Positions 1-63,167 of a DNA stretch of 63,167 nucleotides are shown here, piece after piece. Numbering within the stretch: the stretch's first letter is position 1; each line of letters begins with the position of its first letter. The DNA lies in assembly GCA_038889235.1 (NCBI GenBank), contig JAWAHN010000001.1, positions 1,027,636-1,090,802 of the forward strand. Reading direction: 5' to 3'. The position numbers and the translations under genes are program-made. This stretch comes from Candidatus Jordarchaeales archaeon. Lineage in GTDB: Archaea > Asgardarchaeota > Jordiarchaeia > Jordiarchaeales > Freyrarchaeaceae. The notes below the pieces were generated by a model. That model was given only the letters and a program-made list of their open reading frames with translations, ran no database searches and was not told the DNA's origin.

Positions 1-655
1 TATTTAAGGCGAAAAGAGAGTTCTGAGCAGCATTTAATCCACCAGCAGCTCTATCCCTAAATATCTCGTATGAACCTAAAGCTACGACTTTGCCCACTCC
101 GAACTCAGCAACAGCGGCAACGATAGCTTCTGGCGGCTCGGCGGTTTTGCTTGCAAAAGCCACACCTTCTGCATTTCCGCCAACAATTTTTAGTCCGCAG
201 CCTGCAGGGTAGCATATCTCGCTAAGTCCTTGCGTAACAGGGTGATCTGAGAAGCGCGTGACTCTTGGTATGTTTCTGCTCATGTAATTTTGCCTTTCAT
301 CAATGACTTGATTATTCTGAAAAGATATCCCAAATCTTTCAGCTATGGCGTTTAAGTTAGTTCTTAACCCCGGATCCCCTCCTGCATGACTCATGATCAA
401 AAGTCCTCCCCCGCGGGCTACAAAATTCACTATGGCATCCACTTCCGAAGGAGTAAACTTCGACTGATCAGGACAGGGGATTACCAGAATATCAAATTTC
501 TCTAGCTTTTCCTTGGTCACAGGCGGCTCTACCAGTCTAATACATTGAAATCCTTCTTTCTCAAGTAATCCCTTAAGCCCACTATAATTCAGTGCTAAGC
601 GTCCTCGCTCCTTTTGTGTTTCGTCAAAGAGGACCTTGTAATTAAAGGCGCTCAT
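1..655 (-). CDS. GIFT/ThuA-like domain protein, 3' end outside window
   Basis: The reading frame is open from an ATG at 655 (reverse strand) to the window edge, about 218 residues, with a good Shine-Dalgarno GGGAGGG just upstream. The product starts MSAFNYKVLFDETQKERG, then has beta-strand/loop patterns such as FDILVIPCP, a glycine-rich GGGLLIMSH and a late GKVVALGSYEIFRD. This is the layout of the class I glutamine-amidotransferase-like GIFT (IFT52-like)/ThuA fold, which often binds sugars or acts as a scaffold rather than an enzyme. No signal peptide is visible. It is divergent from the DNA polymerase gene. The stop lies beyond base 1, so total length and C-terminal domains are unknown. The family call is by pattern only. 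Confidence 0.6.
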   Translation of the reverse strand, partial: MSAFNYKVLFDETQKERGRLALNYSGLKGLLEKEGFQCIRLVEPPVTKEKLEKFDILVIPCPDQSKFTPSEVDAIVNFVARGGGLLIMSHAGGDPGLRTNLNAIAERFGISFQNNQVIDERQNYMSRNIPRVTRFSDHPVTQGLSEICYPAGCGLKIVGGNAEGVAFASKTAEPPEAIVAAVAEFGVGKVVALGSYEIFRDRAAGGLNAAQNSLFALN

Positions 656-861
656 ACTTTCCCTCCCATTACCATTTTAATTTCGCCTACTCGTGAATAA
701 AATAATACTTTCCTGTAGTAGAAATTAATTTCTCTCCTATAAATCAGAGCAACTGCATGTAATAAAAGACGTTTTAGCAAACTCCAAAAAATTCCCATTA
801 CACTTTCAAGCCTTTGCGCTCTAAACCCTAAGATTGGAGTGGATTTTTCTACTACACAAAC

Positions 862-870
862 TTATTTAAG
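862..870 (+). promoter_or_regulatory. TATA-like box upstream of polB
   Basis: TTATTTAAG sits about 35 bases before the polB ATG, at a plausible distance for an archaeal TATA box serving a short leader that carries the Shine-Dalgarno GGGAGGG at 892-898. Confidence 0.4.
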
Positions 871-903
871 GGTTTACCTTCATAATTACTAGGGAGGGCT
901 CCA

Positions 904-3552
904 ATGTACAAGGAAACCACCCTTTTGCAATTCCTTTCCTCTTCTAATGAAAAAACTAAAGAAAGCGATAAGAAAAATGGTACTAAACCTCCCAACTACA
1001 CGAATAAAGAAGATAGCATTTTGTCTCAACCTCATACAGATAAGGATACCCATCTTACACCAAAAGAAACTGGTGCATGCCTCCTTATTTCAGTAGATTA
1101 TGATGGTGAGCGAAATTGTGCTTATGTGCGCTTATATGATCCAGATAGCGGTAAACTCTTCTTTTGGTATGACAACACTGGGCATCGCCCCTACTGTCTT
1201 TCCGATCTTAGTGTTGAAGAATTGAAAAAGAATCCGAAGTTGATGTCGCATAGCGGCTTGGTAGGGTTCGAAGAAGTAGAGAAGTATGATCCTCTTCACG
1301 ACAGAAAAGTGAAAATGACAAAGGTTATTGGGAGTAATCCTCTGGCGATAGGAGGCTCCCCCTCTTCTATTAGAGAAATTCTTCCCAACGCGTGGGAGGA
1401 TAAGATACCCTACCATCATTGTTACATTTTCGATAGAAAATTAACTCCCGGAATGTTCTGGAGAATTAGAGATGGAAATTTGGAAAAAGTTGACCTAAAT
1501 TTTGGAGAAGAGAAAGCCATTATGGAGTTATTTAAAAATGAACCAAAGGAAGTTCAGGAAATTTTAGCCGAATTCTTACCATTGTTCATGGCGCCGGTTC
1601 CGGACATCAAGCGTGTTGCTGTAGACATAGAGGTCCTCAGTGAGGTTGACAGGATTCCTGACCCTGAAGCAGCCGAAAACGAAGTGTTATGCGCTGCTTT
1701 AGTGTCAAATGATGGAGTTTCTAAGGTTCTCGTTTTGGAAAGAGAGGGTATGAATAAGGGTGAGGTCCCCAAAGAGTTGGTTGGCAAGTTTACCGTAGAA
1801 TATTTTGCAAGTGAAATTGACCTCTTAAAGAGGCTTTTTAGTGAAATCGACAGATACCCGGTGGTTTTAACTTTTAATGGTGACAACTTTGACTTCAATT
1901 ATTTATACCATAGAGCCTTAAAGTTAGGCTTCTCCAAAGAGGAGATCCCAATATTCCTGACTAAAGATGCGGCCTGTCTTCGTTACGGTGTGCACATAGA
2001 CCTCTATAAGTTCTTTCACAACAAGTCGATACAGGTTTATGCCTTCTCGGGCAAATACAAGGAAGAAACACTTGACGCTATTTCCAAAGCACTTATCAAC
2101 GTTGGTAAAATACAGATTGAAGAGGACATATCTCAATTACCGCTTCTCCTGTTAGCTGCGTACTGCTGGCAGGACGCATACATAACTCTTGAGCTAACGC
2201 GTTTCGATGATAACTTGGTAATGAAACTAATCGTTTTAATGATGAGGATTTCACACTTGCCTATGGGGGACTTGGTTAGGCAAGGAGTGTCCTCTTGGAT
2301 TAAGAGTCTTTTCTACTATGAGCATAGAGCGAGAGGGTACCTTATTTCTAGACCGGAGGACATATTATCGATGAAAAACGTAAGAGACACAGAGCCCATA
2401 ACGAAAGATAAAAAGTTCAAAGGAGCTAAAGTTGTTAAACCGAAACCTGGAGTACACTTCAATGTTGCGGTATTAGACTTCGCCTCACTCTACCCGAGCA
2501 TAATAAAAGAATATAATCTAAGTTATGAGACCGTGAGATGTCCTCATGAAGAATGCCGCACCAACATTGTTCCGGAAACATCTCACTGGGTTTGCACCAA
2601 GAGACGGGGGATGAGCTCGCTTATAATCGGCTTCCTAAGAGATGTACGTGTTAAATGGTTTAAACCTAAATCTAAAGATAAGGGGTTAAGCGAAGAATTA
2701 CGAAAATGGTATTCCGTTGTTGAACGGGCGCTTAAAGTTTTCATAAACGCGAGTTACGGGGTTTTTGGAGCCGAACATTTTCCATTCTATTGTTTACCCG
2801 TAGCGGAAAGTACTGCTGCTATAGGCAGATATACAATAGAAGCAACTATAAGTAAAGCGCAGGAGCTCTCCCTAGAAATTATCTATGGAGACACAGACAG
2901 CGTGTTTATAAAGAATCCTCAGAGAGAGAAGGTGGAAGAATTAATTAAGTGGGCCCAGACCACACTCAACGTAGATTTAGACGTAGACAAGGTCTACCGC
3001 TATGTCGCTTTTTCTGAAAGAAAGAAGAATTATCTGGGAGTCTTCGAGGATGGCGCAGTAGATATCAAAGGTCTCACTGGAAGAAAACGCAACTCTCCAC
3101 AGTTCATTCAGGAAGCATTTCTAAGAATGGTTGAAGTGTTAAGCAAAGTGCGTTCTGAGAAAGACTTTAACGAAGCGAAAGACAAGATAGAAGAAATAGC
3201 ACGTACATGCTACCTGAAAGTCCAGAGGAAAGAGTACAGCCTTGAGGAATTTGCATTCCGTGTGCAGCTAAATAAGCCCCTTAAGGGCTATGTAAAAACA
3301 ACGCCGCAACACGTCAAGGCCGCTATGCAACTCTCTTCCTTTGGGAAAGATATCAAACCCGGCGACATAATCTCATTTGTCAAGGTTAAGGGGAAGGAGG
3401 GGGTCAAGCCCGTAGCTCTGGCCAAAAAAGAGGAAATAGATGTTGAAAAGTACAAGGAGTACCTCCGTACAGCGTTTGAACAGGTTTTAGATGCATTAGG
3501 ATTAGATTTCGACAGAATTGTCGGATTAACAAGACTAGAATCCTGGATTTGA
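904..3552 (+). CDS. polB: Family B DNA polymerase with 3'-5' exonuclease
   Basis: Replicative or repair DNA polymerase of 882 residues, a usual length plus a polar N-terminal extension of about 60 residues. The exonuclease motifs are intact: D241-I-E243, Exo II around residue 325 (FNGDNFDF) and Exo III with Y420/D424. The polymerase motifs are intact: motif A DFASLYPS from D525, motif B with NASYG near 613-618, motif C YGDTDS at about 661-666. No intein interrupts the active-site motifs where inteins usually insert. The start ATG follows GGGAGGG by 6 bases. Family B polymerase together with PolD in the same window argues against Crenarchaeota, which lack PolD. Confidence 0.95.
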   Translation: MYKETTLLQFLSSSNEKTKESDKKNGTKPPNYTNKEDSILSQPHTDKDTHLTPKETGACLLISVDYDGERNCAYVRLYDPDSGKLFFWYDNTGHRPYCLSDLSVEELKKNPKLMSHSGLVGFEEVEKYDPLHDRKVKMTKVIGSNPLAIGGSPSSIREILPNAWEDKIPYHHCYIFDRKLTPGMFWRIRDGNLEKVDLNFGEEKAIMELFKNEPKEVQEILAEFLPLFMAPVPDIKRVAVDIEVLSEVDRIPDPEAAENEVLCAALVSNDGVSKVLVLEREGMNKGEVPKELVGKFTVEYFASEIDLLKRLFSEIDRYPVVLTFNGDNFDFNYLYHRALKLGFSKEEIPIFLTKDAACLRYGVHIDLYKFFHNKSIQVYAFSGKYKEETLDAISKALINVGKIQIEEDISQLPLLLLAAYCWQDAYITLELTRFDDNLVMKLIVLMMRISHLPMGDLVRQGVSSWIKSLFYYEHRARGYLISRPEDILSMKNVRDTEPITKDKKFKGAKVVKPKPGVHFNVAVLDFASLYPSIIKEYNLSYETVRCPHEECRTNIVPETSHWVCTKRRGMSSLIIGFLRDVRVKWFKPKSKDKGLSEELRKWYSVVERALKVFINASYGVFGAEHFPFYCLPVAESTAAIGRYTIEATISKAQELSLEIIYGDTDSVFIKNPQREKVEELIKWAQTTLNVDLDVDKVYRYVAFSERKKNYLGVFEDGAVDIKGLTGRKRNSPQFIQEAFLRMVEVLSKVRSEKDFNEAKDKIEEIARTCYLKVQRKEYSLEEFAFRVQLNKPLKGYVKTTPQHVKAAMQLSSFGKDIKPGDIISFVKVKGKEGVKPVALAKKEEIDVEKYKEYLRTAFEQVLDALGLDFDRIVGLTRLESWI

Positions 3553-3666
3553 CCACATTTGATCGTTTATCAAAGAATATTCAGTGCTCTTCCTTTTGAA
3601 CACTTAGAGTTTAGAGTAAAACTTTTTACTTAGGGACTTTCTTTTTATTTCTTAAAAGTAAGGTTC

Positions 3667-4677
3667 GTGGTGTTACTTATGGAAATACGTGACCTCTTGG
3701 CTCGTAATGTACTGTTAATTGTAGATCCGTATACTCTGGGAAGGGATGCTGACGATTTTATGGCTGAATTTGGGGGATACATGGGGCAGATCGCTGCTGT
3801 GGCGAAGGATGAGGAGGGATTTGCACTTTATGACAGCAAGTATGCTCCCTTACACGAAAAACATGGAAACTTTTTTTCAACTATAGCTGAAGCCGCCGGC
3901 GCTGTTGGGATCACGCTCTACGCGGTAATCAACACGTTCATTGATAATTACTATGCTGTCGACCCTAGTTACAAGACTTATAATTCCGAGGGTGTTGCCG
4001 CCGAAGGATTCGTCTGCCCAAATAGGAGTGCTTTTTGGAGCTACTTAGCAAACATAGCTGATGAACTGTCTGCATATCCAATAAAAGGAATAATCCTCCA
4101 GGGCCTCTCTTACATACGCGAAAATTACTGTTTTTGCAATACTTGCAAGAACGAGTTTGCAAAAGTTGCCGGTCTTAATTTCGTAGCGAGTTTTGAATCA
4201 CTGCGTGATGACCCCGAAGTTCTCTCCAAATGGTTTGAGTGGCGTGCTGAAAAAATTAAAAGCGTGGTAGCAAAGATACATGAAGTTGTTAAAGAAAAAG
4301 GTGTTGAAGTTCTTCCTATGGTGAACCTTGACCCGGGTGTAGGTTATCAAAATGGGGCTTACACGCACTTCGGACAAAAGATAGAAGCCCTTTCAGAGAT
4401 TACTGGGCATGTTCTGATAAACCTTAATTCATGGTCTCCCGTCCTACCTAAAATTGACACGCCGGAATTTAACGCCCTAATTCAAAACCTTCTGCCACTC
4501 AGAAACATAACCGCCAGACGCAGAAAAATCTCCTTTATGTACTGGGCGTTCACTGAAGAAGACGAGTTTGAGTCACTAAAGAAGCTAGCGAGCTTCTTCA
4601 ACGCAACTAAGATCGTAGCATACCCGAAATTTCCACGTAATTACAGACGTTGGCGCGAACTCCACTTAAACATCTAA
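3667..4677 (+). CDS. Glycoside-hydrolase-like TIM-barrel protein
   Basis: 336-residue soluble protein without signal peptide. It shows alternating strand/helix repeats, aromatic-rich segments and the motif YCFCNTCKNEF near residues 155-165, a Cys pattern found in putative glycoside-hydrolase-like barrels (GHL families). Later segments such as VEVLPMVNLDPGVGY and ISFMYWAF look like barrel strands with acidic or aromatic active-site loops. Substrate cannot be told. The start is uncertain: GTG at 3667 or 3670 lies near AAGG, and an ATG lies at 3679. It stands alone between polB and a convergent zinc-ribbon gene. It could also be a non-catalytic barrel. Confidence 0.55.
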   Translation: MVLLMEIRDLLARNVLLIVDPYTLGRDADDFMAEFGGYMGQIAAVAKDEEGFALYDSKYAPLHEKHGNFFSTIAEAAGAVGITLYAVINTFIDNYYAVDPSYKTYNSEGVAAEGFVCPNRSAFWSYLANIADELSAYPIKGIILQGLSYIRENYCFCNTCKNEFAKVAGLNFVASFESLRDDPEVLSKWFEWRAEKIKSVVAKIHEVVKEKGVEVLPMVNLDPGVGYQNGAYTHFGQKIEALSEITGHVLINLNSWSPVLPKIDTPEFNALIQNLLPLRNITARRRKISFMYWAFTEEDEFESLKKLASFFNATKIVAYPKFPRNYRRWRELHLNI

Positions 4678-4723
4678 AGCACTTTTTAACCTTCTGCATC
4701 TGAATTTGTTTCCTTCTTTATCT

Positions 4724-5281
4724 TTAACGTAGAGAGTGCCCGCATCTTTTGCAGAATCTGGCGTCTGAGGGGAGTGTTTCCCCACAAAAGATGCAAAATA
4801 TTTTGCTTCCTTCAGAACTTACATTACTTTCAGAGTCTGGTCGCCGCTTATTAAAATAGTAAATTCCTCCATCACTAAATGTCCCGATGTTATCCCTTGT
4901 GGAGTAATACTCTTTTTGCACTTCACTGATACTCCAAAGCCCCTTAGCATACTCTATAAACTTGTTATGCATGTAACGTTTTATCTTCAAATAATCATCT
5001 TCTGACAACCCTAGAAGTCTTAATGCCTCATCTCTGGTCGCGCACTTTTTCTCCAAACCACAGCAGTATGCAAGGCTACCGTAGCAAGTCATGGCCATAG
5101 CCTTATCTTGAAGGCTTTGAAAAACTGGGTGAATTCGTTCGCTGCCAATGACCAGTATCCCTCCCGCCTCCACTCTTACGTCGGCAAATCCCTCCTTTAT
5201 GAGGGCACTCAGAACTTTGTCGGCAGGATATACGCGCCCATCTATCACTATGTTTCCCTCTGCTTTTGGGGTGCACCCCAT
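4724..5281 (-). CDS. Cys-rich domain plus C-terminal zinc-ribbon protein
   Basis: About 185 residues. The N-terminal half has GNIVIDGRVYPADKVLSALIKEGF, then a cysteine-rich stretch TCYGSLAYCCGLEKKC followed by RDEALRLLGLSEDDYLKIK. The C-terminus is a double-CxxC zinc ribbon (CIFCGE...CKRCGHSL). The YCCG..K.C..RD..L..LGL pattern recalls the domain of methanogenesis marker protein 9, but this is from memory and the match is tentative. The ATG at 5281 is preceded by AAGGTGAT at good spacing and is preferred to the GTG at 5290. It is divergent from the ESCRT cluster. Function unknown. Confidence 0.5.
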   Translation of the reverse strand: MGCTPKAEGNIVIDGRVYPADKVLSALIKEGFADVRVEAGGILVIGSERIHPVFQSLQDKAMAMTCYGSLAYCCGLEKKCATRDEALRLLGLSEDDYLKIKRYMHNKFIEYAKGLWSISEVQKEYYSTRDNIGTFSDGGIYYFNKRRPDSESNVSSEGSKIFCIFCGETLPSDARFCKRCGHSLR

Positions 5282-5445
5282 TCCAATCACCTTGAAGGAG
5301 GAAGAGGGTACATTTTGTCGTCGATTTCTTCTCTTAGCGGTCTCTGTTTAAAAACACCTGTAATATTCAGATTTTGTCCATATCAAAAGTTTTAATTTTC
5401 GTAGCATGGTATATGAATTAATGGAATTAAAAGGGGCTGACTAAG

Positions 5446-6234
5446 TTGTCTAGTGATGATTTTGAACGCATACTTGCCCAAGAAGCGCAATTGATGTATC
5501 AGCGTGCTAGCGGTTTCTCACCGGTGAAAGGCGATCTGACAGTCTGGAGAGGGGAAATAGAAGGTAGAGGAGAGTATAGAGGTCTCAAATTTGAGGTTGA
5601 AATAAAAATCCCCCCAACTTTTCCACAAGACCCTCCGTCTGTTAGGATGCTTTCCCCTACTGATCACCCCAACGTGGATCCAGAAACGGGACGCGTTCGT
5701 CTAAGCATTTTAGATCAATGGCGGCCAGAATACCACGTCTACCACGTTGTTAACACAATTAAGGGAACATTTGCTAGAGTACCTCCTCGCCCCCTCTTTA
5801 AACCGCACATAAAGAAAGTTATGGTGTCAGCAATTGCTCCGGGTGAACCTTCACAGGTTGCTTCACCTGAAACCGCTGAGAAATTAAGCGCATTAGAGAG
5901 CCAGATTAAGGAACTTCAAAGAAAACTTCAGGAGAAAGATGAGGAAATTGCCTACCTTAAAGGTCGACTAACAACGCAAATAACCCCTGAAGTTAAAGCT
6001 GACCGCGTTAGCGCTATCAAAGTAGATGTCGATGAGCAGCTAGAATTGGAGAGCGAAAAAATAGCAATAGAAGACCTATTGAGATCGCTTGAAGAAAAGT
6101 TTGAAAGTGGGGAAATAGACCCGACAGACTACACACGCCTATACAGGAAGTACAAGAAAGAGTGGTATATAGTTACAAAGAAGCTTCGAATGCTTAAAAG
6201 TTTACCGAACCCAAGCTCTGGAGGAGAACGTTAA
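5446..6234 (+). CDS. ESCRT-I subunit Vps23/TSG101-like (UEV, coiled coil, steadiness box)
   Basis: 262 residues in three parts. Residues 1-125 have the ubiquitin-conjugating (E2) fold with FPQDPP in place of YPFxPP and HPNV. The position of the E2 catalytic cysteine is arginine/leucine (GRVRLSIL), so it is an inactive UEV domain. Residues about 142-180 are a coiled coil. Residues about 195-250 (IAIEDLLRSLEEKFESG...DYTRLYRKYKKEWYIVTKKL) match the Vps23 steadiness box that assembles ESCRT-I. The start is TTG after AAGGGG. It overlaps the next gene by one base (TAATG), so the three genes are probably one operon. In eukaryotes this subunit binds ubiquitinated cargo; that role here is inference. 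Confidence 0.88.
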   Translation: MSSDDFERILAQEAQLMYQRASGFSPVKGDLTVWRGEIEGRGEYRGLKFEVEIKIPPTFPQDPPSVRMLSPTDHPNVDPETGRVRLSILDQWRPEYHVYHVVNTIKGTFARVPPRPLFKPHIKKVMVSAIAPGEPSQVASPETAEKLSALESQIKELQRKLQEKDEEIAYLKGRLTTQITPEVKADRVSAIKVDVDEQLELESEKIAIEDLLRSLEEKFESGEIDPTDYTRLYRKYKKEWYIVTKKLRMLKSLPNPSSGGER

Positions 6235-6902
6235 TGAGCATGGCCGAAAAAGTGAAATCACAGCGTGGAAACGAAAATTTGCGGCTTCAGTTGGAAGGAG
6301 AGCTATACGGATGCATCGCTACACTTGACATGCTAAGCAAGGTTTATGAAAACGGGTTAATCGATGCAGATACCTATAGAAGACAATTAGAGTGGCATGT
6401 TAAACGCATTGTAAATGTGCGCTCAAGACTTGAAAGAGAGGGCTTCGATCTAAGGAAATTTGTTGAGGAAAACCAAATACTTAAAGATTATCCTTTCGCC
6501 TCTGCTAAGCTTCGGCTAATATCACCCGACGGCGCTACAATAAGGTCTGAAGATGAAATTCCTATAGAAGCGCTTAAAGTTTCCCCCTCTGTTCTCGCTT
6601 CGAAAACTGCTGATGTTATCTCAAACTTGATAACATTAATGGATTCGTTGCAGCTGAAGGATTACGCCCGAGTGGACGTTATTGTCCCCATACTTGATGA
6701 GCTACTTCTCCAACTTGAAAAGTTCCCCGGGTTGGATGGAGCGGAATACTGGGTTTACAAAGAGGCTAAAATTTGGCGTGACAAGCTGAAAGATCTACCC
6801 CCTGACATGATTCTTGAAGAAGAAGATGCTAAAAAAATGGGGTACAACGCATACCGCTGGTATCGTGACTTTAAGCAACGGCTTAAAGACCTAACACTGT
6901 GA
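6234..6902 (+). CDS. ESCRT-I subunit Vps28-like
   Basis: 222 residues. The N-terminal helical region (ATLDMLSKVYENGLIDADTY, then FVEENQILKDYPFASAKLRL) follows the Vps28 N-terminal core, where a helical hairpin is followed by F...F.LDCPLA.ERI. The C-terminal region (about 125-222) with ISNLITLMDSLQLKDYARVD and VPILDELLLQLEKFP follows the Vps28 C-terminal four-helix domain, which contacts ESCRT-II in yeast. Start ATG at 6234 with GGAGG upstream; a second ATG is at 6240. It sits between Vps23-like and Vps22-like genes with overlapping ends, which strongly supports the assignment. Confidence 0.85.
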   Translation: MSMAEKVKSQRGNENLRLQLEGELYGCIATLDMLSKVYENGLIDADTYRRQLEWHVKRIVNVRSRLEREGFDLRKFVEENQILKDYPFASAKLRLISPDGATIRSEDEIPIEALKVSPSVLASKTADVISNLITLMDSLQLKDYARVDVIVPILDELLLQLEKFPGLDGAEYWVYKEAKIWRDKLKDLPPDMILEEEDAKKMGYNAYRWYRDFKQRLKDLTL

Positions 6903-6916
6903 GGGAGGTCAGCATT

Positions 6917-7651
6917 TTGGGTTTACGCGAAATCCGTGAAAGAATTGAGATGAAGAAAAGTATGGAAAAAAAGGCTCTCGAACTTAAACTGGAAGAACTA
7001 GAGAAGGAGCTTGAAAACGCGATGATGGTCAAAGAGAAGATAGAAAGTATCGCTGAAAAGTACGGAGTTATCATAGCGGCTAGTCCTAAATTTCAAGAGG
7101 AAGTAAAGCTTCTAAGAGAAAAATACGGGATACCCGAAAGCGCGGTCATATCTCAAATAGTGAAAGAGGAAGACGTGTTAAAAGAAAGAATGTTTGGCCT
7201 ATCTAAGAGCATAGATTACGAAAAACTTGGATTATTGATCTATCAACGTGCACTTTTCAGGCGTAAGGAAACGGGAGGGGTCATGTCCCTTGGGGAAGTG
7301 TGCCTCCTGATAGACACAGGCAAGCTCAAAGGTAAAATTAAAATGGATGATGTGAAGCGCGCTCTTAAAGAATTGGAGAAAAAACGTGTAATTCCCGGGT
7401 TACGCCAGCTTAAATCAGGAGTGGAAATCGCTATATTTATTCCGGCTGAGTTAAGTGACGATCAAAATGAAGTTCTAAATTTGGCTAGTGAAAAAGGCTT
7501 CATCACGTTAGAAGAATTAATGGTGAAGACTGGTTGGACAAAAGAGCGAGCTGAAAGAGTACTAAAATCGTTAGAAGAAAGTGGGATTGCCAGGAAAGAA
7601 GAAAGTTATGCATATGGAGAAAAATATTACTTCCCCGGACTAACTCGTTGA
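6917..7651 (+). CDS. ESCRT-II subunit Vps22/SNF8 (EAP30 domain)
   Basis: About 244 residues. It opens with GLREIRERI, a basic coiled coil, then IAEKYGVIIAASPKFQEEVKLLREKYGI, which parallels the SNF8 segment with KNPEFR..F..MC..IGVDP. Two winged-helix domains follow (GGVMSLGEV...DDVKRALKELEKKRVIPG and FIPAELSDDQNEVLNLASEKGFITLEELMVKTGW...ERVLKSLEESGIA), ending in a YYFPGL motif comparable to YWLPAL. The TTG at 6917 has GGGAGGT at ideal spacing and is chosen over the overlapping GTG at 6899. In eukaryotes ESCRT-II bridges ESCRT-I and ESCRT-III. No Vps25 or Vps36 gene adjoins it here. Confidence 0.85.
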   Translation: MGLREIRERIEMKKSMEKKALELKLEELEKELENAMMVKEKIESIAEKYGVIIAASPKFQEEVKLLREKYGIPESAVISQIVKEEDVLKERMFGLSKSIDYEKLGLLIYQRALFRRKETGGVMSLGEVCLLIDTGKLKGKIKMDDVKRALKELEKKRVIPGLRQLKSGVEIAIFIPAELSDDQNEVLNLASEKGFITLEELMVKTGWTKERAERVLKSLEESGIARKEESYAYGEKYYFPGLTR

Positions 7652-8107
7652 ACTTGTTTTATCTTTTCCTTCCCCTAGTGGTTTTCCATCTATTGTCATC
7701 ATAGGCCTTGCAGGTATACCCGCCCAAACTTGGTTTGGCGGTATTCTAGTGCCTGATAGTACTAAGGACATCGCCCCAACTACAGAGTTATCTCCTATTT
7801 CAACATCTGGGAATATTACGCTGTTTCCGCCTATGACAACATTCTTTCCTATCTTAACTCTTCCTATGCGCAATTTCCCCCTGTCGAACACATGCCCCGA
7901 AATTATGGATCCACCTCCAGCTATAGAACCATCTCCCATTTCCACTAGATATGGGTCTGCTACAAACGAAGCCATGGAACCCTTTCCCATTTTAGCTCCA
8001 AGTCGTCTTAGCACGTATGCTCCAAGCCCTGGCATGCCAAATGGCCTGTTCCTGGCGAGGGGCTTCCCTACGCCAGTTCGAACCCTATATAGTGGAGAGC
8101 AAGGCAT
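7640..8107 (-). CDS. Left-handed beta-helix (hexapeptide) acyltransferase domain
   Basis: 155 residues dominated by hexapeptide repeats (IGRVKIGKNVVIGGNSVIFPDVEIGDNSVVGAMSLVLSG) and closing with PPNQVWAGIPARPM, as in LbetaH acyl/acetyltransferases. The N-terminal part GAYVLRRLGAKMGKGS resembles the segment that joins a membrane domain to the beta-helix in Pls-type enzymes. The ATG at 8107 has no Shine-Dalgarno and lies inside the 3' end of the upstream membrane ORF, in another frame. It is therefore likely the second half of one gene, or is translated by coupling. Confidence 0.65.
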   Translation of the reverse strand: MPCSPLYRVRTGVGKPLARNRPFGMPGLGAYVLRRLGAKMGKGSMASFVADPYLVEMGDGSIAGGGSIISGHVFDRGKLRIGRVKIGKNVVIGGNSVIFPDVEIGDNSVVGAMSLVLSGTRIPPNQVWAGIPARPMMTIDGKPLGEGKDKTSSTS

Positions 8108-8424
8108 GTTACTAATCCGTTACGAAGCCAGTTCACCACGTTGGGGTTTCTTGGGCTCATCTCGTGCACTCCCTCCTCTACCGGCCTTATGGATCGTCCT
8201 GCCATGAACAGCAACGTTAAATTAAATGTCCACCTCGCGATAACATAGTATGCAGGTGCCAGAGCTACTAGCAGAAATAATGGTAACCTGAGAACTTCCA
8301 TCATGAAGTAGACTAAAACCACGACTGGAATTATCCCTACAGTAGATGCGGCCAATAGGTACCCGACTAATAACCCGAGTAAGTTCGGAACTTTTTCCTC
8401 CCTTTTTTCATTGCTCAATTCCAA
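8068..8424 (-). CDS. Membrane-anchor half of a probable split acyltransferase
   Basis: 118 residues with about three hydrophobic segments (LLGLLVGYLLAASTVGIIPV, VVVLVYFMMEVLRLPLFLLV, FNLTLLFMAGRS) and a tail NVVNWLRNGLVTCLALHYIG that runs out of frame into the hexapeptide ORF. Proteins with the same order, membrane segments then beta-helix, usually occur as one chain. Overlap with the next ORF is 40 bases. Start is TTG at 8424 or 8418 after GGGGGG. Either a frameshift mutation, a sequencing error, programmed frameshifting, or a true gene split explains the arrangement. Confidence 0.5.
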   Translation of the reverse strand: MELSNEKREEKVPNLLGLLVGYLLAASTVGIIPVVVLVYFMMEVLRLPLFLLVALAPAYYVIARWTFNLTLLFMAGRSIRPVEEGVHEMSPRNPNVVNWLRNGLVTCLALHYIGFELA

Positions 8425-9319
8425 CCCCCCAAAGTTATTCTATTATGTTTACTTTTCATCAAATAGAGAATAAAAATTCTTTCAGCATTTTCCATTATCA
8501 TTACAGTTATTCATAACTAGAACACATCCTCTTTTAATTTCAAGAGGAATTTGCTCAGGGCTGCTGTAATGCCTACTTGTAAGGGTAGCATGCTGTAAAG
8601 TAATGGTTCGGTATATGGTGCTATGAGCCAAACGAGTAGGAGTAGTGGTAGGAACATAACGATTCCTGCCACTATGGTTACTCTGCTTTCAATTTCTAAA
8701 TTGTACCTTTGGTAATTTTCTTTGATTTTACTCCTAGCTTCCATTATTGCCAGTCTCCAGTCTGCATGTAGCTTCGCTGGCTTAAGTAGCATGTAACCCT
8801 GCTTTCTAAGTACTTTTAGGGGGGTTTTTTCGATTATGTCCAAAAAAGATTCATCGGCGCTCTCGCTTCCAAACAAAATATCCTTCAACTTCTTTTTGAA
8901 AAAGGATGCTATCACTTGATCTTCAAGTTCCGCTAATATTTCAAACGCATTATGGATGTTTCCAGTCGCGGCTTCTGAAAACAAGAACGTTTCTAGAATA
9001 ATATCTGCATACTGGATGTATCTTGTTTTCAAACCTTTCATTTCTCCCAAGAAAAGAAAGATAGGTAAATTGAATGAGATTAAGAACATGCTAACTGAAA
9101 TTGTTGTTGCTAATAAGTAGTCTTTCTTGAAAGCTACCGTGCACATGAAAGTGCCCACACTTACGATAAGGCCTATAATCAAGCATCCACCGTAGAGTTC
9201 TCCTCCACTAATCTTATACTCTTCTAAAACTAACCTAAATTCGTCTTCAAGTTCCTTCTCGATTTTCTTTTTTATCCGTGCTGGAACTAGGACTGATAGT
9301 GTTCGACACAACTTAATTA

Positions 9320-11557
<2,238 letters not shown>

Positions 11558-11728
11558 AAGATGCTTAAAGCGCTTACCCGCCCAAAAAGAATTTATACTT
11601 TGCACCCATTTTTTTCCTGAAGCCACCGTTACATTAAAAAGTTTTGCATGTAGTAACAAATGCATGGAGCGCACTTCTACTAACAGCCTTAATTTGTTTT
11701 TAAAGAAATTTCGAATTGAGGTGGATCT

Positions 11729-14700
11729 ATGTCTAATAGTTATCTGACAAATGAGGACAGATGGGTCCTCGTCGAAGCTTTTATCGAAGAAAAAGGCTTG
11801 GTCCGCCAGCACCTTGCATCTTACAATGACTTCGTAGAACATGGCATGCAAGCAGTGGTAAACGAAGTTGGCAAGATCGAGATAGAAGGAGAAGACTATT
11901 ACGTAAAACTGGGAAAGATAGAAGTAGGCTATCCTCCAGCAATAAAGGAAGCTGACGGTTCCCGCAACTTAATAACCCCCGCCGAGGCAAGGATAAGAAA
12001 CCTCACATACTCCGCCCCAATATACCTAGAAATGTCGGTAGTCTACAAGGTTGACGGGAGGGAGGTAGAAGAAGAACCTGTCCAAGTATACATAGGACAG
12101 CTGCCAATCATGTTAAAGTCTGTAAAATGCCCCCTGTCAACTATGAGCCGAGAAGAACTTATTGAAATAGGGGAAGATCCAGACGATCCTGGAGGATACT
12201 TCATAATAAATGGTTCAGAAAGGGTTCTCGTTACACAGGAAGACTTGGCTCCCAACAGAATTCTTGTAGAAGAAATGGATAAAGGAGGCCCTATCACTCA
12301 CGTAGCTAAAGTTTTCAGTACTGCAAGAGGCTTTAGGGCTCCAGTGACTATGGAACGGAGGCGAGACGGCACCATAAAAGTGTCGTTCCCAGCAATTCCT
12401 GGAAAAATACCTCTTGTGGTTTTGATGCGCGCTTTGGGATTAGTGACCGACCAACAAGTGGCAAGCACCATAGACTCGAGTGATCCCGAAATTCTGAATG
12501 AATTTATCCTCTCAATAGACGAGGCATCTTCAATTTCCACCAGAGAGGATGCACTCGACTACATAGGAAAACGTGTTGCTGTAGGTCAAACAAGGGAGTA
12601 CAGGATAAAGCGCGCAGAGCAAGTCCTAGACAAATACTTACTACCCCACATAGGAACAGATCCGGAGTCACGTTTGAAAAAAGCGTTTTACTTAGGTCAA
12701 ATGGCCCAACGACTCATTGAACTTGCACTTAAAAAGCGAGAGCCAGATGACAAGGACCACTATGCTAACAAGCGCCTTAAGTTAGCTGGTAGTTTACTGC
12801 TGAGCTTGTTTAGAGTTGCGTTCCTAAATCTTTGCAAAGACATAAAATACCAGCTAGAAAGAATGGCGACAAGAGGAAAGCGTCGCAGCATAGCGAACGC
12901 TGTTCGTGCAGATGTGATAACTGACAGGTTATACCACGCTCTGGCAACCGGGAACTGGGTGGGCGGCAAGTCCGGTGTAAGCCAACTCCTAGACCGAACA
13001 AACTACTTGGCTTCACTAAGCCACTTAAGGCGTGTCGTCTCCCCACTAAGCAGAAGTCAACCACATTTCGAAGCAAGAGACTTGCATCCGACTCACTGGG
13101 GGAAAGTCTGTCCCAATGAGACTCCTGAAGGACCAAATTGCGGTCTTGTGAAAAACCTCGCCCTGCTAGCATACATATCAGTAGGGATAGATGAAAGTGA
13201 GATCGAAAACAAGCTCATAGAACTAGGTCTCCGCCCAATAGAAGAGCTCGGAAGAATAGCTGGTGTTGAAGGCGCCAAAGTATTCTTAAACGGAAGGCTT
13301 GTCGGCTTCCACAGCGACCCAGAACTGCTTGTTAAACGTATCAGGGAGCTCAGAAGATCGAATATTATACATGACGAAGTAAACGTGGCATATTACGAAG
13401 ACGCCAATGAAGTTCAAATCAATTGTGATGCAGGACGGGCAAGACGCCCATACATTATAGTTGAGAACGGGACTCCGAGGCTTAAACCAGAACACGTGGA
13501 AAAGCTGAAAAGAAAGGAATGGACGTTTTCAGATCTGGTTAGACGAGGAATAGTTGAATACCTCGACGCGGAGGAGGAGGAAAACTCCCGCGTAGCTCTA
13601 AACTTGGAAGATATTGACGAGGAAACCACTCACCTAGAAATTATGCCGACAACGATTTTAGGAATTTCTGCCGGAATAATCCCCTATGCTGAACACAACC
13701 AGAGTCCAAGAAACACCTACGAAGCAGGTATGGCCAAGCAAGCCCTAGGACTTTTCGCCTCAAACTACAAGCTTAGAATGGATACAAGATCTCATATCTT
13801 ACACTACCCACAAACCCCAATAGTTACTACTAAGGTCGGCAAGCTATCTGGCTTTGAAAAAAGGCCTGCAGGGCAGAACTTCATAGTTGCAGTCTTATCC
13901 TATGAAGGGTACAACATAGAAGATGCGCTCATAATAAATAAGGCGTCCATAGAGCGCGGCATAGGCCGCTCATTCTTCTTCAGGTGTTACGAGGCAGAGG
14001 AAAGAAAATATCCAGGAGGACAAGAGGACAGGTTTGAAATCCCCGATCAAAGTGTAAGAGGCTATAGGCAACCTGAAGTGTACAAGCGCCTATCCGAAGA
14101 CGGAATAGTAGAGCCCGAAACCGAAGTAGCAGGGGGCGAAGTGATAATAGGTAGGACTAGTCCACCGAGGTTCCTTGAAGAGCGAGCCGAATTCGAGGTC
14201 CTCTCACCAATAAGGCGAGAAACCTCAGTCAGCATAAGACACGGAGAAAAGGGAACAGTAGACACCGTCATACTCACGGAGACCATAGACGGAAACCGTC
14301 TCGTGAAAGTTAAGATACGCGACCAGAGGATACCCGAATTAGGAGATAAGTTTGCGACAAGGCATGGGCAAAAAGGAGTCATAGGCATGATAGTCCCACA
14401 GGAAGACATGCCTTTCACAGAAGACGGAATAGTCCCTGATTTAATAATAAACCCACATGCATTTCCGTCAAGGATGACCCTAGGGCAACTAATAGAGTCT
14501 CTTGCTGGAAAAGTAGGTTGCCTAGCGGGAAGAAAAGTAGACGGAACAACATTCTGCGGAGAAAAACCCGAAGACCTATGCGAAGAACTCAAACGCTTAG
14601 GATTTAAGTACAACGGGAAGGAAGTAATGTATAACGGTATCACAGGCGAAAAATACGAAGTAGACATATTCATAGGCGTTGTCTACTACCAGAAGTTACA

Positions 14701-15076
14701 CCACATGGTAGCAGACAAAATGCACGCTCGCTCAAGAGGCCCCATACAAATACTGACTAGGCAGCCAACTGAGGGCAGAGCTAGAGAAGGCGGATTAAGA
14801 TTCGGAGAAATGGAACGCGACTGCCTTATAGGAATGGGCGCGGCACTACTACTCAAAGAAAAGCTTGTAGACGAGTCGGACAGGACGGAAATCTACGTCT
14901 GTGAAGAATGCGGTGGCCTAGCGGTCCAGACGCAAAACAAGAAGCTCTACTGCCCGCTGTGCGGCGAAAAAGTCCGCATATCAAAAGCGGTAGTAAGCTA
15001 CGCGTTCAAACTACTAATCCAGGAAATGATGTCGATGTGCATATTCCCAAGGCTAAAACTAGAAAGCATAATTTAG
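11729..15076 (+). CDS. rpoB: DNA-directed RNA polymerase subunit B, unsplit
   Basis: 1115 residues, the length of the fused B''+B' chain; many Euryarchaeota have it split. Conserved blocks are present: [14 protein letters not shown], the rifampicin-pocket region, [45 protein letters not shown] and the C-terminal zinc site CEECGG...CPLCGEK near residue 1057, ending [12 protein letters not shown]. Start ATG after GAGGTGG. Unusually it is not beside rpoA' or rpoH: the neighbours are a DUF151 gene and a convergent Lrp gene whose stop lies 1 base from this one. RpoA'' is encoded 35 kb away. Confidence 0.97.
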
Positions 15077-15077
15077 C

Positions 15078-15530
15078 CTAGAAGCCGATCTTACTTTTAC
15101 TTTCTCCAACTATAACTGAACGCACACCCCTAACCCCTTCAAGCATGGCCACTTTATTTTGCATAAATGAGAAAAACTCATCAATTCCTTCAGTTCTAAC
15201 AAACACTACAGCGCACGGCTCCCCCCCAACACCCACAAAAACATCGCTAACTTCAGAAAAAGAGTAAAGCTTTTCGGAAACATAACTAATTCTTCCAGGG
15301 TCAACGTCTATTATGAGAACAGCCAAAAACTCAAAACCCAACTTTTTCCAATCCACCTCAACAGTAAACTTCCTGATGACCCCTCGCTTCACTAGTTTCT
15401 TAATTCTATTCGCAACGGTTCCGGCACTAACCCCAACCATTATGGAGATTTCACTAAAACTCTTCCTTCCGTCATTAAGAAGGATTGAAATAATCTTACG
15501 GTCAACATCATCAATTTTCTCATCTGGCAT
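15078..15530 (-). CDS. Lrp/AsnC family transcriptional regulator
   Basis: 150 residues with an N-terminal helix-turn-helix (DDVDRKIISILLNDGRKSF, VSAGTVANRIKKLVKRGVI) and a C-terminal RAM/ASNC ligand-binding domain (FLAVLIIDVDPGRI, GGEPCAVVFVRT, VRGVRSVIVGES). Such proteins are dimers or octamers that sense amino acids or related metabolites. Start ATG after GAGGGTTAAGGT. The target cannot be read from the sequence. It is convergent with rpoB, leaving almost no room for separate terminators. Confidence 0.88.
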   Translation of the reverse strand: MPDEKIDDVDRKIISILLNDGRKSFSEISIMVGVSAGTVANRIKKLVKRGVIRKFTVEVDWKKLGFEFLAVLIIDVDPGRISYVSEKLYSFSEVSDVFVGVGGEPCAVVFVRTEGIDEFFSFMQNKVAMLEGVRGVRSVIVGESKSKIGF

Positions 15531-15640
15531 ACCTTAACCCTCTCCGTTAGAAATCTCCTCAAAACGACAGAACTAATGTTGATAAAAGGTAATTATATTT
15601 CTCTTTTCTCCTAACAAGCTTTTATAAAACTTCAATAACC

Positions 15641-15656
15641 TTTTTTTAATAAAAAA
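15641..15656. terminator. T-run terminator for tRNA-Lys and possibly rpoB direction
   Basis: Seven T followed by AATAAAAAA gives T-runs on both strands. On the reverse strand it lies about 9 bases past the tRNA-Lys 3' end, where archaeal transcription commonly stops at oligo-T. Confidence 0.45.
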
Positions 15657-15664
15657 GAGGTTTA

Positions 15665-15797
15665 CGGGCTGGGCGGGATTTGAACCCGCGGCCGCCGGGT
15701 TAAAAGCTTCGCCCGTTTTTATTTGTCCGGCGCTTTAGGCGAGCCACGACTTTAGCTCTACCTAGTTCCCCGGCAGCTGCCTCTGAGCTACCAGCCC
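15665..15797 (-). tRNA. tRNA-Lys(TTT) with two non-canonical introns
   Basis: Acceptor GGGCTGG pairs with CCAGCCC, the T-arm is GCGGG-TTCAAAT-CCCGC, the discriminator is G and no CCA is encoded. Removing 15735-15776 (42 nt, D-arm) and 15708-15726 (19 nt) gives a 72-nt tRNA with D-arm GCTC-AGAGGCA-GAGC and a perfect anticodon stem CCGGG/CCCGG around CTTTTAA. Intron 1 has a bulge-helix-bulge central helix AGGC/GCCT. Intron 2 has CGCC/GGCG with bulges GGA and AAG and sits in the anticodon stem (30/31), not at 37/38. Boundaries are by eye. Confidence 0.88.
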
Positions 15798-15920
15798 ACT
15801 CGGGTCTAATGTTTACACCTCTCTCCCTTATATTTTTCGGTGAACCCGCGTTGTCACCTCTCAGAAAAACTTTTATCCGCATTCGTGTGTCTTGTCTTTC
15901 GTCTTTTGGGGGTTTTAGGG

Positions 15921-16436
15921 TTGCAGGAGACCGAATTAGTTGAGCGGTGGGTCAAAGTCCTACTTTCTTGTGTAGTTGCTTCATCTTTCAGTATCACATT
16001 TGCGCTTGCTGTTTACTCGCTTGAAGGTTTGTTTTTTTCGTTCCCACAATCCTTCTACGTGCTGTCATCCATAGGATGCTTTTCGTTCGCCCTCCTCCTG
16101 TTAGCATTTGCACACGTTTACTTTAAACGCGTGGAAAGAACCCTGCAAGAAAAAAGTGTTCTATTTCGAAGGGTGAAACAAGTTGGTTTGCAAATGCTCA
16201 AAATGGGCCTCTCATTTGCAAGCCTTTCTACACTACCCTTGGCATACCTGTTTTTACGTTCCTTTTTGCTTACCTCCAATTTAATTCAACTTACTGTACT
16301 TTACTTGCATCCACTTTACCTTTTACAACTCATACTTCCTATTGACGTTTACATTTCACGCCTGTTCTTCATTATATGTCTCTGCCCAGCATCTATTCTT
16401 CTACTCGAGGGATTAGTCCTCTACAAGAAAATGTAA
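15921..16436 (+). CDS. Four-helix membrane protein, unrecognised
   Basis: About 171 residues from TTG at 15921, which has GGGGG about 9 bases upstream; a longer frame opens at 15840 but begins close to tRNA-Lys. Four hydrophobic segments are visible: VLLSCVVASSFSITFALAV, VLSSIGCFSFALLLLAFAHVY, LSFASLSTLPLAYLFL and a C-terminal pair around LYLLQLILPIDVY and LFFIICLCPASILLLEGLVL. A basic loop (KRVERTLQEKSVLFRRVKQ) separates the second and third. No family recognised. It is convergent with cdc48. Confidence 0.5.
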   Translation: MQETELVERWVKVLLSCVVASSFSITFALAVYSLEGLFFSFPQSFYVLSSIGCFSFALLLLAFAHVYFKRVERTLQEKSVLFRRVKQVGLQMLKMGLSFASLSTLPLAYLFLRSFLLTSNLIQLTVLYLHPLYLLQLILPIDVYISRLFFIICLCPASILLLEGLVLYKKM

Positions 16437-16457
16437 GGAAGCTAAAAAGAGAAAGCC

Positions 16458-18767
<2,310 letters not shown>

Positions 18768-18882
18768 TTAACGTATTGTCTGCCCGCCCAAATAAACGCC
18801 GCTAACCTAGATAAGGGTAAACTCTTAAAAATAAGACCTCCAATAACTCTTAATCGAGCTGTTCGAGGTGGAAGGTGACTTT

Positions 18883-19893
18883 TTGTCTCTCCCCCACTAT
18901 GATACCTTAAGAAAAGATGCTGAAAGAAACCTTGAGGTAGGTAGATTCCTCAATGCAGCTAGGGAGTTTCGAGTTCTGTCGCTTGCGGCGGAAAAAGACG
19001 GAGTCTATGAGCTTGCAGGAGAGTTCGCAGCCAAATCCGGAGATTGCTGGCTTAAAATGGGTAAACATGCCGCCGCAGCGACCATGTACGAACATGCAGC
19101 AAAAAACTTTCATTTAGCAGGAAAGTTATCGCATGCAAAATCCTATTTCAAAAAAGCTTTTACAGAATTCCTTATAGCGTCGAAAATGCCTGAAACTTCC
19201 ACCTTAGATAAAGTGCTTTTCCTCGTTCGGGCGGCCAGATGCGTTTCCGCTCTCGGAGACCAACGTACTGCCAAAACTCTCTTTTCAAAGGCTTGCGATC
19301 TCTTAGTCAACTTTGTGCCCTCCTACTTCTCCAACGAGGATTATGCCTCTGCTATGTTACACTATCTTATCGTTATAAAGCTTTGTGAAGAGATGGACGA
19401 CAAAGAAAAAGCTTGTCAAGTTGGTTCCTCCTTACGTGAGCTTTCTATGCGTTTTCTGCGCTTAATATCTGAAAAATCAGTGGAAGAGCAAGACAAGTTC
19501 GTTCAAGACCTCCTAAAAAACTTGCTCAACAATCCTCTGTTAAAGGAAGTTTTGGGACAACTGCCTGTTTTGTTTCAAACTTTACTTACTATTGCACCCG
19601 AGTTTCAAAGTCTAAATGTCATCCAAGTTTTGCTAAACTCTTTGTCACCATATTCAAACCCGAACTCTACTACTGTAACGTTACATGAAACGTTTCATGA
19701 ATCACCCCAACAAGCTTCAGCATCGTATGTTTCTCCACAAAGCGAGCAAATCCTTAATTTACCCTTGTTACACACTAGAACGCCACCGGAAAAACCCACA
19801 GTAAACGGGCAAAGGATGAAATCAGAACAGTTCCCCTCACAAGATTCAACGAGTGGTAATTCGTTAGATGATTTAAAGCAGGAGGAGGGCTGA
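18883..19893 (+). CDS. TPR protein, alpha-SNAP-like
   Basis: About 336 residues. The N-terminal 120 residues are antiparallel helical repeats with alternating Ala-rich pairs (AAREFRVLSLAAEKDGVYELAGEFAAKSGDCWLKMGK, AAATMYEHAAKNFHLAGKL), the texture of alpha-SNAP-type TPR solenoids. A helical middle follows, then a low-complexity polar tail from about 265 rich in Ser, Thr, Pro and Gln. TTG at 18883 with GGAAGGTGA upstream is preferred to GTG at 18868. It is followed 8 bases later by the ACT-like gene, so they form an operon. Partner unknown; proximity to Cdc48 is suggestive only. Confidence 0.6.
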   Translation: MSLPHYDTLRKDAERNLEVGRFLNAAREFRVLSLAAEKDGVYELAGEFAAKSGDCWLKMGKHAAAATMYEHAAKNFHLAGKLSHAKSYFKKAFTEFLIASKMPETSTLDKVLFLVRAARCVSALGDQRTAKTLFSKACDLLVNFVPSYFSNEDYASAMLHYLIVIKLCEEMDDKEKACQVGSSLRELSMRFLRLISEKSVEEQDKFVQDLLKNLLNNPLLKEVLGQLPVLFQTLLTIAPEFQSLNVIQVLLNSLSPYSNPNSTTVTLHETFHESPQQASASYVSPQSEQILNLPLLHTRTPPEKPTVNGQRMKSEQFPSQDSTSGNSLDDLKQEEG

Positions 19894-19900
19894 CTAATTT

Positions 19901-20662
19901 ATGGAGTCTGATGCTTCCCAAAAATCTCTCTCTGTAGCTGAAGCAACAAGGCAAATAATTACAACTAAACCTTCAGTGATGGACTGCCTCCGGCAGGGCG
20001 TAATAAACTTCTCAGCACTAGCGGAATCCATCAAGAACCAAGTTGCAGCGCTCTGTGGGCGCAAATCTGTCAACGTCGACTCAATAAAAATGGCGCTAAT
20101 GCGTTACTCGGAGGAGCTCAAACGCAAGAAGCAGATAATTGAGCAGCAGGTATCTGACATAATATGCAAAAGCATACTTGAATTGAAAAACGATGTAGCC
20201 GTCTTAATCATAAGGCCAGCGTCACTTCTCTCATATTTGGACAAAATAGTGAAGCTTGTTGAGTCATCGCGCTTCCTCCAAGTGACACAAAGCGCGTCAG
20301 CGCTCACGGTAGTAACTGACCTGGAAACCAAGTCAAAGATACTTGAAATAGTAGAAAAGAAAAATGTGATAGAAATCTTAGACGACCAGTCTGCAATAAT
20401 TATCATAAGCCCCCCACAAATAATAGAAGTGCCGGGAGTTATCTCTTACATTACCGACTTGTTAGCCGGCAACAATGTTAACATCACTCAGATAATATCA
20501 TGTTACACTGACACCATTTTGATTGTAAAAAGGAGTGACGCCCTTAGAGCTTACAAGTTAATTGAAGATCGCATACTGTTTTTGCGAAAACTAACATCTC
20601 ACTCTAAAGAAGGTTCTAAGGAACTAACTACTGCCTTGCCCCACAATAACTACAGATCATAA
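19901..20662 (+). CDS. Helical N-terminus plus tandem ACT-like domains
   Basis: 253 residues. Residues 1-85 are helical (ATRQIITTKPSVMDCLRQGVINFSALAESIKNQVA), resembling a small DNA- or protein-binding helical domain. The rest contains ACT-like beta-alpha-beta units, best seen in VPGVISYITDLLAGNNVNITQIISCYTDTILIVKRSDALRAYKLI. Such domains bind amino acids or nucleotides allosterically. The 3' end overlaps the convergent zinc-ribbon gene by 35 bases. GGAGGG lies about 12 bases before the ATG. No enzyme domain is seen, so a regulatory role is an inference. Confidence 0.55.
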   Translation: MESDASQKSLSVAEATRQIITTKPSVMDCLRQGVINFSALAESIKNQVAALCGRKSVNVDSIKMALMRYSEELKRKKQIIEQQVSDIICKSILELKNDVAVLIIRPASLLSYLDKIVKLVESSRFLQVTQSASALTVVTDLETKSKILEIVEKKNVIEILDDQSAIIIISPPQIIEVPGVISYITDLLAGNNVNITQIISCYTDTILIVKRSDALRAYKLIEDRILFLRKLTSHSKEGSKELTTALPHNNYRS

Positions 20663-21518
20663 GATACTCCGGTATCTCCTCTCCACAGACACCACACCTC
20701 TTGTATCCTGGCCTAGTTGGCGCCTTCACATCTTTTTCCTTCAGCGCTGCAAAGAACGTTACCTTGGTTTCAACTGAACGGGGCTTAGGTGTTATCTGAG
20801 TGGCTTGAGATATTACTCCTTCACTTTGAATGTACTCGTCTCCTTCAATTTTCCCTGGGAGCCTTCCGCTCTGAATTAACGCAGATAAAACTTGCCTTAT
20901 GCGCTCTGCGCTCTCTCCGACACGCCAGGCAATATCACTAATGCTCATCCTTCCATAAACATTCTCTGAATCTATTACGGTGATACTTGTACTTTCCCTC
21001 ACTCCTACACCCTCCTCACTTTTCACTTCTACCGCTTCCCGCTTCACTCCTTCCTCTTCCATTTGTAATGGCGCCTCTTCCTCAACTATTTCCCAACCTT
21101 CCACTTCAACTGTTTCTTGAGACTCCTCACGGACTTTAGTCGCCTTCAAAACCTCAAGTAATTCCCTAACTAACTGGTCTTCCTCCTCGGTGTATTCCGC
21201 TTTTATCTTACTCCACTCCTCTTCAACTTCTTCATACCTTCCTTCAAACATTCGTAGCCCTATATCTGCGAACACCCTCCTATGGTCCGAAACACCGTGT
21301 TTCTGACAAATTTCGATAGCTTTTTCGACGTACTTTTTACCCTCCTTGTCTTCGGCGAGCAGACTGTACATCCCTGCCAGTGTGTAGAAGTCTACCGCTA
21401 CATCGTATATTCCTTCCTCCACAAGTATCTTGGCTGTGTCCTCGTAATACGCCACTTTCTTCCTTGCTTCCTCACTCCTCTCCTCAACCAACTTTACATC
21501 TTCCTCCAAGAGAATCAT
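20628..21518 (-). CDS. TPR plus PCI-like winged helix plus zinc-ribbon protein
   Basis: 296 residues in four parts: helical TPR-like N-terminus (about 1-125), an acidic Glu-rich linker (about 125-185), a winged helix RMSISDIAWRVGESAERIRQVLSALIQSGRLPGKIEGDEYI that resembles the PCI-domain winged helix, and a C-terminal zinc ribbon CGVCGEEIPEYLMICSYCGA. The combination recalls scaffold subunits such as those of the proteasome lid or COP9 signalosome, but only at the level of architecture. It lies upstream-divergent in a group of TPR genes. No catalytic residues are seen. Confidence 0.6.
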   Translation of the reverse strand: MILLEEDVKLVEERSEEARKKVAYYEDTAKILVEEGIYDVAVDFYTLAGMYSLLAEDKEGKKYVEKAIEICQKHGVSDHRRVFADIGLRMFEGRYEEVEEEWSKIKAEYTEEEDQLVRELLEVLKATKVREESQETVEVEGWEIVEEEAPLQMEEEGVKREAVEVKSEEGVGVRESTSITVIDSENVYGRMSISDIAWRVGESAERIRQVLSALIQSGRLPGKIEGDEYIQSEGVISQATQITPKPRSVETKVTFFAALKEKDVKAPTRPGYKRCGVCGEEIPEYLMICSYCGARQ

Positions 21519-21676
21519 GCGTTCTTTAGTTTAAAGCTTGTATTACCCCTTATATAAACCATTTTTGAGCTTAAAATAGGGATTCCAAGCAGTAATTCGT
21601 GGTCCTTCGTATTTCTAAGATACGGGAATTTTTTCGTTCGTCTTAACATTTATCTAAAAATAGAATTAAGACTCCG

Positions 21677-22426
21677 CTATGTTTGCAATAGTATCCCTTT
21701 GATTATCCTCTCCTCGGCCTCGTCAAGTTCTGGGGATATTTCTTCAACGAATTCCTCCACTTTAACCTCCCCGTAGATGAGTTTCCTAGTAACGTTGACA
21801 AACTTCTTAGTTTCCTCCTCTATACTCTCCTCCCTAGAAAGGGCGATAACTTTGTTAATCAACCCTTTCGCAGCTTCATGCTCTCCCAACGCCATGTAGC
21901 AGATAGCCGCCCAGCTCAAGTTTATGGCACCATAGTCGTAGTCTTTTTCGTCGCACCATATTTCCCCATATTGTTTGAAGTTCTCGGCTGCCAGTGTAAG
22001 CATTTCTACGTACTTATCTTTTTCTCTCACTTTCTTGTATATTACTGCAGCGCTGGCGTATGAAAGGGCGGCTGATCCAAGATTTCCCATTTCCTCAAGT
22101 TTTCTCCCCCTTCCGGCGTATATCTCGGCTGCGCTGTAAGCCAAACTCCTGTACTCGTCCTTTTTCCCCATTTTTTCATAGCATGCCGCCATTTCTTCAT
22201 AATCCCTCGCCGCTGAAACATCATACCCCAATTTAAGGTGTATTTCCAACGCCCTCGAGTATGCTTCTATAGCTTTTTCAAGCAAACCATGTTGCTTGTA
22301 GCAGTCTCCCGCCTCTTTCAGCGTATCTGCCGCTTTCTCGAGAAACTCCTGTCCTGCAACAGTGCTCGTAGCTTTTTTCGCATAATCCTCCGCTTTTCTG
22401 ATCTTTTGTTCACATTCCTCAACCAA
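21677..22426 (-). CDS. TPR protein, alpha-SNAP-like
   Basis: 249 residues, almost entirely helical repeats of TPR type: AADTLKEAGDCYKQHGLLEKAIEAYSRALEIHLKLG, ARDYEEMAACYEKMGKKDEYRSLAYSAAEIYAGRG, AALSYASAAVIYKKVREKDKYVEMLTLAAENFKQYG and NLSWAAICYMALGEHEAAKGLINKVIALS. This resembles alpha/gamma-SNAP solenoids. No signal peptide or membrane segment. Its neighbour in the same direction (20628-21518) also has TPR-like repeats, and a third TPR gene lies at 18.9 kb. Binding partner unknown. Confidence 0.65.
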   Translation of the reverse strand: MVEECEQKIRKAEDYAKKATSTVAGQEFLEKAADTLKEAGDCYKQHGLLEKAIEAYSRALEIHLKLGYDVSAARDYEEMAACYEKMGKKDEYRSLAYSAAEIYAGRGRKLEEMGNLGSAALSYASAAVIYKKVREKDKYVEMLTLAAENFKQYGEIWCDEKDYDYGAINLSWAAICYMALGEHEAAKGLINKVIALSREESIEEETKKFVNVTRKLIYGEVKVEEFVEEISPELDEAEERIIKGILLQT

Positions 22427-22566
22427 CTATTTTCCCCTCCCAGAGCAACTTTATTTCCGCTAAATCCATCCATTAATTTAAAACTTTCACACTTTTGTAT
22501 CAATTAGAACCACTTCCACATTAAATTGTTTTGTTGGATACGTTATTTTGAAATATAGTCCACTTC

Positions 22567-23865
22567 GTGGTGGATTCCCAAAATCTGGGAAGCGAGGGAA
22601 CTTTGAATTTGCCAACCAAAATTGCGTCTTTCTCCGCGTCACCTGGAGAGGTTAGCCTTTGCGTCCTACTATACTCTGGAGGATTGGACACGAGTTGCAT
22701 GTTAAAATGGATCCAAGAATACTATGATGCAGACGTGATCTCTTTAACCCTTAACCTTGGTCAGTCCAAGGATTTTAGAGCGATAGAGGAGAAAGCCCGC
22801 CGGCTTGGAGTCAAAAAGCATTATACGATAGATGCCCGCAAGGAATTTGTAGAAAACTATGTTTTTCCAGCAATAAAAGCCAATGCACTATACCAAGATG
22901 CTTATCCAATAAGTTCATCTCTCTCACGCCCTCTCATCGCGAAGTGGGGGGTAGAAATAGCTCGAAAAGAAGGAGCTGACGCTATAGCTCATGGCTGTAC
23001 AGGTAAGGGAAACGATCAAGTCCGCTTTGACGTCACAATTTCAACCTTAGCACCGGACCTAAAGATAATCGCTCCAGTGGTCGAGTGGAACTTGAGTCGA
23101 GATCAAGCAATTGAGTACGCTAAGAAGCACGGGATACCGATCCCTGTCAATGTGGACTCCCCCTACAGCATAGACGAAAACCTTTGGGGGAGAAGTATAG
23201 AGTGCGGTCCGCTCGAGGACCCATCTCTCGAGCCCCCAGAGGAAGTCTACGAGTGGACAGTACCCCCTGAAAAAGCACCTTCCTCTCCAGAATACTTGGA
23301 AATAGAGTTTAGTGAAGGCGTCCCTGTGGCTCTTAACGGTGAAGAGATGGATGGTGTCTCGCTAATATCAAAGCTAAACGAAATTGGAGGTGCACACGGG
23401 GTTGGGCGGATAGACCACATGGAGGACAGGATTGTAGGCCTGAAATCCCGTGAGGTTTATGAAGCCCCCGCAGCCACGATACTAATTAAAGCCCATAAGG
23501 ATCTGGAGAAGATGGTATGCACTAGACATGAAAACCTTTTCAAGAAGATCATTGATGATCAATGGACTTTCCTTGCCTATGCGGGGTTATGGATGGACCC
23601 GCTAAGAGAGGATTTAGAGGCCTTTATAAACAAGGTTAACGAAAAAGTCAATGGTACGGTGAGGGTTAAGCTTTTCAAGGGAAACGCTCAGGTAGTAGGA
23701 AGGTCGTCACCATACGCCCTTTACGACAAGACTCTAGCAACGTACGGCAAGGAGTCAACATTCAATCAATACGCCTCGCTGGGGTTCATAGAACTATGGG
23801 GCTTGCAATCTAAAATGGCGTACGCTGTGAAAAAGTTGCTTGAAGAGAGGAAAGAGAGGGCATGA
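22567..23865 (+). CDS. argG: Argininosuccinate synthase
   Basis: 432 residues. It joins citrulline and aspartate using ATP. The ATP pyrophosphatase P-loop is YSGGLDTS, followed by family signatures HGCTGKGNDQVRF, DENLWGRSIECG and the C-terminal NQYASLGFIELWGL. Homologues begin a few residues before the P-loop, so the first 25 or so residues here may be untranslated: the outer start is GTG at 22567, and TTG at 22603 or 22609 follow GAGGG. It overlaps argH by 4 bases (ATGA), giving an argGH operon. Confidence 0.95.
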   Translation: MVDSQNLGSEGTLNLPTKIASFSASPGEVSLCVLLYSGGLDTSCMLKWIQEYYDADVISLTLNLGQSKDFRAIEEKARRLGVKKHYTIDARKEFVENYVFPAIKANALYQDAYPISSSLSRPLIAKWGVEIARKEGADAIAHGCTGKGNDQVRFDVTISTLAPDLKIIAPVVEWNLSRDQAIEYAKKHGIPIPVNVDSPYSIDENLWGRSIECGPLEDPSLEPPEEVYEWTVPPEKAPSSPEYLEIEFSEGVPVALNGEEMDGVSLISKLNEIGGAHGVGRIDHMEDRIVGLKSREVYEAPAATILIKAHKDLEKMVCTRHENLFKKIIDDQWTFLAYAGLWMDPLREDLEAFINKVNEKVNGTVRVKLFKGNAQVVGRSSPYALYDKTLATYGKESTFNQYASLGFIELWGLQSKMAYAVKKLLEERKERA

Positions 23866-25346
23866 GCGACAAGCTGTGGGGTGGAATATATAGGGAGAAA
23901 TCTCTGAAAGATGTCGAGCATTACACTTCCCATGAAAACATACTGCTAGATGAGCGTCTCGTTGAATACGATATTCTGGGCACGATAGCGCACGACTACA
24001 TGCTGTGGAAAATAGGTGCTTTGAGCGAAAAGGCTCTCAAAAAAATTATCTCAGCCCTCCTCAGGATTAGAGAAGAGTTTAGGAAGGGTCTCTTCCGCCT
24101 TAAGATGGAGTATGAAGACGTACACATGAACATTGAAAAGCGGGTTGCAGAGCTAGCTGGAGAAGACGTTGGAGGAATGATGCACCTTGCTAGGTCTAGA
24201 AATGACCAAGTGTTGGTCGACATACGAATGTATCTTCGCGATGAAATAAACGAGCTAACTGGTCTAACTCTCAACTTAGTAAAAGCCTTTCTATTGTTAG
24301 CAAAAAAACATGTCAAAACAGTTATGCCTGCATTCACGCACACTCGTCCTGCCCAACCCACATCTTTCGCTCATTGGTGTCTTGCAGTTTCAGACTCTCT
24401 TTTGAGGTGTGTTAATCGCCTTAGCGAACACTATAGGCGCGTGAACACTTGTCCGTTAGGGGCAGGAGCCGTTAGTGGTGTCGGGTGGCCCGTTGACAGG
24501 AATCTAACCGCATCGCTCTTAGGCTTCGATGAGGTACATGAAAATACATTTGATGCTATTTCTTCGCGCGGTGAAATAGAGGCCGAAACCATCTTTATAC
24601 TAACGCTACTCATGATGACCCTAAGTAGGGTTAGCGAAGACCTAATCTGGTGGTCGACGACAGAGTTTTCCATGATAGAAATAGATGAACGGTATACCAC
24701 GGGAAGCAGCATAATGCCACAAAAGAAAAATCCCGATGTCCTGGAACTTGTAAGAGGGAGAAGCAGCCGTGTTCTAGGCAACCTTGTAGGTTTACTTTCC
24801 CTCTTAAAGGCGCTTCCATCGGGTTATAACAGGGATCAACAGGAGACGAAGTTCCTCCTCTTTAACTCAATAGACATAGTTAAAGAGACACTAGCTATAA
24901 TGGCTCAAGTTATTGAGACGTTAAAAGTCAACGAAGAAAGAATGGCTGAAATAGCTAAGCGGGGCATGGTTACTGCAACCGATCTCGTAGATCTTCTGGT
25001 TAGAAAAGGACTATCCTTCCGTGTTGCACACAGAGTGGTCGGTGAGTACATTAAATTCGCCTCGCGCGTCGGCCACGACCCCGTGTTGCTCTCTAAGATA
25101 GCCTCAGAAACATCGGGATTACACGTCCAAGTATCCGAAGAAGACATACTCCGCGCCTTAGACCCGGTTGCAGCGCTAGAACGTCGCTGCCACTTAGGAT
25201 CCCCTGCTCCAAGCGAGATACTAAGAATGTTGAACGAAAGAGAAAAAATCGTAGAAATTGAGGAAGAGTCACTAAGCCGTAGAAAAGAAAGGGTGAAACA
25301 AGCAATTAGCAGATTAGAAGAAATTGCCTTATCGCTTGCTTCCTAA
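23862..25346 (+). CDS. argH: Argininosuccinate lyase
   Basis: 494 residues of the fumarase/aspartase superfamily. It cleaves argininosuccinate to arginine and fumarate. Family signature GSSIMPQKKNPD is intact, as are HLARSRNDQV and FTHTRPAQPTSFAHW. The start ATG is within the argG stop region, so the two are translationally coupled. Length is normal, with a slightly longer C-terminal helical tail (RKERVKQAISRLEEIALSLAS). Confidence 0.96.
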   Translation: MSDKLWGGIYREKSLKDVEHYTSHENILLDERLVEYDILGTIAHDYMLWKIGALSEKALKKIISALLRIREEFRKGLFRLKMEYEDVHMNIEKRVAELAGEDVGGMMHLARSRNDQVLVDIRMYLRDEINELTGLTLNLVKAFLLLAKKHVKTVMPAFTHTRPAQPTSFAHWCLAVSDSLLRCVNRLSEHYRRVNTCPLGAGAVSGVGWPVDRNLTASLLGFDEVHENTFDAISSRGEIEAETIFILTLLMMTLSRVSEDLIWWSTTEFSMIEIDERYTTGSSIMPQKKNPDVLELVRGRSSRVLGNLVGLLSLLKALPSGYNRDQQETKFLLFNSIDIVKETLAIMAQVIETLKVNEERMAEIAKRGMVTATDLVDLLVRKGLSFRVAHRVVGEYIKFASRVGHDPVLLSKIASETSGLHVQVSEEDILRALDPVAALERRCHLGSPAPSEILRMLNEREKIVEIEEESLSRRKERVKQAISRLEEIALSLAS

Positions 25347-25392
25347 GAACTTTCAACAAGCTTCCTCCTTTGGTTAAAATTAGGTTGAAAAC

Positions 25393-26178
25393 TTAGACTT
25401 TGTAGCCCTTCACGAATTTCATGAAGACTCCCATGTACATGCACTCCTCGATTGGTATAGTCATTTCTAAATCATCCACCAGTCTCTCGGTAAACACCAC
25501 CGGCGCATTTCTGACTAAAACTACGGGGGTTTTCTCATTCCTCTCTCCCATTATAATCTCTGCTGCCGCGGCTATACAGTCCGCGATCGCCCTCCTCGTA
25601 ATCTTCAGCCTTTCTCCATAGATGTCACTTTTTCCTCTTTCGTCGATCACGGGTTCGAAACCGGCGACTCCTAACGCTATACCTGTGTTACCAAGTCTCA
25701 AAGGTTGCACTCTGCTATCTACGATGAGCACGGCAACCTTTTTACCTGTCTTTTCTATCACTTTTTTCCTAATTTTTCTCGCACTTTCCGTTGGGTCCTT
25801 TGGTGGAAGTATGACGTATCCAGGAGGGGCATTAGACCTGTCAACGCCAGCATTAGCCTGCAAAACCCCTTTTCTGAGAGTTAATAGTGCTCCATAAACA
25901 CAACCATACACTTCGTCTGCCTCTTTAAGAACGACTTCTACGAATTCCGGGGGAAGCCCGCACTGCTCGGAAAGTTTTACCGCTTTCTCGGATGGTTTAA
26001 CTTCCTTTAGGGAAACTATACGCCCCTCACTAACAGAAACCACCTTAGACGTTATGACTAATATATCGTGGTCCCTAAGTTTGATCCTCGCTCTCCTAAT
26101 TCCGTCTAAAATCACTTCGACTAAATCGTCCCCTACTTCCACCACTTTTGTCTTAATTCCTTTCAAAATCATCGTCAT
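25393..26178 (-). CDS. cofE: Coenzyme F420-0:L-glutamate ligase
   Basis: About 261 residues. It adds glutamates to F420-0 with GTP. Family features include DILVITSKVVSVSEGRIV, a GCVYGALLTLRKGVLQANAGVD core with the ANAGVD motif, VAVLIVDSRVQPLRLGNTGIALGVAGF and AAAAEIIMGE near the C-terminus. The ATG at 26178 overlaps the PIN gene stop (TGATG), marking the last gene of an eL33-GPN-PIN-cofE run. It shows that the organism makes F420, in line with the DHPS-like and beta-RFAP synthase genes near the far end of the window. Confidence 0.9.
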   Translation of the reverse strand: MTMILKGIKTKVVEVGDDLVEVILDGIRRARIKLRDHDILVITSKVVSVSEGRIVSLKEVKPSEKAVKLSEQCGLPPEFVEVVLKEADEVYGCVYGALLTLRKGVLQANAGVDRSNAPPGYVILPPKDPTESARKIRKKVIEKTGKKVAVLIVDSRVQPLRLGNTGIALGVAGFEPVIDERGKSDIYGERLKITRRAIADCIAAAAEIIMGERNEKTPVVLVRNAPVVFTERLVDDLEMTIPIEECMYMGVFMKFVKGYKV

Positions 26179-26576
26179 CAACTCGGCGTTATCGCTTTCA
26201 ACCCGTATTTCTCGACAACTTCAACGATATCTCTCCTTTTAGTAACTATCTTATCGCAGTTTTTGAGAAGGGCGGTGGCTATAACCGCTCCCCCCTCCAT
26301 GTCGCTTTTTGCAAGGTGCATGAACCGGCCTGCGTCTAACGCTATCTTAACATCAAGGAGAACCACGCTTACACTTAACACTTGTTTTAGTGCAGCAACT
26401 AGGAGGTCCACCTGCCACCCCCTACCGTCTCTCCATAAACTCATAGAAGCCGCTGCTAGTGATACCGTTGAAATGTAGACTCGCTCCCCCTTTTTCACGT
26501 TCTCCCAGAATTCCTCCGCCCACTTCTCCCCGTCCAAAAGCGCTATGAGAAACGATGAATCCGCAACCGCTGCCAT
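26178..26576 (-). CDS. PIN-domain protein
   Basis: About 132 residues from the ATG at 26576, which follows GGGGGGA. A longer frame to 26633 lies over the GPN gene. The start VADSSFLIALLDGEKWAEEF carries the first PIN aspartate, and later acidic positions (DVKIALDAGRFMHLAKSDMEGGAVIATALLKNCDKIVTKRRD) fit the PIN metal site. It might be a ribonuclease such as a VapC-like toxin or an RNA-processing factor, but no antitoxin gene adjoins it. Its place in a housekeeping run suggests an RNA-processing role. Confidence 0.65.
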   Translation of the reverse strand: MAAVADSSFLIALLDGEKWAEEFWENVKKGERVYISTVSLAAASMSLWRDGRGWQVDLLVAALKQVLSVSVVLLDVKIALDAGRFMHLAKSDMEGGAVIATALLKNCDKIVTKRRDIVEVVEKYGLKAITPS

Positions 26577-26586
26577 ACGTTCCCCC

Positions 26587-27336
26587 CTAGAGATTGTCTC
26601 CGCAAACGCAGAAAACCTCGTGCAATAATTCAAATAGCTCTTCGTGCCCTTCCATAGTCACAGAAGATGTGGATATGATACGCTTTGCTGGCCTAATTTT
26701 GCTCAAAACTTCCAACGCGATTGACGCCACGTCTGCAATGACCCCTGTTTCCTTCATGAGTTCTAGTTTCAGAAGCTTATCGTCGCTTATAAGCTTCCTA
26801 ATACGTCCGTCTGTATCCATATCTGACTTATGCAAAACCGTTATGGTCTCGACACCCAGGCTTAGCTGAACCGCCAACCCCACGAATATTGCAACAATAA
26901 ACTTACTTAGCGTTGAAGCCAAGTCACATCCTATAAGGAAAACTCCGCAAACGCGTGCAAACTCTCGCAAACGGCGCATGAACTCGCCGCCAGCCTCCCT
27001 GAAAGCAAATATTTCAAGCTGTCCCGGCGTATCTACTAATACGAACTCGCATCCCCTTCCTCTTATCTCAGAAACTATGTGATCGTAATGTGCAAGGATT
27101 CTTTCGCTGGCTCTAAGCATAGCTAAGTTTGGCCCAATGCCTTCCTCCCGCATTATGTCGGAGATTGTAAAAATGCTACGTACATCGAAATCTGGTTCAT
27201 ATGGTAACTCTTCTACTCCAGGATCTAAATTAACGAGCATAACGCTATACCCTTTCTCATTTAAGAAGCGACCAAAGGTTTTAGTTAAGCTTGTTTTCCC
27301 TGAGCCAGCGAACCCAAAGAATGGGACGATAAACAA
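26587..27336 (-). CDS. GPN-loop GTPase
   Basis: 249 residues. P-loop GFAGSGKTSLT at the N-terminus, NLDPGVEELPYEPDFDVRS, the name-giving GPN in EEGIGPNLAML, DTPGQLEIF and TVLHKSDMD (G4). Eukaryotic GPN1-3 assist RNA polymerase II assembly; archaeal members form homodimers of unknown client. It lies 25 bases after the eL33 gene and 10 bases before the PIN gene on the same strand. Confidence 0.92.
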   Translation of the reverse strand: MFIVPFFGFAGSGKTSLTKTFGRFLNEKGYSVMLVNLDPGVEELPYEPDFDVRSIFTISDIMREEGIGPNLAMLRASERILAHYDHIVSEIRGRGCEFVLVDTPGQLEIFAFREAGGEFMRRLREFARVCGVFLIGCDLASTLSKFIVAIFVGLAVQLSLGVETITVLHKSDMDTDGRIRKLISDDKLLKLELMKETGVIADVASIALEVLSKIRPAKRIISTSSVTMEGHEELFELLHEVFCVCGDNL

Positions 27337-27360
27337 AACCAGCCGCTTCCTCCCTAAAAT

Positions 27361-27648
27361 TTAGGAAATTATGAGGGGCTCAGCAAGTTTAACTGTTGTT
27401 CCTAAAGCCTCTCCAGGGAGCCCCTTCCTAAATTTTGCCCTAACAGCGCCGCCGCTTCCATGACATGAAACTATCTTCCCCCTCAATTCTTTTCCTTTGT
27501 GGTTAACCCAAATAACAGTTCGTCCAATTAGTTTAGCAGCTTTTTCATCAGAATCTATCCCATCAAACCGTATTACTATGTCTTTGGGGTGTTGCAAATG
27601 CTTGCTCAACACGTAGTTAATGATCCTCCCTTCCGTGACAACTTTCAT
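27361..27648 (-). CDS. rpl35ae: Large ribosomal subunit protein eL33 (L35Ae)
   Basis: 95 residues. Family pattern is clear: EGRIINYVLSKHLQHPKDIVIRF, AAKLIGRTVIWVNHKGKELRGKIVSCHGSGGAVRAKFRKGLPGEALGT. It is a small beta-barrel protein on the 50S surface. GAGGGTCGT lies just before the ATG. First gene of the run that goes on to the GPN GTPase. Confidence 0.92.
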   Translation of the reverse strand: MKVVTEGRIINYVLSKHLQHPKDIVIRFDGIDSDEKAAKLIGRTVIWVNHKGKELRGKIVSCHGSGGAVRAKFRKGLPGEALGTTVKLAEPLIIS

Positions 27649-27853
27649 TACGACCCTCCTAAACTCTTTTCCACTGTCAACGAGAGGATAAAGTTGTGTA
27701 CGTCATAAATTTTTCGTGCATTTGGCGTACAAAAATGAGCCTAACAGTACTTTACAATTTTAACTATTCGGGAAAATTTATTTAATTGTTCTGAGACGTA
27801 GAGACATGAGCTTTTGTCAAAAAGTGTAAATAACAGTTGCGGCGGGAGGAAAA

Positions 27854-28501
27854 ATGCTTAACATTGACAGTAACAGAGAAAGAGTTGTTTTCGACATAAT
27901 GCAAGAGCACATCAGGGTCATCGTCTTTGCTGTTAAGGAGTTTGAACTATCTTTTGAGGACTGGATGCAGGGTAACATGAAGGCGGTTGAGGAAAGACTG
28001 AGCAAAATCTCAAATTATGCTAAAGAAGCGGATAAAATTAAGCGCAATATAATAGACGAGCTCTCTCTAGCAGCATCTCTTCTCCAGAGAGAAGACTTCA
28101 TGCGCTTTGCTTTAATCGTTGATAAAATAGCTGACTTCACTGAGGGAATGTGTTTCCGCTTGTCTGGTATACGCAACTGGAAGCCGAGAGGAGTTATAGC
28201 TGAAGACATGCGAAACATGGTTTCTACATTCGCTCATGCTGTTGAAAAGCTGAGAGAAGCTGTGAACGTGTTGTCTGAGGACGCTGAACGCGCATTGAAC
28301 GCTATACTTGAAGTGGACGCCGCGGAAAGACTTGCCGATCAAATACACAGAACCATCGAACAATCCTTGTTCGAGTTGAATGTAGACCACAGAACGCTAA
28401 TTCGCCTCCTAAATTTGATTTCACACATGGAAGACGCGGTGGATGTGACTCAAGAAGCAGCTGAAGCGCTAAGGATAATTGCTATGTTCAAGCTAGGATA
28501 A
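27854..28501 (+). CDS. DUF47/PhoU-like protein
   Basis: 215 residues, all helical, with the PhoU-type three-helix-bundle repeats and acidic/His metal-site patterns (EADKIKRNIIDELSLAASLLQREDFMRFALIVDKIADFTEG, AERLADQIHRTIEQSLFE, LLNLISHMEDAVDVTQEAAEALRIIAMFK). DUF47 proteins often pair with PitA-type phosphate carriers, but none is adjacent. A TATA-like AATTTATTTAATT near 27775 and GGGAGGA before the ATG support a separate transcript. Confidence 0.85.
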   Translation: MLNIDSNRERVVFDIMQEHIRVIVFAVKEFELSFEDWMQGNMKAVEERLSKISNYAKEADKIKRNIIDELSLAASLLQREDFMRFALIVDKIADFTEGMCFRLSGIRNWKPRGVIAEDMRNMVSTFAHAVEKLREAVNVLSEDAERALNAILEVDAAERLADQIHRTIEQSLFELNVDHRTLIRLLNLISHMEDAVDVTQEAAEALRIIAMFKLG

Positions 28502-28528
28502 AACTTCCTGAAAAGGGGGGTCGAAAGG

Positions 28529-29119
28529 ATGTCTGCTGAATCAACCCCTCAATCGACAGTCCTTCGCTCAAAGAAAGTCGCTGAGCTCATAGAAGGTAAT
28601 AGAATCATAGTTTGGGATCCAGAGGAAGGATCTAAACTGTACGGCGAAGGGTTCTACGGACAACCTCTAGGTATACGGAAGCCCAAGACCCCCCAATTCA
28701 ACAAACCATTAGAACTCTCACTTCTTGAAGCACTCTATTTGCTAGAAAAGGGGCGCATCGAAATATACGACATGAACGACGGCCATCTCATCACGAGGAA
28801 AGAATTAGAAGAAAAAGCAGAGAAAACATACATAGACTTCAAGACAAAGTACATTGTCTACAAGGACCTAAGGGAAAAAGGATACGTGGTTAGACCGGGG
28901 CTAAAGTTCGGTGCGGACTTCTCGGTTTACGAGCATGGTCCAGGAATAGACCATGCCCCCTTGATCGTTAGCGTAGTTCCGCTAGGAACCCAGTTAAGCC
29001 CAATAGACATAGTTAGAGCCGGCCGTCTTGCAACGTCAGTAAGGAAAAAGTTCGTGATAGCCACTGTTGAACAGACAGGGGAACCAAAGTACTACATTTT
29101 CTCGTGGTTTAAACCGTAA
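28529..29119 (+). CDS. endA: tRNA-intron endonuclease, catalytic subunit
   Basis: 196 residues. It cuts bulge-helix-bulge motifs in pre-tRNAs. The catalytic triad is visible as Y134 and H142 in FSVYEHGPGIDHAPLIV and K173 in LATSVRKKF. The N-terminal domain carries LSLLEALYLLEKGRIEIYD, typical of the fold. Start ATG after GGGGGGTC. The length is that of single-domain subunits, which form homotetramers or pair with a structural subunit. Because most tRNA introns in this window are non-canonical, a broad-specificity heterotetramer is expected, but no second subunit gene is visible here. Confidence 0.93.
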   Translation: MSAESTPQSTVLRSKKVAELIEGNRIIVWDPEEGSKLYGEGFYGQPLGIRKPKTPQFNKPLELSLLEALYLLEKGRIEIYDMNDGHLITRKELEEKAEKTYIDFKTKYIVYKDLREKGYVVRPGLKFGADFSVYEHGPGIDHAPLIVSVVPLGTQLSPIDIVRAGRLATSVRKKFVIATVEQTGEPKYYIFSWFKP

Positions 29120-29150
29120 AGCACCTTCTCTTAAATCCCGTCTATCTGTT

Positions 29151-29456
29151 CTATGTTGGAACGAAAAGTATTGCGAGAACAAGCAAGACTAATCCTAAGA
29201 GTAGTAATACAATCCACGTCCTAAAGTGTTTCTTCCACTCTGTTGCCTCTTTCTCAATTTGCTTCTTTGTCCCCCACGCTGTTATAGCGATGAAGAGAAC
29301 CATTAAGATTATTGATGCAGCTTCGTTATCCAAACTTACTGTTTTAAGTGTGACGACAAGTAAAACTGTAAGTGCCACACTCACTAGTCCCCCCCACCAG
29401 ACCCATTCCAGTAACACTTCAGCAACGCTTTTAAGGTTCTTTGCCTCGCTCTCCAT
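29151..29456 (-). CDS. Small membrane protein, unrecognised
   Basis: 101 residues with hydrophobic segments at about 19-40 (VWWGGLVSVALTVLLVVTL), 46-62 (ASIILMVLFIAITAWG) and 80-100 (FRTWIVLLLLGLVLLVLAILFV), joined by a charged loop. GGGAGGATCT is an excellent Shine-Dalgarno. Convergent with endA. No family recognised. Confidence 0.6.
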   Translation of the reverse strand: MESEAKNLKSVAEVLLEWVWWGGLVSVALTVLLVVTLKTVSLDNEAASIILMVLFIAITAWGTKKQIEKEATEWKKHFRTWIVLLLLGLVLLVLAILFVPT

Positions 29457-29595
29457 AGATCCTCCCTTCCCTGTTTTTCAAATCATTTAAAAGTGTTAAG
29501 TTTCAACACAACGTTTCAGCTCGTTACTACGCCAAAATTCATTATAAAAAGTTTTTCCGGTATCAAAATCGTAGGCTAAAAGAGGTGTTCTCTAC

Positions 29596-30474
29596 GTGGC
29601 TCTACCTGAAGGAGAAATAGATGCATACAAAAAAGCAGGCATTATTGTTGAACGCGCTATTCACAAGGGTGAAAAACTTGTTAAGCCAGGTACTCTGCTT
29701 TTAGACATTTGCGAAACTGTGGAATCCTACATACTTGACGAGGGAGCCAATCTAGCATTTCCATGCAACATTTCCGTCAACGAAGTTGCTGCGCACTACA
29801 CACCCCCATCCGGAGATGACACCGTCGTGCCGCATCGCGCCATAGTTAAGATAGATGCTGGGGCACACATAGACGGGTGTATAGTCGACAAAGCTGTTTC
29901 AGTCGCAACGACACAAGACTTGAAAGAACTGGTTCATGCAGCTGAAGAAGCGCTCAGAAATGCTTTGAAAATTATTAAACCAGGGATGTATGTTTCCCTC
30001 ATAGGTAAAGTCATAGAGTCAACCATAAGGCTACATGGTTTCAAACCTATAATTAACCTTTCAGGCCACCAGATCAAAAAATATCAACTCCACGCAGGAA
30101 GAACCATACCAAACTTTGACACTCGAAACCTCGTGGACAAAGTACTACCAGGTGAAGTTTATGCCATCGAGCCCTTTGCTACAAATGGCGCCGGGCTAGT
30201 CACAGCCACCAGAAAAGCTTACATATACAGGGTTTTAAAAGCACCCCTCCTCCCGCAGCAGCTTGCTGACCAACTGAAAAACTACGGCTCACTACCCTTC
30301 GCTGCGAGATGGATAAAAAACTTTGAGAGAGCACGTCTCGAAAAACTTCTAGATGGCTTAGTAAAGAGAGGAATCTTGGCGGCCTATCCCGTTCTTGTTG
30401 AAAAAGCTAAAGGCATGGTGGCGCAGTTTGAAACAACAGTCATCGTCACCGACGATCTTTGCCTCGCTCTTTAG
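29596..30474 (+). CDS. map: Methionine aminopeptidase, type II
   Basis: 292 residues. It removes N-terminal Met with two metal ions. Ligands are seen in IDAGAHIDGCIVDKAVS (two Asp), GHQIKKYQLHAG (His), YAIEPFATNG (Glu) and AQFETTVIV (Glu). The insertion after the Glu region marks the archaeal/eukaryotic type II form. Start GTG with GAGGTG 8 bases upstream. The 3' end overlaps the convergent membrane zinc-ribbon gene by 29 bases. Confidence 0.95.
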   Translation: MALPEGEIDAYKKAGIIVERAIHKGEKLVKPGTLLLDICETVESYILDEGANLAFPCNISVNEVAAHYTPPSGDDTVVPHRAIVKIDAGAHIDGCIVDKAVSVATTQDLKELVHAAEEALRNALKIIKPGMYVSLIGKVIESTIRLHGFKPIINLSGHQIKKYQLHAGRTIPNFDTRNLVDKVLPGEVYAIEPFATNGAGLVTATRKAYIYRVLKAPLLPQQLADQLKNYGSLPFAARWIKNFERARLEKLLDGLVKRGILAAYPVLVEKAKGMVAQFETTVIVTDDLCLAL

Positions 30475-30862
30475 CCTTTCTTAGAGGGGTTTCGAAAATG
30501 CTTTCTATAAAGTAGTTTCCAGCATTGCACTTGTTGCACTCTCCCTCTTTTTTAAACACGTAGTCCCCTATTTCAAACTCTCTAACGATGTACGCCCCGC
30601 AATTATTGCAGCGTAGCACACTGATCGTTTTAGTCCCAAACTGTAGCTTTCTCTCTCTAGGCAGAGCTAAAAACACGTAGATGAGCAATATAAAAACCAG
30701 AACGCCGTATGAAAAGTAAACCCCTCGCTGAAAGTCAAGCCACTGAGTCAAACCGTAATAGATCAAGTAGCCTCCAATTAACGCAACAACAATCCCGACA
30801 AGGATTAGCGCCAACCGCGTAAGTCTCTCCCCTTTCCTAACACTTTTCTGCAAAGCCCTCAC
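30446..30862 (-). CDS. Two-helix membrane protein with zinc ribbon
   Basis: 138 residues: a basic N-terminus, two membrane helices (LALILVGIVVALIGGYLIYYG and GVYFSYGVLVFILLIYVFLAL) and a cytoplasmic zinc ribbon with CNNCGA and CNKCNA, ending in a Lys/Arg-rich tail. No family recognised. It follows the first DUF1512 gene by 4 bases on the same strand, so the two are likely co-expressed and may act together at the membrane. Confidence 0.6.
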   Translation of the reverse strand: MRALQKSVRKGERLTRLALILVGIVVALIGGYLIYYGLTQWLDFQRGVYFSYGVLVFILLIYVFLALPRERKLQFGTKTISVLRCNNCGAYIVREFEIGDYVFKKEGECNKCNAGNYFIESIFETPLRKAKERGKDRR

Positions 30863-30866
30863 TCTC

Positions 30867-31991
30867 CTAATTTCCTATACCAATACAATTCCCAACCCCG
30901 ACCACGACTACTGCGTCCCCTTCACTTGTAAACCTCTCAATAATCTCTTTAACCCTTTCCTTTGCCTCCATAACCCCCTTAACAATCTCCTTCTTCATAG
31001 TGGTCAATGCCTCCTCGAGAGACATCTTGATAACTACTGCGTCAATAGCCACCTCCTCTTCCACCGCTCCAACCTCAATCTTGTACTTATCAACCCCAGG
31101 GCCGCCTATAGCAGCCCCCACTCCTTCCACTACTTTCCCTGTGTCTTCCCCTTCAAACTTAAGTCCAGCATCGATCATAATTATTCTCCTAACTTTACCC
31201 CTTTTCTCCTTAAGAACTCGTAAGACCCCGTCGCCAGGTTTGCCAACCCTGCCGCCCGGTCCCTTTGCCCTCAAAATCACAACTTCTCTGCCCTTATACA
31301 TTGCATCTGCTCGCACAAGTTCACCGTTGAAGTCCCTAAAACCTTCCTCTCCTTTAAGCTCTCTCACCAAAAGGGATGCTACTAGGGCTCCCGCGCCGTC
31401 GCCGATGGGTTTTCCATGATAGAAGGCGTTTAGAGCTTCACGGTAAGCCAGAGCTATTCTGCTGAGGAACGGAATCATAACCTGCAGTTGGGAGACCAAT
31501 GCAATGTTCCCGCTCTCCCTGCTCATAATATAGTAGTGTCTCAAAATGAAAAATAACTGTCGTAATGCCGAAGCAGCTTCCAAAACCATTTCAAGGTTGG
31601 CGATACGTTCAGCGTCAGCCTGCAGGGCCACCTCTTCAATTAAGCCTCTAAACCTTATCCTTCTAACGTCCAAAAGGTGCTCCAGCCTCTTCAAAACTCC
31701 TACAGGATCTCTCTCTACTGGTTCAATGAAAACAAAGTCAAGCATTCTCTCGACAAATGCAGCCACCTCCTTATCTCCCCCAGATTCTCTAACTGCCCTA
31801 ACAGCGATCTTTTTCCCTTCTTCACTCCACGCCTCAATCTGCCGCACGAAATCTCCAATCTGAAGAAGCCAAACTCGAACCTGAATTCTCGTGCCTCCTA
31901 AGATGAAGACCAAAAAGAACAACACGTAGATTAGGGTAATCAAAAGGAAAAGCGTTGGGTTTTGCTCACCGAGAAGTTGCAGCTGCAACAT
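30867..31991 (-). CDS. DUF1512 membrane-anchored protein, copy 1
   Basis: About 374 residues. One N-terminal membrane helix (NPTLFLLITLIYVLFFLVFILGG) is followed by a helical domain (VWLLQIGDFVRQIEAW) and a C-terminal alpha/beta region with KPIGDGAGALVASLLVRE, VVILRAKGPGGRVGKPGDGVL and IIMIDAGLKFEGEDTGKVVEGVGAAIGGPG. The start ATG at 31991 follows CCAGGTG. Upstream in-frame codons run into the tRNA-Tyr gene and are rejected. DUF1512 is an archaeal family of unknown function. A second, more distant copy is at 35.6 kb. Confidence 0.75.
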   Translation of the reverse strand: MLQLQLLGEQNPTLFLLITLIYVLFFLVFILGGTRIQVRVWLLQIGDFVRQIEAWSEEGKKIAVRAVRESGGDKEVAAFVERMLDFVFIEPVERDPVGVLKRLEHLLDVRRIRFRGLIEEVALQADAERIANLEMVLEAASALRQLFFILRHYYIMSRESGNIALVSQLQVMIPFLSRIALAYREALNAFYHGKPIGDGAGALVASLLVRELKGEEGFRDFNGELVRADAMYKGREVVILRAKGPGGRVGKPGDGVLRVLKEKRGKVRRIIMIDAGLKFEGEDTGKVVEGVGAAIGGPGVDKYKIEVGAVEEEVAIDAVVIKMSLEEALTTMKKEIVKGVMEAKERVKEIIERFTSEGDAVVVVGVGNCIGIGN

Positions 31992-32089
31992 AGACTGACA
32001 CCTGGAACCAAAAAGGAAAAGCATGCATTTTAAAATATCGGTTTCGGTGAGAAATAGCAGGAAAATTCGCCGAAAAAAGAGTAAGTATA

Positions 32090-32255
32090 TCCCCCCGCCC
32101 GGATTTGAACCGGGGACCTTAGGCTGAAACTCACTAACTAATACCCGTCTCCGGTTTTTCCGGAGTTCTCGGTGTCTGTGCAAGCGCCGGCTGGGCTCGC
32201 CGCGCCTGAGGGCACAGCGCTACAGCCGAGCGCTCTACCACTAAGCTACGGGGGG
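32090..32255 (-). tRNA. tRNA-Tyr(GTA) with two introns
   Basis: Acceptor CCCCCCG/CGGGGGG, D-arm GCTT...GAGC, anticodon stem CTCGG/CCGAG, T-arm CCCGG-TTCAAAT-CCGGG, discriminator A, no encoded CCA. Intron 1 (32174-32219, 46 nt) is canonical at 37/38 with central helix CTGT/ACAG and bulges AGC and ACA. A second insert (32120-32167, 48 nt, boundary uncertain by 1) sits between the anticodon stem and variable loop and contains the hairpin CTCCGG-AAAAA-CCGGAG. Removing both leaves 72 nt. I could not find a clean bulge-helix-bulge for the second. Confidence 0.85.
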
Positions 32256-32293
32256 ATGCCATTATCATCACTTATGTTCCTGTTATTTATTTT

Positions 32294-32307
32294 TTTCGAG
32301 CTCGAAA
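32294..32307. promoter_or_regulatory. Perfect 14-bp palindrome between divergent promoters
   Basis: TTTCGAGCTCGAAA is self-complementary over all 14 bases. It lies between the tRNA-Tyr promoter (reverse) and a TATA-like TTTTTATACC (forward) serving the ABC ATPase. It may be an operator for the transporter gene. Confidence 0.45.
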
Positions 32308-32369
32308 GGTTATTATTTTTATACCATAAATTTCACTTAGAACGTTTTCCGTGTCATTTGGGTGGTATT

Positions 32370-33464
32370 TTGCCGTCTGTCGAGCTAGTTAATGTTTCTA
32401 AACGCTTTGGAAGGATAGTTGCTGTTGATAACGTTAGTTTGAGGATAGAAGATGGCGAGTATGTTGCCCTAGTGGGCCCGAGTGGTTGTGGTAAAACAAC
32501 AACCTTGCGTATAATTGCTGGATTGGTGAAACCCGACGAAGGTAAAGTTTTAATAGACGGCGTGGATGTTAGCAACCTCCCCCCAGAGGAAAGGGGGATT
32601 GGGTTTGTTTTCCAGAACTACGCGCTGTTTCCCCACATGACTGTTTGGGAAAACGTGACCTATGGACCGTGGGTTAGAGGGTGGGACGAGCAAAAGATGA
32701 GTGACGTTGCAAACGAAGTGCTGTCTCTCGTTAATTTACGCGGCCGTGAAGACGCTTACCCTAGAGAGTTAAGTGGGGGAATGCAGCAGCGTGTGGCCTT
32801 ATCGAGAGCACTAGCAACCGAAACCCGCCTTCTCTTGCTAGATGAACCACTTGGAGCACTAGACGCTAGGATAAGAGTTGAGTTAAGGCGTGAGATTAGG
32901 CGGCTTGTTAAAGACCTAGAAGTAACAGCTATTCACGTTACTCACGATACAGAAGAAGCCCTGATGGTTAGCGATAAGATAGTTGTTATGAGGCGGGGAA
33001 AGATTGAGCAGGTAGGCTCTCCAAAAGAAATTTACCTTAGGCCGAAAACGCTATTCGTGGCGGGTTTTGTGGGTGAAATGAACTTCCTCAGCGGGATTGT
33101 TATCGAGAAAACCAGTGGTTTAGCCACCGTTAAGTTGGAAGGGAGTAAAGACTGTGTTGTCGCAAAAGACGAAAATGATGCGTTTAAAAAAGGTAGCAGA
33201 GTGGTCGTCGCTATAAGGCCAGAAAATGTCACTATAGGAAACGTTGAAGAGGCCTCCCCGAAGGGCGAAATTGAAGACCTATTCTTTTTAGGCTCATTCA
33301 TCAAAGCAGTGGTACTACTCACCAACAATGTGAGAGTGGCAGCATACGTTTCTCCCAACGCCTCGATAAAAGTCGGCGACCGTGTCTCAATATTCTTTGA
33401 CCCTATGGATTGCATACTTTTTGCGCATCCAGGCATCCCGTTGGAGGAAGCCCTGAAGGGCTAA
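32370..33464 (+). CDS. ABC importer ATPase with TOBE-type C-terminus
   Basis: 365 residues. Walker A GPSGCGKTT, signature LSGGMQQRVALSRAL, Walker B LLLLDEPLGALD, then a regulatory C-terminus with beta-rich TOBE-like segments (VVVAIRPENVTIGN). This is the CysA/PotA/ModC class of importer ATPases. The TTG at 32370 follows GGTGGT and gives a normal N-terminus (VELVNVSKRFG). The apparent 66-residue extension upstream reads through tRNA-Tyr. No permease adjoins it; a matching permease pair and binding protein lie at 39.3-42.2 kb. Confidence 0.88.
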   Translation: MPSVELVNVSKRFGRIVAVDNVSLRIEDGEYVALVGPSGCGKTTTLRIIAGLVKPDEGKVLIDGVDVSNLPPEERGIGFVFQNYALFPHMTVWENVTYGPWVRGWDEQKMSDVANEVLSLVNLRGREDAYPRELSGGMQQRVALSRALATETRLLLLDEPLGALDARIRVELRREIRRLVKDLEVTAIHVTHDTEEALMVSDKIVVMRRGKIEQVGSPKEIYLRPKTLFVAGFVGEMNFLSGIVIEKTSGLATVKLEGSKDCVVAKDENDAFKKGSRVVVAIRPENVTIGNVEEASPKGEIEDLFFLGSFIKAVVLLTNNVRVAAYVSPNASIKVGDRVSIFFDPMDCILFAHPGIPLEEALKG

Positions 33465-33467
33465 CTA

Positions 33468-34373
33468 TCACTTTAGTGTTTTCCTGAAAAGGAGGGTCCC
33501 AATCGCCAAGAAAGTGCCTGTAAACACCGAGATCGCTGTTAAGTCCTTTAAAAGTCTCGGTGCTATATCTGCGAGGGAGTACGGGTAACCCAAGACGGAA
33601 TATGGTCCCCCGAGCAGGCAAAGTCTCAATGCATCGACAAGGTATGTGAGCGGATTCCCATAGGCAATCAACTGGAGCCAGCCGGGCATCGCTTCTACAG
33701 GCATGAATGCGCCGCTAGAGATGAATAATGGAAGCGTTATCATGTTTATTATTCCAAATAACGCTTCTTGGTCTGCTAACTTAATTCCTAGGGACATAGA
33801 GAAGGCTCCAAGGCCGAGACTTAAAAGGAATATAAAGAACAATGCTAGCAATACCCCAATTATCCCTGTCCTTACCTTTGCTCCAATGAGAAAGCTCAAG
33901 CCAAGTATTATAACTCCTTGAATAACGCCTCTTATCGTTGCGTACATTGTTTTCCCGAGCAGTATCGATAGTCTGGGAATTGGGGCTACGAGGAGTTTGT
34001 TAAGAAAACCAAAGCGCTTATCCCATATTATCGATAGCCCGCTGAAAATACATGCGAACATCACCGTTACCCCAACCACACCAGAGTAGAAGAAGTCTAA
34101 GTATGAGATTCCCAGAAGACTGTTGACGACGATGCTTTGCAACGGATCAAGGTTTAAGCTTGAAGTCAGGAGTGAAAGAAAGAGTGCTCTTTCCCCGCCG
34201 ATCACAATGTTCAAAATACTTATTCCTCCAAACCCGGAGGACATCAAGTTCATTGAATAGCCAAAAAAGACAAGCCATATTATTGGTGTAACTATACTTG
34301 ACACTATCTGTACTCTCATCCTGATGAAGTGTTTAAGTTCCCGTTCGCACACATACAACGCTTCCATTAACAT
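33468..34373 (-). CDS. ABC-2 type permease (exporter)
   Basis: 301 residues with six hydrophobic segments, including VSSIVTPIIWLVFFGYSMNL, YLDFFYSGVVGVTVMFACIFSGL, VIQGVIILGLSFLIGAKV and a C-terminal LTAISVFTGTFLAIGTLLF. The sequence LYSTLVDALRL-type region ANDPLTY.VDALR (here GNPLTYLVDALRLCLLGG) is typical of DrrB-like permeases. Starts 1 base after the ATPase stop, with AAGGT upstream. It would export a lipid, drug or polysaccharide; substrate unknown. Confidence 0.85.
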   Translation of the reverse strand: MLMEALYVCERELKHFIRMRVQIVSSIVTPIIWLVFFGYSMNLMSSGFGGISILNIVIGGERALFLSLLTSSLNLDPLQSIVVNSLLGISYLDFFYSGVVGVTVMFACIFSGLSIIWDKRFGFLNKLLVAPIPRLSILLGKTMYATIRGVIQGVIILGLSFLIGAKVRTGIIGVLLALFFIFLLSLGLGAFSMSLGIKLADQEALFGIINMITLPLFISSGAFMPVEAMPGWLQLIAYGNPLTYLVDALRLCLLGGPYSVLGYPYSLADIAPRLLKDLTAISVFTGTFLAIGTLLFRKTLK

Positions 34374-34374
34374 G

Positions 34375-35367
34375 CTACCTTCTCCTCCTTTTCATCAGCA
34401 TGTGCTGTTTATATCTTTCAATCCAGTCGGTTTTCTCGCTCCCCAAGCTTCTCCCCGTGTATTTAATGAAGACGTCGTCAAGCGTAGGTCTGCTTAAAAA
34501 GATGGACTCTATGCTCACTCCAAGCTTTTGCGCTTCCTCAAATATCAACGGTATTGTTTTTTCGCCGTTTTTAACTGTTATTCTCAACGTACCGTTTTGA
34601 CTAGATACATTGCTTACAAAAGGAAGGCTGAGCAGTCTTTCCGAAAACCTTGCCGTGTCATCCGTCCTTATGATCAGTATATCGCCCCCCACTCCCTCCT
34701 TAAGCTCGTTAGGTTTGCCTACAACTCTGATCTCACCAGCGTCAATAATTGCTATCCTGTTGCAGAGCCTGTCAGCTTCATCCATGTAGTGCGTCGTTAG
34801 AAAAATCGTCACTCCTTCTTTGTTCAGCTCCCTTAACTGCTCCCATATCAAAATCCTGCTCGCCGGATCCAGTCCTATAGTCGGTTCATCTAGAAACAGT
34901 ACTTCAGGATTGTGAAGCAGTCCCTCTGCGATTTCCAACCTGCGTCTCATTCCACCAGAAAACGTCTTAACAAGACTATCTGCTCTCTCTTGCAGTCCGA
35001 CGAGCTCTAGCAGCTCCTCAATTCTTTTCTCTCTGACAGCTTTTGGTATATGGTACAACTTGGCATGCAGCTCTAAGTTCTCTCTGGCCGTCAGATCATC
35101 GTCAACACTTATATCCTGAGGAACGAAGCCTATCTTCCTTCTAACATCATCGGGTCTCTCTACAACGTCGAACCCACATACTTTAGCTGAGCCACTTGTC
35201 GGAGCAGTCAATGTGCATAAAATGTGAACCGTTGTAGTTTTCCCTGCTCCGTTCGGACCGAGAAAGCCGAAAATTTCCCCTTCCTCCACCTCAAAGCTTA
35301 TTCCCTTTAAAGCAACAACATTCGCGTTATACACCTTTCTGAGGTTTTTCACTTCAATAATAGGCAC
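34375..35367 (-). CDS. ABC exporter ATPase (DrrA-like)
   Basis: 330 residues. Walker A GPNGAGKTT, signature FSGGMRRRLEIAEGL, Walker B VLFLDEPTIGLD, H-loop FLTTHYMDEADRL, then a C-terminal accessory domain of about 110 residues as in DrrA and related daunorubicin-type ATPases (TLDDVFIKYTGRSL). First gene of a two-gene operon with the ABC-2 permease. Confidence 0.92.
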   Translation of the reverse strand: MPIIEVKNLRKVYNANVVALKGISFEVEEGEIFGFLGPNGAGKTTTVHILCTLTAPTSGSAKVCGFDVVERPDDVRRKIGFVPQDISVDDDLTARENLELHAKLYHIPKAVREKRIEELLELVGLQERADSLVKTFSGGMRRRLEIAEGLLHNPEVLFLDEPTIGLDPASRILIWEQLRELNKEGVTIFLTTHYMDEADRLCNRIAIIDAGEIRVVGKPNELKEGVGGDILIIRTDDTARFSERLLSLPFVSNVSSQNGTLRITVKNGEKTIPLIFEEAQKLGVSIESIFLSRPTLDDVFIKYTGRSLGSEKTDWIERYKQHMLMKRRRR

Positions 35368-35552
35368 CTAGATCCCCTCAAATCTGCATTACTTTTAAGA
35401 GAGCAGGTCATGAAACCCCGTTCCCCCCAGCTCCCTATATAGTTTTTCTACCCCCTTTTGGTCATCAAAAATTCTCTTTTTCTGTCGCCTGGTGCCTAAC
35501 ATTAAAAAGAACGAGCATGTAAGGATATCTGGACAGCTTCACAAACTTAAAG

Positions 35553-36650
35553 GTGAAAGAAGAAATGTTTAACTACTCAAGTCAAACTATAATTTATATT
35601 GTAAGCTACATTCTCATTTTAGTGTTGTGTTTCCTAATAAGCTACAGGCAAGAGTTAATTTTTACATTAGAATTTAGAAAGGTAAAACATTTTCTAAACA
35701 AATTAGGAAAAATGGAAAACTCTCTTAAGGAGCTCTTCGAGAAAGAATTTGCCCGCTTTGCCCCTCCTGATCGTGTAAAGCAAATCTACGAGCAAGTGTC
35801 CAACTTCTTCGTAATACTTCCCGAAGAATCGGATCCTGTGGGATCGGTTCGCCGGCTTAAACACATCCTAGAATCTGTAAGAGAACAAATAGAGAAAGAA
35901 GTAAGTTTGTTCACGGCAATAGATAATGAAGAAGATAAGTCCACTATGAAACAAGTGTTCATAGAATTATCTCGCTTGGGAAGAATACATAAGCTGGTTA
36001 AACACCTTTACATAACGGGTTCAAAATCAAAAAACCTGGCGGGGCTTATTCAAGCACTTTTCCAACTCCCCTTCTTAGAGCTCACAGCAGAAAGGTGCTT
36101 CAACATACTAAAGTGCTACCTTCAGGAACCCAAAAAACCCATTGGGTACGGAATAGGCCCTCTGGTGGCTAAGTCTTTAATGAAAAATGCAGAGAGAATC
36201 GATGTTAGAAAAGGCGGAGTGGTTGCAGAAAAAACCCTAAACGGAAAGCGCGTAATAATAGTCAGGCCGAAAGGTCCTGGCGCAAGAACAGAAGAAGACG
36301 TAAGCGAAGTTTTACTGGAGGAAGTACGCAAGTGCAAGAATCCATCAATAATCCTAATATCCGCTCAACCAAAGCTTAAGGGAGAAAACGGGGTTAAAGT
36401 GGTTCAAGGAGTAGGCGTAGCTGCGGTATATGAACCATTAAAATTCGAGCTAGAATCGATAGCCTCAAGAAAGAAGCTTTCCTTGATCTCAGTTTTAGTA
36501 AAGCTATCTGACAAAGAGCTTTCAAGCAAAATTAATGACCATTCAAATTTCATAATCGCGGAAACGTTGACGACTGTGGAGGAGCTTGTTAAAAAACTGC
36601 CTGAACCGATAATAATTGTTGGGCTAGGTAACTCTTTCATGATCCCGTGA
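35553..36650 (+). CDS. DUF1512 membrane-anchored protein, copy 2
   Basis: 365 residues. N-terminal membrane helix (IIYIVSYILILVLCFLIS), a helical domain (VKQIYEQVSNFFVILPEESDPVGSVRRLKHIL) that parallels FIEPVERDPVGVLKRLEHLL in copy 1, and a C-terminal region with KPIGYGIGPLVAKSLM, VIIVRPKGPGARTEEDVSEVL, IILISAQPKLKGENGVKVVQGVGVA and IIIVGLGNS. All these blocks match copy 1, so the two are ancient paralogues. Start ATG after GGTGAAAGAAGAA. Function unknown; opposite strand and 3.6 kb from copy 1. Confidence 0.75.
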   Translation: MKEEMFNYSSQTIIYIVSYILILVLCFLISYRQELIFTLEFRKVKHFLNKLGKMENSLKELFEKEFARFAPPDRVKQIYEQVSNFFVILPEESDPVGSVRRLKHILESVREQIEKEVSLFTAIDNEEDKSTMKQVFIELSRLGRIHKLVKHLYITGSKSKNLAGLIQALFQLPFLELTAERCFNILKCYLQEPKKPIGYGIGPLVAKSLMKNAERIDVRKGGVVAEKTLNGKRVIIVRPKGPGARTEEDVSEVLLEEVRKCKNPSIILISAQPKLKGENGVKVVQGVGVAAVYEPLKFELESIASRKKLSLISVLVKLSDKELSSKINDHSNFIIAETLTTVEELVKKLPEPIIIVGLGNSFMIP

Positions 36651-36686
36651 AAGTCAGTTAATAATTTTTCAAAGCAGCTTTCACTG

Positions 36687-37298
36687 TCACTCTTCTCCCT
36701 TCAATGCCGCAATCACTCCATCTGGCTTGGCGTGGTTTTTACTCAAGTCTTCCTCTTTCTTCCCTGTTTTTTCCATCAGTTCTGCAATTAATCCGTCCAG
36801 AAACGCTAGGACATTGCTTTCGAAAAGTGTTCCCAATGGAGTTAGGGGAAAGTGTTCACCTTTTATTTGTCGAGAAAGGTAATCGCCCTCTATGTCGCTT
36901 TTTGTCCTTCCCTTTACTACAACAACATGGTCAGCCATTTTGCCAAGGGGTGAGTCTGGATACGAAGTGATGGCCACGACTTTTGCTCCTATTTCTTCCT
37001 TCGCTATCTTCGTGGTTTCCAGTACAAGTTTTGTAGTGCCAGATCCACTAATTGCTATAAGAATATCTCCTTCTCTAACTGCAGGGGTTATTGTTTCCCC
37101 AACAACAAAGACTTCGTATCCGAGGTGCATGAGGCGCATTGCAAAAGCGCGCCCCATTAACCCTGATCTCCCCGCCCCTGCGACAAAAACCCTCTTTTTC
37201 TTCCTCCAAACTTCAAGCAAAAGCTCAACTAGTTTATCCACTTCCTCATCATTAATGTTTTCTATGCAGTCCGAAATTGACCTACAAATTTCAAGCAT
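36687..37298 (-). CDS. SIS-domain 6-phospho-3-hexuloisomerase-like protein
   Basis: About 203 residues. The SIS fold is shown by VFVAGAGRSGLMGRAFAMRLMHLGYEVFVVGETITPAVREGDILIAISGSG, which is close to the HxlB/PHI signature, and KGEHFPLTPLGTLFESNVLAFLDGLIAELM near the end. It would interconvert hexulose-6-phosphate and fructose-6-phosphate in the ribulose monophosphate route, which archaea use to make pentoses. The ATG at 37298 gives the family's usual start (MLEICRSISDCIENINDEEV). The 75-residue longer frame overlaps the divergent OsmC gene. No hexulose-phosphate synthase adjoins it. Confidence 0.85.
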   Translation of the reverse strand: MLEICRSISDCIENINDEEVDKLVELLLEVWRKKKRVFVAGAGRSGLMGRAFAMRLMHLGYEVFVVGETITPAVREGDILIAISGSGTTKLVLETTKIAKEEIGAKVVAITSYPDSPLGKMADHVVVVKGRTKSDIEGDYLSRQIKGEHFPLTPLGTLFESNVLAFLDGLIAELMEKTGKKEEDLSKNHAKPDGVIAALKGEE

Positions 37299-37449
37299 AG
37301 CCCTTTTTAAAGTTCTCAAGGCTATGACGCTCTTCAGCGTTTTTCGACCTCTTATCGAGGTAATCCCTAATAAAAACTTTTTTATTAAGCAGGTAATCCC
37401 TTCCACGTAGAAGGGGGCCGCCTTCCTACCAATTTCTCGGTGACTGGAT

Positions 37450-37923
37450 ATGGGACGTGGTAAATCAAAGTTCTTCGAGGCCGAGCTTAATTGGGTTAAA
37501 AACTTCATTTTCGAAATCTCAGTAAACAATTTCCCTAAATTTTACATGGATGAACTTCAACCAGTTGGAGAAGACTCCGCCCCTAATCCTGCAGATTACT
37601 TACTCGTCTCCGTGGGAGGCTGTATAGCGTCTTCTTTCTTATATTCCGCGCTAAAGTTCAGAATCCCTCTTAAAAAGTTGCAGATTAAGGTTCGAGGCGA
37701 GTACGTTCGAAAGAACAACCTAATACGGGTTGGTAGAATAAACGTTGAATTACATGCAGACTTAGACGTCGAAAAGACTTCTTTTGAAGATCTAGAGTTT
37801 TGTGTAAACTCTTTCAGGAAGTACTGTTTTATTTCAGAATCAGTGAAAGAAGGAATCCCGATAGATATCTCACTCATAATAGGAGATCGCGTCTTGAAAG
37901 TACCTTCTCACGAAGAGGAGTGA
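37450..37923 (+). CDS. OsmC-family protein
   Basis: 157 residues. The fold pattern is GEDSAPNPADYLLVSVGGCIASSFLYSALKFRIPLKKLQIKVRGEY followed by a strand-rich middle and a late FRKYCFISESVKEGIPIDI. The conserved cysteines are VGGCIASS and RKYCFIS, fitting a thiol peroxidase of the OsmC/Ohr family. GGTGA lies 6 bases before the ATG. The 3' end overlaps the convergent YkgJ-like gene by 16 bases. Confidence 0.88.
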   Translation: MGRGKSKFFEAELNWVKNFIFEISVNNFPKFYMDELQPVGEDSAPNPADYLLVSVGGCIASSFLYSALKFRIPLKKLQIKVRGEYVRKNNLIRVGRINVELHADLDVEKTSFEDLEFCVNSFRKYCFISESVKEGIPIDISLIIGDRVLKVPSHEEE

Positions 37924-38273
37924 ATGATTTCCTTGTAAAGTCTTTTAAGTTTTGGACAAATTTCCTTTAATTCTCTCCTAGTAACTGTATGGCTGTTCGG
38001 ACAAAGTTCGTCGCGAATGCACTTCCTTCCATCTTCCGAGAGGACAACCGGGTAGTAACGGCATCCTTCTGGCCTGTCCTCATAAACACTGCATAATCCA
38101 TCTTTCAGAAAGAAGCAAGCTCCATTTACATTCCTCAGTTGGTAGACTCCGCTTGGAAGCCTAATAGCGAACTCTTCTCGTTTGAATCCTCTTCGTTCAA
38201 GTCTCTTAATATCTCTTATAGAAAGGAGCATTTGTGTGTCGTGGCAACACTTAGCACACTTGCTACACTTCAT
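37908..38273 (-). CDS. YkgJ-family Cys-rich (Zn/Fe-S) protein
   Basis: 121 residues. N-terminal MKCSKCAKCCHDTQMLLSIRDIKRLERRGF and GACFFLKDGLCSVYEDRPEGCRYYP match the YkgJ family, in which clustered cysteines bind a metal centre. A third Cys group (CIRDELCPNSH, KEICPKL) lies at the C-terminus. Biochemical role unknown. 12 bases separate it from the upstream epimerase gene on the same strand. Confidence 0.82.
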   Translation of the reverse strand: MKCSKCAKCCHDTQMLLSIRDIKRLERRGFKREEFAIRLPSGVYQLRNVNGACFFLKDGLCSVYEDRPEGCRYYPVVLSEDGRKCIRDELCPNSHTVTRRELKEICPKLKRLYKEIIHSSS

Positions 38274-38285
38274 AGTCTCCCGCCG

Positions 38286-39260
38286 CTAACTCTTCACGCT
38301 TCCGTATTTTTCTACAAGCCACCTCACGTATCTCTTTATACCCTCCTCAGTCGACACCTTGGGTTTCCACCCTGTCTCCTTCAGTTTAGAAATGTCCAAG
38401 ATTACCAAAGGGACGTCCCCAATCCAACCTCTCTCTCCCCCAGTGTAGCAGAACTCAACGTCAGTAAGCCCAAGCTCGCTGACGACTATTTTCGCTATCT
38501 CTCTCACCGTGGTAACCTCTTCGGAGCCAACATTGTAAACGTCAAACCCGGTAAATCGCTCCGTTAAGTGAATGGTAGCATCAACGCAGTCAGAAACGTA
38601 TAGGTATGATTTAGTTTGGCTTCCATCACCCAGTATCTCTAACTTTTTAGGGTTCTTCTTAAGCTTCCAGTAAAAGTCATAGATGACCCCATGCGTTGAT
38701 CGCGGCCCTATGATGTTTGCATACCTTAATGATAACGACGAAATACCGTAGCACGCATGGTAGGCTGAAAGGTACATTTCGCATGCAGCCTTAGCCGCTC
38801 CGTATGGACTTATGGGGCGCGGAGTCAGGTTTTCAGGTGTAGGAACTTGTTTCGCGTCGCCATAAAGCGTGCCTCCACTCGAAGCAAAAACCATTTTTCT
38901 AGCATCACTGTTCCTCATAGCTTCGAGCACATTTATGGTGCCCTGAACATTGATCTCATAATCCAAGCGTGGCTCAGATACGCTTCTTCTGACGTCCGCT
39001 TGGGCAGCAAAGTGAAAGACAATATCAACGTCTCTAACGCATTTCTCAACCTTCTCGTAGTCACGTAGATCACCCACAACAAGCTTAACCTTACCGCTCT
39101 TAATGTGCCCCTCGATATTTTCAACAGTTGATCCAGACAGGTTGTCTAGTACGACTACCTCGCACTCTCTTACAACTAACGCGTCAACCAAATGGCTACC
39201 TATAAAACCACATCCACCGGTAACCAGCGCCTTTATCCCTTCTATTCTCAAGGAGAACAC
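38286..39260 (-). CDS. NAD-dependent sugar epimerase/dehydratase (GalE-like)
   Basis: 324 residues of the extended short-chain dehydrogenase family. TGGCGFIGSHLVD binds NAD near the N-terminus, DIVFHFAAQADVRRS, FASSGGTLYG supplies the catalytic Ser region and YGAAKAACEMYLSAY the Tyr/Lys pair. GDGSQTKSYLYVSDCVDA fits UDP-sugar substrates. Most likely UDP-glucose/UDP-galactose-type epimerase for surface glycans; exact specificity unknown. Start is GTG at 39260 or TTG at 39251, both after AAGGGT. Confidence 0.88.
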   Translation of the reverse strand: MFSLRIEGIKALVTGGCGFIGSHLVDALVVRECEVVVLDNLSGSTVENIEGHIKSGKVKLVVGDLRDYEKVEKCVRDVDIVFHFAAQADVRRSVSEPRLDYEINVQGTINVLEAMRNSDARKMVFASSGGTLYGDAKQVPTPENLTPRPISPYGAAKAACEMYLSAYHACYGISSLSLRYANIIGPRSTHGVIYDFYWKLKKNPKKLEILGDGSQTKSYLYVSDCVDATIHLTERFTGFDVYNVGSEEVTTVREIAKIVVSELGLTDVEFCYTGGERGWIGDVPLVILDISKLKETGWKPKVSTEEGIKRYVRWLVEKYGSVKS

Positions 39261-39302
39261 ACCCTTCTTACTTTAACCCGTCTACATCCTTATCAATCCG
39301 AA

Positions 39303-40157
39303 TTACTTACCCGTTCTTGCCGCGAGGTAATTAAAGGTTATCGTGAAGGAAAATGAGATGAACATAAGTATGGATGCCGCAAATGCCGCTGCAGGCCAAA
39401 GATGCTGTTCTACTAAGTCTACTATTAGCACAGGGACTGTCTTAACCGGTCCCATCACAACCAATGTAGCCCCGGTTTCCCCAAGACTTCTCGTAAACGC
39501 CAGTATTGCTCCCGATATTATGCCGGGCCTTATTACCGGTAGCGTCACTGTTGTAAAAGCTTTGAACGGGCTAGCTCCAAGCACTCTCGCAGCTTCTTCG
39601 AGCGATATGTCATAGTTCATGAGCTGAGCATAGACGGATCTTATCACGTAAGGTGTTGTGAAAACAGTGTGCGCAAGTATTATCAGCCAGAGTCCGGGGG
39701 GTATTAGTGAAAGCCCTTTAGCTGACCCCCAAAATAGATAGACTGCAAATCCTAGCGCCGATGAGGGGACTATTAAGGGTACATTCGTCAATGTGTCCAA
39801 AAAGGTTATTCCTCGAACTTTCTTTCGTGCTAAGAAAAATCCTGCCGGCACCCCTACCGCCAAACCGATCATCGTGACTACTGTTGCAATCAGGACGGAG
39901 TTTATTAGGCTTTCAATAAAGTTTCTACTTACGTTAGCCGTGGAATAGAAAAACTGATATTGTACTCCCTCAGTGGGGTCTAGTGTATATGGTGAATAGC
40001 TCCACCACCGCCAAGTGTAGTAAAAAATGTAGAATATCGGGGCGAAAACCACAAAGCACACTACTATGAATGTCAACGCGTACCCTATGAATCTAACCGG
40101 CTTATAAGACATCACTTCATCAACCTTAAGCATTAACCTCGTCACTTTTCCTGGCAA
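39303..40157 (-). CDS. ABC importer permease 2 (CysW/ModB-like)
   Basis: About 285 residues with six membrane segments. The EAA cytoplasmic loop is EEAARVLGASPFKAFTTVTLPVIRPGIISGAILAFTRSLGETGATLVV, typical of sulfate/molybdate/tungstate permeases. TTG at 40157 follows GAGAGGTGG and starts soon after the permease 1 stop. The longer frame overlaps permease 1. Third gene of the binding protein-permease-permease operon. Confidence 0.88.
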   Translation of the reverse strand: MPGKVTRLMLKVDEVMSYKPVRFIGYALTFIVVCFVVFAPIFYIFYYTWRWWSYSPYTLDPTEGVQYQFFYSTANVSRNFIESLINSVLIATVVTMIGLAVGVPAGFFLARKKVRGITFLDTLTNVPLIVPSSALGFAVYLFWGSAKGLSLIPPGLWLIILAHTVFTTPYVIRSVYAQLMNYDISLEEAARVLGASPFKAFTTVTLPVIRPGIISGAILAFTRSLGETGATLVVMGPVKTVPVLIVDLVEQHLWPAAAFAASILMFISFSFTITFNYLAARTGK

Positions 40158-40171
40158 TTCACCCACCTCTC

Positions 40172-41086
40172 TTAAACAGCTCTTGCGAAGGCCGCACCCA
40201 TAATTTTCCTGAAAATAAAGATAGAAACGCACGCTATCCCTACTAATATAATGCTGAGAAAGGCTGCCGGTGTGATCAAGAGCCCTGCTTTCCACTCTAC
40301 GACCAGTATTGGGGCTGTGGTGAACACTCCCGCAACCACTATTGTCGCTCCAGTTTCCCCCAAACTCCTAGTAAAAGCAAGAATTGAGCCAGCAAATATA
40401 CCTGGGGCCATTAGAGGGAGGGTGATCGTCCTAAACCTTGTAAAGCTTTTTGCTCCAAGGGTTTGTGCTGCTTCAGAGTACGCTGGGTCTATGCTTTCAA
40501 GTACAGCGGAAAGCGTTCTCACAATGTATGGAAAAGTAAATGAGACGTGAGCGAGCAAAAGTAACGGTGGGATTCCCAGCACGTTACCTCCTATAATTTG
40601 ATCGAGGCTAAACATTCCAGTGGTTGATCCTAAAAACCCGCTAACCCCCTCACGCGTCCCCCAGAAAATCAGCGTAGCAAATCCTAATGCACTGGTTGGG
40701 GTGGCAAGTGGTATGTTGACCAAAGTGTCCAAGAAGCGGCGACCCGGGATATCTTTCTGAAGGACAAAGGCCACGGGAGTTCCTATAATGACATCTACAA
40801 TAGTGGCATAGAAGGCCAGTTTAAATGAAAGAATCAAGCTCTCTTTTAGCATCTCCCACCTGGTTGAGTGTAAAATTGGGTGGTTGAATACATTATAGTC
40901 TACTTCCCACCAGTCAATTATGATGTAACTTGCGAGGTGTAGTATGGGTGCTAGTAGTAGCACAAATATAGCCAATAAAATGAGTGAATCTTTCAGTATT
41001 ATGAACCACCTGGCGTAAAGGATTTTGTTCGTTATTTTTTCAATAGTAACTCTCGTGCTTGAAGTTTTGCCCTCCTGGTCATTCAT
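40172..41086 (-). CDS. ABC importer permease 1 (CysT/ModB-like)
   Basis: About 304 residues, six membrane segments, EAA loop EAAQTLGAKSFTRFRTITLPLMAPGIFAGSILAFTRSLGETGATIVV. The ATG at 41086 overlaps the binding-protein stop (ATGA) with GGGGTG upstream, so translation is coupled. Two non-identical permeases suggest a heterodimeric channel, as in CysTW. Confidence 0.9.
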   Translation of the reverse strand: MNDQEGKTSSTRVTIEKITNKILYARWFIILKDSLILLAIFVLLLAPILHLASYIIIDWWEVDYNVFNHPILHSTRWEMLKESLILSFKLAFYATIVDVIIGTPVAFVLQKDIPGRRFLDTLVNIPLATPTSALGFATLIFWGTREGVSGFLGSTTGMFSLDQIIGGNVLGIPPLLLLAHVSFTFPYIVRTLSAVLESIDPAYSEAAQTLGAKSFTRFRTITLPLMAPGIFAGSILAFTRSLGETGATIVVAGVFTTAPILVVEWKAGLLITPAAFLSIILVGIACVSIFIFRKIMGAAFARAV

Positions 41087-42240
41087 GCTGCTTGCACCCC
41101 TCTGTTCCGTACGGCATCCCACGTAATTATTGCGAGTTCTAGGATGAACCCAGGAGGTGGAGACAGTATCTTTGAGGGTATTTCGGGGCTTACGCCTCTC
41201 TCGGGGTTGAAAATTGAGGGATCTAATTCAACACTCTTATTGGCTGGCCTAAAACCATACTTTTGAGCGGCTTTTTGTGCTTCCGGGCGCATAAGGTACT
41301 CGTAAAGCTTCTCAGCTGCAAAAACTTGGAGCGGAGTAACCCACGGTGCGTTCAGTATCACAAAAGGATGGTCTGAGAGCAGAACCCCCTCCTCTGGATA
41401 TACCGCTATTAATGAATCACCCCAAACTTGCCTTGCAGCCTTCGACTTTGCAATGACTACGCTTTCATAAACCGCGAAAACAGATATTACGCCAGGTCCA
41501 CCTTCAACGGCCCAGTCGCCGAAAAACCCTGTGCTTTCACCATACTGAACTGCTTCAGCCTCTAGGGCGGCGACCATGCTTTGAACACTCAGGTTTGCGA
41601 AGTCTAGGACAGTTAGCTCGCTAGGCTCCTTGCCTGCGGCGGCAGCAAATTGCAGGAGCACGATCATTGCCCCACTATTCGAGAGGTGAGGATTTGTGTG
41701 GCCATACTTCAATACCCCTGCGCTCCCGTCCGGGTCCCTCATCGCGATGCTTATAAGCTCTTTTATTCCTTTAAACGGATATAGTTGGTAAAAACTATTG
41801 TTCCAAGTAGCCAAGACTATGGGAGAAATTACTAGCGGTCGTATGTTTACTTCATCCGCTATGTTCCATCCGTATATTTCCCTCCACTTTTCATTTAGAT
41901 AAGGAATCCATATCGACGATGCAGGGCTCCATACCACAGGACGTAGTTGTCCATTGACTATTTGCTTAACTGACTCTATACTCCCCATAGCTATAAAATT
42001 GCACTCAACATTTATGAAAAAGGTGCTTTCAAACCATTTCTCGAAACCTTCTTTTACCTCATCAATCCACTTCCTTTTCTCACTACCATAAACAAACGTC
42101 AATTTTACAGTCGGAATAGTTCCCTCAACGTTAACCAGTTTAGCCTGGGAAAACGCATACATCACAAAATAACCGACCATGAAGCCAACGAGAAATACGA
42201 GCAATATGAAAGCAAGGCTGTACCGCCGTCTCCTATACAT
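41083..42240 (-). CDS. Membrane-anchored ABC substrate-binding protein
   Basis: About 385 residues. After RRRR an N-terminal hydrophobic segment (YSLAFILLVFLVGFMVGYFVMYAF) serves as signal or anchor. The mature part has the type 2 periplasmic-binding fold (PTVKLTFVYGSEKRKWIDEV, LRPVVWSPASSIWIPYLNEKW, GHTNPHLSNSGAMIVLLQFAAAAG, YPEEGVLLSDHPFVILNAPWV), closest in feel to the SBP_bac_11 group of oxyanion-binding proteins. Ligand (sulfate, molybdate, tungstate or other) is not decided. ATG at 42240 is preferred to an earlier frame start at 42276. Confidence 0.82.
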   Translation of the reverse strand: MYRRRRYSLAFILLVFLVGFMVGYFVMYAFSQAKLVNVEGTIPTVKLTFVYGSEKRKWIDEVKEGFEKWFESTFFINVECNFIAMGSIESVKQIVNGQLRPVVWSPASSIWIPYLNEKWREIYGWNIADEVNIRPLVISPIVLATWNNSFYQLYPFKGIKELISIAMRDPDGSAGVLKYGHTNPHLSNSGAMIVLLQFAAAAGKEPSELTVLDFANLSVQSMVAALEAEAVQYGESTGFFGDWAVEGGPGVISVFAVYESVVIAKSKAARQVWGDSLIAVYPEEGVLLSDHPFVILNAPWVTPLQVFAAEKLYEYLMRPEAQKAAQKYGFRPANKSVELDPSIFNPERGVSPEIPSKILSPPPGFILELAIITWDAVRNRGVQAA

Positions 42241-42374
42241 CACAACACCATCCAACTCTTGAAATCTATCGCCCAATTACCCTTGTTAGGCATGCCTCTA
42301 AAAACGTTTCTTAGAAATACAAGTAATGCAGGTCCCCTGACTCTATCAAGACTTTTAAACATGACAAGGCAAAG

Positions 42375-43997
42375 TCATCCTTTCTTACACAATATTTTCT
42401 TCCCTTTACTAATTTCTCTTAATATAGCTTCACCATAGCTCGTGTTTTTTCTTAGTTTAATTTTACCCGTTCCATTCGCTTTCAACGTGAAAAGGTATTT
42501 ATCGTCAGCGTAAACATCGACGTTTGCCCCTGCATAATCTTCAGGTAGCGTAATAACAACATGTTTCTTCCTTTCCTCGATCTCCACGGGTACCTCTTCT
42601 CTAGTTGCCGCCCTCTCCCTTTTCTTCTCAGCCTTCCTTATTCTTTCCTGAAAGATGGGAACTACAACCGTTTGTTCGCCAAAAGTATATATCTCGTATA
42701 GCAGTTTGCCAGTTTCAAAGTCTCTCACTTCTATCACGGGTCTCGCAAGGTCTGCTTCAGTCATCCCTGTTGGAACTTTAACTGTGATGTTTAATGAAAG
42801 AACTTGTTGCACTTTTCCATCTTCAATAAAGATAACAGTGTCTATCACTCTGCATATGAGGCCCAAATCCACCCGTCCTATGAACCTCTGAATGGCGTCT
42901 ATAGGCTTAGACGCGTGGACGACACCTACAAGCCCTACTCCTGCAAATCTTAAGTCGGCGAATATCTGGAAGTCCTTTGTCTTCCTAAGCTCGTCGTATA
43001 TACAGTAGTCCGGCCTTACAAGTAGGAGGACGTCTGCGGTTCGTTCCATGTCTCCTCCCAGAGCTGTGTATTGTGTTATCTCCGGGCTAACTTGCAAGTC
43101 TCTTGGCTTCTCAAGTGTCTTGACGATTTTTCCCTGTTTCTGGTAAAACTCTGCTAGGGCACTTGCGAATGTAGACTTCCCCGCGCCCGGTCTCCCAGCA
43201 ATAAGTATTCCCTCCGCCTCCTCCATCAACCTCTTCTTCAGTTTTTCGGAGGGAGCATAGTCGTCTAGTGTCACTTTCAGTATTGGACGTACAGCTGTGA
43301 TCTCCATTCTCTCAGAGAATGGTGGCCTAGTTATAGCTATGCGGTACTCTCTCAGTTGTATAACGGTTGCCCCCTCCTCGTCTATTTCAATAAAACACCT
43401 AGGTGTACTTTTGGCTTCCTCTATTATTTGTGAAGCCAGCTCTTCCAGCTCCGCTCTAGTTAACGGTTTATCTGACAGTTTTTCGAGTCTCCAGTTTCCA
43501 GGGGCCCCACGCTTAGTTAGTGGGGGCACATCTTCTTTTAGGTGAACCGAAAGCGAGTCCTCCAAAAAGAAGTCTTGAATCCTCTTCTTTTCTCTCTTCT
43601 CTTCCTTTATTAGTAGCACATTTATTCCTTCAGCCTCACACATCGCTGCCTGGATGTAATCGCTAGTAATAAGGGTCGCAGAGTGTTTTTCAGTCTCGCG
43701 CCGAATCAGATTGTCAAGTTCTCCTCCAGGAGCTAGTTTTACTTGTTGAAGCGTAGGTCTCTCACCAACGATCTTTATCTTAACCTTCCCATTCTTCTCA
43801 AGCTGTCTGAGCCTTCTCAACTCTTCAAGGCCATGAAAACCCGTTGCTTTGGCCATATTTGCCTGGTGTTCTATTTCAGCCAAAACAACCTGAGGTATTA
43901 TAATCTCGACTTCATCCCCAAACTTTCCAGCTTCAATGTCCCTCGAAATTCCTGAGCCAACAAGCACACTAGTATCCACGACGTATCGTGCAACCAA
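42375..43997 (-). CDS. PIN-domain/PilT-type ATPase with C-terminal RNA-binding segment
   Basis: 540 residues. PIN domain first ([49 protein letters not shown]), then a PilT-like ATPase domain with Walker [21 protein letters not shown] near residue 267 and [20 protein letters not shown], then a Glu/Lys/Arg-rich linker and a small C-terminal beta domain. This is the archaeal PINc-ATPase family, thought to act on RNA or in ribosome-linked processes. Start ATG or GTG shortly after CAACTTTGG; stands alone before uS7. Confidence 0.88.
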
Positions 43998-44069
43998 AAC
44001 TTCCTACCTCACCTTAATAATTTAAAAGCGTTTACTTAGATTGAAAAACAAAAGGAGAAGCTATTAGCA

Positions 44070-44648
44070 TTAACGTGCGGAAAGCGCTATTCTCTCTATC
44101 TGGTCTTTCTGTCTTACAGCATAGCTTTTAAGGTCGTTGTTGGCGGCAAGTATGATTTCCTCTGCAAGACACTCATCTATCGTTTTCCTGTTGCCGAAAC
44201 TTTTCTTTCTGGCTCCCTCTGTTAAGAATCTCAGTGCGAGGTCGACACGCCTCATGGGTGCAACGTCACAAGAGGTAAAGTATATTGCTCCACCATAGAT
44301 CAATCTGCTAGTTTCCTCACGAGGTGCAGAGTTCTCTATTGCTCTCACAAGCACTTGTATCGGGTTTTCCCCAGTTTTGAGCTCAATTAGCTTAAATGCG
44401 TTCCTAACAATGTTTAATGCTTTAATTTTCTTCCCAGTATTTTCTCCTGGACGCATGAGCTTATTAGCAAGTCTCTCAACTATCGGAACATTCGCCTTCA
44501 TGAACCTTCTATGCTCATGTCTTCCCCCAGTGTGTGGCACTAGAACTGGTTTAAGACTTATATATTGTTTAAGACCTGGATCCCGTACTTCGATGTTTGA
44601 CGTGTCCCATATTCCAAAAACTTTAATTTTCGTTTCCTCGCCGCTCAA
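44070..44648 (-). CDS. rps7: Small ribosomal subunit protein uS7
   Basis: 192 residues, normal for archaea. [70 protein letters not shown] and [29 protein letters not shown] are the 16S-binding core. Start is TTG with GGAGG upstream. It follows uS12 by 17 bases in the usual str-operon order. Confidence 0.97.
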
Positions 44649-44665
44649 AGTTGCGTGTCCTCCCT

Positions 44666-45106
44666 TTACCGTATAGGTTTTTCTTTCTTGCCAGCAAGAA
44701 GCGCTTCGAGGGAGACTCCGTTAACTTTAATAACCTTCCAGCGTATCCCTGGGAGGTCTCCCATGGACCGCCCTTTCCTACCTCCAATACCCTCAACTAT
44801 CACTTCATCGTGTTCGTCCACAAAGAGGAGGGCTCCGTCTCCGGGGAGAAATGCTGTTATCTGTTTTCCATTCTTGGCGAGCTGCACACGAACGGCCTTC
44901 CGTATAGCAGAGTTAGGCTGCCTAGCCTCTATACCTACCTTCTCAATCACTATTCCTCGCGCCTGAGGGGCTCCCATGAGAGGGTCTACTTTAAGCTTAA
45001 GTTTCAAGGCTCTCCTCTTAAAGTATATGCTGCTCCACTTAAACTTCTTACGTTTCTTGGCCAGTGTACGGGCGGCGAACTCGCCTTTAGGTGCCTTTTT
45101 GCCCAT
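44666..45106 (-). CDS. rps12: Small ribosomal subunit protein uS12
   Basis: 146 residues. [52 protein letters not shown] is the decoding-centre region, including the KNGKQ loop and the PNSA motif. First gene of the uS12-uS7 pair. It is 4 kb away from nusA, eL30 and rpoA'', with which it is often contiguous in other archaea. Confidence 0.97.
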
Positions 45107-45291
45107 CTCTCGTACCTCTCTTCAGAGGTTATCATTATCAAGCTGAGATCATCTACTTAAATACTTGTCGCGTCCTCCCTGTAAGCATGCCATTTAATTA
45201 TAGCAAATAAATGTTAGAGCCCCTCAAAGGGAACAAGGTTTAAAATGTTGCTTTTCCCTCTGTTTTGCAAGTCTCGGAAAAAGGCGGCGTC

Positions 45292-46029
45292 ATGACGGCT
45301 GTGATATGCATGAGTATCAAAATTCATCTAAAAAAAGAATACAATTTTGAGGGGTGCACTTTCATAACAGGATTCCATAGTGCAATAGGCGAAGTAGGCT
45401 ACATCGCTATCAGGCACATTGTTAAAACCCTAAACCCTGAAAGAATAGGTGTAATCGAGACGAAGCTTTTCCCTCCGTTCGTCTGGTTTAAAGGCGACGG
45501 CATTGCGTTCCCTTTCGAGCTCCTTAAGCATGACGACTTCGTCATACTTTTCCCTAGAATTTTACCTCATGGAGATGAGCACAAGGACTTCGCTTTTACA
45601 GTCGCGGACTGGGTTATAAAAGAAAAGTTTAGTAGAGCAATTCTAATAGGTGGGCTTGACAGTCGATTTAGGCAAGAAAATGAACTTTTCAGAGTGGTTT
45701 CTACTAAAGCAGGTTATTCGGAGGCGTTAAAACTTGGCGCATCTTTTTTAGACGAAGAACTAGGCATTTTTGGCCCCTTAGCTCTAATGCTGGCATGCTT
45801 CGAACTAAACAGCTTCCCAGCTGTAGCTATCCTACCCTTTGCTGAGCGAGGCCGGCCAGACCCTAGAGCAGCAGCGGTCGCCGTTGACATTTTAAGAGAA
45901 AAGTATGGCCTATCGGTGAAAAGCGACCCACTAATACAAGATGCGAGGGAAATAGAGGCAGAGATCGAAAAAATATTGAGGCAGCAAGAGAAAGTCTCCG
46001 GCGGCGGAGAAGAAGGAATGTACATTTAA
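45292..46029 (+). CDS. PAC2-family protein
   Basis: About 245 residues from ATG 45292 after AAGGCGGCG. The PAC2 fold pattern is GCTFITGFHSAIGEVGYIAIRHIVKTLNPERIGVIET, PHGDEHKDFAFTVADWVI, AILIGGLDSR, GIFGPLALMLACFELNSFPAVAILPFAERGRPDPRAAAVAVDIL. Relatives of eukaryotic proteasome-assembly chaperone 2; the archaeal role is not known. C-terminal helical tail is Glu/Lys rich. Confidence 0.85.
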   Translation: MTAVICMSIKIHLKKEYNFEGCTFITGFHSAIGEVGYIAIRHIVKTLNPERIGVIETKLFPPFVWFKGDGIAFPFELLKHDDFVILFPRILPHGDEHKDFAFTVADWVIKEKFSRAILIGGLDSRFRQENELFRVVSTKAGYSEALKLGASFLDEELGIFGPLALMLACFELNSFPAVAILPFAERGRPDPRAAAVAVDILREKYGLSVKSDPLIQDAREIEAEIEKILRQQEKVSGGGEEGMYI

Positions 46030-46513
46030 TCACCCACATATCCACTACCGGGAGCAAAGGTAACTTGTCTCCGCCTTACCAAAAGCAAGCTCTTGCTGGC
46101 CACTGTTATTTTTGAGTACCTTTTTCGATCTCCTTGTTGACTTTTGTTTGCCGCCTCGCCCTTTAAAATATCAATTTTTACATTTTTCACGCCACTTCTC
46201 AAACTCACTTTCCCCCCTAAGTGTGTCGTGTGTCTTTCGTCACGGAATCTCATTTTTGTCCCGGAAAGCCGCCGTCTGAATTTTGGCACTATGCGAATAG
46301 TCTGAGGCAAGGCTTCACGGAATCATCTTGCAAGTAATAGTTCTTCTCGTAGTGAAAATGTGTATCGTGAAAGACGAGAAAACGTATCTCTCCCGGCTTC
46401 CAGTCTACTTTTAAGTTAACCTTGTTCGTTAAGTGTGTAAATATCGGGATGAGTTGCTTTCTGAAAGAATTTAAATCCCCTCACTGCTCTACTCATATGT
46501 AGGCGGGTCGTTA
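46030..46513. other. 484-base stretch without a supported gene
   Basis: No convincing coding region. A 94-codon reverse frame (46026-46310) is very basic, lacks a Shine-Dalgarno and matches nothing I know. An imperfect hairpin with 7-bp arms TTCTCGT/ACGAGAA lies near 46335-46382. TATA-like ATTTAAAT near 46469-46476 probably drives the tRNA-Arg gene. A small RNA is possible but unproven. Confidence 0.4.
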
Positions 46514-46648
46514 GGGTCTGTAACCCTGTAAAGGGGGATAAGCTCAGCTTGGATAGAGCGCCGGCCTTCGGAGCTTATCCCGGAGAAAGCCGGAGGTCGA
46601 GGGTTCAAATCCTATGGAAAAAGGGTGGAAATCCCTCCAGACCCGCCA
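46514..46648 (+). tRNA. tRNA-Arg(TCG) with three introns
   Basis: Acceptor GGGTCTG/CAGACCC, discriminator G and CCA encoded (46646-46648). D-arm GCTC...GAGC, anticodon stem CCGGC/GCCGG, T-stem GAGGG/CCCTC. Intron a (about 46523-46541, 19 nt, boundary uncertain by 1-2) lies between the acceptor and D-stem. Intron b (46572-46587, 16 nt) is canonical 37/38 with central helix CTTC/GGAG. Intron c (46610-46631, 22 nt) is in the T-loop with central helix TTCA/TGGA, bulges AAT/AAT and inner CCT/GGG. The spliced tRNA is 75 nt without CCA and folds well. Three introns in one tRNA is rare. Confidence 0.85.
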
Positions 46649-46731
46649 CATTATCTCCCTCTTTATTCAGGTAATCTTCAACTCTATTTCTCACCTCTAC
46701 CCTCCTTAACATGTGATACCATTAGCCAGAA

Positions 46732-47253
46732 GTGGTTGTTATGGTGGTTGGAGGGGTGCTTAGCGGGCAAGAGATACGAAGGCTGATATCAGAGTGCGGG
46801 TTGGTTAAAGAGTATCTAGATTTAGATGTTCAAGTGACCTCTAACGGATTTGACCTCTCTCTTAAAGAGATTTACTCTTTCAGAAACCCTGGGCGCGTCG
46901 ATTTCTCAAACGCGAAAAGAGTGCTGTCGGAAGCTGTTAAAGTCGAGCCTGAAAACTCTGTTTACTTCTTAAAGCCTGGTGCCTACAAGGTGGTGTATAA
47001 CGAGGTGCTATGCCTGCCGAATGACATCATAGCTCTCGGTTTTCCTAGGTCCTCTCTTCTGAGGTGCGGAGTTACTGTGCACTGTGCGGTTTTCGACGCA
47101 GGATACTATGGAAGAAGCGAGTCTTTGATGATCGTAGGCAACCCGCATGGTTTCTTTCTGGAAAAGAATGCGAGAATAGTTCAGCTGGTGTTCTTTAGAC
47201 TTGAGAAGCCATCAGAAGGCTATAAAGGACAATATCTAGGTGAAAACATTTAA
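46732..47253 (+). CDS. dUTPase/dCTP deaminase-family protein
   Basis: 173 residues. LSGQEIRRLISECGLVKEYLDLDVQVTSNGFDLSLKEIYSF, then LKPGAYKVVYNEVLCLPNDIIALGFPRSSLLRCGVTVHCAVFDAGYYGRSESLMIVGN and a C-terminal IVQLVFFRLEKPSEGYKGQYLG fit archaeal dUTPases of the Dut/Dcd superfamily. It would keep uracil out of DNA by hydrolysing dUTP. Whether it also deaminates dCTP cannot be told. Start GTG 46732 or ATG 46741. Confidence 0.88.
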   Translation: MVVMVVGGVLSGQEIRRLISECGLVKEYLDLDVQVTSNGFDLSLKEIYSFRNPGRVDFSNAKRVLSEAVKVEPENSVYFLKPGAYKVVYNEVLCLPNDIIALGFPRSSLLRCGVTVHCAVFDAGYYGRSESLMIVGNPHGFFLEKNARIVQLVFFRLEKPSEGYKGQYLGENI

Positions 47254-47339
47254 CTAGCTTTAAACGAATAAAAAAATCGAAATTACGCGCTCTATTTTCA
47301 ACATTCTTGTGAAAAGTGCCTCTCGGTGGTGAAGTGTTT

Positions 47340-48083
47340 TTGAGCAGAAAGCCACACATGTTAGACATTCAGAGACGTATAGAAGCTGTCGAACTCCTTA
47401 AACTCATGAAAGAACGCTACACTTACAAGGAACTTTGCGAAATCACAGGTCTTCCAGCAACCGTGCTTAACAGATACGTTAAAGGTCACGTGCTTCCCAG
47501 CAGAAGCAGAGCCGAGGAACTCTTTAGCGTTTTCTCAAGAACAATCAACCTTAAAGAAGAGGTCATGGCACGGATAAAATTTGACGAGGGAGGATATTTC
47601 GACAACACTGCACTAATAAGTGATACGCTTCTGCTGAGATTAATAGCAAAAAGAGTCGCCAAAGTTTTTGCAGACAGAGAAGTCACTGCAGTTCTCACAG
47701 CAGCAGTTGACGGGATCCCCATAGCTGTTCATGTCGCAAACGTGCTTGACGCCAGGGTAGCCGTTGCTAAACGAGAGCGGGAGATCGGCGTTAAAAAATT
47801 TCTCGAAGAAAGCTACACCCCTTCGTTCTCAGGCATAGTTATGAGTCTCTATCTTCCCCAAAACGCTTTATCAAGTAAAGACAACGTCCTCATAGTAGAT
47901 GACGTAGTCAGAACTGGAGAAACTCAGAAGGCTTTAATCTCCCTAGTAGAGAAAGCCAGAGGAAAACTTGTAGGAGCCTTCTTCCTAATAGCAATAGGCA
48001 ATGCCTGGATTAAACACGTAAACCTGCCTAGTGACTGCAAGCTCGAAGTTCTAGTAAATCTTGCAGAACCCAAAAATGAGTAG
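47340..48083 (+). CDS. HTH-phosphoribosyltransferase regulator (PyrE-like, GfcR type)
   Basis: About 247 residues. The N-terminal helix-turn-helix is YTYKELCEITGLPATVLNRYVKGHVLPS. It is followed by a PRTase domain with RIKFDEGGYFDNTALISD, AAVDGIPIAVHVANVLDARVAVA and the PRPP-binding VLIVDDVVRTGETQKALISLV. Halophile GfcR, of the same architecture, regulates sugar metabolism. The start TTG at 47340 after GGTGGTGA is preferred to GTG at 47316. Convergent with the inositol-phosphatase gene. It may bind a nucleotide or PRPP as a signal. Confidence 0.85.
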   Translation: MSRKPHMLDIQRRIEAVELLKLMKERYTYKELCEITGLPATVLNRYVKGHVLPSRSRAEELFSVFSRTINLKEEVMARIKFDEGGYFDNTALISDTLLLRLIAKRVAKVFADREVTAVLTAAVDGIPIAVHVANVLDARVAVAKREREIGVKKFLEESYTPSFSGIVMSLYLPQNALSSKDNVLIVDDVVRTGETQKALISLVEKARGKLVGAFFLIAIGNAWIKHVNLPSDCKLEVLVNLAEPKNE

Positions 48084-48092
48084 CCTCTTTCC

Positions 48093-48887
48093 CTATTTAC
48101 CCCGCAATATGCTACATATCTTCTCATGAAGGACTCTATTCCCTGCAGCTATTATGCTCCATCGCTCGCTCAAATCTATCTTGCCTTTAATCTCTTTTCC
48201 ATTCTCGTCCGTTATGATTCCTCCCGCCTCCTCTAGAATGACCTTTGCGCCCAGAAAACTCTCACAGGTTAGCACACCTCTTATGTCGACAAACGCATCG
48301 AGCCCTCCGTGAGCCACATAAGATATCTCCAGGGCGTTAGTCCCTATCTTCCTAATCTTCTTCACGGATTTTATTAACGGGAGAACCTTGTCCAGCATGT
48401 TTTTATCGGGGAAGTCTAAATCAACTCCTATTACTGCCTCACGCGGCTCCATAACACTAGATACTCTAATGCGTTTACCGTTTAGGAACGCCCCCACTCC
48501 TCTAACTCCCACATATATGTCCCCAGAAATCAAATTTTTAACCATACCTATATTCACTTTCTCAATGTACGGCTCATCTGCCACAGCAATAGAGACGGAG
48601 CAAACTCCAATCTTCCTAAGGAAGTTCGTTGAACCGTCAACAGGATCCAGTATGAAGAAAGGTCCTTCTCCCCTTATCTCCCCCTCTTCCTCAGCAAAGA
48701 AGGCAGCGTTCGGTAAGCGTTCCTTAATTTCATTAATAAGAAATTTTTCAGCTGTTATGTCGAACGCCCTAGTTTCATCACCTTTAACGTTAAAACCTAA
48801 AAGGCCCCCCTCATCCCGCCACTCACTTAGCAACTTTTCCCTAAGTCTCTCTAAAATATCATCGAGGAAAATTACAAGTTCTTCCAC
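48093..48887 (-). CDS. Inositol monophosphatase/archaeal FBPase family protein
   Basis: 264 residues. Metal-site motifs are visible: FFAEEEGEIRGEGPFFILDPVDGSTNF and FVDIRGVLTCESFLGAKVILEEAGGII, where the acidic D.VDGS core and the WD-like D in FVDIRG bind two or three Mg. These enzymes hydrolyse inositol-1-phosphate and often fructose-1,6-bisphosphate. Start ATG after GTGGAAG. Lies between the PRTase gene and nusA, in the gap that separates nusA from uS12. Confidence 0.9.
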   Translation of the reverse strand: MEELVIFLDDILERLREKLLSEWRDEGGLLGFNVKGDETRAFDITAEKFLINEIKERLPNAAFFAEEEGEIRGEGPFFILDPVDGSTNFLRKIGVCSVSIAVADEPYIEKVNIGMVKNLISGDIYVGVRGVGAFLNGKRIRVSSVMEPREAVIGVDLDFPDKNMLDKVLPLIKSVKKIRKIGTNALEISYVAHGGLDAFVDIRGVLTCESFLGAKVILEEAGGIITDENGKEIKGKIDLSERWSIIAAGNRVLHEKICSILRGK

Positions 48888-48973
48888 CTACAATCGCCTC
48901 CAGCAAGGGAAAGTCAAAGTTTTTCAAACAAGTTTTGGAGGGTTGTTTCTCAGAGAATAATTTGGTGATGTCT

Positions 48974-49418
48974 TTAACTGATTATGATGTCTTCTATCCC
49001 GAAGTGTCTGCGCACAAGCAACCGCGCTTTGGCTATTGTACGTCCGTTTTTTCCTATTGCTAATCCTTTATCCTTCGGGTCAACATTAACTATAGCTACC
49101 TTTTTCCCATCTTTCTTTTCAGCAATGTATACAGACTTTACCTTCGCGGGAGCCAACACGTTTTGGATGAAGTTAACCGGCGAATCTGAATACTCAACGA
49201 CCTCAACTTGTTTCCCAAGTATGCTTCGAACTTTCTTTATGTTCGCGCCGCGCTTCCCTATAGCCAACCCAAGGTTGCCCTGCTTAATTACAAATATCAA
49301 CCGTCCATCCTCGTTATCCACTACACAGTCCTTAGCGGTGGCTCCAGTTAGTGTTTCGAACAGCGCAATATACCTCATTTCCTCAGCAGTTAATTTAACA
49401 CCCTGACCGGCCACACGA

Positions 49419-49432
<14 letters not shown>
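48974..49432 (-). CDS. nusA: NusA-like KH-domain protein
   Basis: 152 residues with two KH domains: VIKQGNLGLAIGKRGANIKKVRSILGKQVEVVEY and IVNVDPKDKGLAIGKNGRTIAKARLLVRRHFGIEDI, each with a GxxG loop (GKRG, GKNG). This is the archaeal NusA-related factor that lacks the bacterial RNAP-binding domain. It overlaps eL30 by 14 bases. Part of rpoA''-eL30-nusA. Confidence 0.93.
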
Positions 49433-51405
<1,973 letters not shown>

Positions 51406-52626
51406 ATGAAATGGTGTTTTTCTGTGATAGGCGGCGTTCCTGTAGGTGATGGTTATCCTGTTAGAATAATGGCCATTCTTAACGTGAGTTCCGAGTCTTT
51501 CTATAAGGGATCGATTTTTACTGACGAAAAAGAAATCGAATCCTATGCGTTAAAAGTGGAAGACGCAGGTGCGTCATTCATCGATGTAGGAGGGGTTTCG
51601 TCAGCCCCACCGGAGATTTACGGGCCGAGGCCTCCAGTGTCTGAAGCCGAAGAGTTGGAGCGTGTCATGCGCGCTATTAGAACGCTTAAAGATGTTACGA
51701 GTTTGCCAATCTCCGTGGATACCAGGAGGGCGTCTGTCGCTGAGGCTGCATTAAAAGAAGGCGCGGAGATAATTAACGATATCAGTGGATTTAAGGAAGA
51801 CAATAGGATGGCCCATGTCGTAGCCGATTTCGACGCCTCATGTGTCCTCATGGCTACAATAAATAAGCCGGGAGATGCCAAAAGCATACCCGAGGTAAGG
51901 CGCGCGCTCAAAGAAAGCATAAACTTGGCTTTGGACGCCGGGGTATCTGCGGAAAAAATTCTCATAGACCCGGGTATTGGTTTCGGCAAGCCTTACGAGT
52001 GCGACTTAGAACTACTGAGAGGTCTTCGCAGGTTAAGAGTCCTTCGCAAACCAGTGTTAATCGGTGTTTCGAGGAAAAATTTCGTGGGGCGCGTCCTTGG
52101 ACTGCCAAAACCAGAAGATAGGCTTGTCGGAACGGTGGCCGCTACAGCGGTTGCCGTCTACAATGGTGCCGACGTCGTGCGAGCTCATGATGTTGTTGAA
52201 GCTAAGCAAGCCGCTCTCGTAGCGCAAGCTATTCTAGGCGAGCGAAACTGTGTCGTAGAGCGGGGGGACTATTTCGCTATAGACTTGAGCCAAATCATCG
52301 AAGACAAAAGCGACGTTGAAGAATTAATGGAGCACGCTGACGTGAGCGAGATGGGTTCCAAACTGATGTCTGAAAAAGGAGTTCACCACGTCATTTTTTT
52401 AGGAAACATTTCCACATCCGCGGCGCTGGCATTGAAACAACACTTACTCTCGGTCGGTGGTGAAGCGGCAACTCCTCGTGGAGCAATAGACTTCGAAATT
52501 AAAAGGTGTAACTTGCTGATAATGGCAACCCTTAAACAGTTGAAATCCATTATCCCGAAGTTACAGATGAACTCCTTTGACCTTCCTACGATAGCGGACC
52601 TCCTACTAGAGTTCCTGGAAAAGTGA
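51406..52626 (+). CDS. Dihydropteroate synthase-like protein (archaeal)
   Basis: 406 residues. The N-terminal TIM barrel has ILNVSSESFYKGS, GASFIDVGGVSS (cf. the DHPS I..GG.S pattern), ISVDTRRASVAEAALKEGAEIINDISGF, LIDPGIGFGK and IGVSRKNFVG, all pterin-binding blocks. A C-terminal domain of about 120 residues (LMEHADVSEMGSKLMSEKGVHHVIFLGNISTSAALALKQH) is not in bacterial DHPS. It is the archaeal DHPS-like family linked to methanopterin-type cofactor synthesis, though the exact step is not settled. Followed by the PolD gene 22 bases later. Confidence 0.85.
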   Translation: MKWCFSVIGGVPVGDGYPVRIMAILNVSSESFYKGSIFTDEKEIESYALKVEDAGASFIDVGGVSSAPPEIYGPRPPVSEAEELERVMRAIRTLKDVTSLPISVDTRRASVAEAALKEGAEIINDISGFKEDNRMAHVVADFDASCVLMATINKPGDAKSIPEVRRALKESINLALDAGVSAEKILIDPGIGFGKPYECDLELLRGLRRLRVLRKPVLIGVSRKNFVGRVLGLPKPEDRLVGTVAATAVAVYNGADVVRAHDVVEAKQAALVAQAILGERNCVVERGDYFAIDLSQIIEDKSDVEELMEHADVSEMGSKLMSEKGVHHVIFLGNISTSAALALKQHLLSVGGEAATPRGAIDFEIKRCNLLIMATLKQLKSIIPKLQMNSFDLPTIADLLLEFLEK

Positions 52627-52648
52627 CTTGCCGGCGTGGTGGTATTCG

Positions 52649-55600
52649 ATGGGTGACGGGGGTGAATGGCTTAACAACTACTTCTCATCATTGGAGACAG
52701 CTTTCAATATGCTTTACGAGATCGCGAGTAGAGCCAAGGCTAAGGGCTTAGATCCCTCACTTGAACCAGAAGTCAAGCCGGCCAAAGATATAGCTGCAAG
52801 AGTCGAGGGCATGACAGGTCTCGAAGGTATAGGGGACAAAATAAGGGAGCTGCTTGAGGAGGCTTCAAGAGAGGAGGTCGCTTTCAAGATCGCTGAAGAA
52901 GTTGTCTATGGTAGCTTCTGCCAGTTTGTATCGGAAGAAGAGGCCGCCGACAAAGCGCTTAGAGCAGCACTAGCCATACTAACCGAAAGCGTCACAGCAG
53001 CCCCAATAGAGGGCATTGCTGGAGTTAAAATTAAAAGCAATCCAGACGGAACGAGCTACCTTGCAGTCTACTATGCTGGCCCCATAAGATCCGCTGGTGG
53101 GACAGAGCAAGCCGTATCGGTCCTAATAGCCGACTTTATAAGGCGACTCCTTCGCCTTGACAGATACAAGCCGTCTGAGGAAGAAGTTGAAAGATACGTT
53201 GAAGAAATAGATCTTTACGAGCGTTACGTCGCTCACCTCCAATACCCTTCAACCCCTCAGGAAGTACGGTTTGCGGTCAGAAACATTCCAATAGAAATTA
53301 CTGGAGAACCCACGGATCCATTTGAGGTTTCAGGCCACAGGAACTTAGCCCGCGTCGAGACCAATCAGCTCAGAGGGGGCGCATTATTAGTACTCAACGA
53401 CGGTATATTGGGAAAAGCCAAAAAGCTGAAAAAGTTTGTCGAGCGCCTCGGCTTAACAGGGTGGGAGTGGCTATCCGAGCTTGAGAAATTAAAGGAAGGA
53501 GAGGATAAAGCGAAAGAGGAAAAAAAGGAAGAGAAGGGCGTCGCTCCAAACGAGAAATACCTCTCCGATGTCGTAGCAGGCCGCCCTATTTTAGCCATGC
53601 CGTCTACTGCCGGCGCATTTAGGTTGAGGTACGGCCGCTCCCGAAACACTGGACTGGCTGCCGTGGGAATACACCCAGCCACCATGATACTCCTCGACGG
53701 GTTCCTAGCTCCAGGAACGCATATAAGAACAGAGAGGCCCGGAAAAGGTGCCGTCGTAATGCCCGTAGACAGCATAGAGGGGCCCGTAGTTAGGTTAAGG
53801 GACGGTAGCGTGGTGAGAGTCGAGACAGTCCAGGAAGCTATTGAACTAGTGAACGCCAACAAGGTCGAGAAAATACTGTTCCTCGGCGACATCCTAGTTG
53901 GTTTCGGCGAATTTCTCGAAAACAACCACGTTCTCCTTCCGTCTGGTATATGTGAGGAGTGGTGGGTTCAAGAGGTACGTTTAAAGGTAGACCAGCTTGG
54001 TGGACTAGAAAATGCAAGCCGCATATTGGAGTTGAGTGAAGAACGACTGAACTCGTTACTCGAAAAACCCTTCGAAGTTAAACCCACAGCGCAGGAAGCC
54101 GTGAATATAAGTAAAAAGCTGAAAGTCCCCTTACACCCGAAGTACACTTACAACTGGCAAGACGTAAACATTCAATCCATCCTAGAACTTAAGGAATTCG
54201 TGGAACGTTTTAAAATGGGCTCCATAGTAAGGGCCCCCCTCTCTCAACGTATAAAACAACTTTTAGAAACTTTGGGAGTCCCGCACAAAGTCGAAGGTGG
54301 CGAATTAGTTCTAGGAGAAGAAGAAACCTTCATACTCTCAACGTGCCTAGCAGCGGGGCGAGTCATAGGGCACAACAGTCTTCTACTTTACTCCTCTAAC
54401 ACACCGAACGATTTCCTTTCAGTTCTCGCAGGATTCCCCATCAAGCCAAAATCGACTGTCTATGTAGGCGCGAGAATGGGCAGACCAGAGAAGGCTGACG
54501 TGAGAACTCTGAGTCCACCCGTCCACGTCCTTTTCCCTGTCGGGCTCCAGGGAGGGCGTGAGAGGGATATCGTAAAGGCAGCAGCGAGTGGGACAGTTAA
54601 AGTGGAGATTGCAAGAAGGCGCTGCCCTGAATGCGGCGACTACACATTCAACGTTTACTGCAGAAACTGCAACTGTAGAACAGTCCAAATAATGAGCTGC
54701 CCCAAGTGCGGCTTCCCAACGAGTAACAGTAAATGTCCAAGCTGCGGAACCGAGGCAAAACCCTACTCCAAAACAACAATAGACCTGAAAAGGGAGCTTG
54801 AAGCCGCTATGAAAAACCTAGGCATGAGCTCGCCGCCAAAAAGCCTTAAAGGTGTCATAGGGCTATCTAGCGCTACAAAGCTTCCCGAACCCTTGGAAAA
54901 GGGCCTGCTGCGTGCTAAGTACGGATTATACGTTTACAAGGATGGGACGGTTAGATTCGACGCCACGGACGCACCCTTAACACACTTTACTCCTAGGGAA
55001 GTGTCGGTCCCCGTTGAAAAACTAAAACAGTTAGGATACACTCACGACTACAAGGGTGCCCCCCTAACGAGGGACGACCAAATACTGGAGCTAAAACCGC
55101 AGGACATAGTTATACCCTTCAACTGCGCAAGCTACTTCGTTAAGGTTGCCAAGTTCATCGATGAGCTTCTCACCAAGTTCTACGGGCTGCAACCCTATTA
55201 TAACGTAGAAAAAGAAGAAGACTTAGTCGGTCACTTAGTCATAGGCCTAGCTCCACACACATCAGCGGGAATCCTGGGGAGAATAATTGGTTTCACGAGA
55301 GCCAGCGTTTGCTTCGCCCATCCTTACTGGCACGCCGCTAAAAGAAGAAATTGCGACGGGGACGAAGACGCCATAATGCTAGCCCTAGACGTGCTCCTCA
55401 ACTTTTCAAAAGCATACATCCCCGACAAGAGAGGTGGAATGATGGACATCCCCCTCATAGTCACCGTGTTCCTAAACCCCTCTGAGGTGGATAGTGAAGC
55501 GCATAACCTAGACACAGGCTTCATTTACCCACTCGAGTTCTATCATGCGACATACTCCTTTCCTAGCCCGGACGAGCAAGCGAAGAAGCTTGACATAGTT

Positions 55601-56104
55601 GCGCACAGGTTGGGAACACCGAGACAATACTACGGTTTCGGCTTCACGCACCCTACAACTAACATAACCGAGGGACCTGAAACAACTTCTTACAAGAAGT
55701 TGAACAAGATGAGCGAAAAAATTGAAGCTCAGCTTTCCCTTGCATCCAGAATAAGAGCGGTAACAGAACACGACGTGGCAGAGAAAATACTGCAAAAACA
55801 TTTGCTAAGAGACATAGTTGGAAACCTCAAAGCATTTTCCACACAAAGTGTAAGATGCATAAACTGTAACGAAAAGTATAGGAGGCCGCCCCTGAAAGGG
55901 GTGTGCCTGATGTGTGGTGGAAAACTTGTTCTCACCGTTCACCAAGCAACCATAGAGAAATACCTTCCATACGCAGTTGACCTAATCAAACGCTATAACC
56001 TCAGACCTTACATAGCCCAAAGAGTAAAACTTGTGCAAGACACCATAAGTCTCCTTTTCCGGAAGAGCGGAAAGCAAAAACAATTAACCCTCATAGACAT
56101 TTAA
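52649..56104 (+). CDS. polC: DNA polymerase D large subunit (DP2)
   Basis: About 1151 residues, no intein. Known features: the early SAGGTEQAVSVL motif, the FRLRYGRSRNTGLAAVGIHPATM region, zinc ribbons CPECGDYTFNVYCRNCNC (near 657-675) and CPKCGFPTSNSKCPSCG, the catalytic acidic motif NCDGDEDAIML near residue 900 and a C-terminal ribbon CINCNEKYRRPPLKGVCLMCGGKL. The tail KQKQLTLIDI resembles a PCNA-binding PIP box without its aromatic pair. ATG at 52649 follows GTGGTGG. The small subunit DP1 is not in the window. Confidence 0.97.
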   Translation: MGDGGEWLNNYFSSLETAFNMLYEIASRAKAKGLDPSLEPEVKPAKDIAARVEGMTGLEGIGDKIRELLEEASREEVAFKIAEEVVYGSFCQFVSEEEAADKALRAALAILTESVTAAPIEGIAGVKIKSNPDGTSYLAVYYAGPIRSAGGTEQAVSVLIADFIRRLLRLDRYKPSEEEVERYVEEIDLYERYVAHLQYPSTPQEVRFAVRNIPIEITGEPTDPFEVSGHRNLARVETNQLRGGALLVLNDGILGKAKKLKKFVERLGLTGWEWLSELEKLKEGEDKAKEEKKEEKGVAPNEKYLSDVVAGRPILAMPSTAGAFRLRYGRSRNTGLAAVGIHPATMILLDGFLAPGTHIRTERPGKGAVVMPVDSIEGPVVRLRDGSVVRVETVQEAIELVNANKVEKILFLGDILVGFGEFLENNHVLLPSGICEEWWVQEVRLKVDQLGGLENASRILELSEERLNSLLEKPFEVKPTAQEAVNISKKLKVPLHPKYTYNWQDVNIQSILELKEFVERFKMGSIVRAPLSQRIKQLLETLGVPHKVEGGELVLGEEETFILSTCLAAGRVIGHNSLLLYSSNTPNDFLSVLAGFPIKPKSTVYVGARMGRPEKADVRTLSPPVHVLFPVGLQGGRERDIVKAAASGTVKVEIARRRCPECGDYTFNVYCRNCNCRTVQIMSCPKCGFPTSNSKCPSCGTEAKPYSKTTIDLKRELEAAMKNLGMSSPPKSLKGVIGLSSATKLPEPLEKGLLRAKYGLYVYKDGTVRFDATDAPLTHFTPREVSVPVEKLKQLGYTHDYKGAPLTRDDQILELKPQDIVIPFNCASYFVKVAKFIDELLTKFYGLQPYYNVEKEEDLVGHLVIGLAPHTSAGILGRIIGFTRASVCFAHPYWHAAKRRNCDGDEDAIMLALDVLLNFSKAYIPDKRGGMMDIPLIVTVFLNPSEVDSEAHNLDTGFIYPLEFYHATYSFPSPDEQAKKLDIVAHRLGTPRQYYGFGFTHPTTNITEGPETTSYKKLNKMSEKIEAQLSLASRIRAVTEHDVAEKILQKHLLRDIVGNLKAFSTQSVRCINCNEKYRRPPLKGVCLMCGGKLVLTVHQATIEKYLPYAVDLIKRYNLRPYIAQRVKLVQDTISLLFRKSGKQKQLTLIDI

Positions 56105-56124
56105 CTTATATTTGGTGAAAAACG

Positions 56125-56433
56125 GTGCGGATAGCTAGGTGGAGAAAGATTCCGCACATCCCGCAAGCGGTTCTTAAATTGAAGAGAAACGTACAGCAAG
56201 GAGTGTCGACGAGAAGCAAGATAATACAAGCTCTTAAGGCGGGGCCTAAAACTGCTAGAGAAATAGCAGACGAATTAGGCATGAATTACAGCACTGTTTT
56301 AAGACACCTTAAGTTAATGGAAAAGGAAAAAATAGTCTTTTGCGAGCGTGGGGTTGGTTTTCGCTGGAAGCTGACAGGGCTAGGGCAACAACCTCTCCAG
56401 CAACACCAAGACAGCAGCGAAAAAACATTGTAA
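56125..56433 (+). CDS. Winged-helix transcriptional regulator (ArsR-like)
   Basis: 102 residues. RSKIIQALKAGPKTAREIADELGMNYSTVLRHLKLMEKEKIVFCERGVGFRWKLTGLG is a typical winged helix, with helix 3 NYSTVLRHLKLME and the wing GVGFRWKL. A basic N-terminus (RIARWRKIPHIPQAVLKLKRNV) precedes it. Start GTG after GGTGA. It follows polC by 20 bases on the same strand and may be in its operon. Confidence 0.75.
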   Translation: MRIARWRKIPHIPQAVLKLKRNVQQGVSTRSKIIQALKAGPKTAREIADELGMNYSTVLRHLKLMEKEKIVFCERGVGFRWKLTGLGQQPLQQHQDSSEKTL

Positions 56434-56445
56434 GTGGCTGTTGAA

Positions 56446-56552
56446 TGGTGGGCGGGCCAGGATTCGAACCTGGGACCTCCGCCGTGTGAGGGCGGCTTCT
56501 CGCCCCTAAGTGAACCTTTCAGAGGGCGTCATAACCGCTAGACTACCCGCCC
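56446..56552 (-). tRNA. tRNA-Val(CAC) with a non-canonical intron
   Basis: Acceptor GGGCGGG/CCCGCCC, discriminator A and encoded CCA (56446-56448). Anticodon arm CCGCC-CTCACAC-GGCGG, T-arm CCAGG-TTCGAAT-CCTGG. An insert of 31 nt (about 56497-56527) lies between the D-stem and anticodon stem, around 25/26, and boundaries can slide by 3 because GCC repeats at both ends. I did not find a strict bulge-helix-bulge here, although CGCCC/GGGCG pairing is present. There is no 37/38 intron. Confidence 0.85.
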
Positions 56553-56815
56553 AGCTGTTGCACAAGAGAGTAAAGGGGTGTGGCGTTTTTTAAGCATTAC
56601 GTTACTTGTTGATCGGGAAACCATTCTGTATGTCCCAATTTCCTCTCTAGAAGCTTGAGCCCATCTTGCCTTTAAGAGGCTAAGCTTTCTTTGAGAAAGA
56701 TGCGGAATTTTTGCTTCCGAGTTTTCGGTAGGGGCTGAACGCGTAAAACTTAAGAAATCAGAAGGTTAGTTAGCTTACACGTTTCACCACCCCTTCTTTC
56801 AAAAGGGGGACAAGT

Positions 56816-57994
56816 TTGACGTCGGCCAAAAGCGCTAAGTCCATCGGATATTACGGAATACTGTTCTTCGGCCTCATGAGCCTACTAGCAGACATCGTCT
56901 ACGAAGGTGGGCGGAGCATAATACCGGAGCTTTTAAGAACGCTAGGTGCCTCCGCAGTCGTTGTTGGAGCCATAACAGGTCTAGGGGAGCTCATAGGATA
57001 TGTTTTCCGCCTCCCAAGCGGGCTTCTAGCGGATCGAAGTGGCAAGTACTGGCCTTTCCTCGCCTTAGGATATGGCTGCATATTCTTCATACCTGCATTG
57101 TCTCTCACCGATAAATGGGAGCTGGTAGCACTTTTCATCCTCATGGAACGTTTTGGGAAGGCGGTGAGAACACCGTCAAGAGACGCCACTATATCGTTCA
57201 TCGCTAGGGACATTGGCACCGGAAAAGCCTTTGGAATCCATGAAGTACTGGACCAGATAGGCGCGCTTATAGGACCAGTGCTCGTCTCGGTGGCTGTTGC
57301 ATTATCGATGAACAACATCCGTTTATCACTTTCAACACTAGTGGTACCCGCCCTGGCGACAATGCTAGTGATATGCGTTGCTTACTTCAAACTTCGCAAC
57401 ACTATAGGCCTCCGTCCCCGCTACGAGGCTGCCCCTCAATTGCTGAAAACACTGGACAAGCGTTTCTGGATGTACAACCTGATAGCCGCGCTTAGCGTAG
57501 TTGGCTTCCTTCACTACTCTCTCATAGCTTACCGCGCTGGTGGGGTCATCGAGCCTTGGCTCATCCCCCTACTCTATGCGGCAGCTATGGGCGTTGACGC
57601 GTTGGCGGCTGGAGTTTTGGGGTTTGCATACGACCGCTTTAAGCTGAAGATTTTCTGGCTGATAATACCTCTATCCGCTCTGCCAGCCGTTCTTTCTGTT
57701 AAAGGCAACGCCCTTCTCTTATCTCTTGCAATATTGATGTATGGTGTAGGAATAGGAGCTCAAGAATCGATCTACAGATCTGTAATAGCCGACCTGTCAC
57801 CCTTGGAGGCACGCGCAACGGCGTACGGTGTTTTCAACATGATCTATGGTTTTGCATGGCTGGCGGGCGGCTTCATTATGGGTTTAATGTACGACTTAAG
57901 CGCCGCTGTTGGACCACTGCTCGTCGCCATCTTCAGCGTCACCTGCCAACTAACTGCTGCCCTCGCCTTTTTCTTCCTGCTTAAGAAGTCCTAA
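56816..57994 (+). CDS. Major facilitator superfamily transporter
   Basis: 392 residues with about 12 hydrophobic segments. The loop after helix 2 has GELIGYVFRLPSGLLADRSGKYWPF, the MFS G.L.DR.G.R motif, and GFAYDRFKLKIFW mirrors it in the second half. SLMSLLADIVYEGGRSIIPELLRTLGAS near the start resembles a group of MFS carriers in Chloroflexi and archaea. Substrate unknown. TTG start at 56816 after AAGGGGGA. Convergent with topoisomerase VI. Confidence 0.85.
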   Translation: MTSAKSAKSIGYYGILFFGLMSLLADIVYEGGRSIIPELLRTLGASAVVVGAITGLGELIGYVFRLPSGLLADRSGKYWPFLALGYGCIFFIPALSLTDKWELVALFILMERFGKAVRTPSRDATISFIARDIGTGKAFGIHEVLDQIGALIGPVLVSVAVALSMNNIRLSLSTLVVPALATMLVICVAYFKLRNTIGLRPRYEAAPQLLKTLDKRFWMYNLIAALSVVGFLHYSLIAYRAGGVIEPWLIPLLYAAAMGVDALAAGVLGFAYDRFKLKIFWLIIPLSALPAVLSVKGNALLLSLAILMYGVGIGAQESIYRSVIADLSPLEARATAYGVFNMIYGFAWLAGGFIMGLMYDLSAAVGPLLVAIFSVTCQLTAALAFFFLLKKS

Positions 57995-59046
57995 AATGCC
58001 TTCTGGTCGAGCTTTTCAGGGAGATACTTGTCCGTCACGTAGCTTAGCCCGTGTACGCTCAAAGCCTGTTGCTCCGTTTTCTTCCCTTCTTCCTCAAACT
58101 TCTTAAGTTGCTTCCTCCAGAAAGGCGACTGGTACCTTGGATCGGCCATAAGCTCACCCAGCCTCTTCCAGTCCTTTTCGTTAAACTTTTCGTACGGAAG
58201 CCTGTACTCTTCTATATCTGTTGGAAGAACTCCTATCCACTCAGCGTCCGGTATGACTATGTTGTCGACGTGGGCAGCGTTAGCTGAACCACTTATTATC
58301 ACCATTGCTATGTGTGCCCCCCAAGGGTCGCCATCAGTAAACACGTAAACCGGTAAACCCAGTTCCCTTCTTATCCTATAGGCTAGGTGCCTCGCCAGCC
58401 TTGGTGCTTGCCCAGCTGTGTGAATCAGTAACGCCTTAAACTTCTTGTGGGCTTTCTCCTCTATTAGTCGCGTGAACATTCCTCCACTTTCAACCATAAT
58501 TACCTTTTCAGCCCCACAGTCGCAGAACTCAGCTTCGGCTAGCGCTGGACCTATAGCTACTCCATCAGGGCTTGCCGTCAAGTTAAGCTTTGTTTTTTCG
58601 TATCCGGGAATGTTGTATCTTATTGTGAGGTCCCCGTATATTGTCGCCCTCTCTTCAGGAAAAATTCTCAGTTGCTCCCTTGAAACTCCAAGGAGAGCTT
58701 CTAGGTCTGCCACTATGCTGTCCGACTCTTGCTGATCTCTAAACTTCAACCCGTAAGACTCAGCCATGTAGTACAAGTCTCTTAGCGTGGTACTCTTTCC
58801 CTCCTCTATGAGTCGCTTTGCAATCCAGGCGATCCAAAGGGTTTGCGTAAATACACGGAGGTGTTTCATATTCGACACAGTCCTCCTCGCTTTAGCTTCG
58901 CCGAGAACAAACTTTCTCTCCTTCTCATCGTAAACTATGTTTGAGGACGCCCTGCTAGGTATATCTAAGAACGGCATCTCTCCACGTTCAAGCTGGGCAC
59001 AGATACCCTCCCCTAGGGCTGCTAACTTAAGCAAGACGTTATTCAA
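57991..59046 (-). CDS. top6A: DNA topoisomerase VI subunit A
   Basis: About 351 residues. The catalytic tyrosine is in TTLRDLYYMAESYGLKF, the Toprim acidic motif in VYVFTDGDPWGAHIAMVI. It is the Spo11-like subunit that cuts DNA. TTG at 59046 follows GGGGAGGGGACGG and overlaps the top6B stop by 8 bases; the longer frame is a shadow in top6B. Order B then A in one operon is the usual archaeal one. Confidence 0.95.
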   Translation of the reverse strand: MNNVLLKLAALGEGICAQLERGEMPFLDIPSRASSNIVYDEKERKFVLGEAKARRTVSNMKHLRVFTQTLWIAWIAKRLIEEGKSTTLRDLYYMAESYGLKFRDQQESDSIVADLEALLGVSREQLRIFPEERATIYGDLTIRYNIPGYEKTKLNLTASPDGVAIGPALAEAEFCDCGAEKVIMVESGGMFTRLIEEKAHKKFKALLIHTAGQAPRLARHLAYRIRRELGLPVYVFTDGDPWGAHIAMVIISGSANAAHVDNIVIPDAEWIGVLPTDIEEYRLPYEKFNEKDWKRLGELMADPRYQSPFWRKQLKKFEEEGKKTEQQALSVHGLSYVTDKYLPEKLDQKAF

Positions 59047-60535
59047 ACCGTCCCCTCCCCGAGATTTTTTCGATAATCGGGGTGATGTCCGGCTCCTTCT
59101 GTCTACCCGCGAGCTCAGCGGCAAATCTAGCAATCTTAGGGAGATACTTGTTGTACACGTTAACCCTCTGGTTCATCTTTTCATGGCAAGCCCTCCCTGT
59201 CAGATATGCCTTCAACCGTCTACAGCACTCTTTTAAGGCCAACTCGATTTCCCTCTCAATTTCTGGAACATCGGCAATGCATTCTTTCCCCGCGGTCTTG
59301 AATGGAACCTTCGTCGAGCATACGTGAGTGAAGACCGCTAGGGGCTGCGCTCGGTCGAATAGATAGTTACCCCAGTTAAATCTTTTAACAACGTCCATGG
59401 AAACGTCGCTGTGAGCGTCATAAAGGAGTGGTATCTTGTTCGCAAATCTGAAAAGGGCAACCTCCCCATCAATTCCCTTACACCCGTACGCCACGGCGAC
59501 CTCCACTATAAACGGGTGTCCAGAGTACGCGGATGGCGGCCTCTGACACACTGCGACGAACTCAGGGTTGAAGACTTTCACGATAGCTTTCTTCAAGGAT
59601 TCCTCGCCTATAGGCGAAAGACACCTGGCGTCTGGAGGGGGAAAATCGTATTTCTTCATAGCCTCCCATAGCTCTACTATGTCGCTGTTCGTGAGCGACG
59701 AAACAGGTTGATGTGGACTAAACCCAGCGAACTCTAGGAACTTTTTAGCAGTAGCCTGGCCGACCCTCTGGAAGTTTGCAACCATGAACGCGAGGAGGTT
59801 TTTTCCCTCACTTTTCCTAAGAAGCCTTCTCAGCATTTCTATATCTACTCCGTGAGGGTGAGGTAGCACCTCTACAGGTGGGCTAGACATCTTGTCCTCG
59901 CTTCTCCCGAACACGTAGACGTTTCCCGTGGGGTCGGTGAACTCTATTTCAGCGTACGGAGAAGATATACTCGTCAGCTTGAAATACTCAAGAATCTTTT
60001 TCTCAGCCCTAGAGTAGTCACCCTCAAAGCACAACTCCACAACTGTCCCATGCCATCCTTCCTTGTTCGAGAAGCGCTTTCGCCCCTCCACTATAGGCGT
60101 ATTTCTTTCAATATCTATCCTGAGCTTCACTTCGAATATGTCTCCCCCGTCACTCACGAGTATCTTTGCAGGCTCACCCGTTGTGACTTGGCTGTAAAGT
60201 AGCGCCATGGAAATTCCTAAGCCAAAAACCCCCCTACTTTGCTTAATCCCAAACTTAGAACCATAAAGAAACTTTCCAAAAGCGTATGAGACTTCTTCTG
60301 GTGGGACCCCCAATCCGTTGTCTTCAACCCTCAAATGGTATGCTTTCCCCTCAAAGTTGCTAATAGCAACCTTAATGTTTGGAAGAATTCCAGCCTCCTC
60401 GCATGCATCCAAACTGTTCTCCACAGCTTCACGAACGATCATGTAAGTTGCACGTGAGGGGTTAGAGAAGCCTGCAAGCTCCCTGTGTTTATAGAAAAAG
60501 TCTGAGACACTGATTTCCCCAAACACCGGTTTCAT
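59039..60535 (-). CDS. top6B: DNA topoisomerase VI subunit B
   Basis: 498 residues. GHKL ATPase: MIVREAVENSLDACEEAG (N box), VEDNGLGVPPEEV (G1), FGLGISMALLYSQVTTG (G2). A middle helix-two-turn-helix (GKNLLAFMVANFQRVGQATAKKFLEFAG) and a transducer domain follow. ATG at 60535 gives the family start KPVFGEISVSDFFYKHRELAGFSNPSRATYM. TATA-like GGTATTTATG lies at about 60581-60590 on the reverse strand. Confidence 0.96.
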   Translation of the reverse strand: MKPVFGEISVSDFFYKHRELAGFSNPSRATYMIVREAVENSLDACEEAGILPNIKVAISNFEGKAYHLRVEDNGLGVPPEEVSYAFGKFLYGSKFGIKQSRGVFGLGISMALLYSQVTTGEPAKILVSDGGDIFEVKLRIDIERNTPIVEGRKRFSNKEGWHGTVVELCFEGDYSRAEKKILEYFKLTSISSPYAEIEFTDPTGNVYVFGRSEDKMSSPPVEVLPHPHGVDIEMLRRLLRKSEGKNLLAFMVANFQRVGQATAKKFLEFAGFSPHQPVSSLTNSDIVELWEAMKKYDFPPPDARCLSPIGEESLKKAIVKVFNPEFVAVCQRPPSAYSGHPFIVEVAVAYGCKGIDGEVALFRFANKIPLLYDAHSDVSMDVVKRFNWGNYLFDRAQPLAVFTHVCSTKVPFKTAGKECIADVPEIEREIELALKECCRRLKAYLTGRACHEKMNQRVNVYNKYLPKIARFAAELAGRQKEPDITPIIEKISGRGRFE

Positions 60536-60685
60536 GTTTTAATCTTCGCTGTAAAGGCTTTTCTACGATGGTAATACAAACATAAATACCAAAGTAATAC
60601 GCCGCACCGCTGGGGTATTAGAGCAACCGAGCTCCGTAAGAAAACGTTTTAATAGGGGCGTTTTCTCGAGTGTTTAGTAGGAAGT

Positions 60686-60778
60686 GGGCCCCTAGCTCAG
60701 CCTGGTAGAGCTTAGAGCGCTAAAAGCACCCGGTTTGCACCCGGGAGGCCGCGGGTTCAAATCCCGCGGGGTCCACCA
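60686..60778 (+). tRNA. tRNA-Ala(TGC) with a non-canonical intron
   Basis: Acceptor GGGCCCC/GGGGTCC (one G-T pair), discriminator A, encoded CCA (60776-60778). D-arm GCTC...GAGC, anticodon arm CCCGG-TTTGCAC-CCGGG, T-arm GCGGG-TTCAAAT-CCCGC. A 16-nt insert around 60709-60724 lies in the D-arm 3' strand (boundaries slide within an AGC repeat). Cut just before AGC, it forms central helix TGGT/GCTA, bulges AGA/AAA and inner stem GCT-TAG-AGC. There is no 37/38 intron. Confidence 0.9.
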
Positions 60779-61623
60779 CCTTCTTTTACACCAATAAACC
60801 TCCATAACGGGGTAAACCATTTTAGGAAGAAGTGTTTTGCGTAAACTTCCACCAGTCCTGGAAAGTACTTAGCTAGGATCCTTCTCACCTTGGAGGAAAG
60901 TTTTCTGCCCTGCGGCTCGTAGAACGCTTTAAGCTTCATGCTTAACTCAACGGAGTAGAGTTTTATTCCAAGCTTCCTGAAGCGCTCCACGAGCCCGGTG
61001 AACGTCGGCTGGTAGGGGACGTTGTCGTGCACCGCTCTTCTAGCCGCTCTAACGTACGCGTCAGCCAGCTTCTTTGGCATGAGTGATTGAAGGGGGAGGC
61101 CGTAGTGTCCGTCTCTGGCGACAATTAAGGGTGCAATCCTATTAGGGCAAGTTACGTAAAGGATCCCGCCGCGTTTAAGGGTTCTACTTATTTCTTCAGA
61201 GCATTTCCCAGCCTCCTTCACGTGTTCTATCACGTCATTGCATATTACTAGGTCGAACACTTCGTCTCTAAAGGGCATACTAGTCCCACTTGCCAGTATG
61301 GTGTCCACCTCTACACCGTTATCCTTCGCCCAGGAACGCGCAATTCTGGGATAGTGTTTCTCCACGTCTAAGCCGACCACCCTAGCGCCCTTAAGGGAGA
61401 ACGCTATCGAAATACCTCCTGAGCCGAGGCCCAAATCGAGTGCCAGCCTACCCTTAACGCGAATGCCTGCATAGCTAAGCAGCCCTATTATCTCGTTCCC
61501 CCTCTCCACTCCCCTGAAAGTATATTCGGTGTACGGCCGGTAGAGGAAGTGCTCCTTAGGGAGGAAGGGCGTCACAAATTCTTCCCATAATTTCATGGTT
61601 TCCTCGCTAACTTTGATCTTCAT
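60757..61623 (-). CDS. Class I SAM-dependent methyltransferase
   Basis: About 288 residues. SAM-binding motif GRLALDLGLGSGGISIAFSLKGARVVGLD, motif II with DLVICNDVIEHVKEAGKCSEEISRTLKRGGILYVTCPN. Substrate unknown; the YTEYTFRGVERGNEIIGLLSYAG N-terminus resembles sugar or ubiquinone-type methyltransferases. ATG at 61623 follows AAGGGGGTC; the longer frame runs into the HypE-like gene. The last seven codons overlap the 3' end of tRNA-Ala on the other strand. Confidence 0.85.
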   Translation of the reverse strand: MKIKVSEETMKLWEEFVTPFLPKEHFLYRPYTEYTFRGVERGNEIIGLLSYAGIRVKGRLALDLGLGSGGISIAFSLKGARVVGLDVEKHYPRIARSWAKDNGVEVDTILASGTSMPFRDEVFDLVICNDVIEHVKEAGKCSEEISRTLKRGGILYVTCPNRIAPLIVARDGHYGLPLQSLMPKKLADAYVRAARRAVHDNVPYQPTFTGLVERFRKLGIKLYSVELSMKLKAFYEPQGRKLSSKVRRILAKYFPGLVEVYAKHFFLKWFTPLWRFIGVKEGGGPRGI

Positions 61624-61675
61624 AGCGACCCCCTTTAAGAAGCGTGCTCCTTCAACAATAAAAAATCTCCGTCCA

Positions 61676-62710
61676 CTAAGCGCTACCTCGAGTGCTACCG
61701 CGTGCAACTGGATTCCTGAGCGCCATCCACAGCTCCTCTATAATCTCTTCTCCGACATCAACGCTTCCCCCCTCCCTGATAATCACCCTACCCCTCTCGG
61801 TAACTTCCCCTATTACACTCCATCGGACACCCAGCCCATCGAGCACCTTAGCCGCCTTCTCAACATCCTCCCTTGCAACCGTTGCCAATAAGACCCCGCT
61901 TGAGATAAGCCTGAGAGGGTTAACCGAAAGCACCTCACATATCCTTCTTGTCTCGTCAGCAACAGGGATCTTCCTTTCGTCAACCCGGAACCCTGATCTC
62001 GAAGCAATTGAAAGCTCGATTAAGCCTCCTATAACTCCCCCTTCTGTCGGGTCATGCATGGCTGTCACATTACACCCCTTGCAGAGGGCGAGGGCCTCAC
62101 GTACCACGCTCAATTCCTTTGAAAACACCTTAGCCCTCTCAAGTAAATCCACACCCAGAACCTCGCGTAGCTCATCATACCTTTCCCGCGCAAGGATGGA
62201 AGCCCCCTCAAGCCCTGCATGCTTGGTAACGATGATCACGTCACCAGGCTTAGCGCCACCCGTAGTCACAACTTTACCCCTTTCAGCCTCACCAACCATC
62301 GTACCGCAGACTATCGGTTGCTCCAGGTAAGGGGTAACCTCAGTGTGTCCGCCAACTATAGAGACCCCAAGTTCCCTAGCCGCAACATCAGCCCCTTGCA
62401 TAATCTCCTCAAGCAGCTCCTCATCAGCCCCCCTTGGGAGAAGTACGGTTAAAGTTAGAAAGAGCGGCGTAGCCCCCCTGACGGCGATGTCGTTAGCGTT
62501 AACATGAACAGCGTACCATCCGACATCCATACTGGCCCCCGTTATAGGGTCAGAAGATATAACCATAACTCTGTCGCCCGCATCAATAACGGCCGCATCC
62601 TCTCCAACAGCGGGTCCAAGAACCACACGCTTGCTCTCAGCTCCACGATACCTGAAAACAACTCTCTCCAAGACATCAATTGGAACCTTACCGATGGGAA
62701 GAACATTCAA
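61676..62710 (-). CDS. HypE-like AIR-synthase-family protein, no C-terminal Cys
   Basis: 344 residues of the PurM/HypE/ThiL/SelD superfamily: GPAVGEDAAVIDAGDRVMVISSDPITG, DVGWYAVHVNANDIAVRGATPLFLTLTVLLP, GVSIVGGHTEVTPYLEQPIVCGTMVGEA, AMHDPTEGGVIGGLIELSIASRSGF. It is near HypE, but true HypE ends in a PRIC cysteine that receives a carbamoyl group. This protein ends RGSTRGSA with no Cys, so it is probably not a hydrogenase maturation factor. ATP-dependent chemistry is likely, substrate unknown. ATG at 62710. Confidence 0.85.
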   Translation of the reverse strand: MNVLPIGKVPIDVLERVVFRYRGAESKRVVLGPAVGEDAAVIDAGDRVMVISSDPITGASMDVGWYAVHVNANDIAVRGATPLFLTLTVLLPRGADEELLEEIMQGADVAARELGVSIVGGHTEVTPYLEQPIVCGTMVGEAERGKVVTTGGAKPGDVIIVTKHAGLEGASILARERYDELREVLGVDLLERAKVFSKELSVVREALALCKGCNVTAMHDPTEGGVIGGLIELSIASRSGFRVDERKIPVADETRRICEVLSVNPLRLISSGVLLATVAREDVEKAAKVLDGLGVRWSVIGEVTERGRVIIREGGSVDVGEEIIEELWMALRNPVARGSTRGSA

Positions 62711-62786
62711 CCCTAAAACCCTCCGGCTGCAAAAATAGTCTCGTATCGAAAGCTTTTAAAACTAAACATATAAACTTAAATACTGA

Positions 62787-62900
62787 GCGACCGTGGTCTA
62801 GCCAACTCTGGCTCTAGAATGGTCTAGGACCCAGGCCCCCCAAGCCTGTGACCCGGGAGGCACATGAAGCCCGGGAATTCAAATCCCGGCGGTCGCACCA
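62787..62900 (+). tRNA. tRNA-Gly(CCC) with two non-canonical introns
   Basis: Acceptor GCGACCG/CGGTCGC, discriminator A, encoded CCA. Anticodon arm CAGGC-CCCCCAA-GCCTG, with C instead of the near-universal U at position 33. Intron 1 (62804-62819, 16 nt) is in the D-loop, with central helix CTAG/CTAG and bulges CCA/AAT. Intron 2 (62858-62877, 20 nt) lies at the T-stem/T-loop border: outer TGA/TCA, central CCCG/CGGG, bulges GGA/AAT, inner GGC/GCC, a complete bulge-helix-bulge. Removal leaves 75 nt before CCA and T-arm CCGGG-TTCAAAT-CCCGG. TATA-like AACATATAAAC lies about 20 bases upstream. Confidence 0.88.
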
Positions 62901-63064
62901 CAAATTTTTCCCAACAATTTTTTCTCCACTGAATCCCTGTTTTTGCCATTTAGAGAAATCCTTATATTGTTAGATGTCTTTTAGTTCTCGGCACAAGTGT
63001 TTTCTTGAAAATTGAAGTGTAGTTAAGTAAACTTCACTGATAATTTGGTGTGATGGTGATTTGA

Positions 63065-63167
63065 TTGGATGCTGTCTGTGTGAGGACGCCTGCCCGCCTC
63101 CATTTTACCTTAATAGATTTGAACGGTTCTCTTGGTAGAGTGGATGGTGGGATAGGCGTTGCAATAG
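63065..63167 (+). CDS. Beta-RFAP synthase, N-terminal fragment
   Basis: 34 codons run to the window edge from TTG at 63065, with GGTGAT 5 bases upstream. The translation DAVCVRTPARLHFTLIDLNG followed by GRVDGGIGVAI matches the start of beta-ribofuranosylaminobenzene 5'-phosphate synthase, a GHMP-kinase-fold enzyme whose hallmark is RLHFGLIDLNG...GR.DGGIG. It makes the first dedicated intermediate of methanopterin-type cofactors from PRPP and p-aminobenzoate. Most of the gene is outside the window. Confidence 0.75.
   Translation, partial: MDAVCVRTPARLHFTLIDLNGSLGRVDGGIGVAI

Follow-up and report, generated by a model that had tools for sequence, protein, structure and literature searches.

ESCRT is a membrane-cutting machine, and the Asgard archaea are relatives of the ancestors of complex cells. 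In G010, a genome of one contig (1.42 Mb) that we take to be Odinarchaeum or a close relative, separate genes for a UEV-bearing Vps23, a full Vps28 and Vps22 stand in tandem, and Vps25, Vps4, ESCRT-III, ubiquitin and E2 are also present, the matches lying within about 8 kb. According to PMC9192718, the Vps23 homologues of Odin and Heimdall bind ubiquitin through their UEV domain, and other Asgard proteins show Vps23-Vps28 assembly as well as contacts of ESCRT-I with Vps22 and of Vps25 with ESCRT-III. The co-direction of vps22 with vps23 and vps28 in Asgard archaea and the presence of ESCRT-I to -III in Freyarchaeia, the name that others give to the Jordarchaeia (PMC11291895), also appear in published work. 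It has likewise been argued in print that gene order reflects assembly order (PMC10936438), which is the very argument of the preliminary description of the present sequence, namely that gene order mirrors complex order. Both the trio of genes considered here and its order are already known in Asgard archaea.

The window, that is the whole stretch of 63,167 nucleotides of the Jordarchaeales genome that we analysed, carries the three ORFs between positions 5446 and 7651. The features of the locus are as follows (positions in the window).

4724..5290, minus strand: gene for a zinc-ribbon protein of 188 aa, divergent neighbour of the trio, kept beside it in related loci
5446..6234, plus strand: vps23-like gene (ORF of 262 aa with a TTG start; Pfam, AlphaFold2 model)
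5458..5790, plus strand: UEV (E2-like) domain, residues about 5-115 (UQ_con, VIA fold match, Arg at the Cys column)
5869..5973, plus strand: coiled-coil stalk helix of Vps23, residues 142-176 (AlphaFold2 model)
6007..6201, plus strand: steadiness box hairpin of Vps23, residues 188-252 (Vps23_core, under the cut-off; hhalign to the Vps28 hairpin)
6220..6226, plus strand: GGAGGAG, likely ribosome site for vps28, as read from the sequence
6234..6902, plus strand: vps28-like gene (ORF of 222 aa; Pfam VPS28)
6285..6443, plus strand: steadiness box of Vps28, residues about 18-70 (hairpin profile comparison)
6591..6884, plus strand: Vps28 C-terminal domain, residues about 120-217 (profile positions 116-207; limits estimated from the alignment)
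6904..6909, plus strand: GGAGGT, likely ribosome site for vps22, as read from the sequence
6917..7651, plus strand: vps22/SNF8-like gene (EAP30), likely TTG start, 244 aa; listed ORF 6899-7651, 250 aa

The vps23 and vps28 ORFs overlap by 1 base and those of vps28 and vps22 by 4 bases, and the three genes are presumably co-transcribed. The start of vps22 is more likely the TTG at 6917 than position 6899, because it follows the GGAGGT motif and because the Vps22 ORF of 10 of the 17 aligned relatives opens exactly at the corresponding MG.. position. A search of the three proteins against NCBIfam returned no useful name.

The best Pfam match of the first protein was UQ_con (E 9.7e-19, over the cut-off, residues 25-110), those to UEV (9.4e-5) and to Vps23_core (9.4e-5, residues 199-243, 22.8 bits for a cut-off of 26.8) being under theirs. 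Its AlphaFold2 model, of modest quality (pLDDT 74.9, pTM 0.41), consists of an E2-like domain, a long helix (142-176) and a hairpin (188-220/226-252), and could be superimposed on the E2 fold with VIA (6d6i_B, Z 15.4, rmsd 2.0, 107 residues aligned). The profile of its relatives also matched E2 enzymes among the PDB sequences. No TSG101/Vps23 chain figured among the best 60 of 301 PDB sequence matches, the best 50 of 680 Foldseek matches or the 50 VIA entries; this excludes nothing, since these lists were filled by E2s. Among the matches listed, the E2-like domain is nearer to ordinary E2s than to TSG101, both by sequence and by fold. In an alignment of 39 E2-fold sequences, an Arg replaces the catalytic Cys of E2s in the window protein; none of the 28 Vps23-type sequences has this Cys, all ten E2s have it, and the one further E2-fold variant is also devoid of it. 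A FastTree phylogeny of the same 39 sequences, a set with no eukaryotic UEV, placed the window-type UEVs apart from the 10 active-type E2s. The first gene encodes a Vps23 with a UEV domain, not an active E2.

The predominance of E2s in the Pfam and fold results, together with the active-type E2 encoded in the genome, would also fit a protein working chiefly as an E2 cofactor similar to Uev1/Mms2, which would steer ubiquitin chain formation and would be no ESCRT ubiquitin receptor. We consider this most improbable given what follows the E2-like domain, a coiled coil and then a C-terminal steadiness box, identified from the helices of the model and from the hairpin profile. The Vps23 hairpin matched that of Vps28 in hhalign (95%, E 3.7e-8), for at most 0.4% when four control helix sets were compared with either of the two hairpins. 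The chain of gene overlaps from vps23 to vps22, the location of the active-type E2 gene on another contig and the ubiquitin binding of the Odin and Heimdall homologues through their UEV, reported in PMC9192718, argue against the cofactor role as well.

The second protein matched VPS28 from end to end (Pfam, 1.4e-16, profile positions 3-188 of 188), and the profile of its relatives retrieved from the PDB the VPS28 C-terminal domain 2j9w_A (2e-11) and yeast Vps28 2caz_B (1.5e-4), so that both the N-terminal hairpin and the C-terminal domain are matched by solved chains. The third protein matched EAP30 (Pfam, 2e-17, profile positions 6-215 of 219). Both matches exceed chance, since VPS28 was matched in none of the 14 control genomes and EAP30 in two of the 14, neither over the cut-off. 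The profile of the Vps22 relatives scored better with human SNF8 (4.3e-37) than with Vps36 (4.1e-17), and the AlphaFold2 model, also modest (pLDDT 71.1, pTM 0.47), retrieved 3cuq_A, 2zme_A and 1u5t_A first with Foldseek (SNF8 7.6e-10). Vps22 thus combines a coiled coil with tandem winged helices and is nearer to SNF8 than to Vps36. The trio shares its domain architecture with the eukaryotic ESCRT-I and ESCRT-II proteins TSG101, VPS28 and SNF8, the last being the best solved relative of Vps22; in contrast to the eukaryotic complexes, the whole genome yielded a single EAP30 protein, the Vps22 of the trio, in a search with the EAP30 profile, and no second one that could be Vps36. These results agree with the preliminary description, which had placed three overlapping or adjacent genes at this position, had read them as UEV-coiled coil-steadiness box, Vps28 and EAP30 winged-helix proteins and had linked such genes mainly to Asgard archaea: the calls were upheld by the profiles and by the PDB sequence matches, the structure prediction that it proposed supports the folds of genes 1 and 3 with modest confidence, and the genome is indeed of Asgard lineage.

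We then compared the locus with those of other genomes. The VPS28 profile gave 43 matches in 38 of 59 genomes, of which the 30 best-scoring loci, our own included, were examined and the 13 weaker ones left out. The genes follow each other on one strand in the order vps23, vps28, (Vps28 C-terminal gene), vps22 in 28 of these 30 loci, with vps23 cut by the contig end in one of the 28. The two exceptions were L020, which opens at the end of a contig and comprises vps28-vps22, and L024, with vps28 alone. ESCRT-I genes are described as not tightly clustered in 90 Heimdall-, Hel-, Loki- and Thorarchaeota genomes (PMC9192718), a sample that is not comparable with our 30 loci, picked by VPS28 score and from other lineages. 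The window genes share domains and domain order with the Heimdallarchaeota Vps23-Vps28 fusion of the same source; we found such fusions, followed by vps22, in four of the 28 ordered loci (L023, L028, L029, L031). The window differs from the fused type in having two genes, and in lacking the extra Vps28 C-terminal gene between vps28 and vps22 that is present in 15 of the 30 loci.

A scan of named genomes with the Vps22 alignment retrieved at least 13 loci, 12 bearing Asgard lineage names in their titles and one titled 'archaeon isolate H02S_Hermod'. Among the matches listed, the closest four Vps22 loci (55-58% identity) are titled Jordarchaeia (two), Freyarchaeota (one) and Sigynarchaeota (one). 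The last, L063, has a trio as near to that of the window as those of the Jordarchaeia-titled records, together with the zinc-ribbon neighbour, and its title may be a misassignment. The loci titled Hermodarchaeum or Hermodarchaeota, L070, L071, L073 and L075 ('archaeon isolate H02S_Hermod'), contain genes for vps28, the Vps28 C-terminal domain and vps22, as well as vps23 in L070, L073 and L075; in L071 the contig starts within vps28. PMC10936438 states that Hermodarchaeia have none of these, a sentence that may mean something narrower. G005, G006 and G007 belong to the order of the window genome but not to its family, and we place the window in the order of the Jordarchaeia.

The three genomes of the same genus (G001-G003, 70-83% complete) gave no match to Vps28, EAP30 or Vps25, and the single UQ_con match of each corresponded to a Cys-bearing E2. 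Incompleteness alone would produce such an absence for one locus in about 1.4% of cases (0.30 x 0.27 x 0.17, independence assumed), which could mean that sister species can do without the trio and are in the process of losing it. We regard such a loss as very unlikely, since no frame is disrupted and all three share 52-63% identity with their closest relatives, which also led us to reject a reading of the trio as decaying or pseudogenic. Moreover, the surroundings of vps4 are conserved in G001, where the contig breaks off within this gene, and the absence of Vps25 from G001 is readily explained by a gap in the assembly. The DNA of window positions 600-16000 gave only short matches, in two of the three genomes, and tblastn of the window genes against the contigs of G001-G003 revealed no common gene arrangement from which a vacant site could be recognized.

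The remaining parts of the pathway were recovered in the same genome, and its absence from the genome can be rejected. Together with the trio they occupy four places, whereas the matches in G010 lie close together. Adjacent vps4 and vps25 genes (C1:976713-978586) are on the contig of the trio, about 54 kb away (Vps4: MIT 8.5e-12, Vps4_C 9.5e-11; the ESCRT-II protein Vps25: 1.4e-13). Two ESCRT-III genes (2.7e-19) are at C2:13.9-18.3 kb. A RING gene (1.2e-6), ubiquitin (1.2e-13), a Cys-bearing E2 (4.4e-36) and an E1-like gene (ThiF, 3e-66), the latter read beside the ubiquitin gene, are grouped near C2:384-386 kb, on a contig other than that of the trio (all Pfam). A 124-aa gene adjoining this group (L038:10074-10448, minus strand) had no Pfam match at E 0.05. 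The Asgard ubiquitin-ESCRT set (ubiquitin, an E1-like protein, E2, ESCRT-III, Vps4 and Vps25) is therefore present in one genome.

It had been stated that the window holds no Vps25, Vps36, ESCRT-III, Vps4, ubiquitin or active E2 and that the rest of the pathway must be elsewhere or absent, and a search of the whole genome for ESCRT-III, Vps4 and ubiquitin had been proposed. This search located all three outside the window, as were all matches to Vps25 and active E2, and the single EAP30 protein of the genome bears out the lack of Vps36. For Vps4 the statement needs one nuance: vps4 itself is outside the window, although a CDC48-type AAA protein at 16458-18698 gives a weak Vps4_C match. Of the two options left for the rest of the pathway, "elsewhere" is the right one for Vps4-Vps25, ESCRT-III and the ubiquitin system, but Vps36 was not found.

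The trio is very probably an operon for ESCRT-I plus Vps22 in a ubiquitin-coupled ESCRT pathway whose remaining parts are encoded elsewhere. By analogy with the other Asgard proteins, Vps23 and Vps28 would pair through their steadiness-box hairpins, an assembly documented by published biochemistry (PMC9192718), and the Cys-less UEV of Vps23 would bind ubiquitin on membrane cargo. The signal would reach Vps22 through the C-terminal domain of Vps28; Vps22 and Vps25 would together recruit ESCRT-III, and Vps4 would recycle the ESCRT-III polymer.

A tight tie of Vps25 to Vps4 and ESCRT-III is presented in PMC9192718 as the usual, not strictly defining, Asgard pattern. In our genome, by contrast, Vps4 and Vps25 are adjacent and ESCRT-III is on another contig. 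Vps4-Vps25 and ESCRT-III are likewise on different contigs in G004-G007, draft genomes in which this alone is no proof of distance; in G007 some 61 kb separate the ESCRT-III genes from the end of their 450-kb contig. The separation also occurs elsewhere, for instance in G023, G028 and G030, and so is not unique.

The less ordinary points are outside the trio: the separation of ESCRT-III from Vps4-Vps25, and a HerA ATPase beside ESCRT-III. This ATPase, a HerA/FtsK superfamily member of 947 aa (DUF87 2.7e-10, HerA_C 3.6e-6 in Pfam; a P-loop and a DEAH-type Walker B) is encoded between the two ESCRT-III genes (L035:13888-18282, G000:C2). With orthologues defined by E below 1e-100 or, in G002, by a C-terminal fragment at 58% identity, it was recovered in eight of the 59 searched genomes (our own, G002-G007 and G016), and an ESCRT-III gene adjoins it in all eight (L035, L081-L087). 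Five of them (our own, G005, G006, G007 and G016) have ESCRT-III genes to either side of the ATPase, one of these being separated from it by a 345-aa gene in G005-G007. In G002, G003 and G004 a contig end hides the second side. None of the more distant HerA relatives in G012, G032, G045 and G050 is beside ESCRT-III. No report of the link was found in the literature, supplements and figures lying outside that search.

The C-terminal hairpin of the HerA ATPase, absent in G016, bears a weak likeness to the steadiness box. In hhalign it reached 13% (E 0.0021) with the Vps23 hairpin, 9% with that of Vps28 and 5% with that of a zinc/PH-like protein encoded nearby, for 0.1-2.8% with four controls; when HerA relatives lacking the hairpin were included in the set, the values were 7.7%, 4.8% and 9.4%. 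With at most 13%, a true steadiness box is not established. One may speculate, with considerable doubt, that in this Asgard order ESCRT-III has parted from Vps4-Vps25 and become linked to a HerA ATPase whose hairpin docks on the Vps23-Vps28 headpiece. If true, a DNA motor would be connected with the machinery of membrane scission, for instance in DNA clearance or export during closure or vesicle formation.

The same neighbourhood is an argument for a role of the ESCRT set in cell division, similar to that of the Cdv proteins in TACK archaea and with ESCRT-I/II as recruiters, since the ATPase beside the ESCRT-III genes might ensure that DNA is cleared as the membrane closes. Such a role appears unlikely: the genome has two matches to the FtsZ/tubulin family, which makes division by ESCRT less probable, and the presence of a complete ubiquitin cascade suggests that cargo is handled. 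The ubiquitin-coupled pathway that we favour would presumably serve cargo sorting or vesicle budding rather than division.

The zinc/PH-like protein, of 493 aa, is encoded beside the ESCRT-III genes and has a hairpin matching the Vps23 steadiness box (hhalign 98%, E 6.2e-14), together with weak zinc-finger (0.004) and Vps36-PH-like (0.017) Pfam matches, both under the cut-off. On these matches we would assign it to the Znr_PH_CC_SB family described in PMC10936438. It is encoded outside the window, as a neighbour of ESCRT-III and not of ESCRT-I.

The trio extends to one more family of the Jordarchaeia order the evidence that a ubiquitin-coupled ESCRT system predates eukaryotes; it is a well-supported case, and its Vps23 and Vps28 are encoded separately, as they are in eukaryotes. 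Of more use than the trio itself is the dispersed ESCRT layout of this order, which departs from the single-cluster picture and brings out a recurrent, directly testable association of ESCRT-III with a HerA-like ATPase.

Two neighbours of the trio also have counterparts in related loci. The zinc-ribbon protein is 43-45% identical to its counterparts in L063-L066 and 43% identical over 120 residues in L088, and matches the methan_mark_9 domain under the cut-off (1.3e-10). The glycosyl-hydrolase-like protein encoded at 3667-4677 on the plus strand (GHL10 0.0048, under the cut-off) is 36% identical to a protein encoded close to the G016 trio (L088).
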